Of a DNA stretch of 64,000 nucleotides, positions 1 through 64,000 are shown piece after piece. The stretch comes from Saprospiraceae bacterium. Its GTDB lineage: Bacteria; Bacteroidota; Bacteroidia; Chitinophagales; Saprospiraceae. The notes below the pieces were generated by a model. That model saw only the letters and a program-made list of their open reading frames with translations, searched no databases and was not told where the DNA came from. Every line of letters starts with the position of its first letter. Positions within the stretch are counted from its first letter, which is position 1. The position numbers and the translations under genes are program-made. The stretch covers positions 1 through 64,000 of the forward strand of contig JALWSS010000026.1 of the NCBI GenBank assembly GCA_026993525.1, given 5' to 3'.

Positions 1-673
1 CCCTGAAATCGTGCATATTCAGACGAAGCAATTCGTACATGATGAAGTCCGTCAGAATATATACGCTATTGAAAAAAAAGAGAACGAACAGCACCCTGAT
101 CAAACGCCGCAGTTGCAGGGTTTCATGCCATTCTCCGTCGTGTGGTTTGTGGTGGTCACGGGCCAGCCTGAAACGAATAAACCGGTAAGCCGCTGCCATG
201 TAAAAGTTAAAGGTGACGATGAAGAGTGCCATTTCCAGGCCCCCGTAAAAAGGAGAGTAGAATTTCCGGCCCAATTCTTCTCTGAATTCAGGCGTGGTAA
301 AAAAGAACAGGATTGAAAAATAAATGAATTGCCCCGCAGGCAGGAAAAAGTGCTTTGCGTCAGTTGGCACAAACTTGTACCGGGGAAACAAGCGGAGCTT
401 TATTGCGAAGAAAAGAAAAGGACCCAGCGCAAGTGTATGGTAGATAGGTATAAACAACAAGGAATGATGGCTGGTGTATATCCCCTGCACTATAAAAATA
501 AGGTGCAGGCTGGTCAGGGCAAAGGCAAGGTGCATACCAGCCTGGAAAAAATCTGCTCGTTTGTTGTCAGATGAGCGAAGGGCGTATATGCTTGCCGCCA
601 CCAGATTTGCCAGCAAAGCTGCACTGAGCAAAAGAAAAGAGACAGTGGCCAGAGGCCCCAGGTAAAGCTTCAT
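1..673 (-). CDS. Multi-pass membrane protein, N-terminal part, runs off the left edge
   Basis: An open frame reads leftward from an ATG at 673 to the window edge without a stop, so only about 224 N-terminal residues are visible. The translation begins MKLYLGPLATVSFLLLSAAL and shows five or six hydrophobic helices separated by short charged loops. The last visible part is again hydrophobic (LFVLFFFNSVYILTDFIMYELL). This layout is typical of the membrane sensor half of AraC-type regulators of Bacteroidota, with the DNA-binding part beyond the edge. A histidine kinase sensor is an alternative. The family assignment is inference from topology only, because no catalytic or DNA-binding domain is in the window. 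Confidence 0.6.
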   Translation of the reverse strand, partial: MKLYLGPLATVSFLLLSAALLANLVAASIYALRSSDNKRADFFQAGMHLAFALTSLHLIFIVQGIYTSHHSLLFIPIYHTLALGPFLFFAIKLRLFPRYKFVPTDAKHFFLPAGQFIYFSILFFFTTPEFREELGRKFYSPFYGGLEMALFIVTFNFYMAAAYRFIRFRLARDHHKPHDGEWHETLQLRRLIRVLFVLFFFNSVYILTDFIMYELLRLNMHDFR

Positions 674-733
674 AGTCTGACAAAGATAGCAGAACCTCTT
701 ATGACAATCGGGTTCTGTCAAGAAGTTCGCTTA

Positions 734-755
734 AACCACTTCATTTTTGGTATAA
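734..755. repeat. Solo arm of the MITE-like repeat family
   Basis: These 22 bp read AAACCACTTC, then ATTTTTGG, then TATA. They match the right arm of the complete copies at 8976-9104 and 35092-35194 with few differences. No left arm was found beside it. It ends 43 bp before the NUDIX start codon. A TTTG at 747-750 followed 18 bp later by TTCATTTG resembles a Bacteroidota promoter (TTTG / TAnnTTTG), so the arm may contribute the -33 box. That last point is inference. Confidence 0.5.
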
Positions 756-798
756 ATGAAAATTGGCTTCATTTGCACTTTGATCAAATACAAACCAC

Positions 799-1245
799 AT
801 GAAGAAGGCCTCCATCAAGGTACGTCTCATTCTTTACAACAAAGGCAAGATTCTTCTGCTCAAACAAAGAAAAAAGCAAGGGGGCAATTACACCCTCGTT
901 GGAGGCACTGTGGATGCCAATGAATTTGCGCTGGATGCCCTGGTCAGGGAATCCGAAGAGGAAGCAGGCATCATACTGAAAGAAGAAAACATGCAATTGG
1001 TGCATGTACTTCACAAGCATACCCGGTTCGGAGCGCACCGGGTTACACTTTATTTCAAGGCCACCAAATGGAAAGGCGAGCTGCGCACCGGTGAACCCTC
1101 AAAGTTCAAAGGAGTATCCTGGTTCGCATTGGACAATCTTCCGGCTAACCTTTCTGCCACTGTCAGGCATGTTTTGCTGCAATACCGCGAGGGCCACCTC
1201 TATTCTGAGTTCACCAATCCGAAACCGATGAAAGCGGGTTCATAA
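799..1245 (+). CDS. NUDIX hydrolase
   Basis: The 148-residue protein is one NUDIX domain, which hydrolyses nucleoside diphosphates linked to another group; the substrate cannot be read from the sequence. The NUDIX box is complete at about residues 36-58 (GX5EX7REXXEEXGX): G-TVDAN-E, seven residues, then RESEEEAGI. The usual hydrophobic residue after RE is Ser here. The start is an ATG preceded by a short AT-rich leader. The gene stands alone: a bidirectional terminator follows directly, and the next gene converges on it. Confidence 0.93.
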   Translation: MKKASIKVRLILYNKGKILLLKQRKKQGGNYTLVGGTVDANEFALDALVRESEEEAGIILKEENMQLVHVLHKHTRFGAHRVTLYFKATKWKGELRTGEPSKFKGVSWFALDNLPANLSATVRHVLLQYREGHLYSEFTNPKPMKAGS

Positions 1246-1285
1246 AAAAAAGAGGCCACTGAAACAGTTCAGCAGCCTCTTTTTT
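1244..1285. terminator. Bidirectional rho-independent terminator
   Basis: AAAAAAGAGGC on the left pairs with GCCTCTTTTTT on the right, and an inner CTGAA/TTCAG stem closes an ACAG loop. It has A-runs on one side and T-runs on the other. It lies between the convergent NUDIX gene and the Cys/Lys-rich protein gene and can serve both. Confidence 0.9.
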
Positions 1286-1303
1286 ATTCAATGAAAAAGA
1301 CGC

Positions 1304-1777
1304 TTAGTTGGTGCCTTCTTCCTGATTGGTCATCTTGGATTCAGAGGAAGTCTTGGAGGCTTTGGCCTTTTTGCCACCTGCACAGCAAGCTTTCTTCTCT
1401 TTTCCGCTACAACATGCCTTTTTGCCATCTTTGGATGCCATTTTTGTAGCTTTTGCATCTTTGGTACAAGAGGCAGCGCCGTCTTCGGAAGGCGATACGT
1501 TGATGAATTTCTTTGCCTTGCTGCAGTATTCAACCTCCGTGTAAGAAACTTTGCCTGACTTTTCACAAACTTCCTTGCGGACGTACTTAACTTCCCCGTT
1601 ATTGGAGACTTGCTTTACGATGCTTTCATCAGCAGCAGCGGCTTCGTCAAGGGTGGCCTGGTCAACTTTTGTACAGCTTTCAGCTTTGGCAGCTGCTTTC
1701 TTGCCGGCACAGTGTTGGGCGTTGGCGGCCAGTGAGAAGGCACCAAAAAGGGCGAAAATCAAAAGAACTCTTTTCAT
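1304..1777 (-). CDS. Secreted Cys/Lys-rich small protein
   Basis: The 157-residue product begins with a clear signal peptide (MKRVLLIFALFGAFSLAANA, cleavage expected just before QHC). The mature part is very rich in Lys and Ala and has nine Cys, including two CC pairs in the tail (KKACCSGKEKKACCAGGKK). No enzyme motif is visible. Cysteine pairs in a lysine-rich background suggest metal binding or a disulphide-rich envelope protein, but this is a guess. It is monocistronic, ends at the terminator at 1244-1285, and is divergent from the lipoprotein gene at 1959. Confidence 0.8.
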   Translation of the reverse strand: MKRVLLIFALFGAFSLAANAQHCAGKKAAAKAESCTKVDQATLDEAAAADESIVKQVSNNGEVKYVRKEVCEKSGKVSYTEVEYCSKAKKFINVSPSEDGAASCTKDAKATKMASKDGKKACCSGKEKKACCAGGKKAKASKTSSESKMTNQEEGTN

Positions 1778-1958
1778 GTTGTCTTAAAATTTGTGTGATT
1801 GATTTACGGGAGAATGTCCCCGGGTTTGTTGAGCGGCCAAAAATAGTGCAAGACTTTGGGGATTTGCAACTATTGCTTGATCTTAGCATCTTCTTAACCC
1901 TTTCGGAACATTGTCCTGAAAACAAACTCACACCCTTCATATTCAAACTTTCCTGGTT

Positions 1959-2468
1959 ATGTTCAGATACTCTCTGTTTGTCCTGTGCTTGTGCATTGTT
2001 GGCGTAAGCAGTTGCAAGGTAGTCAAATACACACCAGAAAAATTTCCAGGCAACCAAATCCGCTGGGGCAGCGGAGGCGGCTTCGCCGGCATCGAAACAA
2101 CTTATGTACTCCTTCCGAACGGACAGCTTTTCAAGAGAGCCGGTGTGGGAGCAAGCTACATCGAGCTGAAACCCCTGAAGAAGAAAGAGGCAAGGGACTA
2201 TTTTGAGAAGGTGGCAAGCCTGCAACTTTTCAAACAAGACATTGACAAGCCCGGCAACATGTATTATTTCCTTCGGGAAATTACCGAAGCTACTGATAGC
2301 CAGGCTACCTGGGGAGCTGGCGATTACATTCCCCCAAAGGGCCTGGTGACGCTGTACAAAGCGTTGAATGCACTTGCTGACAGACCTCCTTTGAAAAAGC
2401 AAAAAGCTTCGGTACAAGGTGAAAACAATGACAAAGAACCGAAACCGCAAGATCCAACAAAGTGGTAA
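1959..2468 (+). CDS. Lipoprotein of unknown function
   Basis: The 169-residue protein starts with a short hydrophobic signal ending in the lipobox VSSC, with Cys19 as the expected lipidated residue. The following GNQIRWGSGGGFAGIETTYVLL resembles a small beta-rich domain known only as conserved hypothetical in Bacteroidota. The C-terminal 30 residues are Lys/Glu/Pro/Asn-rich and probably disordered. It lies 54 bp upstream of the M4 peptidase in the same direction, so cotranscription is possible. No function can be assigned. Confidence 0.8.
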   Translation: MFRYSLFVLCLCIVGVSSCKVVKYTPEKFPGNQIRWGSGGGFAGIETTYVLLPNGQLFKRAGVGASYIELKPLKKKEARDYFEKVASLQLFKQDIDKPGNMYYFLREITEATDSQATWGAGDYIPPKGLVTLYKALNALADRPPLKKQKASVQGENNDKEPKPQDPTKW

Positions 2469-2522
2469 CCAATACCACCCTGACTGAACAGTATTTAACA
2501 GCATTCTCCAAAACCTACCGGC

Positions 2523-5500
2523 ATGAAACAGATTCTTCTTCTCAGCATTTTTACCCTGACGACACAACTCTTGTTTGGACAATTCAAACAGCTTCCTTCC
2601 TCGCCCCATGTGCCAGGAGACAAGCATCACCCGGAAGCCTTGTTGCCACCTGTCAGGGCCGATGTTCCATCAGGGAGCAGCATTTCTTCCTTCGGTAAAA
2701 ATTATACTCCGATCCCTGTTCTGCCCAGGCCCCTTAGCGGCCAAAACGGGCTGATGGCATACCTCGACGGTAGTACCGGTACTCCATTTGCCATCAAAGG
2801 GACAGTTGCCAGCATTGGTGACAACGACCGGGAAAGGCTAACCAATTATTTACAGCAAGTACAATCCGTACTGAAGCTCGCAAACCCTCCCGGAGAACTT
2901 GCGTTGGTCAGGGTTGTGACAGATGATAAAGGATACAAACACTATTACCTTCAGCAGGTATGGAATGGAGTGGAGGTTTTTGGAGCAGAGGCACGCCTGC
3001 ACCAAAGAAACGGAGAATTTTACCTGTTTAACGGGCGCTTGTTGCCTACTCCTGACCTGGTGTCGGCATTGCCTGTGGTAGGGGCCGCCCAGGCATTGGA
3101 GATTGTCAGGGAGGATATTGGGCGTGTAGAAATAGTGAAGGAACTATCACCACTCGAAAAGCAACTGGGCAATTACAATGGGCCGGAAACAAAGCTCGTA
3201 GTATATTTTACCGAAGGAAAGCCCGGTACGGAAAAACTGGCATGGAGTGTTCAAATTGTTCCCAACCTCTCTTCAAAATACCAATATTTCGTAGATGCCA
3301 AAACGGGTGAAATTTTGCATAAATTCAATAGCATTTGTAAAATTCACGGCGGGCATGATATTTTGAAAAATGAAAATAAAAAGTCAGAATGGTCAGCATT
3401 GCCTCCGCCTGATGGGCCTGCTGTGGCCAATGCTGTTGATTTGCATGGAAACACCCAGACGATCAATACCTACGAAAAATCAAACCTGTTTTATTTGATT
3501 GATGCATCTCGAAGCATGTTCAATGCTGTGCAATCACAAATTCCGGATGACCCTACCGGGGTTATACTAACCCTGGATGCCGTCAATACCTCTCCGGCGT
3601 CCAACAGCTTCCAGGCCTTCCATATTACCTCTGCTGACAACAGTTGGAGTGACCCCAAAGCCGTTTCTGCCCATTTCAACGGGGGAAAAGCCTACGAGTA
3701 TTTCAAAGGCACTTTTGGGAGAGAGAGTATCAATGGTGAAGGCGGAAATATCATTTCATTGATAAATGTGGTTGACGAGGATGGTTCCCAAATGGACAAT
3801 GCGTTTTGGAGCGGGGCCGCCATGTTTTACGGCAATGGAAACCAGGGCTTTGTAGCGCCGCTCTGCAAATCGCTGGATGTTGCCGGCCATGAAATGTCTC
3901 ATGGGGTTATTCAGTCAACAGCCAATTTGCTGTACCAGGATGAGAGTGGTGCGCTCAATGAAAGCTTTGCTGATATTTTCGGTGTTATGATTGACAGGGA
4001 TGATTGGCAGCTTGGTGAGGATGTGGTTAATTCCAGCTTTTTCCCAACGGGGGCATTGCGGGATATGAGCAATCCACACAATGGTGGGAGCAGCTTGTCT
4101 GACAATGGCTGGCAACCTGCACATTATTCTGAGCGCTATACCGGAAATGACGACAATGGGGGTGTCCATATCAACAGTGGTATAGTCAACAAGGCCTTTT
4201 TCAATTTTGCATCTGATCCCGCTGTTGGTAAAGACAAAGCGGAGCAGGTTTATTACCGGGCCCTGACCGAATATCTTTTTAAATCCGCCCAGTTTATTGA
4301 TTGCCGGGTAGCAGTGGTGCAGGCTGCCAACGACCTGTACGGAAGCACAGTAGCTGCGGTGGCAGCGGATGCCTTTTCTGCTGTTGGGATAGGCAGCGGA
4401 AGTGGTTCTGATCCGCAAACGGATATTGACCCGAATCCCGGGGAAGATTTTGTGCTGATGACGGATGACAACTTTTCGCAGTTGTACATTTTTGCGCCGG
4501 ATGGAACGCCCGTGGCTAACCCATTGACCACAACAAGCCCGCTGAGCCGCCCTTCGGTAACGGATGACGGGGAAGTTGTCGTTTTCGTTGATCAGGACAA
4601 TACCATGCGGGCAATTACCATTGACTGGAATTCCGGGCAGACCAATGAGCAGGTTCTGAGCAGTGACCCGATCTGGCGGAACGTTGCAATATCAAGAGAT
4701 GGTGCCCGCCTCGCAGCCCTTACCACCGACTATGACAACCTGCTTTGGGTGTATGATTTTACCCTGCAGCAATGGCAATCATTTGAATTGTACAATCCAA
4801 CCACCGGCCAGGGAGGCCCCATCTCAGGCGATGTGCAATATGCGGATGTTATCGAATGGGACTACACCGGTGAGTGGGTGATGTATGATGCACTGAATGT
4901 AATTCCTACGGGTGGCACTCAGGCTATAGACTATTGGGATATCAGTTTTATCAATGTCTGGGACAATGCCAGCGGATTTTTCTCCGATGGGTTTACCGAT
5001 AAACTGTTTAGCCTCTTGCCTGAGGATGTAAGTGTGGGCAATCCTACCTTCTCTAAAAATTCGGATTATATCATATCTTTTGACTACCTGGATGAATTTA
5101 ACAATGATTATTTCATATTGGGCGCCAATGTGGAGACAGGAGATGTGGGGACCATATTTGAGAATAGTGATTTAAGTTGGCCCAACTATTCGGTGGATGA
5201 TGGTTTTATGGTTTTCGATGCCTTCAACAATTCCGGTACACCTGTGTTGGCCTTTATCCAGTTGGCAAATGACAAAATATCTCCTGCTGCCGATCCTTTT
5301 GTATTCATTGAACAGGGCAGACGTGGGGTGTGGTTTGCCAATGGGGAAAGAATCCTGGTCGGTGCGAAGGAAACCACAAACCAGGAGAAGTTAAGTGTTT
5401 TCCCCAATCCTGTTGAGGATATGGTGAATTTCACATTGCCTGAATCTTTAAATGAATACAACTTTGAGGTTTCGGATTTGACGGGAAGGGTTGTGATCAA

Positions 5501-5624
5501 AAAGAGCGATATGCTTAACAGTGGTCTTAACTCATTAAATATCTCTTCCCTTCCTCATGGAATATATTTCATCCATGTAATTGGTCGGGACAAGGAGTAT
5601 TCTGCAAAGATGTTGAAGCGGTAG
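2523..5624 (+). CDS. Secreted M4 (thermolysin-like) metallopeptidase with T9SS signal
   Basis: The 1033-residue protein is a zinc endopeptidase exported across both membranes. Parts in order: signal peptide (residues 1-19, ending LLFGQ); FTP/PepSY-type propeptide (about 60-270); peptidase M4 domain (about 300-625) with the zinc motif H456-E-M-S-H460 and third ligand E480 in GALNESFAD, the 20-residue spacing of thermolysin; a beta-propeller-like region (about 635-940) with repeats such as LYIFAPDG and LWVYDF; and a type A type IX secretion sorting domain (about 955-1033, LSVFPNPVEDMVNF to a basic KMLKR end). The propeptide should keep the enzyme inactive until export, and the last domain should be cleaved on secretion. 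The propeller-like region is unusual for the family and may bind surfaces or substrate. Confidence 0.95.
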   Translation: MKQILLLSIFTLTTQLLFGQFKQLPSSPHVPGDKHHPEALLPPVRADVPSGSSISSFGKNYTPIPVLPRPLSGQNGLMAYLDGSTGTPFAIKGTVASIGDNDRERLTNYLQQVQSVLKLANPPGELALVRVVTDDKGYKHYYLQQVWNGVEVFGAEARLHQRNGEFYLFNGRLLPTPDLVSALPVVGAAQALEIVREDIGRVEIVKELSPLEKQLGNYNGPETKLVVYFTEGKPGTEKLAWSVQIVPNLSSKYQYFVDAKTGEILHKFNSICKIHGGHDILKNENKKSEWSALPPPDGPAVANAVDLHGNTQTINTYEKSNLFYLIDASRSMFNAVQSQIPDDPTGVILTLDAVNTSPASNSFQAFHITSADNSWSDPKAVSAHFNGGKAYEYFKGTFGRESINGEGGNIISLINVVDEDGSQMDNAFWSGAAMFYGNGNQGFVAPLCKSLDVAGHEMSHGVIQSTANLLYQDESGALNESFADIFGVMIDRDDWQLGEDVVNSSFFPTGALRDMSNPHNGGSSLSDNGWQPAHYSERYTGNDDNGGVHINSGIVNKAFFNFASDPAVGKDKAEQVYYRALTEYLFKSAQFIDCRVAVVQAANDLYGSTVAAVAADAFSAVGIGSGSGSDPQTDIDPNPGEDFVLMTDDNFSQLYIFAPDGTPVANPLTTTSPLSRPSVTDDGEVVVFVDQDNTMRAITIDWNSGQTNEQVLSSDPIWRNVAISRDGARLAALTTDYDNLLWVYDFTLQQWQSFELYNPTTGQGGPISGDVQYADVIEWDYTGEWVMYDALNVIPTGGTQAIDYWDISFINVWDNASGFFSDGFTDKLFSLLPEDVSVGNPTFSKNSDYIISFDYLDEFNNDYFILGANVETGDVGTIFENSDLSWPNYSVDDGFMVFDAFNNSGTPVLAFIQLANDKISPAADPFVFIEQGRRGVWFANGERILVGAKETTNQEKLSVFPNPVEDMVNFTLPESLNEYNFEVSDLTGRVVIKKSDMLNSGLNSLNISSLPHGIYFIHVIGRDKEYSAKMLKR

Positions 5625-5647
5625 TATTGTTTTAAATTGACTTTATT

Positions 5648-6403
5648 GTGAAATTGCAAGAGTTGTTTGTAATCCTGCTCATTGTTTTGACAGCAGGGGT
5701 GGGATGTAATAGTGATAATGTTTCGTCGAAAGATGCTGCTGACCCAGCCCATAGTTTTACCGAAGGGGTATATATTTTTGAAAAAAAAGATGGTTCTGGA
5801 AATGAGCTGCAAATTGACCATGTTGAGAATGGAGGGTTACATTTTCAGCTTATTGCAGTTGGGGTGGCACCTGCATACAACCAGGGTTTTATGGAGGGCG
5901 CCGCAAAGATCAGTGGCGGTGTGGCGTTGATTGAAACAAATGAATTTGGCGGCACTTGTGCATTGTCCCTGACACCTGTTGATTCTGTTTCGGTCAGGGT
6001 GGAAACACTCCAGGGCGACCCGGCTAGCTGCGGGTTTGGCAATGGGGTGGTCCCTGACGGAGTTTACAAGTTGGAAAGTACAGCCACTACTTCAATGGCA
6101 GGTATTGACCCGGCACAGCTGAACGGAATCTGGAGAAGTACCATTGATCCAACGTACGAACTTGCCATTGGCGAAGGGAAGTTCACAGAGTACAACCGCG
6201 GGGAGAAAGTGGATGAACTGGCCTGTGAGTTCCACCAAAATTGCCCGGAGCCTTGCTCGAAGGAGGAGCTGAACAATTGCCTGGTGGCTTGGAATGTCCA
6301 GGACACATTTTGTTACAAAGTAATTGCTGTTGACCTTAAAAAACTTGAACTCTCACTCATCGGAGGGACCGGCCGGTCACTGCTGTTTGAGCGGCTGAAG
6401 TGA
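5648..6403 (+). CDS. Lipoprotein of unknown function
   Basis: The 251-residue product starts at a GTG and has a signal ending in the lipobox GVGC (Cys20). The mature protein has two similar-sized halves rich in Gly and beta-type sequence, with Cys pairs in the second half (CEFHQNCPEPC, NNCLVAW). Repeated phrases about a value and its threshold (LNGIWRST, YELAIGEGKFTEY) resemble lipocalin-like lipoproteins of Bacteroidota, but the match is not firm. It follows the peptidase gene by 23 bp, so the two are probably cotranscribed. Confidence 0.8.
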   Translation: MKLQELFVILLIVLTAGVGCNSDNVSSKDAADPAHSFTEGVYIFEKKDGSGNELQIDHVENGGLHFQLIAVGVAPAYNQGFMEGAAKISGGVALIETNEFGGTCALSLTPVDSVSVRVETLQGDPASCGFGNGVVPDGVYKLESTATTSMAGIDPAQLNGIWRSTIDPTYELAIGEGKFTEYNRGEKVDELACEFHQNCPEPCSKEELNNCLVAWNVQDTFCYKVIAVDLKKLELSLIGGTGRSLLFERLK

Positions 6404-6770
6404 GTGGAATTACGAGCCCCCTGCCAAAGGTCATTCTTCCGGGAAATCCTCTGCAAACCTGGTGGTTGCTTCCGGTCCCTCACAACCACCCGTTCCGGTC
6501 ATTGTATGAACGGTCAGGCAAAAGCTGAGCTTAGGGTGTGATTTTGTGCGGCTAATAAATTATCTTTTTTCTTTATCGTAAAAAATGAATGCCATTCCAT
6601 ACATTTACCGATCAATGAGCAGGAAGCCTGACCCTTTCTCTTGCCTCCCCATCCAGTTCCTTGCTCTTAATGCCTGACGTGTTGGCAATTGGGGTGTCCC
6701 CAAAAAGACTATGGGAAATCGGGTTCCTTGCTCAATTGCAGGGCGGTGAAATTGTCTATCAAACTTGCTG
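6404..6770. other. Gene-free gap of 367 bp
   Basis: No convincing frame on either strand, no strong hairpin with a T-run and no repeat was seen. An AT-rich patch at 6553-6590 (TAATAAATTATCTTTTTTCTTTATCG) could hold a promoter for the downstream phosphatase, but no clear TTTG/TAnnTTTG pair with correct spacing was found. Confidence 0.5.
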
Positions 6771-8015
6771 ATGTCCTATAAAAGCTTGAAACACGGTCTG
6801 AATACCATAGAACAACTGGAAAGAGAGCTCCACCTCAAGCAGTTGCAGATCAACCGTTTGCTCAATATCACGCAGGCCATCAACAGCAACGTAAAGACCG
6901 GGGAGCTTTTTGAGATGTACAGTTCTTTCCTTAGCTGGGAGATGGGGGTTCGGAAAATGGCCCTGTTTTTCCGGCAGGATGATCAATGGCATTGCACGGC
7001 GTCCATTGGTTTGGACAATCAAAAGGTTGATGCATTGGAATTGGGCGTTGAATTAACGGGCTACACCCGTCCAAACAACTTGTCGGATTCTTCTCATCCC
7101 TTCGTAAAACAGTTTGATGTCGTCATTCCGGTAAGGCACAAGGATGTACCACTGGCCTATGTTTTTCTGGGTGGTTTCGGTGAAGACGAGGACATGTACA
7201 GCAAGGTGCAGTTCATCACCACCATCACCAACATCATCACCGTTGCAATTGAAAACAAACGGCTTTTTAAACAACAGTTGGAGCAGCAGCTGCTGCAACA
7301 GGAGATGAAACTCGCCAGCGAAATGCAACAACTGCTCATTCCCGATGCAATGCCGAGCAATGATTTTTATGAATTGGCGGGTATTTACAAACCGCACCTC
7401 AATGTTGGCGGAGATTACTACGATTACATCCAGCACGATGACGGCAAGCTCACTTTTTGCATTGCGGATATTGCCGGCAAGGGTGTGGCAGCAGCCTTGC
7501 TCATGTCCAATTTTCAGGCAAATTTCCACAGCCTTTTGCCACAGTTCAACGACCTGAAGGCCTTCGTGAATGCGCTGAACCAGGCAGTATTGCGAATCAC
7601 AAAAGGTGAGCGCTTTCTAACTTTCTTTGTCGCACAATACGACCCTGGCTCACGTATGCTGGAGTATGTGAACGCCGGTCATACACAGCCCGCTCTTGCC
7701 ATGAGGGGAGAGGTGTTCAGGTTGAAAGAGGGAACCACGGTGCTTGGCGCGCTCGACGAACTTCCCTTTGTTGAAAAAGGGGCGGTGAAGATTGAAGGCC
7801 CCGCATTGATCTTGTTGTCAACGGATGGTTTGTCTGAACTGCGCAACGAATCCGATGAATTCATTGATCAGGATTTTGGCAATGGATTCATCCTGGAAAA
7901 TGCAGGCTTGTCGGCGGCGGAGTTTAACAGGAAGTTGCTGAGGGAGCTCGACAAGTTCAAAGGAAAAGCTGCCTTCCAGGATGACTTCACTGTGCTGACT
8001 TGCAAGATCTTTTGA
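6771..8015 (+). CDS. GAF-domain PP2C/SpoIIE-type serine phosphatase
   Basis: The 414-residue protein resembles RsbU-type regulators that dephosphorylate anti-anti-sigma or similar proteins. A coiled-coil start (QLERELHLKQLQINRLLNIT) leads into a GAF-like sensor domain (about 25-165), a second coiled coil rich in Gln/Glu (about 165-190) and a SpoIIE phosphatase domain (about 200-412). Metal-binding signatures are GGDYYDY, IADIAGKGVAAALLMS, YVNAGHTQP and STDGLSE. The ATG at 6771 is preferred over the TTG two codons earlier. No STAS or HPK-like partner gene is nearby, so the target is unknown. Confidence 0.92.
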   Translation: MSYKSLKHGLNTIEQLERELHLKQLQINRLLNITQAINSNVKTGELFEMYSSFLSWEMGVRKMALFFRQDDQWHCTASIGLDNQKVDALELGVELTGYTRPNNLSDSSHPFVKQFDVVIPVRHKDVPLAYVFLGGFGEDEDMYSKVQFITTITNIITVAIENKRLFKQQLEQQLLQQEMKLASEMQQLLIPDAMPSNDFYELAGIYKPHLNVGGDYYDYIQHDDGKLTFCIADIAGKGVAAALLMSNFQANFHSLLPQFNDLKAFVNALNQAVLRITKGERFLTFFVAQYDPGSRMLEYVNAGHTQPALAMRGEVFRLKEGTTVLGALDELPFVEKGAVKIEGPALILLSTDGLSELRNESDEFIDQDFGNGFILENAGLSAAEFNRKLLRELDKFKGKAAFQDDFTVLTCKIF

Positions 8016-8115
8016 GCCATGGTTGCCCGCAACCGGGTTTTTGTCGAAAAAGGGCTAACAGTGAAGGGATATTTTCCTGAATGTTGTGCCTTGCCGTTAG
8101 TGGACAAAGGAATGT

Positions 8116-8907
8116 ATGCCGATGAAAGATAAAAACGTAGCAGGTATTCTTGCCCTTTTTCTGGGTTGGTTGGGTGTGCACAGGTTCTACCTGGGGCAAA
8201 TCGGCCGGGGGATTGTTTACCTGATCTTTTCGTGGTTTCCGCTCATCTGGCTCATTGCATTGATTGACGCCATTGTTTTGTTGACCATGGATCAGCAACG
8301 CTTTGATGAGAAGTACAACGGCACTTACCCGGAGGCATACAGAAGAGCAAGGCAGCCTGATTATGAAAGAACCAGACGACACAGGAGGCCAGTAAGAAAA
8401 AGGGTTGATTACCGAAGGTCTCCCCGAAAAAAAATAGAGAAAAGAGAGGTGAGAAAAACCTCAAAAGCCAACCCTTACAAACTGAATGGCCTGCAAAAAT
8501 TTAAAGACTACGACTATGAGGGGGCCATTGAAGAATTTCAAAAATCACTTGAAATTGCTCCCACTGATGTTGCCACACACTTTAACTTGGCCTGCGCGTA
8601 TTCCCTGACCGAAAAGGCTGACATGGCATTCAAGCACCTGGAGTTGGCGGTGGCCCATGGCTTCAAGGATTTTAATAAGATTCAACAGCACCCGGCCCTG
8701 GCATTTTTGAGAATCCAGGACCAATTCGAAGATTTCGTTGAAAATGGGTACCGCACCCGTGCTGAACTGCCACCCGCTGATGACGAAAACCTTCTGGATA
8801 CATCGCCCGATTTGCTTGATCAGCTAAAAAAATTGGGAGATCTGAAGGAAAAAGGACTCCTTACCCAGCAGGAGTTTGAAGAGCAAAAGCGAAAATTGCT
8901 GGAGTGA
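8116..8907 (+). CDS. TM2 - TPR - SHOCT domain protein
   Basis: The 263-residue protein joins three small modules. Residues 5-65 are a TM2 domain: two membrane helices linked by a turn, with the GWLGVHRFYLGQ signature. Residues 75-115 are a very basic linker rich in Arg and Lys. Residues 120-200 hold TPR-like repeats (ALEFQKSLEIAP-type helices, seen as AIEEFQKSLEIAPTDVATHF). The last 35 residues are a SHOCT motif (DQLKKLGDLKEKGLLTQQEF). A purine-rich AAAGGA lies 5 nt before the ATG. The function is unknown; a membrane-anchored scaffold is a reasonable reading. Confidence 0.88.
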   Translation: MPMKDKNVAGILALFLGWLGVHRFYLGQIGRGIVYLIFSWFPLIWLIALIDAIVLLTMDQQRFDEKYNGTYPEAYRRARQPDYERTRRHRRPVRKRVDYRRSPRKKIEKREVRKTSKANPYKLNGLQKFKDYDYEGAIEEFQKSLEIAPTDVATHFNLACAYSLTEKADMAFKHLELAVAHGFKDFNKIQQHPALAFLRIQDQFEDFVENGYRTRAELPPADDENLLDTSPDLLDQLKKLGDLKEKGLLTQQEFEEQKRKLLE

Positions 8908-8975
8908 CCTGCCCCGATTGATTGCACCTCTTTTGGCTGGAAATTTGTCTTAGAATCAATAATCTCAACCATGAA

Positions 8976-9104
8976 TATACCCGATTCGAAGTGGTTTGGG
9001 AATAATTCATCACTCCCGTGCAGTTTGGATGGGGAGTTTGGGTCCCGAATCCCGAAAGCCTTCGGGATCGGGATCGCCGCCCAAACCACTTCGTTTTGAG
9101 TATA
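8976..9104 (-). repeat. MITE-like element, copy A (129 bp)
   Basis: The outer 25 bp form terminal inverted arms with 21 of 25 positions matching. The left arm begins TATACCCGATTCGAAGTGG and the right arm ends CCACTTCG, TTTTGAG, TATA. Between them lie a unique-looking arm (AATAATTCATCACTCCCG and GGATGGGGAGTTTGGG) and a palindromic core built on CCCGAAAGCCTTCGGGAT. It is in the opposite orientation to copy C. It ends 76 bp before the CBS gene. The TA/TA ends suggest mobilisation by an IS630/mariner-type transposase acting in trans, which is inference. Confidence 0.88.
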
Positions 9105-9180
9105 ACAGCTATTTAACAGTAGCGCCTCACACCAGACTTGTCTTGAATCGTTTTAAGAACAAGAACTAAACACAAACACT

Positions 9181-9840
9181 ATGGTTGCTGAAAATTTGAT
9201 TTCAACCGCTGTTTTGCCACTCCGGACTTCCGACACCGGAAAGATAGCCCTGACCACTATGGAAGATTTCAATGTGCGTCACCTTCCCATCGTCAATGAT
9301 CAGCAACTACTGGGAGTCATTTCTGAAGAAGATATCATTATTCACAACATCAAAGAACCCGTTGGTTCTTACGAATTGTCCCTGACAAAGGCGGCAGTCA
9401 AAACCACAGATCACCTTTACGAGGTAATGCGTTTACTGGCTGAACATCAGCTCACGGTCATCCCGGTAGTGGATGCTGAGGGTGATTACCGGGGAATGAT
9501 TTCCCTGGAAGATGTCTTGAATTTCTTCGCAAAAACAGCAGCATTCAGTGAGAGTGGCAGCATTGTGGTTCTTGAGTTTCAACGTCGTTCTTATTCCCTT
9601 GCCGAGATTGCCCGCCTGGTTGAGGCTGAGAATGCCGCCATACTCAGCACCTTTGTCACTTCTGACCCCGATGCTTCCACTGTAGAAGTTACCCTCAAAA
9701 TCAACCGCCAGGATATCCACAATATCCTCAATGCTTTTCAGCGATTCGGTTATGAGATCAAAGCTGCATTTAACGAAGAGGAATACCTGGAATCCTTACA
9801 GGACAGGTACCAGGCTTTGATGAATTACCTGAATGTGTAA
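9181..9840 (+). CDS. CBS-pair domain protein with ACT-like C-terminus
   Basis: The 219-residue cytosolic protein has two CBS motifs, at about residues 1-60 (TMEDFNVRHLPIVNDQQLLGVIS) and 70-125 (LLAEHQLTVIPVVDAEGDYRGMIS). They form a Bateman module that typically binds adenosine nucleotides. The C-terminal 90 residues (GSIVVLEFQRRSYSLAEIARLV, then beta and helix segments) look ACT-like. No catalytic domain is attached, so it is probably a regulatory subunit or free sensor. It is followed after 120 bp by a histidine kinase gene on the same strand. Confidence 0.9.
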   Translation: MVAENLISTAVLPLRTSDTGKIALTTMEDFNVRHLPIVNDQQLLGVISEEDIIIHNIKEPVGSYELSLTKAAVKTTDHLYEVMRLLAEHQLTVIPVVDAEGDYRGMISLEDVLNFFAKTAAFSESGSIVVLEFQRRSYSLAEIARLVEAENAAILSTFVTSDPDASTVEVTLKINRQDIHNILNAFQRFGYEIKAAFNEEEYLESLQDRYQALMNYLNV

Positions 9841-9960
9841 CATTGCACAAGTTCGGAGAGAACCGGTCTTCATTTCATTGTTGGGGGCGGTTCAGCTATT
9901 TTTGCCCGTCGGCAATACCAATTCATGCCCGGCGTTTTGGCGCTGTTTAGCATTTGACCA

Positions 9961-11163
9961 ATGGATATCTACCAACGCAAGGCTCGATGGAAACTTTACC
10001 TCGCAATGGCGGGTGTTGTTATCGTGGTCATTTCAGTGTTGTACACAAAATACCTTACTGACAAGCTGGCTGAGGAGGAGGTGAAAAAGGTGGAGCAACT
10101 GAAAACAGCTTATGACCAGCTTTCTTACGCCTTTGAAGACCTGAATGCACAATGTGATTTCACTTTCCAAAGCACTTTTTTCGAATCCAACACTTCGGTA
10201 CCTATCCTTCTCGTAGGCCCGGACGGCTATCTCGAAGGGAAAAACTACGGCCCTGAAAAGGATACCAACCAGGTTTTTCTCACTCAAAAACTCGAATCGC
10301 TGCAAGCCTCCGGACAGGAACCCAGGATCATTACTTCCCCCGTTGGAGAAATTCAGCTCTATTTTGAGCATTCCAGAATATTGAAGCTGCTCACCTACTA
10401 TCCATTCATACAATTGGTGTTGATCGGAGCATTCATTCTGTTTGGTTACCTGGCCTTCAGTTCGGCAAGGCGTGCCGAACAGAACAGGGTTTGGGTGGGC
10501 ATGGCAAAAGAAACAGCCCATCAACTTGGAACGCCTATTTCCGGAATCATTGCCTGGCTGGAACACCTCACAAGCATTAAGGAAGAGGATGAAGAGTTGT
10601 TGGAAATCGTGGAAGAGCTGAAGAAGGATGTACTCAGGCTGGAATTGATATCGGATCGCTTTTCAAAAATTGGTTCCGAACCCGAACTGAAAGCTGTGAA
10701 CGTCTATGATGAGCTTGCGAAGTGCCGCAATTACATGGAACCCCGTTCGCCGCGAAAGGTGAATTTCGCTTTTCCTGAAAAAGCCGGTGAAAACCTGACC
10801 GTGTATGTTAACCCACATCTGTTTGAGTGGGTGGTTGAGAACCTGCTTCGCAATTCTCTCGATGCGATGGAAGGCAAGGGCGAGATTTCAGCCAGTGTTT
10901 ACGAAGATGACAATTTCGTGTACATAGATATTACAGACACCGGCAAAGGCATTCCTCATTCCAGGTTTAAAACGGTATTCCAACCGGGTTATACCACTAA
11001 GAAACGGGGTTGGGGCCTGGGTTTGTCGTTGACCAAAAGAATCATAGAAGACTATCACAAGGGTAAGATATTCGTCAAGGAATCTGAACCTGGTAAAGGC
11101 ACGACGTTTACCATTCAATTGCCCAAAAAGAACCCACAAGCCCAAAACAAGAAAAGGGATTAA
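9961..11163 (+). CDS. Membrane sensor histidine kinase
   Basis: The 400-residue protein has a first membrane helix at about residues 10-30, an extracytoplasmic domain of about 110 residues and a second helix at about 145-168. A HisKA dimerisation helix carries the phosphoacceptor H187 in AKETAHQLGTPISG, and the HATPase_c domain follows (N-box NLLRNSLDAM, G1 DTGKG, G2 GWGLGLSL). The H-box reads HQLGTP instead of HELRTP, a variant common in Bacteroidota kinases. No response regulator is adjacent, so it is an orphan here. The stop codon lies in the left stem of the following terminator. Confidence 0.93.
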   Translation: MDIYQRKARWKLYLAMAGVVIVVISVLYTKYLTDKLAEEEVKKVEQLKTAYDQLSYAFEDLNAQCDFTFQSTFFESNTSVPILLVGPDGYLEGKNYGPEKDTNQVFLTQKLESLQASGQEPRIITSPVGEIQLYFEHSRILKLLTYYPFIQLVLIGAFILFGYLAFSSARRAEQNRVWVGMAKETAHQLGTPISGIIAWLEHLTSIKEEDEELLEIVEELKKDVLRLELISDRFSKIGSEPELKAVNVYDELAKCRNYMEPRSPRKVNFAFPEKAGENLTVYVNPHLFEWVVENLLRNSLDAMEGKGEISASVYEDDNFVYIDITDTGKGIPHSRFKTVFQPGYTTKKRGWGLGLSLTKRIIEDYHKGKIFVKESEPGKGTTFTIQLPKKNPQAQNKKRD

Positions 11164-11187
11164 GTGCCCGAAAGCTCTTAATCCCTT
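11154..11187 (+). terminator. Terminator overlapping the kinase stop codon
   Basis: A perfect 11-bp stem, AAGGGATTAAG with CTTAATCCCTT, encloses a 12-nt loop. The TAA stop of the histidine kinase is inside the left arm. The downstream T-run is short (TTGTTCTT), so its strength is uncertain. Confidence 0.75.
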
Positions 11188-12190
11188 GTTCTTGCAGCCG
11201 ACCTGGATGCCGGAGCATCTTTGGCAGGCTGATTTGTCCTCAACAGGGGTTTACTTCTCTGTGGATTGCTCCATCGGGAAGTAAAACCTGTTTCGGACGG
11301 GTTGGAACTCGGTGTTCTAACTGGTGCTGCCACAGCAATCTTGATCTAATCTCCATCACTGAATTGGCAACTCCCTGTTCAGGGTTTCCCTCCCTGCCGG
11401 AGGCGGGCCCCGGCAGTAAACACCTCATTCCCCTGTCTTGGAGAAGCCTCCCATAACGAGGTTACGGGAAACTTCTGAAGACAGGTTTGACCTCTTTGTT
11501 CTTTCGTTGCTGTTTTGCTCTTCCGGAGAAGAGTTTCAGCTCCAGGGATCAACGCTTTGATTTTGCATTGGCCGGAGCCGCTGCGCCATCTGACGTTGCC
11601 CTGCCGAAAACCGGTCAACATTCATGGCCCGAAGGCTGGTTCATGCTGACAGCCTGCCGCGTGACCAACTACCGGGGACGGCGTTGTTGATCGGAACGGG
11701 ATTGGCTAACCGCCTGGCGATGCTGTTAAGCGCTTTGCTCTCCTGCAACTTCTCATGGAGAAGTCAGCTCCCGAAATCCGGAGATGCCGGGCTGGAGAAC
11801 AGGTTGCTTGTTTTTCCTGACTGCACAGGATAGCGATCGCCATTTGCACATACCATTTTCCGGCACGGGGCCGGAAGCGGCAGGATCGGCTGTTACGAAC
11901 GCTGAGGTCGTTGCAATGCTTCAAACATCACCAACCGGCCGGAGCCTGCTGTTTGCTGCTTTTGTGCGGACACATTGGCAGCGCTGTCTGGCAGCATTGC
12001 ATTTTGCAATCCGGTTCTCAAAAGGCACACCGAACCTGATCGTATTTCCGGTCGGGGATCATGACTCTGACCTGTCAGGAACTTCCGAAGATGTTCCGGA
12101 TGAGCCATTGCCATCATAGCTTGCGCTAACCCTACCTTTCCTACAACCCCTGGTCCGGGGCTTTCCGGTTGTCGGATTGCTTATGACATA
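11188..12190. other. Hairpin-dense 1-kb region without coding potential
   Basis: No frame longer than about 110 codons is present and none resembles a protein. The stretch is instead full of short perfect inverted repeats: 11250-11285, 11325-11337, 11373-11384, 11394-11416, 11432-11485 (an 8-bp outer and two inner stems), 11518-11533, 11748-11764, 11858-11876 and 12143-12172. Several have 6-7 bp stems with 3-5 nt loops, more than chance would give in 1 kb. A large structured RNA, or a decayed gene with repeat insertions, would both fit. RNase P RNA, tmRNA and rRNA motifs were looked for on both strands and not found. On the minus strand a stop-free frame of about 55 codons ending at the TTA at 11161 (QPAKDAPASRSAARTRD) is the only protein-like fragment. 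Confidence 0.5.
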
Positions 12191-12675
12191 GCACATTTCC
12201 GGTTGTTTGAAATCTCATTACCAACTGTCAAATCAGAAATCTGGCACTTGGTTTTTCGATTTCAAGAACCTTTGAAATGTAAGTCAATTTGCGATTTTTT
12301 CAAAATCATGTTTCGCCTTTGCGAATCATGCCCAAATCATCTCTTGCGAAAACGGGATAGCGAAGATAGGGGTCATTGCCACCCATGTCAAGTGTTTGGG
12401 GCCTTAAGTTCTCAACAAAGTTTCCACTTTAGTTTTCCACATTTGTTAATTGGCTGGAAGGGAGCCGGTTATTTATTTGCAAGACTTTCAAGTGTTGTAT
12501 TTGGCTTGAATTTTTTTTTTGAGGGGTTTGTTTTTTTACATCAGGCCCCGGCGAGTGGTGCCCGATTTTTTCTGCAAAACGTTCTTTTCAAAGTTATTTT
12601 TCACAGGCTTACAATAAGGTTTTTGGGTTCTTAGTTAAGCATGTGTCAATCAACCTGTTTCTAAAACCTTTGCGC
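12191..12675. other. AT-rich upstream region of the small protein gene
   Basis: About 485 bp with much lower GC than its surroundings and long T-runs (12515-12539). No gene was recognised. A TTTG at 12476-12479 and TGTATTTG at 12496-12503 are a weak promoter candidate with a spacer of 16 bp, shorter than is usual for Bacteroidota. Confidence 0.4.
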
Positions 12676-12912
12676 ATGATGCAAAAATTTACACCGTCTG
12701 ATCTGCTCTTATTCATTTACAGAGAAACTTCGTTGGCAGAAACAATTGCTATAGCTGAGGCACTCAAAGAAGATCCATGCCTTTATGAGCAATACCAGGA
12801 ACTTTTGGAAGGCTACCTGGCTTTGCCGAAGGCGAAGTTCAGTCCCAAACCTGATACACTTCAGTGCATCCTTTCCTACTCTGAAAGTACCGCACCACAT
12901 CCGACGCATTGA
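12676..12912 (+). CDS. Small conserved Bacteroidota protein (anti-sigma-like N-terminus)
   Basis: A 78-residue product starting MMQKFTPSDLLLFIYRETS. The pattern TPSDLLLFIYxETS...AIAEALKEDPxLYEQYQEL resembles the short helical proteins and anti-sigma-factor N-termini of Bacteroidota. It has no membrane helix, so it is not a complete transmembrane anti-sigma factor. The ATG at 12676 fits the family better than a GTG eleven codons upstream. A strong terminator follows at once, so it is monocistronic. The function is not known. Confidence 0.75.
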   Translation: MMQKFTPSDLLLFIYRETSLAETIAIAEALKEDPCLYEQYQELLEGYLALPKAKFSPKPDTLQCILSYSESTAPHPTH

Positions 12913-12931
12913 ACTGCCGCGAACTGACAAG

Positions 12932-12969
12932 AAAAAAGCGACAGCCGGTCCATCCAGCTGTCGCTTTTT
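12932..12969. terminator. Bidirectional terminator
   Basis: AAAAAAGCGACAGC pairs with GCTGTCGCTTTTT around an 11-nt loop. It separates the small protein gene from the convergent thioredoxin-like gene and has A- and T-runs on the two sides. Confidence 0.93.
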
Positions 12970-12988
12970 CATTTCCCGAAGGAGGAGA

Positions 12989-14362
12989 TCACTCTCCGAA
13001 AATTTCGGCCAGTTTTTGCTCCAGTGCCGCTCCCCGCAAATTGCGGGCTATGATCTTTCCGTCTTTGTCCAGTAGAACGGTGTGGGGGATGGACCTGACT
13101 CCGTAAAGTTGGGCAGCGGCATTGGCCCAGCCTTTCAGGTCAGAAACGTGGTGCCAGATGAGCCCGTCCTTTTCGATGGCATCCAGCCAGCGTTTTTTGT
13201 CCTTGTCCAGGCTGACACCAAGTACATCAAAACCCTTTTCGTGGTATTTGTTGTAGGCTTTGACCACATTGGGGTTCTCCCGCCGGCAGGGGCCGCACCA
13301 ACTGGCCCAGAAGTCAATCAACAGTACCTTGCCTCTCAGGTCTTTCAGGCTAAGCGGTTGGTCTTCCGGGGTGTTCATGGTAAAATCAGGGGCCTCGGCA
13401 CCTGGCAACATGCTGGCACTGGCTTTTACGACCTTCTTCAATTGTGCAGCGGCGTCGGGATACTTTGCGCCATACATCTCGATGTATTTCCTGGCATAGG
13501 TGGCCATGAGCGGGCTTTTGCCCGATTGCAGCCCGGAGATCATACCGCCCAGGGCCAGCATATATGTTCTCTTGTTCTGTGGTATCTTGCTCAGTTGCCG
13601 GTCAATGAAGTTCTTTTGCTGGTTGACAGGCAGTTTGATGTTGGCCAGGGTCTGTGCGTAATCTTTGGTGGCTTCAAAAACCCACGCGTTGTATTCGTAG
13701 TCGGGGTCGTTCCAGTTGACAAGCTGGAAATATTTGGTTCCGAAATAGTCCAGTTCGGTTTCACCGGAAGAGCCGTTGTTGTGGTAGCTCAGGTAGGTGT
13801 TGATGGCGGCTATTTTGGCCAGGAAGGGGCTTTCTTTTTTCAGCGTCTCAATGTAGTCGAGTCTTTCCTGGTCCAGCGCTTTCATCTTCACAATGATGTT
13901 GTTAGCTGTCTCAACATTGCTCTGACGATTTGCAATTTGCAACTGCCGGAGGTAGGTATTGAGTTGATTCTTGTGCTTGTTGATTTGCTGTTTTACCTCC
14001 TCGTATTTCCGGTTCAGGTCTGAATCGGGCAACTGTGCATTCTGGAACTTGCTGCAACTTCCTTTCAGCGAAATACTTTTTTCGGTTCCCAAAAGGAGGG
14101 GTTTGAGGTTGTTGGCATCTATACCTACATAGTAAAAGCGAGGCCTTGAAGCCGGCACTTCAAATTTGTAATTCTGCCAGTCGGTGGTAGGCGCAGACCC
14201 GATCCTGGTAAAATTGACGCCATTGAATTCAAAAAGGTGGAGCTGGTCAACCTTCTCACAAGCGTTGAGTTGGCAGTTGAGTACCACCACCTCTTTGTCA
14301 GTGGGCGTGGTGGTGAATGACAACAGTATAAATGCTAAAACGGGGTACAACAAGTACTTCAT
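12989..14362 (-). CDS. TlpA-like thiol:disulfide oxidoreductase with DUF4369-type N-terminus
   Basis: The 457-residue exported protein has a signal peptide (MKYLLYPVLAFILLSFTTTP). A beta-rich N-terminal domain (about 25-115) is of the kind found in Bacteroidota TlpA homologues. A helical middle with a coiled-coil run (KYEEVKQQINKHKNQLNTYL) leads to a C-terminal thioredoxin fold (about 315-455) with active site WCGPC and the cis-Pro segment RSIPHTVLLD. It should act in the periplasm as a reductant or in cytochrome c or envelope protein maturation. No cytochrome biogenesis genes lie beside it. Confidence 0.93.
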   Translation of the reverse strand: MKYLLYPVLAFILLSFTTTPTDKEVVVLNCQLNACEKVDQLHLFEFNGVNFTRIGSAPTTDWQNYKFEVPASRPRFYYVGIDANNLKPLLLGTEKSISLKGSCSKFQNAQLPDSDLNRKYEEVKQQINKHKNQLNTYLRQLQIANRQSNVETANNIIVKMKALDQERLDYIETLKKESPFLAKIAAINTYLSYHNNGSSGETELDYFGTKYFQLVNWNDPDYEYNAWVFEATKDYAQTLANIKLPVNQQKNFIDRQLSKIPQNKRTYMLALGGMISGLQSGKSPLMATYARKYIEMYGAKYPDAAAQLKKVVKASASMLPGAEAPDFTMNTPEDQPLSLKDLRGKVLLIDFWASWCGPCRRENPNVVKAYNKYHEKGFDVLGVSLDKDKKRWLDAIEKDGLIWHHVSDLKGWANAAAQLYGVRSIPHTVLLDKDGKIIARNLRGAALEQKLAEIFGE

Positions 14363-14514
14363 AAAAAAAGGAAATTTTGATAATTCCGGTTGATTGATAA
14401 TGCCGACTTTGAAACTGCCTGCAATGGCCAGGCCATTAAATGATAAGGGCCTGGTAAAGGATATTCAGAATAGCACAATGACAAAGTTAACCGGCTCAGA
14501 CCGAACCCAAAAGA

Positions 14515-15174
14515 TCATTCCACCACCCGGCCTCCCCGGAGTTTCAGAATGCGGTTGGTCTTTTTTGCCAGTTCCAGGTCGTGTGTAACCAGCACCAGGG
14601 TGGTACCGGCTTCTCTGTTCAGCTCAAACAGCAGGTTTTCCACCACGTCATGGGTTTCGGCATCCAGGTTGCCGGTGGGCTCGTCGGCAAAGAGGATTTT
14701 CGGGCTGTTGCTGAATGCCCTTGCAAGGGCTACGCGTTGTTGTTCCCCACCTGAAAGCTGTGCAGGGTAGTGATCGTGGCGTTCGGCCAGGCCTACTCTG
14801 TTCAGCAGTTCCATGGCTTTCCTTGCAGCGCCTTTTTCGCCTCTGAGTTCCAGGGGAACCATTACGTTTTCCAGGGCGGTCAGTGTCGGGATCAGCTGGA
14901 AATTCTGAAAGACAAATCCTACCTGCTCGCTCCTGAGCCGGGCGCGTTCGTCCTCGTCCAGGTCATCCAGTTTGACCCCATTCAAGATGACGGAACCTTC
15001 AGTTGCCCGGTCCAGGCCGGCGCAAAGTCCGAGGAGGGTGGTTTTCCCACTGCCCGAGGGGCCTACAATGGCAAAGGAATCCCCGGGTTGAAGTTCGAAG
15101 CTGACATCTTCCAGCACGGTCAGTGATTTGCTGCCGGAGGTGTAGGTTTTCGTGAGTTTATGAACTTGTAGCAT
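14515..15174 (-). CDS. ABC transporter ATP-binding protein, LolD/MacB-like
   Basis: The 219-residue protein is a single ABC ATPase domain: Walker A GPSGSGKTT (about 39-47), Q-loop FVFQNFQLIP, signature LSGGEQQRVALARA, Walker B ILFADEPTGNLD and switch His in LVTHD. Length and motifs match the LolD/MacB/FtsE group, which works with FtsX-type permeases in lipoprotein release or efflux. No permease is adjacent, so the partner must be encoded elsewhere and the exact role is open. Confidence 0.93.
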   Translation of the reverse strand: MLQVHKLTKTYTSGSKSLTVLEDVSFELQPGDSFAIVGPSGSGKTTLLGLCAGLDRATEGSVILNGVKLDDLDEDERARLRSEQVGFVFQNFQLIPTLTALENVMVPLELRGEKGAARKAMELLNRVGLAERHDHYPAQLSGGEQQRVALARAFSNSPKILFADEPTGNLDAETHDVVENLLFELNREAGTTLVLVTHDLELAKKTNRILKLRGGRVVE

Positions 15175-15226
15175 TTACGTAACGGATGAATATGAGAAGA
15201 TGAGAACGTGAAAGAACCACCAGGGT

Positions 15227-15772
15227 TCAATACCAGGTTATTTCCTTCGACGAACCTGTGATTTCGTTCCCCAATTCATCGGTTACGGTGATGGTGAAGA
15301 TGTGTTTGGTGATGGCCGGTTTTTCTCTGAAGACGAAATATTCCTGGCTGCCGCCTAAGCCAAGTTCAGTTCCGGAAGGGTGTACGAATGGAGGCCATTC
15401 TTCTACATTCCTTGTCAGTTGCCAGTAATAGAGTTTGGAGTTCAGCGGTTCACCGGCTTTGATTTCATTGAAGTCGTTGTTGCTCGTAATTGTAAAGTCA
15501 ATTGTAGCATTCAGTAAAAGAGGTTCCGGGCATTGAAAAGCCAGGGCCTCATTCCCGAGCCAATTTCCGACGGAGGCGAAAGTTTCTACCTCTGGCGTGA
15601 TGATCAGGATGAGGCTGTCGGCGTTGGTTACGCCCAGGTCATAGGTGCCGTGGATGTCATCCTGGAACTTGATCCTGAAGCCTGTCATGGTCCAACTGGT
15701 GGGAACATCGCAGCAGGAGGGAATGCCCGACCACAACACAATGGCAATTGCCAGTTTCAGAAATGTTTTCAT
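15227..15772 (-). CDS. Lipoprotein of unknown function
   Basis: The 181-residue product has a signal ending IPSC with a second Cys next to it (PSCCD). The mature part is beta-rich with alternating hydrophobic residues, and its end (KHIFTITVTDELGNEITGS) resembles an immunoglobulin-like strand pattern. No catalytic motif is visible. It sits between asnS and the ABC ATPase gene on the same strand, separated from asnS by a terminator. Confidence 0.8.
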   Translation of the reverse strand: MKTFLKLAIAIVLWSGIPSCCDVPTSWTMTGFRIKFQDDIHGTYDLGVTNADSLILIITPEVETFASVGNWLGNEALAFQCPEPLLLNATIDFTITSNNDFNEIKAGEPLNSKLYYWQLTRNVEEWPPFVHPSGTELGLGGSQEYFVFREKPAITKHIFTITVTDELGNEITGSSKEITWY

Positions 15773-15790
15773 ATCAAAGGTGTTTTGACG

Positions 15791-15836
15791 AAAAAAAAGA
15801 GGAGCAAGCGCCGGCTTACCCCTCTTCCTGTTTTTT
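15791..15836 (-). terminator. Terminator between asnS and the lipoprotein gene
   Basis: AAGAGG with an inner AAGCGCCGGCTT pairs with CCTCTT. There are A-runs on the left and a T-run on the right. In the minus direction it lies after the asnS... lipoprotein junction; strand use is uncertain because both flanks carry runs. Confidence 0.6.
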
Positions 15837-15854
15837 GTGTCTTTCTTCGCAAAA

Positions 15855-17297
15855 TCAGAATTCTGCGCTTCCGGCCGCTCTTGGGAATGGGATCACATCC
15901 CGGATGTTGCCCATGCCCGTAATGAACTGGACCATTCTTTCAAATCCAAGGCCGAAGCCCGAGTGTGGGCAGCCTCCGAACTTCCTCAGGTCAAGGTACC
16001 ACCAGAGTTCCTCTTCCGGAATACCCTGTTCTTTCACACGCTCCAAAAGTCTTTCATAGCGTTCTTCCCGTTGTGAACCACCGATCACTTCACCGATGTA
16101 GGGGAAGAGGATGTCCATAGCAGCAACGGTTTCCCTGCCTGGTTCGCTGCCATCGTTTTCGCGCATGTAAAAGGCCTTGATTGCCTTCGGGTAATCCCTC
16201 ACGATGACCGGTTTTTTGAAGTGCTTCTCCACCAGGTAGCGTTCGTGCTCGGCCTGCAGGTCGCGGCCCCATTCCACGGGAAATTGAAACTTGCCTTTTT
16301 TGTAAGGTTTGGACCGCTGGAGGATGTTGACAGCATCGGTGTAGGTGATGCGCTCAAAATCGTTCTCTACGACAAAGCGTAGCATCTCGATAAGCCCCAT
16401 GGGGCGGCGCAGTTCCTGCTTCATGTTCTTTTCCGCCTGTTTGATGCGGTTGTCCAGGAAGTCCAGCTCCTCAGGGTAGTTCTCCAGTGCGAAGTTGATG
16501 AGGAATTTCACATAGTCCTCGGCCAGGTCCATGTTGTCGTGGATGTCGTAAAAGGCCATTTCCGGTTCTATCATCCAGAACTCAGCCAGGTGGCGGGGCG
16601 TAAAGGATTTTTCCGCCCGGAAGGTGGGGCCGAAGGTGTAGATCTTTCCGAGTGCCAGTGCGGCAATTTCTCCCTGCAACTGGCCTGATACGGTCAGGTT
16701 GGTGCTTTTTTCGAAGAAGTCTTCTTTCCAGTTGATGGCTCCTTCTTCGGTCCGGGGTGGGTTGCCCACGTCCAGGGTGGTCACTTTGAACATTTCACCG
16801 GCACCTTCTGCATCGCTGCCGGTGATGATGGGGGTGTGTATGTAGTAAAAACCGTTGTCGTTGAAATACTTGTGGGTGGCGAACGCTATGCCGTGGCGCA
16901 CCCGGAACACCGCACTGAAAGTCTGTGTGCGCATCCGGAAATGTGCTTTTTCCCGGAGGTATTCCATGGTCATGCGTTTGGGTTGGAGCACATACTCTTC
17001 CGGGTTGTTTTCACCGAGGATTTCTATTTCTTCGGCCAATACTTCCACGGCCTGTCCTGCACCCTGTGATTCTACCAGCTTGCCCTTCACGGCAATGCAG
17101 GAGTGGAAGGTGATTTTTTTCAGGAGCGCTTCGGGAAACTGCTCATAATCCACCACAATCTGCAGGGTACCGAAACAGGAGCCATCGTACAAAACGATGA
17201 ACCTGTTTGCCCTGAAAGAGCGAACCCAGCCTTTGACCAACACCTCCTGATCCAGCCTGGGGTTTTTCAGTATTTCGACGATCTCAGTTCTCTTCAT
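15855..17297 (-). CDS. asnS: Asparagine--tRNA ligase
   Basis: The 480-residue class II aminoacyl-tRNA synthetase charges tRNA-Asn. An N-terminal OB-fold anticodon-binding domain (about 15-110, VLVKGWVRSFRANRFIVLYDG) is followed by the class II core: motif 2 around PTFRAEKSFTPRHLAEFWMIEPE and motif 3 GFGLGFERMVQFI near residue 455. The length matches bacterial AsnRS. The conserved MAFYDIHDNMDLAEDYV segment separates it from AspRS. It is transcribed on its own and is divergent from the hydrolase gene at 17454. Confidence 0.97.
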   Translation of the reverse strand: MKRTEIVEILKNPRLDQEVLVKGWVRSFRANRFIVLYDGSCFGTLQIVVDYEQFPEALLKKITFHSCIAVKGKLVESQGAGQAVEVLAEEIEILGENNPEEYVLQPKRMTMEYLREKAHFRMRTQTFSAVFRVRHGIAFATHKYFNDNGFYYIHTPIITGSDAEGAGEMFKVTTLDVGNPPRTEEGAINWKEDFFEKSTNLTVSGQLQGEIAALALGKIYTFGPTFRAEKSFTPRHLAEFWMIEPEMAFYDIHDNMDLAEDYVKFLINFALENYPEELDFLDNRIKQAEKNMKQELRRPMGLIEMLRFVVENDFERITYTDAVNILQRSKPYKKGKFQFPVEWGRDLQAEHERYLVEKHFKKPVIVRDYPKAIKAFYMRENDGSEPGRETVAAMDILFPYIGEVIGGSQREERYERLLERVKEQGIPEEELWWYLDLRKFGGCPHSGFGLGFERMVQFITGMGNIRDVIPFPRAAGSAEF

Positions 17298-17453
17298 GGT
17301 GCGGTTCTTTTTTCAAATGAGCGGCGAAATTACGGGATCGCATTCTTTTTCGGGCCGGAATATCCGTATTCATTGAGCCGGGGGCTGTGGGCGGGTCAAC
17401 CTCGTTCTATTCCAACTTTCTTTACTTTGCCCTCCAAAGCACAATTCAGTAAG

Positions 17454-18287
17454 ATGGACCACATTTCTTACCTCGGCAAAAAGGTATTCTTCAGGGTGGT
17501 TGGAGAGGGGGATTCCGTGCCGGTCGTTTTGCTTCACGGGTTTTGTGAAGACAGTCGTATCTGGGACGAATGGCTGACCCTCCTGCCCGGCAGCCGCAGC
17601 TATATTCTGATTGACCTGCCCGGTTTTGGCCAGTCAGAGGTTCATCCGTCCATTTCAATCGAGGGCATGGCTGAAGCCGTCGTGGCTGTGGCCGATCATC
17701 TGCACCTCGATCGCTTCGTGCTGGTTGGCCACTCCATGGGCGGTTACGTCAGTCTGGCCATTGCCGAAGGAAATGAAGAGCGCCTGAAGGCCCTTTGTCT
17801 GTTCCATTCGCACCCATTTGCCGATTCCGAAGAAAAGAAGAAAGCCCGCCTCAAGTCCGCGGGGTTTATCAAGAACAACGGCCACATTCTGTACGTCCGG
17901 CAGATGATCCCCGGTCTTTTTGCTTACGACTTTTCGAAAGGTTACCAGTCGGAGGTCAATGCCATGATACACCATGCAGCCGCTTATGAAGCGGCAGGGA
18001 TTCTGGCTGCCCTGGAAGCCATGCGCACCAGAAAGGACCGGGCTGAGGTGCTGGCCGGCTTGCAAATTCCCGTTCAGTTTTTCGTCGGAAAACTGGACGA
18101 GGCAGTGCCGTTTGATACCAGCATGAAACAAGTTTACCTGCCTGCCCTTGCCGATATACAAGTACTGCCCGCGGTAGGCCACATGGGGATGTTTGAAGCC
18201 CCCCAGGCCACAGCCCGGGCCTTCAGAAACTTCCTGCAATTTGTGGAATCCTATTCACTGACCCCAGGAAATACCGGGCAGCTATGA
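17454..18287 (+). CDS. Alpha/beta hydrolase
   Basis: The 277-residue cytosolic protein has the alpha/beta hydrolase fold: oxyanion segment LLHGFCEDSRIWD, nucleophile elbow GHSMGG (about residue 90), acid in VGKLDEAVP and catalytic His in AVGHMGMFE. The substrate is unknown. The ATG at 17454 is chosen because residues before it, in a frame overlapping asnS, match nothing. It overlaps the next gene by 4 bp, so it forms an operon with the nucleotidyltransferase and probably the oxidoreductase. Confidence 0.93.
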   Translation: MDHISYLGKKVFFRVVGEGDSVPVVLLHGFCEDSRIWDEWLTLLPGSRSYILIDLPGFGQSEVHPSISIEGMAEAVVAVADHLHLDRFVLVGHSMGGYVSLAIAEGNEERLKALCLFHSHPFADSEEKKKARLKSAGFIKNNGHILYVRQMIPGLFAYDFSKGYQSEVNAMIHHAAAYEAAGILAALEAMRTRKDRAEVLAGLQIPVQFFVGKLDEAVPFDTSMKQVYLPALADIQVLPAVGHMGMFEAPQATARAFRNFLQFVESYSLTPGNTGQL

Positions 18288-19033
18288 GGGCCATGCTTTT
18301 CGCTGCCGGTTTGGGTACCCGTTTGCGGCCCCTGACGGATGATCGTCCGAAGGCCCTGGTTGAGGTTGGTGGCAGGCCGCTTCTGGAATGGGCGGTTCTC
18401 AAATTGAAAGCCGCAGGTGTTGAACAGGTGGTGCTTAATGTCCACCATTTTGCCGGCATGATCCGGGAGTTTTTGCGAAGCAAAAAAGACTTTGGGCTGA
18501 ACATTGCCATCTCGGATGAAACCGACCTGCTGCTCGATACGGGAGGCGGCCTGAAAAAGGCACAGGCTTTCCTGGAGGGCGGGCAACCCTTCCTCGTCAT
18601 CAATGTGGATGTGCTGTCTGGTATTGATCTGAACGCTTTGTACGAAGCCCATCTTCAATCCGGTGCTTTGGCCACACTGGCTGTCAGAGAAAGGGCAAGT
18701 TCCCGCTACCTGTTGTTCGACGACGCCATGAGGCTGCGGGGATGGCAGCATGTGAAAACCGGCGAGGTAAAGTATTGCGGCAGCGAAGTTGATATATCCG
18801 AACTGACCCCATTGGCCTTTAGTGGTATCCACGTCATCAGCCCTGAAATCTTTTCCTTCATGCCTTCGGCACAAAAGCCATATTCCATCATTACAACTTA
18901 CCTGGAAGCCGGTTCGGAGGCGCTCATCAAAGGCTACCGGCACGATGATGATTTCTGGCTGGATGTGGGCAAACCCGGAGCCATTGAAGAAGCTCATCAA
19001 AGAAGCGCGGAATGGGCTGGTGGAATTCGGTAG
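18284..19033 (+). CDS. Sugar-phosphate nucleotidyltransferase (MurU-like)
   Basis: The 249-residue protein is a single nucleotidyltransferase domain that makes NDP-sugars from sugar-1-phosphates. The signature AMLFAAGLGTRLRPLTDDRPKALVEV is split by short conserved gaps, the catalytic Asp lies in NVDVLSGID, and the substrate loop is near FSGIHVISPEIF. It lacks the left-handed beta-helix tail present in the other two nucleotidyltransferases here. Length and motifs resemble N-acetylmuramate-1-phosphate uridylyltransferase (MurU) of cell-wall recycling, which would fit with anmK in the same window. That assignment is inference. Confidence 0.88.
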   Translation: MRAMLFAAGLGTRLRPLTDDRPKALVEVGGRPLLEWAVLKLKAAGVEQVVLNVHHFAGMIREFLRSKKDFGLNIAISDETDLLLDTGGGLKKAQAFLEGGQPFLVINVDVLSGIDLNALYEAHLQSGALATLAVRERASSRYLLFDDAMRLRGWQHVKTGEVKYCGSEVDISELTPLAFSGIHVISPEIFSFMPSAQKPYSIITTYLEAGSEALIKGYRHDDDFWLDVGKPGAIEEAHQRSAEWAGGIR

Positions 19034-19058
19034 ATTTGTGACGAAACCAGAAGAGACT

Positions 19059-20051
19059 ATGCCTTTCAAACCCATACCTGTTGGCAAGCCCATCCGGATA
19101 GCCATGCTGGGATGTGGGCATGCCGCCCGCTTGCACAGCAAAACTTTGTCACGCCACAAGGATGTGAAGATATGGTACGCCAGCCGCTCACCGGACAAAG
19201 CCAAAAAGTACAACGACAAATACCACGGAGCCGGTGTCTTTGAGGGGTATGAAGCTGCCATCCAATCACCGGACATTGACGTGGTGATGGTGCTGACACC
19301 ACCGGTGCAACACCTGAAGCTGACCCTGGATGCCATCAAAGCCGGCAAGCACGTCATTGTGGAGAAACCACCCTTCCTGAGTTCAAGCGACTTTGCCCTG
19401 ATCAGGGAAGCACAAGACGAACACAAGGTTCAGGTCATGGTGGCCGAGAACTACTTTTACAAGCCTTCGCTCAAACATTTGCAGGAGCTGCTGGGAAGCG
19501 GAATCATCGGCGATGTGAAGTTCGTGCTGATCAATGCCCTCAAAATGCAAAAAACCGGCAACTGGCGAGACGATATTTCACAAGCCGGAGGAGGCGCCCT
19601 TTTTGAAGGCGGGATTCACTGGGTGAATTACCTTTCCAACCTTGGGTATCACATTCAAACCGTGCAGGGCTTTATACCCGGCGAACAAACCGGCATGGAA
19701 CGCAGTGTGCAGGTGGTGGCCAAATTTGTGGAAGGCGCAGTTGGAACGCTGTTGTATTCCTGGGAGGTGGATTCACTGTTCAAAGGCCTCCGGCTCTCAA
19801 AAGCTTATGGAACAAAGGGCTCCATCACGTTTGAATCCAACGGCTTGTTCATCTTCGTCAGGGGCAAACGGTGGAAGCTGATCTTTCCGGGAATCAGGGA
19901 CATCTCCGGCTACCGGGCCATGTTTGATGATTTTCTGAAGGCACTGAGATCCGGAAAAGAACCCAGGTTCAACCTGACGCTGGCAGAACGGGACCTGCAA
20001 ATCATCGAGCTCATCAACGAAGATGTTTCTGAAGACATCAGCGGATACTGA
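19059..20051 (+). CDS. Gfo/Idh/MocA family oxidoreductase
   Basis: The 330-residue protein has an N-terminal Rossmann fold (MLGCGHAARLH) with the family signature EKPPFLSSSDF at about residue 105. Its C-terminal alpha/beta domain includes the GGGALFEGGIHWVNYL segment holding the catalytic His. It should oxidise or reduce a sugar or inositol derivative with NAD(P). The gene starts 25 bp after the nucleotidyltransferase stop. An in-frame GTG at 19038 is an alternative start. Confidence 0.92.
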   Translation: MPFKPIPVGKPIRIAMLGCGHAARLHSKTLSRHKDVKIWYASRSPDKAKKYNDKYHGAGVFEGYEAAIQSPDIDVVMVLTPPVQHLKLTLDAIKAGKHVIVEKPPFLSSSDFALIREAQDEHKVQVMVAENYFYKPSLKHLQELLGSGIIGDVKFVLINALKMQKTGNWRDDISQAGGGALFEGGIHWVNYLSNLGYHIQTVQGFIPGEQTGMERSVQVVAKFVEGAVGTLLYSWEVDSLFKGLRLSKAYGTKGSITFESNGLFIFVRGKRWKLIFPGIRDISGYRAMFDDFLKALRSGKEPRFNLTLAERDLQIIELINEDVSEDISGY

Positions 20052-20089
20052 AAAAGCCACTGACAGATTTTGCCGGTGGCTTTTTTTTT
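20051..20089 (+). terminator. Terminator after the three-gene operon
   Basis: AAAAAGCCAC pairs with GTGGCTTTTT around a 15-nt loop and is followed by nine T in total. It also faces the convergent DUF151 gene. Confidence 0.92.
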
Positions 20090-20108
20090 GACGAAAGAAA
20101 AACAGCGA

Positions 20109-20711
20109 TCATCCCTGTTCTTTCCTTCGCTTCATTTCATCGCGGATTTTGGCCGCTTGTTCGTAATCTTCATTGGCGATCACTTCTTCCAATAATTGGT
20201 TCAGTTCCTCGAGGGAGTATGAGGTGAGTGAGGCGGGCTTTTCCCGTTTGGCAGCTCTCGATCGTTTGGGTCTTGATTTTTTGGCTGTTGCCTGCTCTGG
20301 TTCTTCCAACACCACGCCGGCGGCATCCAGAATGAACTCGTAGGTGTAAATGGGGCAGTTGAAGCGAACTGCCATGGCCAGTGCGTCGGAAGTGCGGGAG
20401 TCAATTTCGTAGATCTCACCGTCTTTTTCACAAACCAGCACTGCGTAAAAGATGCCATCCAGCAGGTTGTTGATGATGACTTCTTTCAGTTCAATTTTGA
20501 AGGTTTCCAGTGCATTCTTGAACAGATCGTGTGTTAGTGGTCTGTTGGGAGTCATGTGCTCCATGGCCACGGCGATGGCTTGCGCTTCAAATCCTCCAAT
20601 GACGATGGGCAACCTTCTGGAACCGTTTTGCTCACCCAAAACAACCGCATAGTTATGAGATTGCGATACTGAATGGGAAAGCGCAACAATATCCAGTTCA
20701 ATTTTCTTCAT
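20109..20711 (-). CDS. Bifunctional nuclease (DUF151) protein with UVR motif
   Basis: The 200-residue protein opens with the typical MKKIELDIVALSHS of the BFN/DUF151 family, which includes nucleases of plants and Thermotoga. The domain covers about residues 1-135 (LPIVIGGFEAQAIAVAMEHM, SRTSDALAMAVRFNCPIYT). A basic linker (KKSRPKRSRAAKR) leads to a UvrB/UvrC-type motif (about 160-197, LNQLLEEVIANEDYEQAAKI), a protein-interaction element. The start at 20711 is chosen by family alignment; an in-frame ATG two codons earlier and a longer frame to 20819 are possible. Confidence 0.92.
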   Translation of the reverse strand: MKKIELDIVALSHSVSQSHNYAVVLGEQNGSRRLPIVIGGFEAQAIAVAMEHMTPNRPLTHDLFKNALETFKIELKEVIINNLLDGIFYAVLVCEKDGEIYEIDSRTSDALAMAVRFNCPIYTYEFILDAAGVVLEEPEQATAKKSRPKRSRAAKREKPASLTSYSLEELNQLLEEVIANEDYEQAAKIRDEMKRRKEQG

Positions 20712-20924
20712 GTCCATGATTTCAGCAGTGATGTCGTCTGTGCCGGATTTGGGTTGTGTACACTGATTGTCCCTTCCGGCTCTGTTTCGTCGTGGCACTT
20801 GAGGCCGTGCGAAGTTCAATTTTAAGATTCAAAAATACAATTGCTTACCCTCATGCGATAACACTTTTGGCCTTTCGGCAAATCTTGTGGCCGGTCAATC
20901 CGTATGATTCGGATGCCGTGCCGC

Positions 20925-21626
20925 TCAAATGTCACCCAACTGAGGTCTGAGCAAAATCTCTTCCACTACGGTCTGATCGCTCATCTGGAAGGCATTCCAG
21001 ACTGCCATTGCAATGTCTTCAGCTTTCATCATTCTTTCAGGCGACAGGCCTGAGCCTGCCCAGGAATCTGTCCAGGTGGCACCCGGAATAATGGATGTTA
21101 CTCTCACCCGTTTTTGTTTTAGCTCTTCTCTCAAAACCTTTGAAAATCCGAGCATGGCGAATTTTGAAATACTGTAAGAACCCCCATTCGGATAGGCAAA
21201 CAGGCTGGCAACGGAACACATGTTGAATACATGCGGCTTTTGCGAAGAAAACAGTTGCGGGAGCACAGCGCGGGTCAGGTAATATGCGCTGTACAAATTG
21301 GTGGCCATAGCCTGCTCCAGGGCGCCCTCGGCTTCGGTGTGAATTTCACCGGGAATGAAAATGCCGGCGTTGTTGACCAAAACATCCACCACACTCCATT
21401 TGGATTGTATCAATGCTGCAAATGCCTGAACCTCTTCCTTTTTACTCACGTCGGTGGCTTTGCAAATGACCTCGATCCCGGGATACAGGGCCATTAATTC
21501 TTTGGCCAGTTCATCCAAATGTGATTGTGTGCGTGAGCACAGGGCAAGGTTGAACCCTTCAGCGGCGAATTTGAAGGCGATGGCTTTACCTATTCCTCTT
21601 GAGGCTCCTGTAATGATTGCGTTCAT
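20925..21626 (-). CDS. Short-chain dehydrogenase/reductase
   Basis: The 233-residue protein is a classical SDR: cofactor motif TGASRGIG (residues 6-13), NNAG (about 86-89), catalytic Ser in MCSVASLF and the YSISK active site (about 149-153). It should reduce or oxidise a carbonyl or alcohol with NAD(P)H; the substrate is not known. It stands alone, about 210 bp from the DUF151 gene, and is divergent from the ATP-grasp unit across a repeat-bearing gap. Confidence 0.94.
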   Translation of the reverse strand: MNAIITGASRGIGKAIAFKFAAEGFNLALCSRTQSHLDELAKELMALYPGIEVICKATDVSKKEEVQAFAALIQSKWSVVDVLVNNAGIFIPGEIHTEAEGALEQAMATNLYSAYYLTRAVLPQLFSSQKPHVFNMCSVASLFAYPNGGSYSISKFAMLGFSKVLREELKQKRVRVTSIIPGATWTDSWAGSGLSPERMMKAEDIAMAVWNAFQMSDQTVVEEILLRPQLGDI

Positions 21627-21993
21627 TAATGACGAGGTGAACTGACATTTTCCGGCTGTTCAAACTGTGTTTGGACTTCTCCGGGTTCCGAAAGGACGGC
21701 AAATTTAAGAGAAGCCACGTAACCTGTCATACTCAAAACGAAGTGGTTTGAGCAGCACGGGCCGGCACAGGTCCGGCCCCCAAAACTCCCCGTCCGAACT
21801 GGAAGATGGTGGCGGATTTTTTGCAAATGACTCCTTGTCGGGTAAAAGCAATTGTACTTTGCGTTGAAACACTATTGTTGGTGTCATTGTGTCAGCTATA
21901 CGATGCGGTTCATTTAGTTTTGCGCTTCGTTTTGAGTTGAGCTGTTTTCTCAAAATGAGCATCATTCAGACATACTGTGAAATTCTCCTCCAC
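21627..21993. other. Divergent gap of 367 bp with repeat remnants
   Basis: Contains the decayed MITE-like copy at 21729-21844. At 21924-21937 a second fragment (CTTCGTTTTGAGT) matches the right arm of the family. No gene was recognised. It must contain the promoters of the SDR gene and the ATP-grasp unit. Confidence 0.6.
21729..21844 (+). repeat. MITE-like element, decayed copy B (116 bp)
   Basis: The left arm is intact (ATACTCAAAACGAAGTGG then TTTG). The CCAAAACTCCCCGTCCGAAC block is recognisable. The right arm is degraded but aligns with the others up to TCGGGTA. The core is a different palindrome from those of copies A, C and D: GGGCCGG, seven-base loop, CCGGCCC at 21762-21782. Orientation is as in copy C, reading towards the ATP-grasp gene. 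Confidence 0.7.
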
Positions 21994-22974
21994 ATGAAAA
22001 AAATAGGGATACTTTTCGGTAAAGAGCGCACCTTTCCAAAGGCCTTTGTTGAGCGCATCAATTCAAAACACATAAAGGGTATTGCGGCAGAGCCGGTAAC
22101 CGTTGATGAAGTATTCATGAACAAGCCAACCGGTTATGCCGTCATTGTGGATCGCATCTCACAGGATGTCCCGTTTTACAGGGCTTATCTGAAAAACGCT
22201 GCTGCTACGGGCACGGCTGTGATCAACAACCCTTTCTGGTGGAGTGCTGATGAGAAGTTCTTCAACAATGTGCTGGCAGAGCAGATTGGAGTGCCGGTTC
22301 CCAAAACGGTATTGCTGCCCAGCAAGGAGCATCCCGACGATACTTCTTCTGAGAGCTTCTCCAACCTGAAATTCCCCCTGGAATGGGAAGAGATGCTCGA
22401 ATACCTGGGAGGCTTCCCGGCGTTCATGAAGCCCCACGCCGGTGGCGGGTGGAAGAATGTTTACAAAGTGGACAGTTGGGCCGAGGTGTTCAATGCCTAC
22501 AATGAAACCGGTCAGTTGGTCATGATGTTTCAGGAAGCCGTTGACTTTGAAGCGTACTTCCGTTGTTATTGCATAGGCAGAAAGCACGTGCGGATCATGC
22601 CCTACGAACCCCGCAATCCGCATCACCTCAGATACGTGGCAGACTTTGATGTGCCGGACGAACTGATGGCCACCATGGAAGATTACGTCATCAGGCTGTG
22701 TGAAGCGCTTGGCTATGATTTCAATACGGTGGAATTTGCTGTTAGGGACGGGGTTCCCCTTGCCATTGACTTCTGCAATCCGGCTCCGGACGCCGATGTA
22801 GATTCGGTCGGAAAAGAAAACTTTGAATGGGTGGTGGAGACCGCAGCCAACTACGCCATAGAAAGGGCCCAACAATACCAGGAAGGCAAAATGAACCTTA
22901 CCTGGGGCACATTTGTAAGAGATGCCGTTGGTGCTACCACAAAAAAGCGCACCAGAACGGCGAAAAAGAAATAG
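21994..22974 (+). CDS. ATP-grasp ligase, RimK-like, first gene of a ligase cluster
   Basis: The 326-residue protein has the ATP-grasp fold: N-terminal domain, then the ATP-binding lobe with K146-P147 and the glycine loop AGGGWK (149-154). Next come FQEAVDFEAYFRCYCIG, and metal ligands E247 (TVEFAV), D259 and N262 (AIDFCNP). Enzymes of this class join a carboxylate to an amine with ATP, through an acyl phosphate. The tail is a basic run of Lys, Arg and Thr. The ATG at 21994 is chosen because upstream residues look random. Four bases separate its stop from the next start, so the three genes form one operon. The substrate is unknown. Confidence 0.9.
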   Translation: MKKIGILFGKERTFPKAFVERINSKHIKGIAAEPVTVDEVFMNKPTGYAVIVDRISQDVPFYRAYLKNAAATGTAVINNPFWWSADEKFFNNVLAEQIGVPVPKTVLLPSKEHPDDTSSESFSNLKFPLEWEEMLEYLGGFPAFMKPHAGGGWKNVYKVDSWAEVFNAYNETGQLVMMFQEAVDFEAYFRCYCIGRKHVRIMPYEPRNPHHLRYVADFDVPDELMATMEDYVIRLCEALGYDFNTVEFAVRDGVPLAIDFCNPAPDADVDSVGKENFEWVVETAANYAIERAQQYQEGKMNLTWGTFVRDAVGATTKKRTRTAKKK

Positions 22975-22978
22975 TCCT

Positions 22979-23839
22979 GTGAAAGGTATCAGCAACCCCG
23001 GGGAATTGGCACATCTGCCCAAGGTGAAAGTGGCCCTCGTTGATATGTATGAGGGAACGCCCAACCTCGGCATGAAGAACCTGAAAAAGCTCATCCACGA
23101 GTTTCAGGCTGAGCTCGAACTTGAAGTTTTTGATGTCAGGTCAAAGATCCAGGTACCCGATCTGAGCCACGACATTTACATTTTTTCCGGTGGCCCCGGT
23201 AATCCGCTGGTGGGCGATGAGGCCTGGCTGACACCTTTTCACAATTTGATAGACCAGTTGTGGAACCACAACAAGAATCCGGACAGCACGAGGAAATTTG
23301 CCTTTTTTATCTGCCACTCTTTCCAGATGGCCTGTCACCATTTTGGAATCGGGAGCATCACCCGGCGTCGGGAAAAGTCTTTTGGCATTTTTCCGGTTTA
23401 CAAAACGGAGGAAGGAAAAAAGGAGTGGCTGTTGTCTGAATTGTCCGACCCGTTTTGGGTGGGTGACTTCAGGGAGTTTCAGGTGGTGGACCCCAATTAC
23501 GACCGAATGGAAGATTTGGGGGTCAAGCTGCTTTGTATAGAGAAAGAGCGAAAGCACCCGGAACTGCCGAGAGCCATGATGGCAGTGCGGTTTTCTGAAG
23601 AAATGGTCGGCACCCAGTTTCACCCCGAAGCCGATCCGGCAGGTATGCGGGTTTACTTTTTTGAAGAAGAGCGAATAAAAGCCGTCATTGAGGAATACGG
23701 TGCGGATGCCTATTTCAAAATGGTGGAAAGACTAAAAGACCCTGACAAGTTGGCCAGAACCTACAAGCTCGTGTTGCCTTTGTTCCTGTACAGATCAATG
23801 AAGGAACTGCGACAAAGAGCTGTGGTACACAAAACCTAA
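22979..23839 (+). CDS. Class I glutamine amidotransferase-like protein
   Basis: The 286-residue protein (GTG start) has a class I glutamine amidotransferase fold: GGPGN at 71-75, nucleophile Cys112 in FICHSFQMACHHFG and the His-x-Glu pair H215/E217 in TQFHPEADP. In known enzymes this triad frees ammonia from glutamine or hydrolyses gamma-glutamyl bonds. The elbow reads ICHSFQ instead of the common CxGxQ. About 65 extra residues follow the His/Glu motif. Its place between two ATP-grasp proteins suggests it supplies ammonia to, or trims the product of, the ligases, which is inference. Confidence 0.85.
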   Translation: MKGISNPGELAHLPKVKVALVDMYEGTPNLGMKNLKKLIHEFQAELELEVFDVRSKIQVPDLSHDIYIFSGGPGNPLVGDEAWLTPFHNLIDQLWNHNKNPDSTRKFAFFICHSFQMACHHFGIGSITRRREKSFGIFPVYKTEEGKKEWLLSELSDPFWVGDFREFQVVDPNYDRMEDLGVKLLCIEKERKHPELPRAMMAVRFSEEMVGTQFHPEADPAGMRVYFFEEERIKAVIEEYGADAYFKMVERLKDPDKLARTYKLVLPLFLYRSMKELRQRAVVHKT

Positions 23840-23865
23840 ACACACACTCATCATCTTTGTGAGTC

Positions 23866-25068
23866 ATGATCCCGCATTTGAGAGAGGATTTCAACGCCAA
23901 CTTTTCCGAAGAAAAGTATGATAAGCTGATTGCACAAATCGGGCAAATGGCCGGGGAGCGCCCCGGTTTTCGAGTATGTGAAACGCCCATCTTCGTGCCG
24001 GAAAAGTTATCCCGCCAATTGCTGGAGGCCTGTGAAAGCCTTGCCGGTTTCATCTGCCGGCCTGATTTCAAAGAGCTGTCGGAAGGGGCCCTGCTGCCGG
24101 AGAATTTTGTTCCCGGAGAGACCGAACACACGGCTTTTCTGATGATGGATTTTGGCCTGTGCCTGGGTGAGGATGGTGAGATTTCTCCCCAATTGATCGA
24201 GGTACAGGGCTTTCCTTCTTTGTTTTTGTACCAGGATTTGCTGGCTCGCAGTTACAGGGAGGTCTTTGATATTCCGGATGAGATGCCTCACCTGTTTGGT
24301 GTTTCCGAAGAGGAGGAATACATCCGGAAACTTCGGAATACGATTGTTGGTGATTCGAATCCGGAAAATGTTGTTTTGCTCGAAATCTTTCCGGAAAAGC
24401 AAAATACAAGGGTGGATTTTTGGCTGAACGAAAAACTGCTGGGTATCAAAGTGGTCAATATCACTGACCTGAAAGTGGAAGGCAGAACCGCCTATTACAT
24501 TGACGAAAGGGGACGAAGAGTAGTGGTTGAGCGGTTGTACAACCGCACCATTTTTGACGAACTCTACAAATACCGGGACCTCAACAGAGAGTTTTACTTT
24601 CAAAAAGAATACGATTTCAGATGGGTGGGCCATCCCCACTGGTTTTTCAGGATCAGCAAACACACCTTGCCATACCTCAAAGGTCCGTACGTTCCTGAAA
24701 GCTGGTTCCTGAATGAGTGGGAAGGAGGTTTTGATCAGCTTGAGGACTATGTGTTGAAGCCTTTGTATTCGTTTTCCGGACAGGGGGTTATCCTCAGTCC
24801 TGCCCGGTCCGATATTGAAAATATCCCGGAAGGAGAGCGGTCCAATTACATCCTTCAGAAAAAAGTTAAATACGCTCCGGTCATTAAAACGCCGGATGAA
24901 CCTGCCAGGGTGGAAATAAGGATGATGCACATTTGGGAGCAGGATGCTCAGCGGCCTGAGTTGTTGATCAGCCTCATTCGCCTGAGCAAAGGGGAAATGA
25001 TAGGGGTGCGATACAACAAGGACAGAACCTGGGTGGGTAGCAGTGCTGCTTTTTTCGAAATGCCCTGA
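23866..25068 (+). CDS. ATP-grasp-like protein, probably circularly permuted
   Basis: The 400-residue protein has no ordinary family signature but carries ATP-grasp-like elements in an unusual order. An acidic segment QLIEVQGFPSLFLY (E112), like the metal-binding strand of ATP-grasp enzymes, comes first. A strand VVVERLYNRTIFDEL (220-234) follows. The nucleotide-binding stretch YVLKPLYSFSGQGV (K298-P299, G305, G307) and VEIRMM (E350, R352) come last. This order resembles the circularly permuted ATP-grasp ligases related to glutathionylspermidine synthetase. It starts 26 bp after the amidotransferase stop, in the same operon. The call is inference from motif order. Confidence 0.7.
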   Translation: MIPHLREDFNANFSEEKYDKLIAQIGQMAGERPGFRVCETPIFVPEKLSRQLLEACESLAGFICRPDFKELSEGALLPENFVPGETEHTAFLMMDFGLCLGEDGEISPQLIEVQGFPSLFLYQDLLARSYREVFDIPDEMPHLFGVSEEEEYIRKLRNTIVGDSNPENVVLLEIFPEKQNTRVDFWLNEKLLGIKVVNITDLKVEGRTAYYIDERGRRVVVERLYNRTIFDELYKYRDLNREFYFQKEYDFRWVGHPHWFFRISKHTLPYLKGPYVPESWFLNEWEGGFDQLEDYVLKPLYSFSGQGVILSPARSDIENIPEGERSNYILQKKVKYAPVIKTPDEPARVEIRMMHIWEQDAQRPELLISLIRLSKGEMIGVRYNKDRTWVGSSAAFFEMP

Positions 25069-25110
25069 TGTGGCCATCCGGCCCGGGTGGTTTTCAGGAA
25101 TTCATCAAGG

Positions 25111-25150
25111 AAAAAAAGTCCCCGGCTGCCGATGGCGGCCGGGGCTTGTT
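25111..25150 (-). terminator. Terminator of the hemD transcript
   Basis: CCCCGGCTGCC pairs with GGCGGCCGGGG around GAT. The seven A at 25111-25117 become a T-run on the minus strand, so it ends the leftward hemD-DUF4271 transcript. The plus side has only CTTGTT and may end the ligase operon less well. Confidence 0.85.
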
Positions 25151-25220
25151 ACAAACATACTATGAGAAAACAACTTGAAGATTGATGTAAGGGACTATAC
25201 AAACTTCAAGCGCTTTTAAT

Positions 25221-26009
25221 TTATCCGAGGTCGTCTTTGTTCGAGATCATGAGGTAATTCTCAAGGGCCATGGTCATGGAAGGGGTTTCGGGAGCGGGAG
25301 CGTGAATGTTGCAATACAAGCCTTTTGATTTCAATGCTTCCAGGGTTTTCTTCCCAAAAACAGCCAGCCTTGTTTCTTTCTGTTCAAAATCCGGGAAATT
25401 GTCGTACAGGGCCTGAATGTCAAAGGGGCTGAAGAAAACGATCACATCGTAATAGATGTCTTTCAGATCGCTCAGGTCACTGCTTACCGTTCTGTACATC
25501 ATGACCTCAGCCCAGTCGAAACCGTTCTCACCGAGGAACTTGCCCAGGTTTTGGGATCCGAGATTGGAGCAGGGCAAAAGGAACTTTTCCTTTTTGTGTT
25601 TCAAAAGGTAGGGCTGGAGGTCCTGGATGGTTTTGGTACCGGAAAAAACCTTGCGCTTGCGGTAAACGATGAATTTTTGCAGATAGTTGGCAACGGCTTC
25701 TGTCAGGCAGAAGTATTTGGTGTCTTGCGACATTTTGATGCGCAACTCTTCACAAAGCCGGAAGAAATGGTCAACGGCCGTTTTGCTGGTGAAGATAATG
25801 GCAGAGAATTCATTGGGGTAAATCCTGTTCTTGCGGTACTCCTTTGCATGCACAGGCTCCACGTGAATGAAGGGCCGCCAGTCAATTGTCAATCCATACT
25901 TTTCTTCCAAATTGTAGTATGGGGAGCGTTCTGGTTTGGGTTGTGAGATAAGAATGGTTTTGACCTTTTTATAAGTCTCAACGTACTGCTTGTCGTTCAA
26001 AACATCCAT
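25221..26009 (-). CDS. hemD: Uroporphyrinogen-III synthase
   Basis: The 262-residue protein closes hydroxymethylbilane to uroporphyrinogen III in haem synthesis. The form is that of Bacteroidota HemD: KTILISQPKPERSPYYNLEEKY near the start, IIFTSKTAVDHFF, then a second half with VMMYRTVSSDLSD, VIVFFSPFDIQAL and LAVFGKKTLEAL. The ATG at 26009 is chosen; a TTG at 26048 overlapping the DUF4271 stop by 4 bp is possible. It follows DUF4271, its usual neighbour in this phylum. No other haem genes lie near. Confidence 0.88.
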   Translation of the reverse strand: MDVLNDKQYVETYKKVKTILISQPKPERSPYYNLEEKYGLTIDWRPFIHVEPVHAKEYRKNRIYPNEFSAIIFTSKTAVDHFFRLCEELRIKMSQDTKYFCLTEAVANYLQKFIVYRKRKVFSGTKTIQDLQPYLLKHKKEKFLLPCSNLGSQNLGKFLGENGFDWAEVMMYRTVSSDLSDLKDIYYDVIVFFSPFDIQALYDNFPDFEQKETRLAVFGKKTLEALKSKGLYCNIHAPAPETPSMTMALENYLMISNKDDLG

Positions 26010-26044
26010 TCGTTTAGGGAAGATTTGGTTTTTCCTGATTGATT

Positions 26045-26962
26045 TCAAACTGCATCAACGTAGTTCTGAAGCAGCTTTAGAATCAACAGAACAGGTGCGA
26101 TTTCAGCGGCGCAAAGATACAACAAAAAGTGAATCTTGTTTTGGGCAAGAAAGCGCCCCGATAGCAACAAACCCCTAAGTGCAAGGAACAGGTACACCAG
26201 GCCAAACACAAACGCCCCGGTATAAATCACATATATTTTTATTGAATCGGGAGCGTAGGCAACAAACAAAATGACCGGCACCAACAGCAAACCGATAACG
26301 ATGTTGAAGACCATGTAAGTGAAAGCGAATGTGGACAATTCCTTCCTGGCCGGTAGCAGGGTGCTCAGCGCCGACCATTCAAAGTGCTTGAGTAACAGCA
26401 AGGCAGCAAGCCCCAAAACTATCATCAACAGCCCCACCAGGTTGATAGCATGCAGGTGAACACCGAATTCCGATAAACTGAGGAATAAAAACAAACCGGT
26501 GTTGTAAATGAAGTAGAGGTAAAACAACAACATGGCTAAACTGCTCCCGGGGGATCGCTCACGCATCAGTTGGTTCAGGATGTTTTCATTCAGAAAAGCA
26601 TCCCACACCTTTACGATGAACACCCTGAAAATGATAAAAAGCAGGGTGAGCCAAACCAGCATGACAAGCACTGCCACAAATTGAAACCTGCGCAAAATGT
26701 TCAGGCGGTCACGGGCGCTTTGTTCCGTATTTTTTTTGGTAACGGAAAAACCGGGTGAGGTGTGCGTGACTTTGCTGGAGGCAATGGGCGGAACGATGTC
26801 AAAAGGGTTGGATGAAACGGCAATACTGACAGAATCTGCTTCCTGACCCAGACGGGGGATCAGGTCAAAAGGACTGGCCCCGCCCTGGGCACTTGCGCCG
26901 GCAGGTGCGAGCATTGCGACGAAAAAAGCTATGTGAAAAAGGAGCTTGTTCAAAGAATCCAA
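26045..26962 (-). CDS. DUF4271 membrane protein
   Basis: An integral membrane protein of about 305 residues. It has a signal-like first helix (LLFHIAFFVAMLAPAGASA), a periplasmic segment with two NPFD-type phrases (SPFDLIPRL, NPFDIVPP) and at least six further helices from about residue 95 on. This is the DUF4271 layout found next to hemD in many Bacteroidota. The start is uncertain: no suitable ATG is present. A TTG at 26962 just before the first helix was chosen over the TTG at 27037. Confidence 0.8.
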   Translation of the reverse strand: MDSLNKLLFHIAFFVAMLAPAGASAQGGASPFDLIPRLGQEADSVSIAVSSNPFDIVPPIASSKVTHTSPGFSVTKKNTEQSARDRLNILRRFQFVAVLVMLVWLTLLFIIFRVFIVKVWDAFLNENILNQLMRERSPGSSLAMLLFYLYFIYNTGLFLFLSLSEFGVHLHAINLVGLLMIVLGLAALLLLKHFEWSALSTLLPARKELSTFAFTYMVFNIVIGLLLVPVILFVAYAPDSIKIYVIYTGAFVFGLVYLFLALRGLLLSGRFLAQNKIHFLLYLCAAEIAPVLLILKLLQNYVDAV

Positions 26963-27072
26963 CCAGTTTGAATGTAACCCGAAGCACAAAGGTAATCCTT
27001 CCGGTGTCAAATTGATGTGCCCCCTGCACAAAGACAATAATCTGAGAATTCAACCTCTCTCAACTCGGAATA

Positions 27073-27347
27073 CCTCACACGGAGACCACCGAGCCCACGG
27101 AGGTTTTTCTCTGTGTCCACTGTGGCGCTGTGAGAGGAGATAATTCAGGTCGCAACTGGAAGTTGCAACCTGATAAGGCCTCACACGGAGGCCACGGTGC
27201 CCACGGAGGTTTTTTCTCTGTGTTCTCTGTGGACTCTGTGAGTGGAAAATCCCGAGACTCCCGAAAGCCGATGCCGACAACTATCGGCATCGGCTTTGGG
27301 ATCGGGAGAGGAATAATTCAGGTCGCAACTGGAAGTTGCAACCTGAT
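27073..27347. repeat. Tandem composite intergenic repeat
   Basis: Two units follow one another. Each starts with a CTCACACGGAG-rich block whose ends are inverted (CTCACA to TGTGAG: 27073-27135 and 27180-27243). Each then contains an identical 35-bp block (27140-27174 and 27313-27347) that is itself a hairpin: CAGGTCGCAACT, GGA, AGTTGCAACCTG. A further hairpin ATGCCGACAACTATCGGCAT lies at 27271-27290. The unit was not recognised as a known insertion sequence. No gene is present. Confidence 0.8.
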
Positions 27348-27518
27348 GTGGAACCCCTCTCAACCCTCTCAACCTCCCGATCCCGGTATTTCAAAATCCA
27401 AACGGAATTCAAACGGAGCGCCCAATGCAGCAACCTGCGTTCATACTTGCGTATAATTGAACCGGCATAAGAGGCCAATGTTAGTCATTGCAAGCATTCA
27501 GCATCTTATCATTGCATC

Positions 27519-27683
27519 TATACTCAAAACGAAGTGGTTTGGGCGGCGATCCCGGTCCCGATCCCGTCCCGATCCCGAAAGCTTTCGGGATTCGGGATTC
27601 GGGACGGGATTCGGGACCCAAACTCCCCATCCTCACTTGGCGAGAATGATGGATTATTCCAAAATCACTTCGAGTCGGGTATA
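27519..27683 (+). repeat. MITE-like element, copy C (165 bp)
   Basis: The left arm begins TATACTCAAAACGAAGTGG and the right arm ends CGAGTCGGG, TATA. The core is the longest of the family, about 75 bp of nested CCCGAT/ATCGGG palindromes centred on CCGAAAGCTTTCGG. It ends exactly 15 nt before the start codon of the histidine kinase at 27699, and AGGAG lies in that gap as a ribosome binding site. The kinase mRNA leader must therefore include, or start inside, the element. Confidence 0.9.
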
Positions 27684-27698
27684 ACAGGAGTTAAAAGC

Positions 27699-28985
27699 AT
27701 GAAGAACAGCATCATCATCAGGGTTGTGATTCTTGGCGCAATAGCCATCATGGGCATCATTGCCATTCAGGTGTATCTGCTCAAAAACACCTGGGACGCC
27801 GCCGAAAAAGAGTTCAATGAGAACGTCACCATCGCCCTGATGAATGTTGCCAAAGAGTTTGAAAAGCTCGGAGGCACGTTGCCCGCCTATGACCTTGTGA
27901 AGCAGGTATCTTCCAATTACTTTGTGGTGGACATCAACAATGTCATTGACGCCAACAACCTCGAGTACTTTTTGCGAAGAGAATTTGAGCGGGTGGGCAT
28001 CCGGAGTGATTTCGAATATGGCATTTACAATTGCGACACCCGCAAAATGGCCTACGGCAAGTACATCAGCTACAACGAGTCGGAAAAAGGCGAAGCTCTT
28101 CACCCCAAAGACCAACTCCCGGTTTACGATAAATTCCTGTACTATTTCGGGGTGCGTTTTCCCAACCGGACGACGCAGGTGCTGAGTGGCATGCGTTTGT
28201 CCATTGTTTTTTCGGTCATATTGCTGTTTACCATCCTGTTCTTTCTGTACTCCATGTTTATTATTCTTCGTCAAAAACGCCTTTCGGAAATGCAGAAGGA
28301 TTTTATCAACAACATGACCCACGAGTTCAAAACACCGATTTCGACCATCAAGGTCAGTTCGGAAGTCTTTATGAATGCTCCTGAGGTGGCGGGCAACAAG
28401 CGCCTCAGCCAGTATGCCCAGATCATCCGGGATCAAAATGACCGCCTGAACAAGCAGGTGGAGAAGGTGCTTCAACTGGCAAAAATTGAAAAGAACAGTT
28501 TTCAGCTGCAGCTCGAAAAAATTGACCTTGGAGAGGTTTTGCGAACCATCCTGGAGGGTAGCAGCATCCAGATTGAAAAAAATGGCGGTTCTCTTTCCAG
28601 CTCTATCCCCCGGACTCCGGTTTGCATCCAGGCCGACAGGCTTCACCTGACCAACATTCTCCACAGTTTGTTGGACAATGCCATGAAGTACTGTAAAGAC
28701 AGCCCCCAGATCAGCGTCCAACTAATTACGGAAATCAATAAAAATGCAAAACTTGTCATCGCAGACAAGGGCATAGGAATAGAACCGCAGCACATGAAAA
28801 AGATCTTCGAAAAATTTTACCGGGTGCCCACGGGTAACGTTCACAATGTAAAAGGATTCGGGCTGGGTTTGTTTTACGTCAAGAATGTATGCCGGGCCCA
28901 CGGATGGAAAATTTACATTGACAGTGAGCCGGGAAGAGGAACCACAGTGGAAGTTCAGTTCCCGGTTGTGCCCGAAAACCAGTAA
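27699..28985 (+). CDS. Sensor histidine kinase of a two-component pair
   Basis: The 428-residue protein has a first membrane helix at about 6-28, a periplasmic domain of about 135 residues with little resemblance to known sensors, and a second helix at about 167-190. HisKA carries H208 in NNMTHEFKTPISTIK. HATPase_c has N-box HSLLDNAMKYC, G1 DKGIG, F-box FEKFYRV and G2 GFGLGLFYVK. The response regulator follows after 18 bp. The ATG at 27699 is chosen because the frame upstream lies within repeat copy C. Confidence 0.95.
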   Translation: MKNSIIIRVVILGAIAIMGIIAIQVYLLKNTWDAAEKEFNENVTIALMNVAKEFEKLGGTLPAYDLVKQVSSNYFVVDINNVIDANNLEYFLRREFERVGIRSDFEYGIYNCDTRKMAYGKYISYNESEKGEALHPKDQLPVYDKFLYYFGVRFPNRTTQVLSGMRLSIVFSVILLFTILFFLYSMFIILRQKRLSEMQKDFINNMTHEFKTPISTIKVSSEVFMNAPEVAGNKRLSQYAQIIRDQNDRLNKQVEKVLQLAKIEKNSFQLQLEKIDLGEVLRTILEGSSIQIEKNGGSLSSSIPRTPVCIQADRLHLTNILHSLLDNAMKYCKDSPQISVQLITEINKNAKLVIADKGIGIEPQHMKKIFEKFYRVPTGNVHNVKGFGLGLFYVKNVCRAHGWKIYIDSEPGRGTTVEVQFPVVPENQ

Positions 28986-29003
28986 TTGACACATATTTGC
29001 CAC

Positions 29004-29684
29004 ATGAAAGCACACTTGTTATATGTTGAGGATGACCAGAGCCTTGCTTTTGTAACCCGTGACAACCTGGAACTGGAAGGCTATCAGGTGACCCATTGCG
29101 CAGATGGTAAATCTGCCCTGGAAGCTATTCAAAAACAACATTTCGACCTCTGCATTCTCGATGTCATGTTACCCGAAGTGGACGGGTTCACCATCGCAGC
29201 CGAGCTGAGGAAAAGAGACCGGCAGACACCCATTATTTTCCTCACGGCAAAATCCCTGAAGGAAGACAAGATCACCGGACTGAAACTGGGTGGGGATGAT
29301 TACATCATCAAACCGTTCAGCATCGAAGAGTTAATCCTCAAGGTGGACATTTTTCTTCGCAGAAGAATCGTATCCGGACCCTCAAACGGCTCTTTGTACG
29401 CATTTGGCAGCTTTGAATTTGACCACGGCAACCTCCTGCTGAAAAGCAAAGATTCAGAACTGACACTGACACAAAGAGAAGCGGATTTGCTGAAGATGTT
29501 TCTGGACCATCCCAACCAGGTATTGAAGCGCTCCCACATTCTGGAAAAACTCTGGGGAGAAGATGATTACTTTTTGGGGCGCAGCCTGGATGTGTTCGTT
29601 TCTCGCCTTCGAAAGTATTTGCGAAGCGACGAAAACATCAGGATTGAGAATATCCACGGCGTGGGTTTCAAGCTTAAGTATTGA
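29004..29684 (+). CDS. OmpR/PhoB-type response regulator
   Basis: The 226-residue partner of the kinase just upstream. The receiver domain (residues 1-120) has acidic pocket ED(9-11), phosphoacceptor D53 in CILDVMLPEVDG, Thr in FLTAKS and Lys in YIIKPFS. The C-terminal winged-helix domain (about 130-226) contains LTQREADLLKMFLDHP and a recognition helix near SLDVFVSRLRKYLR. It should bind DNA as a dimer when phosphorylated. Target genes are not evident from the sequence. Confidence 0.96.
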   Translation: MKAHLLYVEDDQSLAFVTRDNLELEGYQVTHCADGKSALEAIQKQHFDLCILDVMLPEVDGFTIAAELRKRDRQTPIIFLTAKSLKEDKITGLKLGGDDYIIKPFSIEELILKVDIFLRRRIVSGPSNGSLYAFGSFEFDHGNLLLKSKDSELTLTQREADLLKMFLDHPNQVLKRSHILEKLWGEDDYFLGRSLDVFVSRLRKYLRSDENIRIENIHGVGFKLKY

Positions 29685-29687
29685 GTG

Positions 29688-29719
29688 CCCCGATCCCGAA
29701 GGCTTTCGGGATATCGGGG
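29688..29719 (+). terminator. Hairpin after the response regulator
   Basis: CCCCGATCCCGAA pairs with TTCGGGATATCGGGG over a GGCT loop, right after the stop codon. It is followed by TAAAAAGCCCC, not a T-run, so termination is probable only from position and stem strength. The stem is nearly the same as the core of repeat copy A. Confidence 0.6.
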
Positions 29720-30221
29720 TAAAAAGCCCCCCCGATCGTTGGTCCCGGCCCTGGCCCGGGATCAACCTCCGGCCGCACTTCCTGATGCAGTCCATCAGGC
29801 AATCAAAGACAATCTTTATCGGTGGGTGAAACGCACTACCACACAAGTGGTAATGAATAGATGAAAAAAATTATAAGATTTCATTCGTTCTTTGAAAAGA
29901 GCTTTTAACTTTGCCGTCACCTTTGGTGCTATAATCCGGCAGGCAGGAGTTCATGCACTTCCCGAAGACTTCCCACACTTTTGAGATTAACACCCACGAC
30001 GAACAAGCTTGCCAGTCCTGTTTGTCCATACCTGGGCTTTTACTACACACAACCGGTTTAGGAGCCACAAGACCACTCAGAACATACACATCACCTTCAG
30101 AACTTTTCTGAAGCTCTAATTCAGTTTAGCATCAACTACATGCGTTTACACCTTGAATTGAACACCTTAAGATAACTTATTAGTCGGTTTCAAATTCGGT
30201 GCAGGCAATCCAAAACAGGAC
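29720..30221. other. Gene-free gap of about 500 bp
   Basis: No convincing frame: a 72-codon minus-strand frame at 29871-30089 has no signal peptide, motif or suitable context. The start (29724-29770) is GC-rich with short CCCCGG/CCGGGG runs, and the rest is AT-rich. Downstream genes on both sides point away or converge, so little regulation is expected here. Confidence 0.5.
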
Positions 30222-30971
30222 TTAGCCTGCACTTTTTTTAGGTGGCACAATGCAGGGCACCTGTTGCAGGTCCCAATTGATGACCAGCCCTTTGGCCAGC
30301 CTTCGGGCCACCTCAGCTCCATACAGGTATTCACACAGATACAGCGCCGCTTCAAATGATTTTGCCCCGCCGGCTGAGGAGATGTACTTTCCATCGTGGA
30401 CGAACAGGACATCTTCGTAAACGTCCAGCCGGGGGAACATTTCCCTGAATTTTTGGATGTCGCCCGGGAAAGTGGTGCATTTCACGCCGTTCAGCAAGCC
30501 GGCTTTGGCAAGTACGAATGCCCCGTCGCAATGGGAGGTGACGAATTGTGCCTCAGCCGCCGCTTTTTTCACGAAGGCAATCATTTTTTCATCTTCAAGG
30601 TCTGTGTCGAGGTGGTGTTCTGCGCTGGGCACCACCAGGATGTCAAATTTCGGAAGGCTGTCGGTCAGGTAATTGAAGTCCGGCAGCAGGCGGATGCCCT
30701 CAAAAGTGGTGACGGGCCGGTGGGTGTTGGCCACCAGAAAAACATTCATGGGTTTGATACCCTCCCGGAAAATGGTGTGCTGGAAAATGTCAAAAGGTGC
30801 GGTGAGCTCGGTGTTGTAGGTGCCATCCATGACCAGGAAAGCCACATTGTACCTTCCCGGTTCCACAATGGTTTTTTGAAGGGCTGTTTCCAAAGTGTTT
30901 TGTGTAGCCGTGTCCGGGCGGGTGCAGGCTGCTATGCTTAAAATGGATAAAATTGCGGCCAGTTTCTTCAT
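30222..30971 (-). CDS. DJ-1/PfpI family lipoprotein
   Basis: The 249-residue protein has a lipoprotein signal (MKKLAAILSILSIAAC, Cys16) and then a DJ-1/PfpI domain (about 42-235). The nucleophile elbow Cys is in FVTSHCDGAFVLA, and there is an acidic residue near the start of the domain (LTAPFDIF). The family includes glyoxalases, chaperones and AraC-linked amidase-like domains; none can be chosen. A lipid-anchored, extracytoplasmic member is less common. The gene is single, and divergent from aroA with only 71 bp between. Confidence 0.88.
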   Translation of the reverse strand: MKKLAAILSILSIAACTRPDTATQNTLETALQKTIVEPGRYNVAFLVMDGTYNTELTAPFDIFQHTIFREGIKPMNVFLVANTHRPVTTFEGIRLLPDFNYLTDSLPKFDILVVPSAEHHLDTDLEDEKMIAFVKKAAAEAQFVTSHCDGAFVLAKAGLLNGVKCTTFPGDIQKFREMFPRLDVYEDVLFVHDGKYISSAGGAKSFEAALYLCEYLYGAEVARRLAKGLVINWDLQQVPCIVPPKKSAG

Positions 30972-31042
30972 GTTCGTTCAGTGTTGGTGACGGGCAAATG
31001 TGTTGAAAATAAATCGGACTTCCACAGGAAAACTGAGCAACC

Positions 31043-32299
31043 ATGATTGTACACATCAGGAAGGATGGAAAAGAGATCAACGGTGAGATCCGTCTGGACG
31101 GCAGCAAAAGCATCAGCAACCGGGTGCTCATCATACGGGCCTTGTGTCAGGATGATTTTGCCATTCACCACCTCTCCAATTCTGACGATACGAAAACCCT
31201 GGTGCGGTTGCTCAGCAGTGGAGAAGAAACCCTCGATGCCGGTGCTGCCGGAACCACCTTCCGGTTTTTGACGGCTTTCCTGGCAATGACCACCACCCGG
31301 CCACGGATACTTACAGGGTCGGAAAGAATGCTTCAGCGCCCCATCGGACCGCTTGTGGATGCTTTGCGAATGCTGGGGTGCAACATTTCATACCTGGAAA
31401 AGGAAGCCTACCCACCGCTCAAAATTGAGCCCCGGTCGTCCGGTCAACCGGTATCTGCCCTCCGGATCGATGCCGGAATGAGCAGCCAGTTTATCAGTGC
31501 ACTGTTGTTGGTGGGGCCGCTTGTCGCCGGTGGCCTCGAGTTGGAGCTCACCGGTGCGGTGGTCTCGAGGCCCTACATTGAAATGACCCTGAACATCATG
31601 CACCATTTTGGGGTGGAGGTCAGGTTTGAGAACAATACCATTTCAGTTCCTGAAAAATCATACAGGGCAAAGGACTTTACGGTGGAGGCCGATTGGTCGG
31701 CTGCGTCGTATTACTATTCCATGATGGCGCTTGCGGAGGGCGGACAGCTTACCCTGAAAGGACTGTTCCCGGAAAGCCTGCAGGGTGATTCGGCTGTGGC
31801 CGAAATGATGATGCGCCTGGGGGTTGAGACAGCATTTGCCGAAGGTGAAATAAAACTTACAAAAAGCAATGATCCTCCCCGGCCATTTTTTGAGCAGGAT
31901 TTTTTGCCCTGCCCCGACCTTGCACAGACGCTTGCCGTGGCTTGTGCAGGTTTGGGCGTTCACGGTCTTTTCACGGGGCTTGAAACCTTGCGGATAAAAG
32001 AAACCGACCGCATCACAGCCCTGAAAAACGAACTTGTCAAAGTTGGGGCAATGCTGGTCAACATTCCCTCGCGGTTTTCGAAAAAGGCACCGAGGGAGTT
32101 CTTTTCCATTGAAGGAAGGGCCCAACTGAACGGGGTGCCCTGCTTCAGAACCTATGAAGACCACCGGATGGCCATGGCCTTTGCACCCCTGGCCTTGTTG
32201 GGGCCCATTGAAATTGAAAATCCTGCTGTGGTGAGTAAATCCTATCCGGATTTCTGGAAGGACATTGAAAGCCTCGGTTTCAGGTTGGAATACCGTTGA
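31043..32299 (+). CDS. aroA: 3-phosphoshikimate 1-carboxyvinyltransferase (EPSP synthase)
   Basis: The 418-residue enzyme of the shikimate pathway joins phosphoenolpyruvate to shikimate 3-phosphate. Seen motifs are LDGSKSISNRV (substrate Lys/Ser), DAGAAGTTFRFLTAF, RPIGPLVDAL, SSQFISALLL, RIKETDRI and YEDHRMAMAFAP. The segment normally written NAGTAMRP is AAGTTFRF, as in the Bacteroidota form; the usual Pro after Arg is Phe. The gene is alone on the plus strand. Its stop is 2 bp from that of anmK, which converges on it. Confidence 0.95.
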   Translation: MIVHIRKDGKEINGEIRLDGSKSISNRVLIIRALCQDDFAIHHLSNSDDTKTLVRLLSSGEETLDAGAAGTTFRFLTAFLAMTTTRPRILTGSERMLQRPIGPLVDALRMLGCNISYLEKEAYPPLKIEPRSSGQPVSALRIDAGMSSQFISALLLVGPLVAGGLELELTGAVVSRPYIEMTLNIMHHFGVEVRFENNTISVPEKSYRAKDFTVEADWSAASYYYSMMALAEGGQLTLKGLFPESLQGDSAVAEMMMRLGVETAFAEGEIKLTKSNDPPRPFFEQDFLPCPDLAQTLAVACAGLGVHGLFTGLETLRIKETDRITALKNELVKVGAMLVNIPSRFSKKAPREFFSIEGRAQLNGVPCFRTYEDHRMAMAFAPLALLGPIEIENPAVVSKSYPDFWKDIESLGFRLEYR

Positions 32300-32300
32300 T

Positions 32301-33410
32301 TCAGGGAAGGAATACTTTTCCTCCAACAGCGTTTTTCGACGCACCCGTTACGGTTGCGAGGCAGTTGGGGATGCCCTCCAACCTGTAAACTCCCATCAGG
32401 GCCATGAGCAGGGCCTCTTTGAAATCAACGATCATTTTCTTCGGAACGAAGGTCTCCACCTGGTGGGCTTGCCGGGTGTATTTTCCGATGGTTTCCACGA
32501 GGTATTTGTTGTGGGCACCCCCACCGGTGACGAAAATCCGCCGGCCGCTAAAGTCCTCTCCGTTTGCTTCTTTGATCCGGGCAATGGCGTTGGCGACTTC
32601 CTGTCCGATGTGGTGGCAAACCGTCTTCAATTTCGCCGGAACCGGAACCGGAGAGGCCAAAGCAGGTGCCACCATGTTTTTCTGCACCCATTGGTTGCTC
32701 AGTGACTTCGGAAATGCCTGGGTGAAATAGGGAAGTTTTCCGAAGGAAAGCGAAAGGGCAGCATCGAAATCCCGGCTTGTTGCCGCCATTTTTCCTTCTT
32801 CGTCAAAAGCTTTTCCAGCCTGTGCGGCCAGCGCATCGAGCACCTGGTTGGCGCCGGTCACGTCAAAGGCGATGACCTTGCCGGGCAGAATGGCGCTGAT
32901 GTTGGCGATACCGCCAAGGTTGAGGAACAGTTGAAATTCGGGGTGGAAAAGTTGATCCACCAGCGGTGCCAGTGGCGCTCCCTGTCCGCCCAGGGCCACA
33001 TCGGAGGAGCGGAAATCACAGATGCACGGCAGCCCGGTAGTTGCAGCAATGGCAGCACCGTGACCCAGTTGAAAGGTGAAGCCCTTCTCCGGTTCGTGAA
33101 ACAGGGTGTGGCCGTGAGAGGCCACCGCAGCGATACCGGCGGTGCCCACCTGAATATTCTTCAGAAACTGCTTGCAGAGCTTGCCCAGAACAGTGCCGTA
33201 CCGGTAGTCCAAATCCACGAGTTCAGCTCCGGACAACGAAACCGCAGTCTTGAGCTTTTTTAGCCAATTATCCGGATAGGCCAGCGTATCTGCCCGCTCA
33301 ATTTCCCAACTCAACACCCTGCCTTCGTTCAAAGTAAAGCGGCAGAGTGCAAGGTCAAGTCCATCCAGTGAACTGCCCGACATGAGTCCGAGCAGGCGGT
33401 AAGTGGTCAT
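32301..33410 (-). CDS. anmK: Anhydro-N-acetylmuramic acid kinase
   Basis: The 369-residue kinase opens and phosphorylates 1,6-anhydro-MurNAc released in cell-wall turnover. Family marks are LLGLMSGSSLDGLDLALC (MSGTSxDG in most members), SHGHTLFHEP, TGLPCICDFRSSDVALGGQGAPL, LNLGGIANIS and FVTGGGAHN. The start overlaps the stop of the upstream cytochrome c gene by 4 bp. This pairing is odd functionally, and translational coupling is likely. Confidence 0.95.
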   Translation of the reverse strand: MTTYRLLGLMSGSSLDGLDLALCRFTLNEGRVLSWEIERADTLAYPDNWLKKLKTAVSLSGAELVDLDYRYGTVLGKLCKQFLKNIQVGTAGIAAVASHGHTLFHEPEKGFTFQLGHGAAIAATTGLPCICDFRSSDVALGGQGAPLAPLVDQLFHPEFQLFLNLGGIANISAILPGKVIAFDVTGANQVLDALAAQAGKAFDEEGKMAATSRDFDAALSLSFGKLPYFTQAFPKSLSNQWVQKNMVAPALASPVPVPAKLKTVCHHIGQEVANAIARIKEANGEDFSGRRIFVTGGGAHNKYLVETIGKYTRQAHQVETFVPKKMIVDFKEALLMALMGVYRLEGIPNCLATVTGASKNAVGGKVFLP

Positions 33411-33739
33411 TGGTCAGTGCGTAGGGTTTCGATGTACTCTGCAACGGCTTTGATCTTTTCTTTACTCAGCAATTCCTTGAAAGGTGTCATCATGTTTCTC
33501 CCTTCGGAAATGATTTTGATGCGCTCTTCCAAAGTGAGCTGTGATTTGGTCAGATCGAAAGCTCCGCTTCCGCCCATGTCACCGTTGACACCGTGGCAGG
33601 TGACACAGTAGGTTTTATAGATTTTTTCACCATCCTCGGCTTTGTCCGAAATGGAAGAGGTGGCCCTGGTTTCAGCATTGGAGGAGCTGCAGGCATAGAT
33701 CAATGCAGCAAAGATCAGGAAAGAGAAAATGGATTTCAT
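33407..33739 (-). CDS. c-type cytochrome lipoprotein
   Basis: The 110-residue protein has a lipoprotein signal (MKSIFSFLIFAALIYAC) and a class I cytochrome c domain with one haem-binding CVTCH and an axial Met in NMMTPF. It should carry electrons in the periplasm or on the outer membrane. The start at 33739 is chosen because the signal begins there. It lies 129 bp downstream of the hydrogenase protease gene on the same strand, so it might belong to the hydrogenase transcript, but a separate promoter is possible. Confidence 0.9.
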   Translation of the reverse strand: MKSIFSFLIFAALIYACSSSNAETRATSSISDKAEDGEKIYKTYCVTCHGVNGDMGGSGAFDLTKSQLTLEERIKIISEGRNMMTPFKELLSKEKIKAVAEYIETLRTDQ

Positions 33740-33868
33740 GGTTGTATTTTGTGATTGGTGTATCGGAGGCAAAGGTAGGGAATGAATCCGGGTGCCTGAT
33801 AAATAGGGTCCCCAAACAAGGCAATTTTAGCATTAGAGAAAGGTGTCCGGATTGACGATGGAAATTTA

Positions 33869-34354
33869 TTACAGCTCCTGATCACGTATAGAATTGATTA
33901 TTTCCCGGGCGATACTTTCAAGTTTTGGCAAAACGGCCTCAATTTCAGGTGAGAGGTTGATTGCCTGTTGCTGAAGAGATTCAATGGAAACAGTTATCAA
34001 GTGGATTTTCGGAACAGTTCCCATGAGGGTCATGGCGTCAATCAGGTCTTTCATCCCGATATCGTGGGTGCTCATTGCTTTGGGGTAATCGCTGGAGAAT
34101 CTGGGTTCTATGACCCGGATGGTGCCGGGCGGGCGGCCATCGAGGGTGGCATCGATCAAAATAACGTGTGAAAAGGATTCCAATATGTCGGTAAGGTGAA
34201 AGCCTCCTGTGCCTCCGTCAATAACTGTTACGCCTTCAGGCCAGGTTTCTTTCGAAAATATTTTTGCGAAATGAACTCCCACACCTTCATCTCCCATCAG
34301 GTAATTTCCGATGCCAAGAATGAGGATTTTTCCCAGGTCGTGGTTAGGTTTCAT
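33869..34354 (-). CDS. hyaD: Hydrogenase maturation endopeptidase
   Basis: The 161-residue nickel-dependent protease removes the C-terminal tail of the large subunit after nickel insertion. The family motif GIGNYLMGDEGVGVHFA is at about residues 14-30, with the nickel-sensing Glu. The second and third expected ligands are in LIDATLDG and STHDIG. It overlaps the cytochrome b gene by 4 bp. The symbol follows the E. coli Hyd-1 naming; hybD or hupD would be equal. Confidence 0.95.
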   Translation of the reverse strand: MKPNHDLGKILILGIGNYLMGDEGVGVHFAKIFSKETWPEGVTVIDGGTGGFHLTDILESFSHVILIDATLDGRPPGTIRVIEPRFSSDYPKAMSTHDIGMKDLIDAMTLMGTVPKIHLITVSIESLQQQAINLSPEIEAVLPKLESIAREIINSIRDQEL

Positions 34355-35076
34355 TTAGCTTTGGTCTCTTTCTCTTCTTTTTTCTCAAAGAACTCTTCTT
34401 CCATAAATTTCCAGCCACCTCCCATTGAAGATATTTCGCCCCTGCCTTCTACATAGTCGTGGTAAAAGACAAGGTAAATATGCACCATTGCGAAGATGAT
34501 GAAAAACCACATGGTGGCGTGGTGCCAGTTTCTCATCGCAAACTCTTCATTCCAGAACAGCCATCCTGCCCGGCTGAACAAATCGGCAAACCACCAATCA
34601 CTCATGTTGGCATAAAGTGCGAAACCGGTAATGCTTTGAAGTATGAACGCCAGAAAAGTGAGGAAGTAAAAAAAACCTGCCAGGGCGTTGTGCCCTACTG
34701 CTACATGCTCTGTGTCTTTTTTCAATAAAATATCAATTCTTATCACTGCCCACATATCTTTGAAAAACTGCTTGCTGATGGGGAGGAAATTTCTCCAGTG
34801 AGCATACTTGTTGCCTGCAAAGCTCCAGTAAATTCTGAAGATGAAATTGAAGAAAAAGATATACGCAGCAGCAAAGTGAATAAATTTTATCCAGCCGAAG
34901 AAAAACCTTTCTGAGGCTTCTGATGCTGATAAAAGAGCCGGGGGATTGCCTATCAGATAGCCCGTTGCGATTAGGGCCACAATGGCAAGTGCATTTAGCC
35001 AGTGGTAAATACGCACGGGCAATTCCCAGACGAATACTCTTCGCAGTTTTTTTGGAGATGCAATTGATGATGCCAT
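34351..35076 (-). CDS. hyaC: Ni/Fe-hydrogenase b-type cytochrome subunit
   Basis: The 241-residue membrane protein has four helices and conserved His residues that bind two haems (IYHWLNALAIVA, FIHFAAAYIFFF, GHNALAGFFYFL, NWHHATMWFFIIF). It takes electrons from the hydrogenase small subunit and passes them to quinone. The C-terminus is highly charged (EEEFFEKKEEKETKAK). Repeat copy D lies immediately upstream, ending 15 nt before the start codon and separating it from the large subunit gene. Confidence 0.95.
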   Translation of the reverse strand: MASSIASPKKLRRVFVWELPVRIYHWLNALAIVALIATGYLIGNPPALLSASEASERFFFGWIKFIHFAAAYIFFFNFIFRIYWSFAGNKYAHWRNFLPISKQFFKDMWAVIRIDILLKKDTEHVAVGHNALAGFFYFLTFLAFILQSITGFALYANMSDWWFADLFSRAGWLFWNEEFAMRNWHHATMWFFIIFAMVHIYLVFYHDYVEGRGEISSMGGGWKFMEEEFFEKKEEKETKAK

Positions 35077-35091
35077 TGTTTGAAAGTGTTT

Positions 35092-35194
35092 TATACCCGA
35101 TCCGAAGTGGTTTGGGAATAATTCATCACTCCTGTCCAGTGTGGATGGGGAGTTTGGGCGGCTCCGCCGCCCAAACCACTTCGTTTTGGGTATA
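35092..35194 (-). repeat. MITE-like element, copy D (103 bp), inside the hydrogenase operon
   Basis: This is the shortest complete copy. The arms are TATACCCGATCCGAAGTGG on the left and CCACTTCG, TTTTGGG, TATA on the right. The core is a perfect 10-bp stem, TTTGGGCGGC with GCCGCCCAAA. On the minus strand it has the same orientation as copy C relative to its downstream gene. It lies between hyaB and hyaC and leaves exactly 15 nt to the hyaC start. A read-through transcript would carry a stable stem here. Confidence 0.92.
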
Positions 35195-35224
35195 ATTACT
35201 GAACTTCAAAAACTACATCAGCCC

Positions 35225-36943
35225 TCAAACAACCTTGGCCCTGTTGATGTGCTTGCCTTCTTCGTCGTAAATGTGCACAGCACAAGCCAGGCAGGGGTCA
35301 AAGGAATGCACCGTCCTGAGGATTTCAACAGGTTGTTCAGGATCGGCCACGGGCGTGTCTTTCAAGGCAGCTTCATAAGCAGACATCTGCCCTTTGGGGT
35401 CTCTGGGCGAGGCATTCCAGGTTGTTGGCACAACGAGCTGGTAGTTTTTGATCTTGGTGTCTTCAATTACGATCCAGTGTGCCAGGGCGCCTCTCGGTGC
35501 TTCGGTGAAACCGACGCCCCGGGCTTGCTTTTCCCATTTGGCCGGATTGAATTTATCCGTATTTGCCATGCGGTTGTCGCCGTTTTTCAAATTTGTTATG
35601 AGTTGGTCGTAGAACTCAAGGGCCCACTGTGCAACGAGGAGGCTTTCGAGGCCACGTGCGGCTGTTCGGCCCAGTGTTGAAAACAAGGCTGTGAGGGGCA
35701 CTTTCAGTTTCGCCAGGGCGCTGTCAACCACTTCTTTAAAGTCTTCCCTTCCTCTTGCATAGCCCACCAGCATTCTGGCCAGTGGTCCTACTTCCACCGG
35801 ATTACCCTTCCACCTCGGGGTTTTGATGAAGCTGTATTTTTCATCAACGTTGAGGAAGTCATAAGGAGGTTTTGGGCCGGTGTAGTTGATTTTACTTTCT
35901 CCCATCCAGGGGTGCAGCCCGGCATCATCACCGGCTTCGTAATTGTACCACGAGCGGGCAACGAATTCCTGTATCTCTTCATCATTGCGCAGGTCAACAT
36001 CCATGACGTTGTTGATATCTTTATTCAAAATGACGCCGGAGGGGAATTTGAAACTTGTGGGATCATTAAAACCATTGGTGGGCAGGTCGCCATAAACCAT
36101 GTAGCTGCCCAGCCCGCCACCGATCGAAGCCCAATCGAGGTAGTAGGGTGCTACGGCCAGAATGTCGGGGATGTAAACCTGCTCGACAAACTCTTTGGCG
36201 TCTTTGAGGAGTTGATGAACCTGTGCCAGACGGGTGGCATTGATGCCGCTCACATCGTCCAGGCCTATGGCGCATGCCATTCCGCCTACCAGGTAGTTGG
36301 GATGGGGATTTTTACCACCAAAAATTGCGTGGACTTTGACAATTTCCTTTTGCCATTCCAATGCTTCCAGGTAATGTGCCACCCCAATGAGGTTAATTTC
36401 CGGCGGCAATTTATAGGCTGAATGGCCCCAATATCCGTTGGCGAAAATTCCAAGCTGACCACTTTCAACGAAGCGGGTCAGCCGTTTTTGAAGATCGGAA
36501 AAATAGCCCGGCGAACTCCTGGGCCAGTTAGAAATACTTTGGGCAATTCCCGAGGTCTCGTCAGGATCAGCTTTGAGGGCTGAAATCACGTCCACCCAGT
36601 CAAAGGCATGCAAATGGTAAAAGTGTACCACGTGATCGTGCAGGTATTGTGTGCAAAACATTATGTTGCGAACCAGCTCAGCATTTGGAGGAATAACAAT
36701 CCCGAGTGCATCCTCAACAGTACGTACCGAAGCCAGGGAGTGCACAGAGGTGCATACACCGCACACCCGGCCGACAAATGCCCATGCATCACGCGGGTCT
36801 CTGCCTTTGAGAATTTCTTCAATCAGGCGGACCATGGTTCCCGCGCTATATGCATCGGTCACTTTTCCGTCTTTAATTTCGGCCTCGATGCGGAGGTGAC
36901 CTTCAATTCTTGTTACCGGGTCAATGACTATTCTCTCAGCCAT
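35225..36943 (-). CDS. hyaB: [NiFe]-hydrogenase large subunit
   Basis: The 572-residue catalytic subunit carries the Ni-Fe(CN)2CO site. The four nickel/iron ligands are C61 and C64 (RVCGVCTSVH) and C551 and C554 (DPCLACAVH). The final 15 residues after H557 (IYDEEGKHINRAKVV) are the tail removed by the maturation protease. The conserved EAPRGALAHW arginine segment is present. Length and L1/L2 motifs fit group 1 membrane-bound uptake hydrogenases. It follows the small subunit after a 251-bp gap, larger than usual. Confidence 0.97.
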   Translation of the reverse strand: MAERIVIDPVTRIEGHLRIEAEIKDGKVTDAYSAGTMVRLIEEILKGRDPRDAWAFVGRVCGVCTSVHSLASVRTVEDALGIVIPPNAELVRNIMFCTQYLHDHVVHFYHLHAFDWVDVISALKADPDETSGIAQSISNWPRSSPGYFSDLQKRLTRFVESGQLGIFANGYWGHSAYKLPPEINLIGVAHYLEALEWQKEIVKVHAIFGGKNPHPNYLVGGMACAIGLDDVSGINATRLAQVHQLLKDAKEFVEQVYIPDILAVAPYYLDWASIGGGLGSYMVYGDLPTNGFNDPTSFKFPSGVILNKDINNVMDVDLRNDEEIQEFVARSWYNYEAGDDAGLHPWMGESKINYTGPKPPYDFLNVDEKYSFIKTPRWKGNPVEVGPLARMLVGYARGREDFKEVVDSALAKLKVPLTALFSTLGRTAARGLESLLVAQWALEFYDQLITNLKNGDNRMANTDKFNPAKWEKQARGVGFTEAPRGALAHWIVIEDTKIKNYQLVVPTTWNASPRDPKGQMSAYEAALKDTPVADPEQPVEILRTVHSFDPCLACAVHIYDEEGKHINRAKVV

Positions 36944-37194
36944 GTTCGTTAAAATTTGAATCCGGAAAATCCGGGTGGTTTTTAAATGAGATTTTCTGAG
37001 TCAAGTGTCAAGGTTCATATTGCCGGAACCCGTCCCGACACTTCGGGAGGCGAACAATACCAATTTACCCCATTGCGGAAAATATTCACGGCACTTTACC
37101 GGAAGGCCGCCCGACGCAGCCCTGTTCCAGGCAATGCGGTGTATTCAGGAGCACTCAATATTGTTGTTGTGAGGGTGCAAGTGCTTTGTACGGG

Positions 37195-38313
37195 TCACAA
37201 TTCTTTTTCAGCTTCTTTGCCTTCTTCAATGTGTTCGTCAATCACTTTGGCTTTTCGGAAATTGGTCGCAATTGCATGGGCGGCAATGCCAGCAGCTGTC
37301 ACACCCGCGGCAACCATACCTATTGTGTCAGCATTGCTCTCGATTCCAAAGCCGGGGAAATTTGCCATTTGACGGTAGAGCGGGCCGTTGTCCCAAAAAT
37401 TTTCTTCACTACAACCGAAACATCCATGGCCCGACTGGATGGGGAAACTCGTGCCGTTGTTCCATTTTGTCACACCGCAGGCGTTGTAAGTCATCGGGCC
37501 TTTGCACCCCACTTTGTAAAGGCAATAACCTTTTTTTGCATTTGCATCGTCAAAAGATTCCACAAACAATCCGGCGTCGTAAAATGGGCGGCGATAACAG
37601 GTGTCATGTACCCGTTTGGAATAGAATGCTTTGGGCCGGCCGATGCGGTCGAGGGCTGGCAAACGTCCAAATGACAAAATATGTACGATAACCCCGGCCA
37701 TGACTTCGCCTATGGGTGGGCAACCGGGCACTTTTACTATGGGTTTGCCCTTCACCAATTTGTGAACGGGGGTGGCAGAAGTGGGGTTCGGTTTGGCTGC
37801 CTGAACGCAGCCATTGCAAGCACAACTGCCCCAGGCGATGATCGCTTTGGCACCGGCTGCGGTTTCTTCCAGCACCTGCTCGGCCGTTCGGCCTCCTATG
37901 CAACAGTACACGCCATCGTCGGCGGTGGGCACCGACCCTTCCACACAAAGGATGTACTCCCCGTTGTAGTCTTGCATGGTTTTGTGCATGGCTGCCTCGG
38001 CACGATGACCGCTGGCCGCCATCAAAGTTTCTGTATAGTCCAGAGATATTTTGTCCAGTAAAATATCAGCCACGATGGGATGAGATGACCTGATAAAGCT
38101 TTCGCTGCAACAGGTACACTCCTGAAAATGAAGCCAGATAACGGGTATGCGGGGAGTGGTCTCAAGTGCATTGGCAACCTGTGCAATGCCACTTGCCTCC
38201 AAACCAAGGTAAGCACCCATCATTGCACAAAATTTCATGAAATCCCGTCTGGAGTAGCCTTTTGCTTTTAACTCTTCGTAATAAGTGGGACGGCGGGAAG
38301 GAGTGATAGCCAT
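37195..38313 (-). CDS. hyaA: [NiFe]-hydrogenase small subunit, oxygen-tolerant type
   Basis: The 372-residue subunit carries three iron-sulfur clusters and leads electrons from the active site to cytochrome b. A Tat signal (SRRDFMKFC, residues 21-29) exports the folded dimer. The proximal cluster has the six Cys of oxygen-tolerant enzymes: C66, C68, C69, C164, C169, C198, each 49 residues after Cys 17, 19, 20, 115, 120 and 149 of E. coli Hyd-1. An additional Cys, C166, sits in GSCACNGC. The medial and distal cluster residues follow (HDTCYRR, GCKGP, GHGCFGCSE). The C-terminal membrane anchor is VAAGVTAAGIAAHAIA. It is the first gene of the structural operon. Confidence 0.97.
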   Translation of the reverse strand: MAITPSRRPTYYEELKAKGYSRRDFMKFCAMMGAYLGLEASGIAQVANALETTPRIPVIWLHFQECTCCSESFIRSSHPIVADILLDKISLDYTETLMAASGHRAEAAMHKTMQDYNGEYILCVEGSVPTADDGVYCCIGGRTAEQVLEETAAGAKAIIAWGSCACNGCVQAAKPNPTSATPVHKLVKGKPIVKVPGCPPIGEVMAGVIVHILSFGRLPALDRIGRPKAFYSKRVHDTCYRRPFYDAGLFVESFDDANAKKGYCLYKVGCKGPMTYNACGVTKWNNGTSFPIQSGHGCFGCSEENFWDNGPLYRQMANFPGFGIESNADTIGMVAAGVTAAGIAAHAIATNFRKAKVIDEHIEEGKEAEKEL

Positions 38314-38392
38314 GCTGCATAAATTTTTGAAGGAAGTGACAATTAAATTCTTTTAACAGCGGAAACATAAAATTTCATTTAGCATGTTGAGA

Positions 38393-38406
38393 TTGACACC
38401 AATCAA
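38393..38406. promoter_or_regulatory. FNR/CRP-like palindrome in the divergent hydrogenase promoter region
   Basis: TTGAC-ACCA-ATCAA matches the FNR consensus TTGAT-N4-ATCAA at nine of ten defined positions. It lies 80 bp from the hyaA start and 95 bp from the start of the small membrane protein gene. A second, overlapping inverted repeat CACCAAT, seven bases, ATTGGTG occupies 38397-38417. Control of both arms by an oxygen- or redox-responsive CRP/FNR protein is inference, as no such regulator gene is in the window. Confidence 0.45.
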
Positions 38407-38500
38407 ATCCATTGGTGATTTTTGTCAACAACCGTTGGCGGGGTTATGCTATAATTTGGCTCATTCAATTTATTGGTTCGTTTTAAAACTCCTCCATCCA

Positions 38501-38704
38501 ATGAAAAAGTTGACAACCATTATTCTGGGTTTTGTACCGTTCAGCCTTTTTGCACACGGGGGGCATGGTTTCTTTGACCCTCACTCATTGATACACTATC
38601 TGTTGAGCACTGAACATGCTTTACCGGTTTTGATCCTTTGTGCTATCGGGGTGATGTTTTTAATTGAACATTATCGAAACGAAAAAGCCCGAACGAAAAG
38701 CTAA
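38501..38704 (+). CDS. Small membrane protein with HGGHG motif, hydrogenase-associated
   Basis: The 67-residue product has an N-terminal signal-like helix (MKKLTTIILGFVPFSLF), then AHGGHGFFDPHSLIHYLLSTEH, then one membrane helix (LPVLILCAIGVMFLIEHY) and a basic end. The histidines would lie outside the cytoplasmic membrane, so metal binding is possible. It starts the hyp operon, 15 bp before hypA. The ATG at 38501 fits the signal; a frame upstream to 38384 is unlikely. No named family was recognised; it resembles the first part of HupE/UreJ-type proteins only in its HGG(H) start. Confidence 0.7.
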   Translation: MKKLTTIILGFVPFSLFAHGGHGFFDPHSLIHYLLSTEHALPVLILCAIGVMFLIEHYRNEKARTKS

Positions 38705-38719
38705 AAAGCACCAAGGCAA

Positions 38720-39061
38720 ATGCATGAATTATCAATCGTTGCCAGCATTGTGGAAATAGCGGAGGAACACGTGCGAAAAGCCGGAGCAAGTTCAGCAACG
38801 CATGTTGAATTAGAGATTGGCGAACTGGCTGGTGTTGAGTGGAAAGCTCTGGAATTTGCATGGGAGGTGGCTGTGAAAAACACCGTACTGGAAAATGCCA
38901 AAAAGCACCTTGTGCGAATTTCGGGTCTTGCAAAATGTGCAGAATGCTCGGAGGAGTTTAATATGAGAACATTGTTTGACCCGTGCCCTGTTTGCGGTTC
39001 GTATTTTAATGTAATATTACGGGGAAAGGAACTCAGGGTGAAAGCACTTACAGTTGTTTGA
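38720..39061 (+). CDS. hypA: Hydrogenase nickel incorporation protein HypA
   Basis: The 113-residue metallochaperone works with HypB to insert nickel. The N-terminal MHE (His2 is the nickel ligand) is present. The zinc site is CAECSEEF and CPVCGSYF (about residues 73-95). Length and order of motifs are normal for HypA. It is followed by hypB. Confidence 0.96.
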   Translation: MHELSIVASIVEIAEEHVRKAGASSATHVELEIGELAGVEWKALEFAWEVAVKNTVLENAKKHLVRISGLAKCAECSEEFNMRTLFDPCPVCGSYFNVILRGKELRVKALTVV

Positions 39062-39246
39062 AACAGAATTTTGAGCTTGTGAGGGCTTCCATGGCCGGCT
39101 ATCAACCGGGATTTTTTTTGAGTGAGTATGTCTGGAGATTGCCGGCATTTCCCGAGGACCTCTCAGTACCAGGTGGGTTCTATTTACTCACTCTCGACAC
39201 TTCACGGAAGTTCAAACAGAGTCTTGAAGAATTAAACTACAATATT

Positions 39247-40062
39247 ATGTGCGGAATCTGCGGTTGTGGCCAGGAAGACGGAACAGTCACTATCAAAAAA
39301 GTAGGTGAACATACCAGTTCACCAGCTGATGCTCCCGTTGCCCACATGCACAAGCACGGGCATCATCACCACCATCATCGCCATCATGGCAATGAGATTG
39401 GCAACGAGAAAGTTTTGCAGATTGAACAGGATATTTTAGGGAAAAACAACCTCCTGGCAGAGCGCAACAGGGGCTACTTTGAAGCCAAAAATATACTGAC
39501 CCTCAATTTGGTGAGTTCGCCGGGAAGTGGTAAAACAGCCTTGCTGGAACGCACATTGACTGAGCTTAAAGACGAGATACCCTGCTATGTCATTGAAGGG
39601 GACCAACAGACAAGCAACGATGCCAGCCGCATTGCTGCAACAGGGGCAGAGGTGGTGCAGATCAACACCGGCAAGGGGTGCCATCTGGAGGCTGACATGG
39701 TCAACACTGCCGTAAAGAAGTTGTCTCCTTCGGAAAACTCATTGTTATTTATTGAAAATGTGGGCAACCTGGTTTGCCCCGCTATGTTTGATCTGGGCGA
39801 AGCAGTGCGGGTGGTCATCATCAGTGTTACTGAAGGAGAAGACAAGCCGATCAAGTATCCGGATATGTTCCATTCTTCACAACTGTGTATCATCAATAAA
39901 ATTGACTTGTTACCCTATGTAAGCTTTGATATTGAAAAGGTGAAAGAATATGCCGGGCAGGTTAGCCATATTACTGAATTTATTGAGTTGTCAGCAACGA
40001 CAGGTGAAGGTATGGACCAATGGTACGATTGGTTGAGGGCAAGGGTCCGGCCCCAAAGGTAG
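39247..40062 (+). CDS. hypB: Hydrogenase nickel incorporation GTPase HypB
   Basis: The 271-residue GTPase delivers nickel to the hydrogenase precursor. It starts MCGICGCG, the high-affinity nickel motif. A His-rich stretch follows (about 36-50, HKHGHHHHHHRHHG), probably for nickel storage. The P-loop is SSPGSGKTALL, with switch DQQTSNDA and the guanine site NKIDLLPYV. The ATG at 39247 is chosen since the family begins at MCxxCGC; the 63 codons upstream in frame overlap the hypA stop and match nothing. Confidence 0.96.
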   Translation: MCGICGCGQEDGTVTIKKVGEHTSSPADAPVAHMHKHGHHHHHHRHHGNEIGNEKVLQIEQDILGKNNLLAERNRGYFEAKNILTLNLVSSPGSGKTALLERTLTELKDEIPCYVIEGDQQTSNDASRIAATGAEVVQINTGKGCHLEADMVNTAVKKLSPSENSLLFIENVGNLVCPAMFDLGEAVRVVIISVTEGEDKPIKYPDMFHSSQLCIINKIDLLPYVSFDIEKVKEYAGQVSHITEFIELSATTGEGMDQWYDWLRARVRPQR

Positions 40063-40131
40063 TGGAGGGCTCACACGATGAGAAATAGTGCCTGGGTTAA
40101 GGGCACAGGGCTCAATCATAATTTGATTTGA

Positions 40132-42417
40132 ATGCGCACCTATCACATCCATATTGAAGGCCAGGTTCAAGGGGTAGGGTTTCGACCCTTTGTTTACCGG
40201 CTGGCAAAAAGCAAAGGATTGAACGGGTCAGTTAGCAACGGGCTTGATGGTGTGCATATTTACTTTAATTCTGACGGAAACTCCGCACGCATTTTTTTGA
40301 AGGAAATATTGTCGAATCCTCCCGAAAGAGCTAAAGTGCTGAGATACAGCCTGGAAAATGGCCGGTATGAACATTTCGATGATTTCCGTATAGTTGAGAG
40401 CAGTAGCAAGGGCCGGGCTAATCTTCTGATAACTCCTGATCTCGGCCTGTGCGAAGACTGTAGAAGGGAACTCCATGACCCCGCCAATCACCGCTATCAT
40501 TATCCTTTTATCACGTGCATAAATTGTGGCCCCCGGTATTCAATTATGGCTGCTTTGCCCTATGACCGGGAAAATACCACCATGGATCCATTCCAAATGT
40601 GTGTGCCATGCAGGGAAGAATACAACAGTCCCGTCACGAGACGTCATTATTCGCAAACCAACTCCTGCCCCGACTGCTCCGTGCAATTGAGCTGGTATGA
40701 AAAAAGAGGAACGGTGTTTCAAAAGGAGGAGGGCCTTTCGGCCGATGAATATATTGCAAGGGTGATTGACAAATTGGCAGCGGGAAAAATAATTGGAATT
40801 AAAGGTATCGGGGGCTATCTGCTCATTTGTGATGCTGCCAGCAGGGCTGCAATCAACGAACTCCGGTTGCGGAAAAACAGGCCTTCCAAACCCTTTGCCT
40901 TGATGTACCCGGATATAGAATCGTTGAGAAATGACGCCATTTTGAGCGATGAAGCAGCCGCCGCTTTTCAAAGTATCGAAAGTCCAATAGTGTTGTGTTC
41001 CCTGCGCAGTTCACCAGCAAGTGGGATAGTTACCGATGCAATTGCCCCTCACCTCAATCGAATTGGAGCTATGCAACCTTATGCTCCCTTGTTTGACCTG
41101 CTCTTGCACGAATGGAAAAAACCCATTGTGGCTACCAGCGGCAATTTAAGTGGCTCACCTGTTTTTTTTGACGATGAGAAGGCGCTGGATAATTTGGGAT
41201 GTATCGCTGATGCTTTTCTGGTTAACAACCGGCGGATATTGGTGCCCCAGGACGACAGTGTGGTTCAATATACACCCGGCTTCAGAAAAAAAGTTGTTTT
41301 GCGAAGGTCACGGGCTTTTGCACCAACCTATATTCATCAAAATTTCCACAGTTGGCGGGGGAGCGCTTTGGCGATGGGTGCTGACATGAAAAGCACTTTT
41401 TCGGTGCAACACGCTGGCAACACTTATGTCAGCCAGTATCTCGGTGACCTTGAGAGTTTCGAAACCCAGCAAAACTACCAACTGACGCTGAATCACTTTT
41501 TACAGCTATTCGCCTCCAAACCCGATCGGGTAATTATTGACAAACACCCCGCCTATTTTTCCAGCGCCGAAGGCCTTCAAATCGCCGGGGAGTGGGGCCT
41601 GTCACTCATGCGTGTACAACACCATGAGGCACATTTTGCTGCTGTGATGGCGGAAAATGATTTATTGGAATGCGACCAGCCTGTTTTGGGTATAATATGG
41701 GACGGAACAGGCTGGGGCAATGATGGAAATATTTGGGGCGGAGAATTTTTTCTCTACAAAAATTGTGAAATCCTGCGCATAGACCATCTGGCCCGTTTTC
41801 CTCACCTGCTGGGTGATAAAATGTCAAAAGAGCCGCGGCTTTCCGCCCTGTCCATTTGCCGTGGAATTTCGGAAGCAGTGCCGTTGATAAAAGCGATGTT
41901 CACCCAACAGGAATGGGCCTACTATTCAAGGGTCGTGCAGCATAATGACGGTTTGATGAGCTCCAGTATGGGGCGCTTGTTTGATGGTGTTGCGGCTTTG
42001 CTGGGGCTTGTAACGAAGACCAGTTTCGAAGGGGAGGCAGCCATGCGGCTCGAGGCTTTGGCAACTTCATATTCACCCCATAAACAGCCAATTCCATATT
42101 CATTGGATACTGGTGTGATGCTGCGTGAGATAATTGCCGAATTGAAAAATGACACAGCCAAAAATAAAATTGCCTTCAGGTTTCATTTCACTTTGGTAAA
42201 ATGGATAGAAGCGGTTGCCAGAAGGCAACAAGCGAACCTGCTTGCATTTAGCGGAGGCGTTTTTCAAAATGCTCTTTTGGTGGATTTGGCAATTCAGAAC
42301 CTCAAGACTGACTTTCAGTTGTATTTCCATCAAGAGCTTTCTCCCAATGATGAATGCATCTCCTTCGGTCAACTGGCTCATGCATATCTGAAGCACCGTC
42401 AGGATCAGAAAATTTGA
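40132..42417 (+). CDS. hypF: Carbamoyltransferase HypF
   Basis: The 761-residue enzyme makes the carbamoyl group that becomes the cyanide ligands of the active site. Domains in order: acylphosphatase (1-92, GQVQGVGFRPFVYRLA), two zinc fingers (CEDC with CINC, CVPC with CPDC, about 105-185), YrdC-like (about 200-385, KGIGGYLLICDA), and Kae1-like carbamoyltransferase (about 400-755) with HHEAHFAAVMAEN, WDGTGWGNDGNIWGGEF and FSGGVFQN. The size is normal. Its stop is 5 bp from the hypC start. Confidence 0.97.
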   Translation: MRTYHIHIEGQVQGVGFRPFVYRLAKSKGLNGSVSNGLDGVHIYFNSDGNSARIFLKEILSNPPERAKVLRYSLENGRYEHFDDFRIVESSSKGRANLLITPDLGLCEDCRRELHDPANHRYHYPFITCINCGPRYSIMAALPYDRENTTMDPFQMCVPCREEYNSPVTRRHYSQTNSCPDCSVQLSWYEKRGTVFQKEEGLSADEYIARVIDKLAAGKIIGIKGIGGYLLICDAASRAAINELRLRKNRPSKPFALMYPDIESLRNDAILSDEAAAAFQSIESPIVLCSLRSSPASGIVTDAIAPHLNRIGAMQPYAPLFDLLLHEWKKPIVATSGNLSGSPVFFDDEKALDNLGCIADAFLVNNRRILVPQDDSVVQYTPGFRKKVVLRRSRAFAPTYIHQNFHSWRGSALAMGADMKSTFSVQHAGNTYVSQYLGDLESFETQQNYQLTLNHFLQLFASKPDRVIIDKHPAYFSSAEGLQIAGEWGLSLMRVQHHEAHFAAVMAENDLLECDQPVLGIIWDGTGWGNDGNIWGGEFFLYKNCEILRIDHLARFPHLLGDKMSKEPRLSALSICRGISEAVPLIKAMFTQQEWAYYSRVVQHNDGLMSSSMGRLFDGVAALLGLVTKTSFEGEAAMRLEALATSYSPHKQPIPYSLDTGVMLREIIAELKNDTAKNKIAFRFHFTLVKWIEAVARRQQANLLAFSGGVFQNALLVDLAIQNLKTDFQLYFHQELSPNDECISFGQLAHAYLKHRQDQKI

Positions 42418-42422
42418 AAACC

Positions 42423-42677
42423 ATGTGTTTGGCAATTCCCGGGAAAATTCAATCAATTACAGAGCAGCTGGATGACACTTTCCGGGTTGGGAAAGTATCC
42501 TTCGGAGGTATTCAGAAGGTGGTAAACCTTGCAATGGTGCCAGATGCCAAAGTTGGCGATTATGTATTGGTACACGTTGGTGTGGCAATAAGTATTGTTG
42601 ACGAAGATGAAGCCAGAACCACCTTTGAATATCTGAAAAAAATTGGAGAAGTGGATGAGCTGAATGACGATACGTAA
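42423..42677 (+). CDS. hypC: Hydrogenase assembly chaperone HypC
   Basis: The 84-residue chaperone binds the Fe(CN)2CO unit with HypD and transfers it to the large subunit. It begins MCLAIPGKI with the essential Cys2. The remaining fold is a small OB-like barrel (VGDYVLVHVGVAISIVDEDEA). The gene lies between hypF and hypD in the same operon. Confidence 0.96.
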   Translation: MCLAIPGKIQSITEQLDDTFRVGKVSFGGIQKVVNLAMVPDAKVGDYVLVHVGVAISIVDEDEARTTFEYLKKIGEVDELNDDT

Positions 42678-42718
42678 TCCAGGGTTAGGGGCAATTGTCA
42701 ACTCAAACTTTATTTATC

Positions 42719-43807
42719 ATGAAATATCTGTCTGAATACAGAAATCCGGAGTTGGTGCAAGAGTATCTGGCTGAGCTCAGGAAGCTGGTTACCAGGCCAT
42801 GGACGATAATGGAGATATGTGGCGGTCAAACGCATAGCCTGGTAAAAAATGGCATCATGGATATGTTGCCTCAGGAGATCACCATGGTTCATGGCCCCGG
42901 TTGTCCGGTGTGTGTAACGCCGTTGGGGATCATTGATGAGGCCATATATTTGGCAGAAAAGGAAGGCGTGATACTCTGTTCTTTTGGTGATATGATCAGG
43001 GTGCCCGGGTCTGAAAAAAGTTTGCTGGAGGCCAAGGCAGCAGGTGCGGATGTCCGGATTTTGTATTCACCTTTGGAAGCATTGAAGGTGGCACATGACA
43101 ATCCCGGCAAAGAAGTGGTCTTTTTTGCGGTCGGGTTTGAAACGACAGCACCTGCAAATGCGTTGTCTGTGGTTCAGGCAAGGGAAATGGGTATCCGGAA
43201 TTACTCCATTTTAGCTTCGCATGTATTGGTGCCTCCGGCTATGGAGGCCATTCTGAGTGATCCTGAAAATAAAATAGATGCTTTTTTGGCAGCGGGGCAT
43301 GTTTGTACTATCATGGGGGTAGAGGAATACATCCCTGTTGTTGACAAATACGAGGTGCCAATTGTAGTTACGGGTTTTGAACCTGTGGATTTGCTCCAGG
43401 GTATTCTGATGGCAGTGACGCAACTCGAGAAAGGAGAGGCTAAATTGGAAAACCAGTACGTCCGGGTGGTTAAGCGAGAAGGCAACAGACTTGCAAAAGA
43501 TACGATCAGGGAAGTATTCAAGGTTGCAGACCGGGACTGGCGCGGCATCGGGACCATTCCGGTAAGTGGTTACGAAGTTGGCGAGAATTACGCTGAATAC
43601 GACGCCAGAAAGAAATTCAAACTCAATCTTGCACCGGTCGGGGAAAACAGCGAATGCATTGCCGGCGAAATTTTGAAGGGCATGAAAAAGCCATTTGAGT
43701 GTCCGAATTTCGGAACTAAATGCAAGCCAGAGCATCCGTTGGGGGCACCCATGGTTTCATCTGAGGGTGCATGTGCAGCATATTACCATTTTGCAGGGGT
43801 GTCCTGA
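42719..43807 (+). CDS. hypD: Hydrogenase formation protein HypD
   Basis: The 362-residue iron-sulfur protein is the scaffold for assembly of the Fe(CN)2CO unit. Conserved parts are [55 protein letters not shown] and the cluster-binding Cys near the end ([38 protein letters not shown]). The ATG at 42719 matches the family start. It is followed by hypE after 31 bp. Confidence 0.97.
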
Positions 43808-43838
43808 GGTATTATTCTTAACAAAGCAACCAGGTTGT

Positions 43839-44897
43839 ATGTCTGAAAAAAAACTGTCAGTACGTTTGAATTGCCCCATGCCTAAGCTTGATTTCGATGT
43901 GATAACCCTTGGGCATGGAAGCGGAGGTCTCCTGACACACCGGCTTTTGGATGCCGGCGTTTTCAAATTATTGGAAAATAAGTACCTGAATGAACAGCAT
44001 GATGGAGCTTTTCTGAACCTTGATGGCCAGGTAGCTTATACCACAGACAGTTTTGTTATTTCCCCGGTGTTTTTCCCGGGAGGAAACATTGGCGAGTTGG
44101 CAGTCAACGGAACGGTTAATGACCTGGCCATGTGCGGGGCAATTCCGCAATTTCTTTCCCTGGGCTTTATTCTTGAAGAGGGACTGAAAATGGAAGAACT
44201 TTGGGAAATTATCGTTGGGATTCGCCATGCGGCTGCAAATGCCGGGGTCGAGATTGTAACGGGTGATACCAAGGTGGTGGAAAAAGGAAAAGGCGACCAG
44301 CTATTTATCAATACTACAGGTATTGGAAAAGTTCATCCGGAGGCTGAGATCAACTTAAACCGGATAAAGCCCGGGGACAAAATTATTGTGAGCGGAGAAG
44401 TGGCAAGGCATGGCATTGCGATTATGTCGGTACGTGAAGGCCTTGAATTTGAAACGGATATTTTAAGTGATAGCACCCACCTCAATTACATTGTAAAAAA
44501 ACTCCTCGATGAGTTGGGCAAGCAGGTTCACTTCCTCAGAGACCCAACCAGGGGTGGAGTGGCAACAACCTTGAATGAAGTGGCTGCCAGGGCCAATGTG
44601 GGAATTGAACTGGAGCAAACCAGTATTCCCATTGATGCGCGTGTAGAGGGTGCTTGCGAAATGCTGGGATTGGATCCGCTGTATGTTGCCAATGAAGGAA
44701 TATTTCTGGCAATTTTTTCCGCTGATGTTGCTGACAAAGCAGTGGAAATATTGCGAAGCGATGAAAAAGGTAAAAAAGCAGAAATAATCGGTACTATTTC
44801 AACGGAACATCCCGGAAAGGTGGTTTTGAGAAGCAGCATTGGCGGACGCAGGGTGGTGAACATGCTGCCAGGGGAACAATTGCCTCGTATTTGTTGA
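43839..44897 (+). CDS. hypE: Carbamoyl dehydratase HypE
   Basis: The 352-residue enzyme takes the carbamoyl group from HypF on its C-terminal Cys and dehydrates it to cyanide with ATP. The ending PRIC is the defining motif. Other marks are GHGSGGLLTHRLL, TTDSFVISPVFFPGGNIGELA, GTVNDLAMCGA, RDPTRGGVATTLNE. The ATG at 43839 follows the hypD stop. It is the last gene of the operon. Confidence 0.97.
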   Translation: MSEKKLSVRLNCPMPKLDFDVITLGHGSGGLLTHRLLDAGVFKLLENKYLNEQHDGAFLNLDGQVAYTTDSFVISPVFFPGGNIGELAVNGTVNDLAMCGAIPQFLSLGFILEEGLKMEELWEIIVGIRHAAANAGVEIVTGDTKVVEKGKGDQLFINTTGIGKVHPEAEINLNRIKPGDKIIVSGEVARHGIAIMSVREGLEFETDILSDSTHLNYIVKKLLDELGKQVHFLRDPTRGGVATTLNEVAARANVGIELEQTSIPIDARVEGACEMLGLDPLYVANEGIFLAIFSADVADKAVEILRSDEKGKKAEIIGTISTEHPGKVVLRSSIGGRRVVNMLPGEQLPRIC

Positions 44898-44998
44898 CCA
44901 AAGGTTTATACAGTGCGTGGCTCACTCATTTCACTGCCCCGACGAAGGCGTGGTAATTTTCATTGGTAATTAGTGAATCATCGTCTTTGATAAGTGCA

Positions 44999-45073
44999 TT
45001 TTGGATTCAAATCGAAAAATAACACGCTTTTTTTGGATTCAAATCGAAAAATATCGTGTTTTTTTTCGATTTG
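44999..45073. terminator. Direct-repeat hairpin terminator after hypE
   Basis: A 23-bp sequence starting TTTTGGATTCAAATCG occurs twice, at 44999-45021 and 45031-45053. Downstream, TTTTTTTTCGATTTG (45059-45073) is complementary to both copies: it forms a perfect 12-bp stem with CAAATCGAAAAA at 45040-45051, or alternatively with 45008-45019. T-runs follow each copy. It can end the hyp operon and, on the other strand, the aminotransferase transcript. Confidence 0.7.
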
Positions 45074-45132
45074 GACAGCGAGGGCATCTTCATTTCATGA
45101 TTCAACCGGAGCAATCAAGTGCTGGTAACCGC

Positions 45133-46353
45133 TCAGGCACAGTCCAGGCACTCCAACAGTACTGAGCAGGCAAAGTCAATTTCCTTTTCGGAAATGGTTA
45201 GGGGAGGTGCAATGCGCAGGCTGCGGTCGTTGAACAGGAACCAGTCAGTGATGACCCCTTTTTCCAACGCGGCCATCTGTACTTTTCGTAGCTGTTCGAA
45301 ATTTGCCACTTCAACGGCCATGAGCAGGCCGGTGCTTCTGACAGCTTTGATTTTCGGGTGGGCCATTTTTCTCCGTAACAATGCTTCTTTTTCTTTCACC
45401 TTCGCAATGGTGTCGCTGCTATTGAGGAATTGCAAAGCGGCCAGGGAGGCGGCACAACTTACCGGGTGTCCCCCAAAAGTGGTGATATGGCCGAGGGGGG
45501 GATCATAGCCCAGCACTTTCATGATTTCCTGTGGCGCTGCAAAGGCTCCGATGGGCATGCCACCGCCCATGGCTTTTGCCATGAGAATGATGTCAGGCAC
45601 CACACCCACCTGCTCGAATGCCCAGAAACTTCCGGTGCGGCCAAAGCCCGTTTGAACCTCATCGAAAACGAGCAAGGCGCCCGTTTCGTCGCAGCGTTTG
45701 CGAAGCGAGGGAAAATAACCGGGAACAGCCGGCCTGACACCGGCCTCAGCCTGCACCGGTTCCACAATGACGCAGGCGGTTTTTTCATTGATCCGGCCGA
45801 GATCATCCGGGTTGTTGAAATCAATGTGTTTGATGCCGGGCAACAACGGGTGGTAGGCCTGGGTAAAATCCTTTGGCCACATGAGGCTGGCGGCACCCTG
45901 TGTGCTGCCGTGGTAGGCTTGCCGGCAGACGATGACCTCGTGCCTGCCTGTGTAGCGTTTGGCCAGTTTCATGGCGCCTTCGGTGGCTTCGCTGCCACTG
46001 TTGGTGAAGAAAACACTGTCCAAAGCAGGACGCGAAGCAGTTTCTCCTTCGGCAAAAATGGATGCAGGGCTGAGGCTCTCTGCCAACGCTGTGGCCAGCT
46101 CCACTTGCGGGCTGAGTGCATACTCTCCGTAAACCAGCGTGTGCAGATACTTTCCGGTTTGGGTCCTGATGGCCTCGAGCACCGACGGGTGCCGGTGGCC
46201 AATGGAACTGACGCTGATGCCCCCGATTAAATCGAGGTATTTTTTGCCGGCAGTATCATACAGCCAGCTGCCTTCTGCCCGGTCAATTTCGAGGGCCAGT
46301 GGAATGTCGCTGGTCTGTGCCAGGTGCCGGAGGAATAGTTCTCGTAGGTTCAT
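45133..46353 (-). CDS. Class III aminotransferase ([19 protein letters not shown])
   Basis: The 406-residue PLP enzyme has the class III fold: [53 protein letters not shown] and the PLP Lys in [14 protein letters not shown]. Size and motifs fit acetylornithine or ornithine aminotransferases, but other omega-amino acid enzymes share these. No arginine genes are adjacent, so the substrate stays open. It is a single gene facing the hyp operon. Confidence 0.9.
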
Positions 46354-46817
46354 GAAGGTTTTTTTTGAGGTTTTTGAGGTTTTTATCCCGAGGCAAGCTC
46401 GGGATTGAGGTTTTTGGAGGGTTATTAGGGATTATGAAGGATTATAAAGGGTTATGAAGGGTTATGAAGGGTTATGACCCCGATATTCATCGGGGATGAA
46501 GCCTGCCTGGCGGCAGACAGGGATTATGAAGGATTATTAGGGATTATGAGGGTTTTTGTTTGGGTTTTTCGGGGGGGGCAATCCGTGCAATCTCATAATC
46601 CGTGAAAATCTGTGATTCAGACCATCCGCCAAATCCGTCATCGGTTTTTTGTGAGGTTTTTTTCAGGGCTCTCAGTTCCCTGCCTGGCCGGCAGACAGGC
46701 TCAGTTCCTCCCCCGATGCCGATTATTATCGGCACGGGGCTCAGTTCCTCAGTTCCTCAGTTCCTCAGTTCCTCAGTTCCTCAGTTCCTCCCCCGATGGC
46801 TATCGGGGCTCAATTCC
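46354..46817. repeat. Repeat-filled intergenic region
   Basis: A 464-bp gap made of low-complexity and hairpin elements. GGTTTTTGA repeats lie at about 46358-46415, and AGGGTTATGA-type repeats at about 46422-46480. An octamer CAGTTCCT is repeated six times at 46742-46789. Short hairpins CCCGAGGCAAGCTCGGG (46387-46403), CCCCGATATTCATCGGGG (46478-46495) and CCCCGATGGCTATCGGGG (46791-46808) are scattered through it. A GCCTGCCTGG, CGGCAGACAGG block occurs at about 46501 and, in variant form, at about 46680. No gene was seen. Confidence 0.85.
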
Positions 46818-48881
46818 TCAATTCCTCCTCCCTCTTTCCTTGTCAATACCGGGGTTGATGGCCCTGGCCTGTTGGAAGTACTTTTCTGCTTCTTCCGATT
46901 GGCCGGCGTTGAAATATGCTGTGCCCAGGTTGTAGAGGGCGTCGGCGTCATTGGGTTGAAGAGCGGCGGCCTGTTTGAAGAATTCCAGGGCTTCGTTTAC
47001 CCGGCCGCCGATGCCATAGGCCACGCCGAGCAGGCGCAGGGTTTCGTATGAGTTGGGTTTCATTTCATTGGCCTTCAGCAGGTACTCAATGGCTTTGTTG
47101 AGGTCGCCTTTTTGTTCTCCGTAATACCTGCCGGCATTGGCGTAGGTAATGGCCAGGTTGTTCCGGGCTTCGGTGTAATTGGGGTCTATGGCCAGTGCCT
47201 GCTGGTAGTAATGGATGGATTCTTCGTAGCGCTGGAGGTAGTTGTACGCATTGCCGAGGAGCAAATAGGCATTTTTATAGGTGGGGTGAATCTTCACGGC
47301 TTCCAGCAGGTGGGCCACTCCTTCTTCCAGCATTTGCTGTTTTCGGGCGGTGTTTTCCGGTTTGATGGCGTGGGTGACCAGGTCGCCGCCGGCGGCGGTT
47401 TGGAGTTTGGCGCTTCGGGGCTGGATTTTTACATCGTGGGTGAACAGGGTGAAGTTGTTTTTCCAGACGGTGTTTCTGACCGCGGATTTTCCGGCCAGCA
47501 GCAGTAGAGCCAAAGCCCCTGCAGTGGCAAAACGCTTACTATACCAACGCTCCTTGCCCCAGCGCCAGAGCAATACGGCCACCACCAGTACAAAGCCCAG
47601 CGAAGGCATATAAATAAAGCGCTCGCCCATGTTGGTGCCGATGGGGAAAAAGATGTTGGAAACGATGCTCAGTGTGGCCAGGTAGTACAAAATGCCAAAG
47701 CTGACGGGGTCTTTCTTCTTGATTCTCAAAAGGGCATATACGCCCATTCCGACGTAAAGCAAAAGGCTGAGGAAGACCTGCCAGTTTCCAAAGTTCATGA
47801 TCTCAACGGCACGGGGGTAGTAGTCGTGGCAGAGGGGGTGCGGGAAGACCATTAGTTGCAGGTATTTTCCGAGGGTGTAAAAGATCGTCGCAAATTTTTC
47901 CCCGGTGCTGAAATCCACCCACTGGCCGTTCACCAGTTTCAGAAAAGGATTGTTCATCAATTCGCGGGGCGGGGTACCACCGAAATCCCACCCCAGCACA
48001 CTGGTTCTGATGGCCAGAAAAATTGCGGCAGCGACGAAAAAAGGCAAGGTCTGGCGGAGGATGACCGGCATTTTGGCTTTGGTGAAGAAATAGTAGGCCA
48101 GGGGCACCACTGCAAGGAAAGTGATGGCGTTTTCTTTGGCCATCAGGCCGAGGAAGAAAATTGCACCGGCGATCAGCGAAAAATGTGGTTTTTGCTCCCG
48201 GTATGCCCGCAGCGAGAAGTAGAGCGCTGCTATGCTGCCCAGCATGGTGGCTATCTCATCCCGGCCTTTGATGTTGGCAACCACTTCTGTATGTACCGGA
48301 TGCACCATGAACAGCAGCCCTGCCGCACCGGCTATCCACAGCGCAGCCTTTTGGGAAGCTCCCGAACTTGTGAAGAGTAAAAAGAACAGATGGACGATCA
48401 GCCATCCGGTGAGGCCAAAGAGCAATACGTTGACCAGGTGGCCGATGAATTTAACGGTGTTTGGCCGGCCGTTTTGGTAGGGGTCGTAAATGGTGTTGCC
48501 TTCCGGATCGGTGACGAGTTTGCCGTTGGCCTCCCTTTTTTCCGGGGCAAACAAGTGCACTTCCAGCGCAAACATGACGGGTGTCAGTGGGCGGTAACGG
48601 CCCCCGCTGACCAACTTTTCTTTTCCGGCTTCTTTGAAAAACCCCCGGAAAGTGTCGTATTTCAACAAGCCGGGAATGCCGGCCAGGCCTTTGGTCGTAA
48701 ACTCGTTGTCGTAAATGACGATGGCATCATCGAGGGTGTAATCGTGAAAAAGGGTGTTGACATAAACGGCAAAGCCCACAAAGAATGCCAGCCAGGCCAG
48801 TTTGCTGACGTTGAAGCCGGTGCCAGATGATGTAACGGGTGCTTTGGCAATTTTTACTTTCCCCTTTTTTGATTTAGCCAT
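46818..48881 (-). CDS. TMTC-like membrane glycosyltransferase with TPR repeats
   Basis: The 687-residue protein starts with a basic cytoplasmic tail (MAKSKKGKVKIAK). About ten membrane helices follow (residues 28-480). The first outer loop holds a DD pair (YTLDDAIVIYDN), as in GT-C fold glycosyltransferases. The C-terminal 180 residues form four or five TPR units (AYLLLGNAYNYLQRYEESIHYY and similar). This is the arrangement of the TMTC family, O-mannosyltransferases in animals. In bacteria the role is unknown; lipid-linked sugar transfer to exported proteins is possible. No polysaccharide cluster is nearby. Confidence 0.88.
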   Translation of the reverse strand: MAKSKKGKVKIAKAPVTSSGTGFNVSKLAWLAFFVGFAVYVNTLFHDYTLDDAIVIYDNEFTTKGLAGIPGLLKYDTFRGFFKEAGKEKLVSGGRYRPLTPVMFALEVHLFAPEKREANGKLVTDPEGNTIYDPYQNGRPNTVKFIGHLVNVLLFGLTGWLIVHLFFLLFTSSGASQKAALWIAGAAGLLFMVHPVHTEVVANIKGRDEIATMLGSIAALYFSLRAYREQKPHFSLIAGAIFFLGLMAKENAITFLAVVPLAYYFFTKAKMPVILRQTLPFFVAAAIFLAIRTSVLGWDFGGTPPRELMNNPFLKLVNGQWVDFSTGEKFATIFYTLGKYLQLMVFPHPLCHDYYPRAVEIMNFGNWQVFLSLLLYVGMGVYALLRIKKKDPVSFGILYYLATLSIVSNIFFPIGTNMGERFIYMPSLGFVLVVAVLLWRWGKERWYSKRFATAGALALLLLAGKSAVRNTVWKNNFTLFTHDVKIQPRSAKLQTAAGGDLVTHAIKPENTARKQQMLEEGVAHLLEAVKIHPTYKNAYLLLGNAYNYLQRYEESIHYYQQALAIDPNYTEARNNLAITYANAGRYYGEQKGDLNKAIEYLLKANEMKPNSYETLRLLGVAYGIGGRVNEALEFFKQAAALQPNDADALYNLGTAYFNAGQSEEAEKYFQQARAINPGIDKERGRRN

Positions 48882-49090
48882 AGGTCATCGCGGTTCTTTC
48901 AGTGCGGATGTTTTCACGTTTTTTACTGCCCAAAGTTGCCAAATTCTGCCAGCTCTTTGAAACATGTCTTTTCAGAGCCCTGTGGATTGTAATAACTTCG
49001 CCTTCGGCAACTTTGCCTTTCACCATTTTCAGAACGGGGAGTTGCTTGGAAGAGCACTCCCTTTGCCTGCTTTTCGATCAACGCCTGACA

Positions 49091-50086
49091 ATGAAAGCCA
49101 TCATCCCTGTTGCCGGTGCCGGCACCCAGCTTCGACCGCTGACTTATACGCAACCCAAGCCGCTGATACCGGTTGCCGGCAAACCCATCATTTCTTTTAT
49201 CATCGAAAAACTTCAGGCCATCGGCGTTGAGGATTTTGTTTTCGTGATCGGGTACCTGGGGGAGAAAATCCGGGATTACATTGAGGAACAATACCCGGAG
49301 TTGAAGAAAGCATACGTGCAGCAGGATGTCCGGTTGGGTACCGGGCACGCCGTCTGGACGGCCCGTGAACTGATCGAAGATGCCGACAACCTGATCATCT
49401 TTCTGGGGGACACCATTGTGGAGATGGATTTCGACAAAATGGTCAAGACCCCGGTTTCCTGCCTGGCGGTGTCAAAGGTGGCTGAGCCGAGGGAGTTCGG
49501 CATTGTGGAATTTGACGAAGAAAAACGCATCAAAAGACTGGTGGAAAAGCCCCGCATCCCGCATTCAAACCTCGCCATGGTGGGCCTTTACAAAATCCGG
49601 GAGGTGGGTGAATTGCTCCGGGCTTTGGACTACAACATCAAAAACGGATTGAGCACCGAGGGGGAATACCCGCTGACCGACGCCTTTCAGCGCATGCTGG
49701 AAAAGGGAATCCCGTTTGCGACGATAGGCGTGAAGAACTGGTTTGACTGTGGCAAAAAGGACTCCCTGCTGGAGACCAACGCCATCTTGCTTGACCAGGA
49801 AGGCTATGCCTCACTTGACTTGCCGGAGTATGACAACTCCATCGTCATTCATCCGGTGAGCATCGGCCCCGGTTGCGAAATTGTCAACTCCATCATCGGG
49901 CCGCACGTCACCATTGGCAGCAATGTGCGGGTCAGCAATTCCATCGTGCAGGATTCCATCATCGGTCATTACACCATGTTGAACCACGTTGTTTTGAAAC
50001 ACTCCGTCATCGGAAATGACAGCTCCGTTACCGGCCTGCAGCAGAGCCTTAACATTGGCGACAACACCGAAATTGATTTTTCCTGA
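49091..50086 (+). CDS. Sugar nucleotidyltransferase with left-handed beta-helix tail (paralogue 1)
   Basis: The 331-residue protein has an N-terminal nucleotidyltransferase domain (residues 1-235; IPVAGAGTQLRPLTYTQPKP, catalytic Asp in FLGDTIVEMD). Its C-terminal tail has hexapeptide repeats (HPVSIGPGCEIVNSIIGPHV, about 255-325). It resembles glucose-1-phosphate thymidylyl- or uridylyltransferases. Usual enzymes have GGxGTRL; here the loop reads GAGTQL, with Gln in place of the common Arg. The ATG at 49091 starts the family motif. A second, similar gene lies at 53516. Confidence 0.9.
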   Translation: MKAIIPVAGAGTQLRPLTYTQPKPLIPVAGKPIISFIIEKLQAIGVEDFVFVIGYLGEKIRDYIEEQYPELKKAYVQQDVRLGTGHAVWTARELIEDADNLIIFLGDTIVEMDFDKMVKTPVSCLAVSKVAEPREFGIVEFDEEKRIKRLVEKPRIPHSNLAMVGLYKIREVGELLRALDYNIKNGLSTEGEYPLTDAFQRMLEKGIPFATIGVKNWFDCGKKDSLLETNAILLDQEGYASLDLPEYDNSIVIHPVSIGPGCEIVNSIIGPHVTIGSNVRVSNSIVQDSIIGHYTMLNHVVLKHSVIGNDSSVTGLQQSLNIGDNTEIDFS

Positions 50087-50123
50087 GGCCTGCATACGAA
50101 CCGCCTCCGGAGGGTGTCGAAAC

Positions 50124-50894
50124 TTATTGATTTTTGGCGGCAAGGGCCTGTGTGCGCAGCCTTTGAAGGAAGGGGGAGGCGAAGATGAAGCTCTTCAGCT
50201 CTTCACTTTCTGTTTCCAGTACCTGGTCTTTGTTGCCTCTCCAGGCCAGGTGCCCCTGGTGCAGGAATGCGATGTTGTCGCCAATTTCCATCACCGAGTT
50301 CATGTCGTGGGTGTTGATGATGGTGGTGATGTTGTGTTCGTAGGTAATATCCTGGATGAGCTCGTCAATGAGCAGGGCGGTGCGGGGGTCGAGGCCGGAG
50401 TTGGGCTCGTCGCAAAAGAGGTATTTGGGGCTGAGCACAATGGCCCGGGCGATGCCGACCCGCTTTTGCATGCCCCCGCTGATCTCCGAAGGGTATTTGT
50501 CGTTGACGCCGGGCAGGTTTACACGCTCGAGGCACCAATTGACACGGTCGTGTTTTTCGGCAAGGGTCATGCCCGAGAACATATCCAACGGAAAACGGAT
50601 GTTTTCTTCCACCGTCATGGAGTCGAAAAGCGCTGAGCCCTGGAATAGCATGCCCACCTGCATCCGGATTTCCCGGATTTGTTTTTTGTCCAGCGAAAAG
50701 AAATCAACGTCGTCGTAATAAACTTTTCCGGAGGTGGGGCTGATCAGTCCGACCAGTATTTTCAGAAATACGGTTTTGCCGGCTCCGCTCCTGCCAATGA
50801 TCAGGTTGGTTTTGCCGGGCAAAAACTCCATGCTGATGCCTTTCAGCACTTCGTTGTCGTCAAATGACTTGAATATATTTTCAGCTCTAATCAC
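50124..50894 (-). CDS. mlaF: Phospholipid ABC transporter ATPase (MlaF-like)
   Basis: The 256-residue ATPase has Walker A GRSGAGKT, Q-loop MLFQGSALFDSMTV, signature ISGGMQKRVGIARA, Walker B YLFCDEPNSGLD and switch INTHDM. The ALFDSMTVEEN segment is typical of the Mla/Mkl group, which moves phospholipids between membranes. It follows the permease gene mlaE after 28 bp. No mlaD-type MCE gene is adjacent, so the third component must lie elsewhere. Confidence 0.93.
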   Translation of the reverse strand: MIRAENIFKSFDDNEVLKGISMEFLPGKTNLIIGRSGAGKTVFLKILVGLISPTSGKVYYDDVDFFSLDKKQIREIRMQVGMLFQGSALFDSMTVEENIRFPLDMFSGMTLAEKHDRVNWCLERVNLPGVNDKYPSEISGGMQKRVGIARAIVLSPKYLFCDEPNSGLDPRTALLIDELIQDITYEHNITTIINTHDMNSVMEIGDNIAFLHQGHLAWRGNKDQVLETESEELKSFIFASPFLQRLRTQALAAKNQ

Positions 50895-50922
50895 GTTTGG
50901 CTGTATTTCTGAATGGCTAAAA

Positions 50923-51669
50923 TTAACTGGTCAACAGGACGGCCAGTAGGTAGTCAGCCAGCAGTATGAGGATGTTGCTGAACACCACGGCATTGGTGCT
51001 GGCTTTGCCCAGCTCAATGCTGCCGCCCTGAACGTAATAACCCTGAAAGCAGGAAACAGTGGTGAGGATGAATGCGAAGACAAATGATTTCACATACATC
51101 ATGGTCACGTTGAATTCGATGAAGAATGCCCGCAGGCCCCGTGCGTATTCATCTGCGGTGATCTGGCCGGTGGGAACGGTGGCCAGGTACCCCCCTCCAA
51201 TAGCGATGTAGGCCGACAATGTCACCAACAGTGGGATGACCACCAGCGCAGCCACCACCTTGGGAGTGATGAGGTAGTTGGCGGTGTTGACGCCCATGAT
51301 CTCCATGGCGTCAATGTGTTCTTTCTGGCGCATGCCGCCCAGCTCTGCGGCCATGTTGGAACCTACCTTGCCCGCAAGAACGAGGCAGGTGATGGTAGGA
51401 GCAGATTCTATGATGGCCAGGTCCCGGACGATGTAGCCGATGTACCATCGGGGCACCAGTGTGCCATCCAGCTGGTAGGCAAACTGCACGGCAGCCACTG
51501 CACCCATGAACACCGATATCAGCGCAACGATGACAATGGACCCGATGCCGATATCATTCATCTGGCGGAGGGTCTCCTTCCAGTACATGCTCCAGTTCTC
51601 AGGCTTAGAAAAAGCCTGTTTCAGCAAGAGAATGTAACGCCCAAAGTGGTATAAGAGGTTGATATTCAT
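50923..51669 (-). CDS. mlaE: Phospholipid ABC transporter permease (MlaE-like)
   Basis: The 248-residue permease has five or six membrane helices and the MlaE family signature around LVLAGKVGSNMAAELGGMR and EQIDAMEIMGVN (here EHIDAMEIMGVNT). It forms the membrane pore with MlaF. It opens the two-gene operon mlaEF and is preceded by a 146-bp gap from the TPR gene. Confidence 0.94.
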   Translation of the reverse strand: MNINLLYHFGRYILLLKQAFSKPENWSMYWKETLRQMNDIGIGSIVIVALISVFMGAVAAVQFAYQLDGTLVPRWYIGYIVRDLAIIESAPTITCLVLAGKVGSNMAAELGGMRQKEHIDAMEIMGVNTANYLITPKVVAALVVIPLLVTLSAYIAIGGGYLATVPTGQITADEYARGLRAFFIEFNVTMMYVKSFVFAFILTTVSCFQGYYVQGGSIELGKASTNAVVFSNILILLADYLLAVLLTS

Positions 51670-51815
51670 TTAGAAATGACCAGCTGGGAAAGGGGTTTTA
51701 CATAGTATGAGCGGCTGCTTTTAAATTTTGCGAAGCGAAGATAAGACACCCCGCAAAACAGCTTTCTGAAACGACGGGCAAAAGTAGGTTTATTTGATGA
51801 AAGGCGGTTCGGGCT

Positions 51816-53519
51816 TTACTCGTGTAATTTGCCTTCCTGCACTTTGCGTTCCAGCGAAGACGAATGGCCGCCGTTTTCCTGTGCTTTCTTCCAGTATTCG
51901 AGGGCTTCGGTCTGGTTGCCCAGTTTGAAGAGTACATCACCGTACAATTCCAAAACATCGGCGTGCCGGTTTCCACCGTGCTGCATTGCCTGCCCGAGCC
52001 ATTTTCCGGCTTCGGCGAATTGTTCCATCCGGAAAAGCACTTCGGCCATGGCGGCTTCGGCATCCGGGTCGCCTTTGGCAACATCATTGAGCTCTTTGGC
52101 AACTTTCAGGGCCTGGTCCAGTTGGTCCGTTCTTTGGCTGAGGCAATGGCAGTAGTGCAGCAGGGCCACTGCGTTGCGGTTGCTCATGCTGAGCGCTTCG
52201 TTGAAAGCGTTGTCAGCCTTCTGGTATTGGTGCAATTGGCAGTAGGCTTTTCCGGTTTGCACCAGGATGTTGAAGCGCAGGGACTGGTTTCTGGAAGCCA
52301 TGATGAGCGCCTGCTGGAAGGCGTTGAGGGCTTCCCGGGAATTGCCCGTTTCGTTGTTGGCCACACCGTAATAGAAATAGGCCGTGGCCTGGTTCGGGAA
52401 AATATCCAGTGCATATTCGGCCCTTCGGGCCAACTGTTCCCAGTTGCCTTTTTCATGAAGCAAAAACAGGGTTTGTTCCCATACCTGCCAGACCGTGTCG
52501 TCAATTTCGAGGCATTTCAGGTAGTGTTGCAGGGCTTTGTCTTTTTGGCCGGAGTAGTACAGCACATCGCCCATGAGGCTTTGCACTTTGGCAGAGCCGG
52601 GGTGTGCTTCGTCAAGGATGGATGCGAGCGCCAAAAGAGAATTGCCCAGGTCTTCGTCTTGTGTGGTGGAGAGTTCCTGAACGTAAGGTATGAGTTCTTT
52701 GATTTTGGTATCGAGGTCGGTGGAGGGGTCTTCAAACACCGGTTTGAGCGACTGTAGGAAGCGCAGGTCGTCGTTGCCTTTGGCTTCTTCGGCAAGGGCG
52801 ATTCTGGCTCGTGCATCGTCGGGGTCTATCTCCAGGATTTGCCGGTAGGTTTCACGGGCCTTTTGCTTTTCGTTGATTTGTTCGTAAAAAGTGGCCAGCA
52901 AATGCCTGTAACGGGTATTGTCCGGAAATCGTCCGATCAATTTTTCAATTTCCCTTGCGGCCTTCCTGTAATCCCCCATACCTACGTAAAGGGTGTGTTT
53001 TTGCCGGATAGTTTCGGCGTTGATGCCCAGTTTTTTTTCCAGCTCGTTGTACACTTTGATGGCCTCTGCCGGTTTGCCTGCCCTCACCAGGTGGTAGGCC
53101 CACTGGCGGTAGTAGTCTTCGTTGTGGGGTGCTTGTTTGACCAGTTGTTGGTAAAGCGCTGCGGCTTTTGCGTCCTGGTCGTTTTTCTGGTACAGTCTGG
53201 CCAGAAAGATTTTGTACCAGGGGTTGTTTTTGTCCAGTTCCACCGCTTTGGCCCCCAGTTGGAGCGCTTTGTCAGATTCTCCGAGGGAGTCGTACACCTG
53301 CGACAGGGTATAGTCTGCGGCAGCGTTGTTGGGGTCTTTTTCCAGAAAGTCTTCGAAAATGCCGGCGGCCTTGTCGTAATTTCCGAGTTGTTTTTCCCGA
53401 AGGCCGTCAATGAACATGGCTTCCAGGTTTACGGCTGCTTCGGTGGTGGTGCTGTGTTGCGCAGCGAGGGAAAGAGAAAAAAAGAGAAAGAGCGGGAGGT
53501 ATGACAGATAGTGTTTCAT
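51816..53519 (-). CDS. Exported TPR-repeat protein
   Basis: The 567-residue protein has a signal peptide (MKHYLSYLPLFLFFSLSLAAQ). Almost the whole mature part is helical TPR repeats, at least ten: YDKAAGIFEDFLEKDPNNAAADYTL-type units at regular 34-residue spacing. Examples are DKALQHYLKCLEIDDTV and SREALNAFQQALIMASRN. No catalytic domain is seen, so it is probably an envelope scaffold. It overlaps the upstream nucleotidyltransferase gene by 4 bp and is probably coupled to it. Confidence 0.9.
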   Translation of the reverse strand: MKHYLSYLPLFLFFSLSLAAQHSTTTEAAVNLEAMFIDGLREKQLGNYDKAAGIFEDFLEKDPNNAAADYTLSQVYDSLGESDKALQLGAKAVELDKNNPWYKIFLARLYQKNDQDAKAAALYQQLVKQAPHNEDYYRQWAYHLVRAGKPAEAIKVYNELEKKLGINAETIRQKHTLYVGMGDYRKAAREIEKLIGRFPDNTRYRHLLATFYEQINEKQKARETYRQILEIDPDDARARIALAEEAKGNDDLRFLQSLKPVFEDPSTDLDTKIKELIPYVQELSTTQDEDLGNSLLALASILDEAHPGSAKVQSLMGDVLYYSGQKDKALQHYLKCLEIDDTVWQVWEQTLFLLHEKGNWEQLARRAEYALDIFPNQATAYFYYGVANNETGNSREALNAFQQALIMASRNQSLRFNILVQTGKAYCQLHQYQKADNAFNEALSMSNRNAVALLHYCHCLSQRTDQLDQALKVAKELNDVAKGDPDAEAAMAEVLFRMEQFAEAGKWLGQAMQHGGNRHADVLELYGDVLFKLGNQTEALEYWKKAQENGGHSSSLERKVQEGKLHE

Positions 53520-54523
53520 TCTGAAAATCTTGAGTAATCGCCGATGCTGACATCGGAAAAACGGCCGGTGTAGCGCACGTGGTTTCCGATCATGGCATCC
53601 GACAAAATCGCCTTTTGCACGATGGCGTCGTCCTGAATAACGCTGTTGCGAACAATAGTGTTTTCAATGCGGGTATTGGCACCCACGGAAACATGGGGCC
53701 CTACCACGGAGTTGATGATGCGGGTGCCGGCACCAATGTAGCAAGGTTGGATGATTGTGGCGTTCTCGAAGACGGCATCTTCGGCAATCAGTTGCTCGGT
53801 TTCGGCTTTGATTTCGAGCATGCGCCTGTTGGTGTCAATGATGTTTTGCTTGTTGCCGCAGTCCAGCCATTCCTCGATGGGGGCTGCTTTGAAGCGGGTG
53901 CCCTGCGCCTTCATGTTTTCCAGCACGGAAGTGATCTGGTACTCGCCTTTGTCTTTGATGTCTTCGTGGATGAGACGTTCTATTTCGGCGCGCAGATATT
54001 CGCCGTCACGCACATAGTACAAGCCAACGATGGCCTGGTCAGAAACGAAAACCGGGGATTTTTCCACAAACTCGGTGATGTAATCCTGATCGTCGGTTTT
54101 CACCACACCGAAGGAGGAGGGGTCTTCAACTTTTTTTACCCAGATCACGCCGTCTTCGTTGAGGCCGAAATGAAAATCGGCCTTGAAGAGGGTGTCCGAG
54201 AAAGCCAGAAAAACATTGCCTTTGAGGCTGGGCGCCGCACACCCGATGGCATGGGCCACCCCGAGGGGTTTGTCCTGGTAATAGATACTGGCTTTGGCGC
54301 CAAAGCTGGCGGCTATATCTGCCAGTTGTTTTTCCACTTCTTTTCCGAAATCACCGATGACATAGGCAATTTCTTCCACCTTTCCGGAGTATCCGGAAGT
54401 GAGGTCTTCCACGATGCGCTGGACCATGGGTTTGCCGGCGATGGGGATCAGTGGTTTCGGAAGCGTTAGGGTATGTGGCCGCAGGCGGGTGCCGCGTCCG
54501 GCCATGGGGATGATGATTCTCAT
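53516..54523 (-). CDS. Sugar nucleotidyltransferase with left-handed beta-helix tail (paralogue 2)
   Basis: The 335-residue protein has the nucleotidyltransferase signature RIIIPMAGRGTRLRPHTLTLP, here with the normal GRGTRL loop. The catalytic Asp is in FSDTLFKADF, the Lys/Asp region is WLDCGNKQNIIDTN, and a hexapeptide tail occupies about 260-330. It resembles glucose-1-phosphate thymidylyltransferase and paralogue 1 at 49091. The ATG at 54523 starts the motif; an upstream in-frame start at 54589 is unlikely. It is the first gene of a two-gene unit with the TPR protein. Confidence 0.92.
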   Translation of the reverse strand: MRIIIPMAGRGTRLRPHTLTLPKPLIPIAGKPMVQRIVEDLTSGYSGKVEEIAYVIGDFGKEVEKQLADIAASFGAKASIYYQDKPLGVAHAIGCAAPSLKGNVFLAFSDTLFKADFHFGLNEDGVIWVKKVEDPSSFGVVKTDDQDYITEFVEKSPVFVSDQAIVGLYYVRDGEYLRAEIERLIHEDIKDKGEYQITSVLENMKAQGTRFKAAPIEEWLDCGNKQNIIDTNRRMLEIKAETEQLIAEDAVFENATIIQPCYIGAGTRIINSVVGPHVSVGANTRIENTIVRNSVIQDDAIVQKAILSDAMIGNHVRYTGRFSDVSIGDYSRFSE

Positions 54524-54657
54524 TGATGATATTGGTTTGGGTTCAAAGCTCAGCCCTTTGCAATTTCCTTCGGCAAAAATACTGCTCAACGTTGATCATT
54601 CAGCGCTGAACCCGGGCTTGCACCGTGTTCCGCTTCCCGGATTGCAAAATTCATTCC

Positions 54658-55089
54658 TCAGCTGCCGGTGCTGCCAAAGCCTCCGGCTCCTCGTTCGGAA
54701 TCAGAGAGTGTTTCCACTTCTTCCCAGGTCACCTGCTCATAGCGGGCTATGACCATCTGAGCGATGCGTTCACCGGGGGCAATAGTTTGTTCTTCTCCGG
54801 AGAGGTTGATGATGATGACCTTGATTTCGCCGCGGTAATCGCTGTCTATGGTGCCGGGGGTGTTCACCAGCGAAAGCCCTTTTTTGATGGCCAGGCCGCT
54901 TCGGGGCCGTATCTGTGCCTCATAGCCCTGGGGCAGTTCGATGAAAAGGCCGGTGGGCACCAGTTGCCGCTCCAGTGGCGAGAGCGTCAATTCTTCTTCT
55001 ATGTTGGCCCGCAGGTCCATGCCGGCGCTGCCGCCGGTTTCGTACCGGGGAAGATCGTGACCTGACGTGTTGACGATTCTGACTTTCAT
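54658..55089 (-). CDS. dut: Deoxyuridine 5'-triphosphate nucleotidohydrolase
   Basis: The 143-residue trimeric enzyme hydrolyses dUTP to dUMP and so keeps uracil out of DNA. All five family motifs are visible: [41 protein letters not shown] and the C-terminal [10 protein letters not shown] that closes over the active site. It follows pyk in the same direction after 26 bp. Confidence 0.97.
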
Positions 55090-55115
55090 AGTTATTTGCT
55101 TAGGTGTGCGTGGTT

Positions 55116-56549
55116 CTACTCCACTTCTGTGATCTTCAGCATGTTGGTGCGCTTTCGGGCATGCAGGGGCATGGCGCCAACGTTGACGACGTAGTCTCCC
55201 TCCTCGAGTTTTCCGTGCTTTTTCAGAATGTCAACCACATCGGAAATGGTTTCATCGGTGGTGGTAAACCGGTCGTAATAGTACCCCTGTACACCCCACA
55301 CCAGGTTGAGGGTAGCCAGCATGTACATCCGGTCGGAAAAGATGAAGATTTTCCGCTTTGGCCGGCAGGAAGAGATTTTAAAAGCGGTGTAGCCCTGGAC
55401 GGTCAACCCGATCAGCGCTTTGGCAGCTATTTCTTCGGCAACATCAACGGCGGCAAAACAGATTACGTCGCTGTGGAAGGTGCTCGCTTTGGGAACGGCC
55501 CTCGGTGGTTCTACATGGAAGCTCTCATCATTTTCCACAGCGGCGATGATCTTGTTCATCGTCTGCACGACCTGAACGGGGTATTTGCCCACAGCGGTTT
55601 CACCACTGAGCATTACGGCATCCGTCCCGTCCAGTACGGCGTTGGCCACGTCCGTCACTTCCGGCCTGGAAGGTGTGGGGTTGTCTATCATTGATTCCAT
55701 CATCTGAGTGGCAACAATGACCGGCCGGGCCCTTTGCAGGCACTTGCGTATGATGTTCTTCTGTATCAATGGCAGGTTTTCTATCGGCACCTCTATGCCC
55801 AGATCGCCCCGTGCGATCATGATGCCGTTGGAAGCCTTGATGATCTTGTCAATGTTGTCAATGGCCTCCGGTTTTTCAATTTTGGCGATGACTTTGGCCG
55901 GATGACCTCTTTTCTCTATGCGCCTGCGCAGGTCTTTAATGTCTTTGGCTGAGCGGACAAAGGACAGGGCAATCCAGTTGACAGGCTGGGTCAGGATAAA
56001 GTCCAGGTCCGAGAGGTCTTTTTCGGTAAGTGCCGGCAGGCTGACCCTGGTGTTGGGCAGGTTGACACCCTTTCGGGATTTCAGTGGCCCGCCGTTGAGA
56101 ACTTTTAGCCGGACGGTGTCTTTTTTGTTGGTTTCCACCACTTCCAACCTGATCTTACCGTCGTCAACGAGAACAACTTCTCCCACATGCACGTCAGAGG
56201 CCAGTTGTTGGTAGCTCATGTAAATGTGCTCCCTGGTGCCTTCGCATTCGTAGTTCACGAAGGTTATCTCATCGCCATCCTTCAGCATTAACGGCTCGTT
56301 CCTGATGGAACCGACCCTGAGTTTTGGCCCCTGGAGGTCAGCCAATATTCCCACGTGGGTGTCATAGGTTTCGTTGATATGGGTGATGTGCTGGATGACC
56401 TTCCGGTGCTGCTCGTGCGTTCCGTGGGAAAAGTTGAGACGAAAAACATCCACGCCGGTTTTTACAAGATTGAGCAACACTTCGTAGCGGTTGCTGGCCG
56501 GCCCCACAGTGGCCACTATTTTGGTATTATTATGAAAAGTTTCATTCAT
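55116..56549 (-). CDS. pyk: Pyruvate kinase
   Basis: The 477-residue glycolytic enzyme converts phosphoenolpyruvate and ADP to pyruvate and ATP. Seen parts are [11 protein letters not shown] (start), [24 protein letters not shown], the small B domain (about 72-170), catalytic Lys in [15 protein letters not shown], metal site [12 protein letters not shown], and [30 protein letters not shown]. The regulatory C domain is complete. The ATG at 56549 is preferred over a start six codons upstream. It is cotranscribed with dut. Confidence 0.97.
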
Positions 56550-56932
56550 AAACCTGCTGAAAAGCAAATGGGGAGGTACAACAAATCGGCTTTTTAAAAG
56601 CTATCTCCTCAGCCCTCCTTATTGCAAAAGTGTGTAAAGTGCTTGGCAGTATCTGGTATTGCGGGCAACTGTAATGACTACCACTGTTTGTTTTATCAGC
56701 AGTACCTTTTGAAGAAGAGGGCCAAAAGTACACTACTGCGCTTTTCTGTCAAACAGCGCGGGGATTTTTTGCCTGTACCTGACTGTTCGCCAACACGGCC
56801 TTTGATCAGGTGTGTACAGGCATTCTTGCCCCGGCAGCATCCAAAATGTGTGGCAAATATTTTTTTGAATAGGGGCAGAATCTCTTTCTTTGCGGAAAAT
56901 TTCACAAACACACTTCTAAAAGAGTTTCGCTT
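56550..56932. other. Divergent promoter region of pyk and acpP (383 bp)
   Basis: No gene was recognised. Just before acpP, TTTG at 56864-56867 and TTTCTTTG at 56885-56892 are spaced like the Bacteroidota promoter pair TTTG / TAnnTTTG (17-bp spacer, one mismatch in the second box). This would give a leader of about 35 nt. The remainder has no strong hairpin. Confidence 0.45.
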
Positions 56933-57169
56933 ATGTCTAGCATTGCAGAACGCGTTACCAAGATCATCGTTGACAAGTTGGGCGTTGATGAGTCAGAGAT
57001 CACGCCGGAGGCTTCGTTCACCAATGACCTCGGTGCTGATTCACTTGACACCGTTGAGCTGATCATGGAACTGGAAAAAGAATTTGACATTTCCATCCCG
57101 GATGAGCAGGCCGAAAAGATCCAAACAGTAGGCCAGGCCATCGAATACCTGGAAGCCAACACCAAGTAA
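56933..57169 (+). CDS. acpP: Acyl carrier protein
   Basis: The 78-residue acidic protein carries growing acyl chains in fatty acid synthesis. The phosphopantetheine Ser is in [12 protein letters not shown] (Ser37). The four-helix layout and length are normal. A terminator follows, and then fabF in the same direction, the usual Bacteroidota order. Confidence 0.98.
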
Positions 57170-57195
57170 GCTTTCAGTACCTGATTCATTAAATC

Positions 57196-57229
57196 AAAAA
57201 CCGGCAGAGTTTTATCCTCTCCGGTTTTT
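57196..57229 (+). terminator. Terminator between acpP and fabF
   Basis: AAAAACCGG pairs with CCGGTTTTT, with an inner AGAG/CTCT stem and a short loop, followed by more T (GGTTTTTCTTC). It may be partial, lowering fabF expression relative to acpP. Confidence 0.85.
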
Positions 57230-57318
57230 GGTTTTTCTTCTGAGAAGTTCTTTCACCGGACAGCTTCCGCTATTTACACATTCCGACATTACATCGCTGT
57301 CCTTCACAAAATGATCGT

Positions 57319-58566
57319 ATGAGAAGGGTTGTAATAACTGGAATGGGTGCGCTTACACCCATCGGGAACAATACTCAGGCATACCTCGAAGGCCTTCAGA
57401 AGGGACAAAGTGGCGCCAACCCCATTACCTATTTTGATACTTCAGCCTACAAAACCAGGTTTGCCTGTGAGCTGAAGAAGTTCAATCCTGAAGATTTTCT
57501 CCATCGTCGTGAATTGCGCCGCCAGGACCGGTTTTCCGTCTATGCAATGGTTACCACTGAAGAAGCCATCAACATGGCCGGGCTGGAACCTGAGAAACTG
57601 GACCTCGATCGCGTCGGGGTAATCTTTGCCTCCGGTATCGGAGGCATGAAAACCCTGGAAGATGAAATCGAGGCCCATGCCCACCGCGATGGTGTACCCC
57701 GTTTCAACCCCTTCCTCATTCCAAAAATGATCATAGACATTGCGCCGGGACTGATTTCCATGAAGTACGGTTTCCGGGGCATCAATTTCAGCACTGTGTC
57801 TGCCTGTGCTTCGTCCACCCACGCCATCATGGTAGCCTATGATGCCATCAGGCTGGGCAGAAACGATGTCATCGTAACAGGCGGTGCCGAGGCAGCCGTC
57901 ACCCAGGTGGGGCTCGGTGGTTTCAGCGCCATGAAAGCACTCTCTACCCGCAACGATGATTACCTGACCGCATCACGGCCGTTCGATGCTGAGCGCGATG
58001 GATTCGTGTTGGGTGAAGGCTCAGGCGCCCTCATTCTGGAAGAACTGGAACATGCGAAAAAAAGAGGAGCCACCATTTACGCAGAAGTAGCGGCAGCGGC
58101 AGCCACCGCCGATGCATACCACATCACTGCTCCGCACCCCGAAGGCCTTGGCGCGGCCAAGGTCATGGAAACCGCACTTGCCGAGGCTGGCATGAAACCT
58201 GAAGATGTAGATTACATCAATGTGCACGGAACCTCCACCCCACTGGGTGACATCTCCGAGATAAAAGCCATCCAGCAGGTCTTTGGCGATGCAGCCTACA
58301 AACTGAACATCAGTTCTACAAAGTCCATGACCGGCCATTTGCTCGGAGCTGCCGGTGCCATTGAAACCATTGCCGGAGTTCTGGCAATAAATAATAACTT
58401 TGTGCCACCCACGATCAATCACTTCACCGATGATCCTGAGATTGATGCAAAACTCAATCTGACCTTTAACGAAGCGCAGGAAAAAGAAGTAAATGCAATA
58501 CTGAGCAACACCTTCGGCTTCGGGGGTCACAATGCAACGGTGATAGTTAAGAAATACAAGGGTTGA
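57319..58566 (+). CDS. fabF: 3-oxoacyl-[acyl-carrier-protein] synthase II
   Basis: The 415-residue condensing enzyme elongates acyl-ACP with malonyl-ACP. The catalytic triad is in place: Cys in VSACASSTHAIM, His in NVHGTSTPLGD and His in SMTGHLLGAAG. The start MRRVVITGMGALTPIGNNT is typical. It lies between acpP and rnc, as in most members of the phylum. Confidence 0.97.
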   Translation: MRRVVITGMGALTPIGNNTQAYLEGLQKGQSGANPITYFDTSAYKTRFACELKKFNPEDFLHRRELRRQDRFSVYAMVTTEEAINMAGLEPEKLDLDRVGVIFASGIGGMKTLEDEIEAHAHRDGVPRFNPFLIPKMIIDIAPGLISMKYGFRGINFSTVSACASSTHAIMVAYDAIRLGRNDVIVTGGAEAAVTQVGLGGFSAMKALSTRNDDYLTASRPFDAERDGFVLGEGSGALILEELEHAKKRGATIYAEVAAAAATADAYHITAPHPEGLGAAKVMETALAEAGMKPEDVDYINVHGTSTPLGDISEIKAIQQVFGDAAYKLNISSTKSMTGHLLGAAGAIETIAGVLAINNNFVPPTINHFTDDPEIDAKLNLTFNEAQEKEVNAILSNTFGFGGHNATVIVKKYKG

Positions 58567-58928
58567 TGAAAAGGGGTGCAGTTGATTCGGAAGTCGAGAA
58601 CACCAAAAGGGTATGACCAACTGCACCTCCTGCCTGAAAGGAATTTGAATGGTGAAGGCTGTTTTCAGCGCTGTCCTTTTGACAGTGGCATTTGTGAAGC
58701 CGGAGTTGCAACAGTTATGCGAGTTAGGGGTCTTCCTTACTGATTGATTTCGACCTGTAACCCGCATCCCTTCCGGCCTTGCCAGCCCTGGACCCCGACA
58801 GGTATATCAACCGCATTTTTTTGAGGATCTGCCATGCAACACCTTTGCCTGATGGCAGTGATTTGGCTTTTAAACCGCACAACTGCGCCGTGCAGGACAA
58901 TGGGCGCTTTGTGCATTAATGATGCAAC
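58567..58928. other. Gap of 362 bp between fabF and rnc, with a long hairpin
   Basis: GGTGCAGTTG at 58575-58584 pairs with CAACTGCACC at 58618-58627 around a 33-nt loop right after the fabF stop. No T-run follows, so it may be an RNA-stability element rather than a terminator. No other feature was seen, and no gene is present. Confidence 0.6.
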
Positions 58929-59726
58929 ATGTTGGTAAGGCTACTTTTACGTTTTCGCAACAAGTTCTTCCACAGAGACCAGGAATTTGCGAAGAAAATA
59001 AGACCAATTCTCGGATTCACTCCCGCTCGTATTTCTCTTTTCAAACTCGCTTTTTCGCACAAGAGCAACCCCTCTGACAAAGCCTACGCCATGCAAAACA
59101 ACGAGCGCCTGGAATACCTGGGCGACGCCGTTTTGGGCACCGTGGTGGCGGAGTATCTGTTTCAGAAGTACCCCAATGCCAACGAGGGCTTTCTGACGAA
59201 GATGCGCTCCAAGATTGTGAAGCGAAACACCCTGAACAAGATAGGCGACAAGATGGGCCTCGACGTGCTGTTGCAGGAATACAGCCAGACCCGCCTCAGC
59301 CGCTCCATGCTGGGCAATGCGGTGGAAGCCCTGGTAGGAGCTGTTTACCTGGAGTCGGGTTACAGGGGAACCAAGCGCTTTGTCATCAATAAAATCCTGC
59401 GCAACTATGTGGACGTGCATGAGCTTGAAAGCTATGATGACAACTACAAAAGCCAATTGCTCGAACACTGCCAGAAAAACGGCCAAACCGTTTCCTACAA
59501 ACTTGTGGCCCGCTACAAGTTTGAAAAGCGGGATCGCTTCAAGGTGGCCGTGCTGGTAGATGGTAAAAAGCTGGCCACCGCCGATGACTTCAACAAAAAA
59601 AGCGCTGAACAAACAGCCTCGGAAAAAGCACTTGGTGTGCTCGGGCTGTTGAATGAAAACGGCGATGAATCCAAAGAGAAACCTGCCAAAAAGGGCAGAT
59701 CACAGCGAAGCCGGCAGGCCAATTGA
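58929..59726 (+). CDS. rnc: Ribonuclease III
   Basis: The 265-residue enzyme cuts double-stranded RNA in rRNA and mRNA processing. The catalytic domain holds the signature NERLEYLGDAVLGTVVAEYLF (acidic residues of the metal site) and the later conserved Glu in GNAVEALVGAVYLESG. The C-terminal double-stranded RNA-binding domain covers about 175-240 (KSQLLEHCQKNGQTVSYKLV). A basic tail follows (KKGRSQRSRQAN). Its stop TGA directly abuts the stop of the convergent hydantoinase gene, with no bases between. Confidence 0.96.
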   Translation: MLVRLLLRFRNKFFHRDQEFAKKIRPILGFTPARISLFKLAFSHKSNPSDKAYAMQNNERLEYLGDAVLGTVVAEYLFQKYPNANEGFLTKMRSKIVKRNTLNKIGDKMGLDVLLQEYSQTRLSRSMLGNAVEALVGAVYLESGYRGTKRFVINKILRNYVDVHELESYDDNYKSQLLEHCQKNGQTVSYKLVARYKFEKRDRFKVAVLVDGKKLATADDFNKKSAEQTASEKALGVLGLLNENGDESKEKPAKKGRSQRSRQAN

Positions 59727-62700
59727 TCACTTGCCAAAGCCCCCGCCTCCGGGTGTTTCTACAATTATTCTGTCACCGGGCGCTGCCCGGCAACTGTCCA
59801 CACCATCCAGCATCAATACTTCCCCTGACTTTTTGATCAGGCACTGTTTTCCCACCTTGCCAGGCTGCCCGCCTTCCAATCCGTATGGCTGCACCTTGCG
59901 GTGTTGGCTGAGCAGGGTCAGTTCCACTTCTTCGAGAAATTCCAGTTCTCTGATGATGCCATCACCGCCTTTCCATTTTCCACTGCCTCCGGAATTTTGC
60001 CGAAGGGAAAAACGGAGCAGGCGCACCGGGTAGCGGAGCTCCAGGTCTTCCGGGTCGGTGATGCGGGTGTTGGTCATGTGCTGGTGCACGGCGCTGCGGC
60101 CGTTGAACCCCTCCCCTGCGCCGGCGCCTCCGCCAATGGTTTCGTAGTAGCCGAAACGTTTGTTTCCGAAGAGCAGGTTGTTCATGGTGCCCTGGCTGCA
60201 GGCCGTTTTGGTCAGCGGTGCAAGGGCCTTCAGCAGGGTGTCGGTAAGGCGCTGGCTCACCTCCGTGTTGCCGCCCACCACTGCCGGGCATTTTTCCGGT
60301 TGGTCGTCGAAAAGGGGGGTGAGGAAGCTGCCTTCCGGCAATACAATTTCCACGTCCTTCATCAGGCCCTCGTTGAGCGGGATCTCCCGCCGGCACAAGA
60401 GCCGCAAGACGTATATGACCACGCTGTGTACAATGGCGATGTTGGCGTTCAGGTTGAAGGGATGCACGCCCGACGAACCGGTGAAATCTATGCGCACCTT
60501 TCCGGCTCCGATCTGGACACGGACGGCGATTATGTGGCCGTCGTCCAAAGATTCTTCGGCGGCGAAAACATTGCCCCGCCAGGGGCGAAGGGCCGTGTTC
60601 AAAGACCCGGCAGCCGTATCCTGAAGGGCCTTCATGTACCTGTGTACGGTCTCGATGCCGTGTTTGGCTGCAAGCTGCCTCAGCATGCCGGCACCCTTGC
60701 GCAGCGAGGCGTAAGCGGCGTTGAGGTCAGCCAGGTTTTCCGAAGGGGAGCGGCTGGGCCAGGGGCTGCTTTTCAGCAGCCGTTCTGTTTGCTGCCACCT
60801 TACTTTTCCTCCTTCGGCAAACAACATGGGCGGGAATACCACCCCCTCTTCGGCCAGGTTGCGGGCGTCGGGGGGCATGGAGCCGGGCCGCCTGCCGCCA
60901 AGCTCCGCATGGTGCGCCCGGTTGATGACATATCCGAGCAAGCTGCCGCCGCTTTCTGTTTCGAAAACCGGCATCAGCAGGGTGATGTCGGGCAGGTGGG
61001 AACCGCCGTACTTCGGGTGGTTGGTAATGAGTACATCGCCGGGGCCCGGCTGTATTTTTTGCAACATCAGCCTGGCGCAGATGCCCAGGCTGCCCAGGTG
61101 AACCGGAATGTGGGGGGCGTTGACCAGCAGGCGGGCGTCGGGGCTGAGCACGGCGCAGGAAAAGTCCAGCCGCTCTTTGATGTTGACCGAAAAAGCGGTG
61201 CGCTGAAGCAGGACCCCCATTTCTCCGGCTATGGCTGAAAAGCGGTTGGTGAACAACTCCAGGTTGATGGGATCAATGTTTTGCTTTTGGGCAGCTTTTG
61301 CTTTTGAGGGCGCTTTTCTTGTGTGCCTGAGCACCAGATTTTTTCCCGGCAGCACCTCCAGTGTCCAGCCTTCGGGCAGCCAGGCGGTGGCGTTGTCGTT
61401 GAGCAGAATGGCCGGGCCATTCAGGGTTTCTCCTTCGGCAAACCGGTCCCAGTGCTTTGCCAACCCGTTTTCCGGAACGGCCCCGGAAGCCTGCCCCGGA
61501 GGCAACACCTCAAATGCCTGCGGAGCCCGGGCAAACACTTTGATGCTTTCCACCTCGATGCTGTGCCCTTCGGGAAAATGGTTGAACAGCTCCCGGTATT
61601 GCCGCTCAAAAGCATCGGCTAAACGGTTGGGGTCGCCTTCCCAGGTGATCTCCAGGCTTTGCTCCTGGCCTTTGAAACGCAGGTACAGCAACACCTCGCC
61701 CAGCCTGGCCATTTCCTCCGCAACGCCTTCCCGGGCCAATGCACGGATGGCCTCCTGCCCGGCCTCGTCAATCCATTGCGCCAGCGAAGGGCCGCAAGCT
61801 GAAAGTGCCTGCAAAACCTGACGGTGTACGAAGCGCTCCACCGCCGCCGCACCGATCCCGAAAGCGCTCAAAAGCCCACCATCGTAAGGCAGGATGACGG
61901 TTTCGATGCCGAGCTGCCGGGCGATGCTGCATCCGTGCAAGCCACCCGCACCGCCAAAAACCAGCAGGGCGTACTCCCGTGGATCGAAGCCTTTGGCCAC
62001 CGAAATGCGCCGGATGGCATCGGCCATTTTTTCATCGGCAATGGCTTCGAAGCCTTTTAGCAGTTCCCGTCTGCTGTACTCGATTCCCGACCGGTTGGCA
62101 ACCTCATCGGCTACCTCCTGGAGGGCTTGCGCTGCGGCCTCCCGGCTCACGGGAATGCCCATTGCCGGGGGAGCCAGCTTGCCGAGGAGCAGGTTTACGT
62201 CGGTGATGGTGAGCGGGCCGCCGGCACCGTAGCAGGCCGGACCGGGGCTGGCGCCGGCACTTTCAGGGCCTACACAGAGCTTGTGCCCGTCGAACCAGCA
62301 GACGGAGCCGCCACCGGCAGCCACGGTCTCGATGCTGAGGCAGGGCAGGGCGAGCTCCACGCCGCCGACTTTTGTACGGTAGGTGTAGTCGTATTTGCCG
62401 TCAAAGCGGGCCGTATCGGTGCTGGTGCCGCCCATGTCGAGGGTGAGCACTTTGTCGTAGCCCAGCGAACGGGCAACGGCCGCCGCCCCGACAACTCCGC
62501 CTGCCGGGCCGCTCAGCAAGCTGTCTTTTGCATGAAACTGCCGGGCCGGGTTGAGGCCGCCGGCACTGCTCATCACGTGCAGCCGGCTGCCCCGTGGCAT
62601 CGCCCCTTCTATTTTCCGAAGGTAATCATCCAGGATGGGGGTGAGCCCGGCATTCACCAGGGTGGTCATCTGGCGGGGGTAGAGCTTGATGGCGGGCATC

Positions 62701-63500
62701 AGCTCGTGGCTGAGGGAGATGTATTCCCGCTTACCGGAACCGGCATTGCGCAGCGAGGCACCAATGGCGCGTTCATGGGCGGGGTTTTTCCAGGCATTCA
62801 ACAAGGCCACAGCAACACTCGAAAGACCGGATTTCTTTACTTCCCCGATGAGGGCATCGAGTTGAGGCTCGTCCAGGGCTTTCAGCACGGTGCCATCGGC
62901 GGCCACCCTTTCGTCCACCTCGATCACCTTCCGGTGCAGTTTCACCGCTTCGGGGATGTTCAGTTGGAACAGGTTGGGTCGCTGTTGGGTGCCGATGCCG
63001 GGCAAGTCGGCAAAGCCCCGGGTGGTGATGAGCAACACCGGAGCGGTTTTGCCTTCCAGCAGGGCGTTGGTGCCTTTGGTGGTGCCCAGCCGCATTTCCA
63101 TTGCCGGCAAGGGCCGGTGAAGGGGAGTGCCGGTGACCAGCCGGGCAGCCAGTACCGGAGCCTCCTCGCCGGCGCTGATCTCAAAGAAGGCCGGGAGTTT
63201 CAGACCAGCCGGCAGCCCGTCATCCAACTGGAGCAGCCCGTTTTTCAGGTCGGTTTTTTTTACCCTTCGCTGCGCAATGTCCGACCCCGGCAGCCGGAAG
63301 TGGTACCCTTCGAAAATGTCCTGTCCGGTGCTCCAGTTTTGGCTGATCTTTAGCCAACCATTGCCGCTGTTGCCGGCGATGCGTCCCCGCAGGCAGGCGC
63401 TGCTCAGCACTTTGCAACGGTGGATGTTGCCCGAAGGGCCAAGGGCAATACAATCTGTAAAAGTGCCGCCGGTGTCAATCCATATTTTCCAGTGGGGCAT
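59727..63500 (-). CDS. Fused hydantoinase A/B (5-oxoprolinase-like) protein
   Basis: The 1257-residue protein joins the two subunits that are separate in many bacteria. Residues about 1-690 are the HyuA half, an ASKHA ATPase-type fold (IDTGGTFTDCIALGPSG, GTTKGTNALLEGK, LSGPAGGVVGAA, TLDMGGTSTDTARFDG, FGGAGGLHGCSIA). Residues about 735-1257 are the HyuB half (NRFSAIAGEMGVLLQRTAFS, DVLITNHPKYGGSHLPDITL, FNGRSAVHQHMTNTRITDPE, TPGGGGFG). The fused form is the layout of ATP-dependent 5-oxoprolinases, which open 5-oxoproline to glutamate; hydantoinases are the alternative. It is followed on the same strand by the DUF1648 gene upstream with 6 bp between. Confidence 0.95.
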   Translation of the reverse strand: MPHWKIWIDTGGTFTDCIALGPSGNIHRCKVLSSACLRGRIAGNSGNGWLKISQNWSTGQDIFEGYHFRLPGSDIAQRRVKKTDLKNGLLQLDDGLPAGLKLPAFFEISAGEEAPVLAARLVTGTPLHRPLPAMEMRLGTTKGTNALLEGKTAPVLLITTRGFADLPGIGTQQRPNLFQLNIPEAVKLHRKVIEVDERVAADGTVLKALDEPQLDALIGEVKKSGLSSVAVALLNAWKNPAHERAIGASLRNAGSGKREYISLSHELMPAIKLYPRQMTTLVNAGLTPILDDYLRKIEGAMPRGSRLHVMSSAGGLNPARQFHAKDSLLSGPAGGVVGAAAVARSLGYDKVLTLDMGGTSTDTARFDGKYDYTYRTKVGGVELALPCLSIETVAAGGGSVCWFDGHKLCVGPESAGASPGPACYGAGGPLTITDVNLLLGKLAPPAMGIPVSREAAAQALQEVADEVANRSGIEYSRRELLKGFEAIADEKMADAIRRISVAKGFDPREYALLVFGGAGGLHGCSIARQLGIETVILPYDGGLLSAFGIGAAAVERFVHRQVLQALSACGPSLAQWIDEAGQEAIRALAREGVAEEMARLGEVLLYLRFKGQEQSLEITWEGDPNRLADAFERQYRELFNHFPEGHSIEVESIKVFARAPQAFEVLPPGQASGAVPENGLAKHWDRFAEGETLNGPAILLNDNATAWLPEGWTLEVLPGKNLVLRHTRKAPSKAKAAQKQNIDPINLELFTNRFSAIAGEMGVLLQRTAFSVNIKERLDFSCAVLSPDARLLVNAPHIPVHLGSLGICARLMLQKIQPGPGDVLITNHPKYGGSHLPDITLLMPVFETESGGSLLGYVINRAHHAELGGRRPGSMPPDARNLAEEGVVFPPMLFAEGGKVRWQQTERLLKSSPWPSRSPSENLADLNAAYASLRKGAGMLRQLAAKHGIETVHRYMKALQDTAAGSLNTALRPWRGNVFAAEESLDDGHIIAVRVQIGAGKVRIDFTGSSGVHPFNLNANIAIVHSVVIYVLRLLCRREIPLNEGLMKDVEIVLPEGSFLTPLFDDQPEKCPAVVGGNTEVSQRLTDTLLKALAPLTKTACSQGTMNNLLFGNKRFGYYETIGGGAGAGEGFNGRSAVHQHMTNTRITDPEDLELRYPVRLLRFSLRQNSGGSGKWKGGDGIIRELEFLEEVELTLLSQHRKVQPYGLEGGQPGKVGKQCLIKKSGEVLMLDGVDSCRAAPGDRIIVETPGGGGFGK

Positions 63501-63506
63501 GGCAGC

Positions 63507-64000
63507 TCAGCGTTTTTTCGTCCGGCCAAAGAGCAGGATGAACACCGGAATGAGTGTGCCACCCAAAAGCAGGAACAGCAGCCAGGTCGGCAGGCCCTGC
63601 GCCTCACCCATTGCCGTTTTGATCATGAACCAGGTGATGAGCGCAAAGCAAAAACAGATCACGGCTTTCAATAGTCGAATGGCCCGGGTGGCCCGGGTGT
63701 ATTGCCATTCGGCGTTGTCTTCGGTGATCTGTACCGGATAGTTGAACGTGTGCGGCGATTTGTTGAGAAAGGTCATCAGTGCATAAATGCCCAGACCCAA
63801 TGCCGGCAGCAACCACAAAAAAGCTTTGCCGCCCCGGCCGTCGGGCTCACCCCAGCTGTTGAAATGGATGGGAATGGTGTCGGGCAGTTCGGAATAGTGT
63901 GAGAATGCTATGAGCGGAGCCGATACGGCCGCCGTGAAGGCAATGGCCTCCAGGGCGTAGTCGAGGTAACTCCACTCCAGCTCCACTATGGGTTTCTTGT
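63507..64000 (-). CDS. DUF1648-type membrane protein, start beyond the right edge
   Basis: The visible 164 or so residues begin with KKPIVELEWSYLDYALEAIA and continue through four membrane helices. Helix 1 precedes LPDTIPIHFNSWGEPDGRGG, the DUF1648 signature (PxxIPxHFNxxGxPD). The end FILLFGRTKKR is basic. A GTG at 63986 could start it, but the frame stays open to the edge and the family normally begins a little earlier. Six bases separate it from the hydantoinase gene, so they are cotranscribed. Its function is unknown. Confidence 0.75.
   Translation of the reverse strand, partial: KKPIVELEWSYLDYALEAIAFTAAVSAPLIAFSHYSELPDTIPIHFNSWGEPDGRGGKAFLWLLPALGLGIYALMTFLNKSPHTFNYPVQITEDNAEWQYTRATRAIRLLKAVICFCFALITWFMIKTAMGEAQGLPTWLLFLLLGGTLIPVFILLFGRTKKR

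Follow-up and report, generated by a model that had tools for sequence, protein, structure and literature searches.

Which reaction sequence could require two carboxylate-amine ligases and an amidotransferase-like protein encoded side by side, and do the three genes concerned form a complete unit? This question is raised by a locus from the genome of a Saprospiraceae bacterium. The window analysed here, a stretch of 64,000 nucleotides, carries three genes (A, B and C, Table 1) that lie head to tail on the forward strand, with gaps of 4 bp between A and B and of 26 bp between B and C. The open reading frames, coordinates and gaps had been correctly given in a preliminary description made from the sequence. 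B starts with a GTG codon at 22979, which fits the point, near residue 15, where homology begins in the relatives.

Table 1. Features of the A-B-C locus (positions in the window)
Feature	Position	Strand	Description	Basis
gene A	21994..22974	+	326 aa ATP-grasp ligase, RimK/LysX/ArgX fold	model, VIA, alignment
gene B	22979..23839	+	286 aa class I GATase-like Cys hydrolase/amidotransferase, GTG start	Pfam GATase, alignment of 20
gene C	23866..25068	+	400 aa circularly permuted ATP-grasp ligase	model, VIA, invariant residues
GC-rich inverted repeat CCCCGGCTGCC-GAT-GGCGGCCGGGG	25120..25144	.	possible terminator, located between the convergent genes C and hemD	seen in sequence

The genes that flank the locus encode a bifunctional-nuclease-domain protein, a short-chain dehydrogenase, HemD and a DUF4271 protein. 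They are unrelated to A-B-C, and no evident functional tie between them and the three genes was seen. Consensus scans for promoters and terminators gave matches that do not rise above the level of shuffled sequences; the inverted repeat downstream of C was missed by the scan presumably because it carries no T-run. A defence system was rejected, PADLOC having given no match to A, B, C or the GCS2-family ligase found in related loci (see below). In the same way, a plasmid-borne element and a viral origin were rejected, as plasmid records contain no relative of A or C and viral structures yield no match to C.

Structure searches with AlphaFold2 models now support the ATP-grasp fold of A and the permuted ATP-grasp fold of C, which had first been assigned from the letters alone. 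For A (pLDDT 89), the search gave VIA Z scores of 20-23 against RimK, LysX and ArgX, with an rmsd of 2.6-3.3 over about 240-267 residues. Its alignment reveals the conservation of K146, of a glycine-rich loop (150-152) and of E247, D259 and N262, the last two being arranged as D259xxN262. No family of Pfam or NCBIfam is reached by A at curated cut-offs: the NCBIfam models rimK_fam and LysX_arch give 29 bits (cut-off 143.4) and 23.3 bits (cut-off 275.6), and Pfam R2K_2 gives 15.7 bits (gathering score 26.2), this last value being the reason why membership of the R2K clade was rejected. A resembles RimK, LysX and ArgX in its fold and in a weak match to rimK_fam, but differs from them by a family score far under the cut-off and by a D-x-x-N-P-A-P-D motif at the place where RimK has ExN. 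Its C-terminal tail is rich in Lys and Arg (TTKKRTRTAKKK), and several relatives have a longer version. A distant homologue of A (31%), encoded at L084:7131-8099, has a degraded ATP-binding lysine and glycine loop and is, from its sequence, perhaps a non-catalytic paralogue.

The model of C (mean pLDDT 93.4) has as top VIA matches YgiC (7uk8, Z 25.8), human GSS (24.8) and the E. coli glutathionylspermidine (Gsp) synthetase (24.4). More generally, Foldseek and VIA-align group it with YgiC, YjfC, the glutathione and homoglutathione synthetases and the glutathionylspermidine and trypanothione synthetases (Z 20-26 over 313-370 residues). With canonical ATP-grasps, the match is confined to residues 163-400 of C, which pair with the N-terminal 200-250 residues of those proteins; this indicates that C is circularly permuted. 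Although C shares nearly its whole length with the fold of YgiC/YjfC, Gsp synthetase and eukaryotic glutathione synthetase, it is only 7-16% identical to them, matches no Pfam family (and, in NCBIfam, only one unrelated model below threshold), has other operon partners and carries an invariant ExQ, E112xQ114, where glutathione synthetases have ExN. Together with D95, K298, Q331, E350xR352, R372 and N384, which are also invariant, these residues are likely to be those that bind ATP and metal. In PMC12568646, YgiC and YjfC are termed bacterial peptidylpolyamine synthetases, with reference to work on a peptide-spermidine ligase.

For B, the amidotransferase-like character and the C112/H215/E217 set initially noticed were both borne out. 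Pfam GATase (PF00117) is its best curated match, with 28.3 bits for a cut-off of 22.8, and C112, Q116, D163, R165, Q168, H215 and E217 are invariant in an alignment of 20 B homologues. Profile comparisons also matched the putative GATase 3l7n and the homoserine O-succinyltransferase 2vdj. B thus exceeds the Pfam cut-off of class I glutamine amidotransferases and retains their Cys-His-Glu set. Unlike these enzymes, it has the nucleophile elbow FICHSFQ instead of GxCxGxQ, the Cys and the Gln at C+4 alone being retained, an invariant D163-x-R165...Q168 loop and, apparently, no fused or dedicated synthetase.

Chance does not explain the grouping of A, B and C: relatives of these genes are kept across the phylum and, for the most part, lie in clusters. 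In a sample of 148 Bacteroidota genomes, 58 have a strong match to A, 40 have B and 49 have C; A is present in 40/40 of the genomes with B and in 48 of the 49 with C (Fisher p < 1e-21), and it accompanies GCS2 in 49/51, phylogeny not being accounted for in any of these co-occurrences over the 148 genomes. Among the 61 genomes that make up the sample of nearest relatives, B and C are either both present (31, with the two genes adjacent in 25) or both absent (30). The family f25 mostly lacks the genes; three of its genomes (G166, G189 and G201) each carry A, B, C and GCS2, while the other f25 genomes listed have none of the four beyond a weak match. The view that two carboxylate-amine ligases and an amidotransferase-like protein belong to one unit is correct, and its genes are kept together phylum-wide.

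This unit is larger than the three genes that had been taken as complete. In most relatives, among them Pedobacter, Dyadobacter and Algoriphagus, a YbdK/GCS2 ligase gene separates A from B, and one or two esterase genes lie upstream; these additional genes were missed when the window was considered by itself. The full operon comprises four to six genes, and its usual order is divergent esterase E2, esterase E1, A, the GCS2-family carboxylate-amine ligase, B and C. Within 10 kb of A, the 80 named loci that were surveyed include GCS2 at least 61 times, E2 at least 56, C at least 43, B at least 42 and E1 at least 36, these counts being lower bounds since several contigs are short. The order A-GCS2-B-C is found in about 30 of the 80 loci. 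The arrangement A-B-C without GCS2 occurs in six, mostly from Saprospiraceae or from Bacteroidota resembling the nearest relatives of the window. The GCS2 gene, part of the full operon in most relatives, encodes a carboxylate-amine ligase of the YbdK type (PF04107, NF010039), its product reaching 552 bits against NCBIfam NF010039 for a cut-off of 371.

Unlike these relatives, the window and the entire genome from which it comes (G000) are devoid of YbdK/GCS2, with no match to PF04107 at E 0.001; a search of the same genome for a GshA-type glutamate-cysteine ligase (PF04262) gave no match either. The earlier remark that no standard partner is nearby thus holds for the window but not for the relatives, whose operon includes a gene of the glutamate-cysteine ligase family. 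As G031, a genome of the same family, harbours E1-A-GCS2-B-C, the simplest account is a loss of GCS2 in the lineage of the window. In gene content, A-B-C is a reduced, GCS2-less version of the phylum-wide operon. A full-length homologue of E1 (L192, G000:C170:7691-8404; 34%) lies on another contig, away from A-B-C. For E2, the window genome gave merely partial matches (31-35%), and an orthologue was rejected on this ground. In two other genomes of the same family (G016 and G035), a GCS2-like gene (505-516 aa) is directly followed by a gene for a C-like permuted ATP-grasp (L188:3449-6303 and L189:2263-5046). This two-gene unit is paralogous, its C-like protein being 25-27% identical to C.

With a probability of roughly 0.6, we consider A-B-C to be the remnant or derivative, without GCS2, of a phylum-wide non-ribosomal amide-ligase operon organised as E2, E1, A, GCS2, B, C. 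The enzymes of such an operon probably assemble a small peptide or amide and trim it, most likely through a non-ribosomal gamma-glutamyl/peptidyl-amide pathway in which two to three ligases act sequentially and B is an amidase or an ammonia donor. As established for their superfamilies, each of the ATP-grasp and GCS2 enzymes is expected to activate a carboxylate as an acyl phosphate, which is then joined to an amine. In the full pathway, GCS2 would produce a gamma-glutamyl amide (gamma-Glu-X), to which A, an enzyme of RimK/LysX fold, would attach an amino acid via an acyl phosphate. C would form a second amide bond, probably one that caps the carboxylate of a peptide with an amino acid or an amine; a polyamine could be its substrate, as in YgiC/YjfC. 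B would act on the product or on an intermediate, from which it would split off an amide or gamma-glutamyl group; less likely, it would supply ammonia from glutamine.

Gene content, folds, conservation of the catalytic residues, joint retention and the lack of GCS2 are observed; the order of these reactions, their substrates and the roles of B and of the esterases are those that we infer, and the likeness of the modelled A and C to known ligases does not fix the reaction. Two features count against the scheme: in C, the Gln of E112xQ114 and, in B, the Gln at C+4 together with the HPE motif, which would suit ammonia supply as well. As the GCS2 step is missing from the genome of the window, the carboxylate used there by A and C would be made elsewhere or would not be gamma-glutamylated, and a gamma-glutamyl product cannot be assumed for a genome without GCS2. 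The suggestion that the genes may serve an undescribed peptide or amide pathway remains the best reading, and no group of orthologues with an assigned pathway came to light.

The operon could further be viewed, with somewhat less than even confidence, as an unrecognised phylum-wide small-molecule amide pathway made of exchangeable modules, leading either to a glutathionylspermidine-like gamma-glutamyl peptidyl-amine or to an unrelated peptide amide. The modules in question would be two families of permuted ATP-grasp for one slot, a GATase-like or M29-like hydrolase and an optional GCS2. All 10 of the genomes that have A but lack C encode in its stead, directly between A and B, another permuted ATP-grasp, termed CPL, which is akin to CP_ATPgrasp_2 and the structure 3n6x. 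Profiles of C and CPL align, with low probability, only in the C-terminal region around KPxxxxxGxGV; as they are barely alignable, the two were not considered as orthologues and are taken as different families of permuted ATP-grasps. Similarly, two loci without B (L057 and L064) have an M29-peptidase-like gene in its slot.

This last replacement bears on the role of B. This protein might be a true glutaminase subunit that provides ammonia to A or C; the ligases would then be ammonia-dependent amide synthetases, and the unit would yield a carboxamide (primary amide) from a small acid or from a peptide. The intact Cys-His-Glu set, the conserved Gln at C+4 (Q116) and HPE motif, with which ammonia supply fits too, the GATase family as best curated match and the direct vicinity of the ligases in most loci are all consistent with such a role. 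However, the elbow departs from GxCxGxQ, and even though B is clustered with A/C in most genomes, 18 of the 58 genomes with A keep A, GCS2 and C without B. Furthermore, B is encoded away from A/C in family f34, and a peptidase-like gene takes its slot in two genomes. This patchy occurrence, the separate site and the peptidase-like substitute speak for a hydrolase rather than for an ammonia donor on which the ligases depend, and make the glutaminase role rather unlikely.

A glutathione-type thiol pathway that had escaped recognition appears improbable. GCS2 would be its gamma-Glu-Cys ligase, A or C would stand for glutathione synthetase, and C could be glutathionylspermidine-like. The family membership of GCS2, the fold that C has in common with eukaryotic glutathione, homoglutathione and Gsp/trypanothione synthetases and the paralogous GCS2-like/C-like unit of G016 and G035 agree with this possibility, but the window genome has A, B and C while lacking both glutamate-cysteine ligase families (PF04107 and PF04262), and curated glutathione synthetase models match neither A nor C. 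Still less probable is a RimK-like tagging of proteins with amino acids or amines that B and the esterases would take off. In its favour, RimK and LysX/ArgX, whose substrates are carboxylates of proteins or carrier proteins, are among the closest folds of A. Against it, the ORFs of at least 90 aa surveyed in the operon include no conserved, recurrent gene for a small carrier or target (a shorter carrier could escape), and characterised GCS2/YbdK and glutathione-synthetase-type ligases use small molecules.

The preferred reading, a non-ribosomal operon that makes a small peptide or amide, has known counterparts: linked ATP-grasp and COOH-NH2 ligases are referred to in PMC4431377, and the present operon resembles multi-ligase amidoligase operons of this kind in associating several unrelated amide ligases with an inferred successive action. 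In the open-access literature searched, we found no description of the set formed by a RimK-fold A, GCS2, a GATase-like B and a permuted C; the amidoligase survey of Iyer et al. 2009, outside the literature covered, may mention it. About two fifths of the Bacteroidota genomes in the sample carry A, among them those of the easily cultured Pedobacter and Dyadobacter, and two enzymes of the operon (A and C) belong to no curated family despite their wide occurrence. If the operon yields one conserved metabolite, this compound would be spread across a major environmental phylum while being unnamed in the literature covered. The pattern of swapped or lost modules lends itself to the assignment of individual steps by gene deletion.

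Other genes adjoin the operon in some genomes. At L072:4637-7240, a sodium:solute symporter (SSF) and C form an in-frame fusion in which C is the rear part, and a homologous symporter gene adjoins C at L173:6790-9369, in a related genome. This linkage could be a hint at substrate transport or could be due to chance; as it concerns two genomes of one family only, the symporter was not retained as a general partner. A YtcJ-type amidohydrolase gene (PF07969) directly adjoins C in families f42 and f45 (L080, L081, L083 and L177-L182); in L065 and L070 its neighbour is GCS2 or B.
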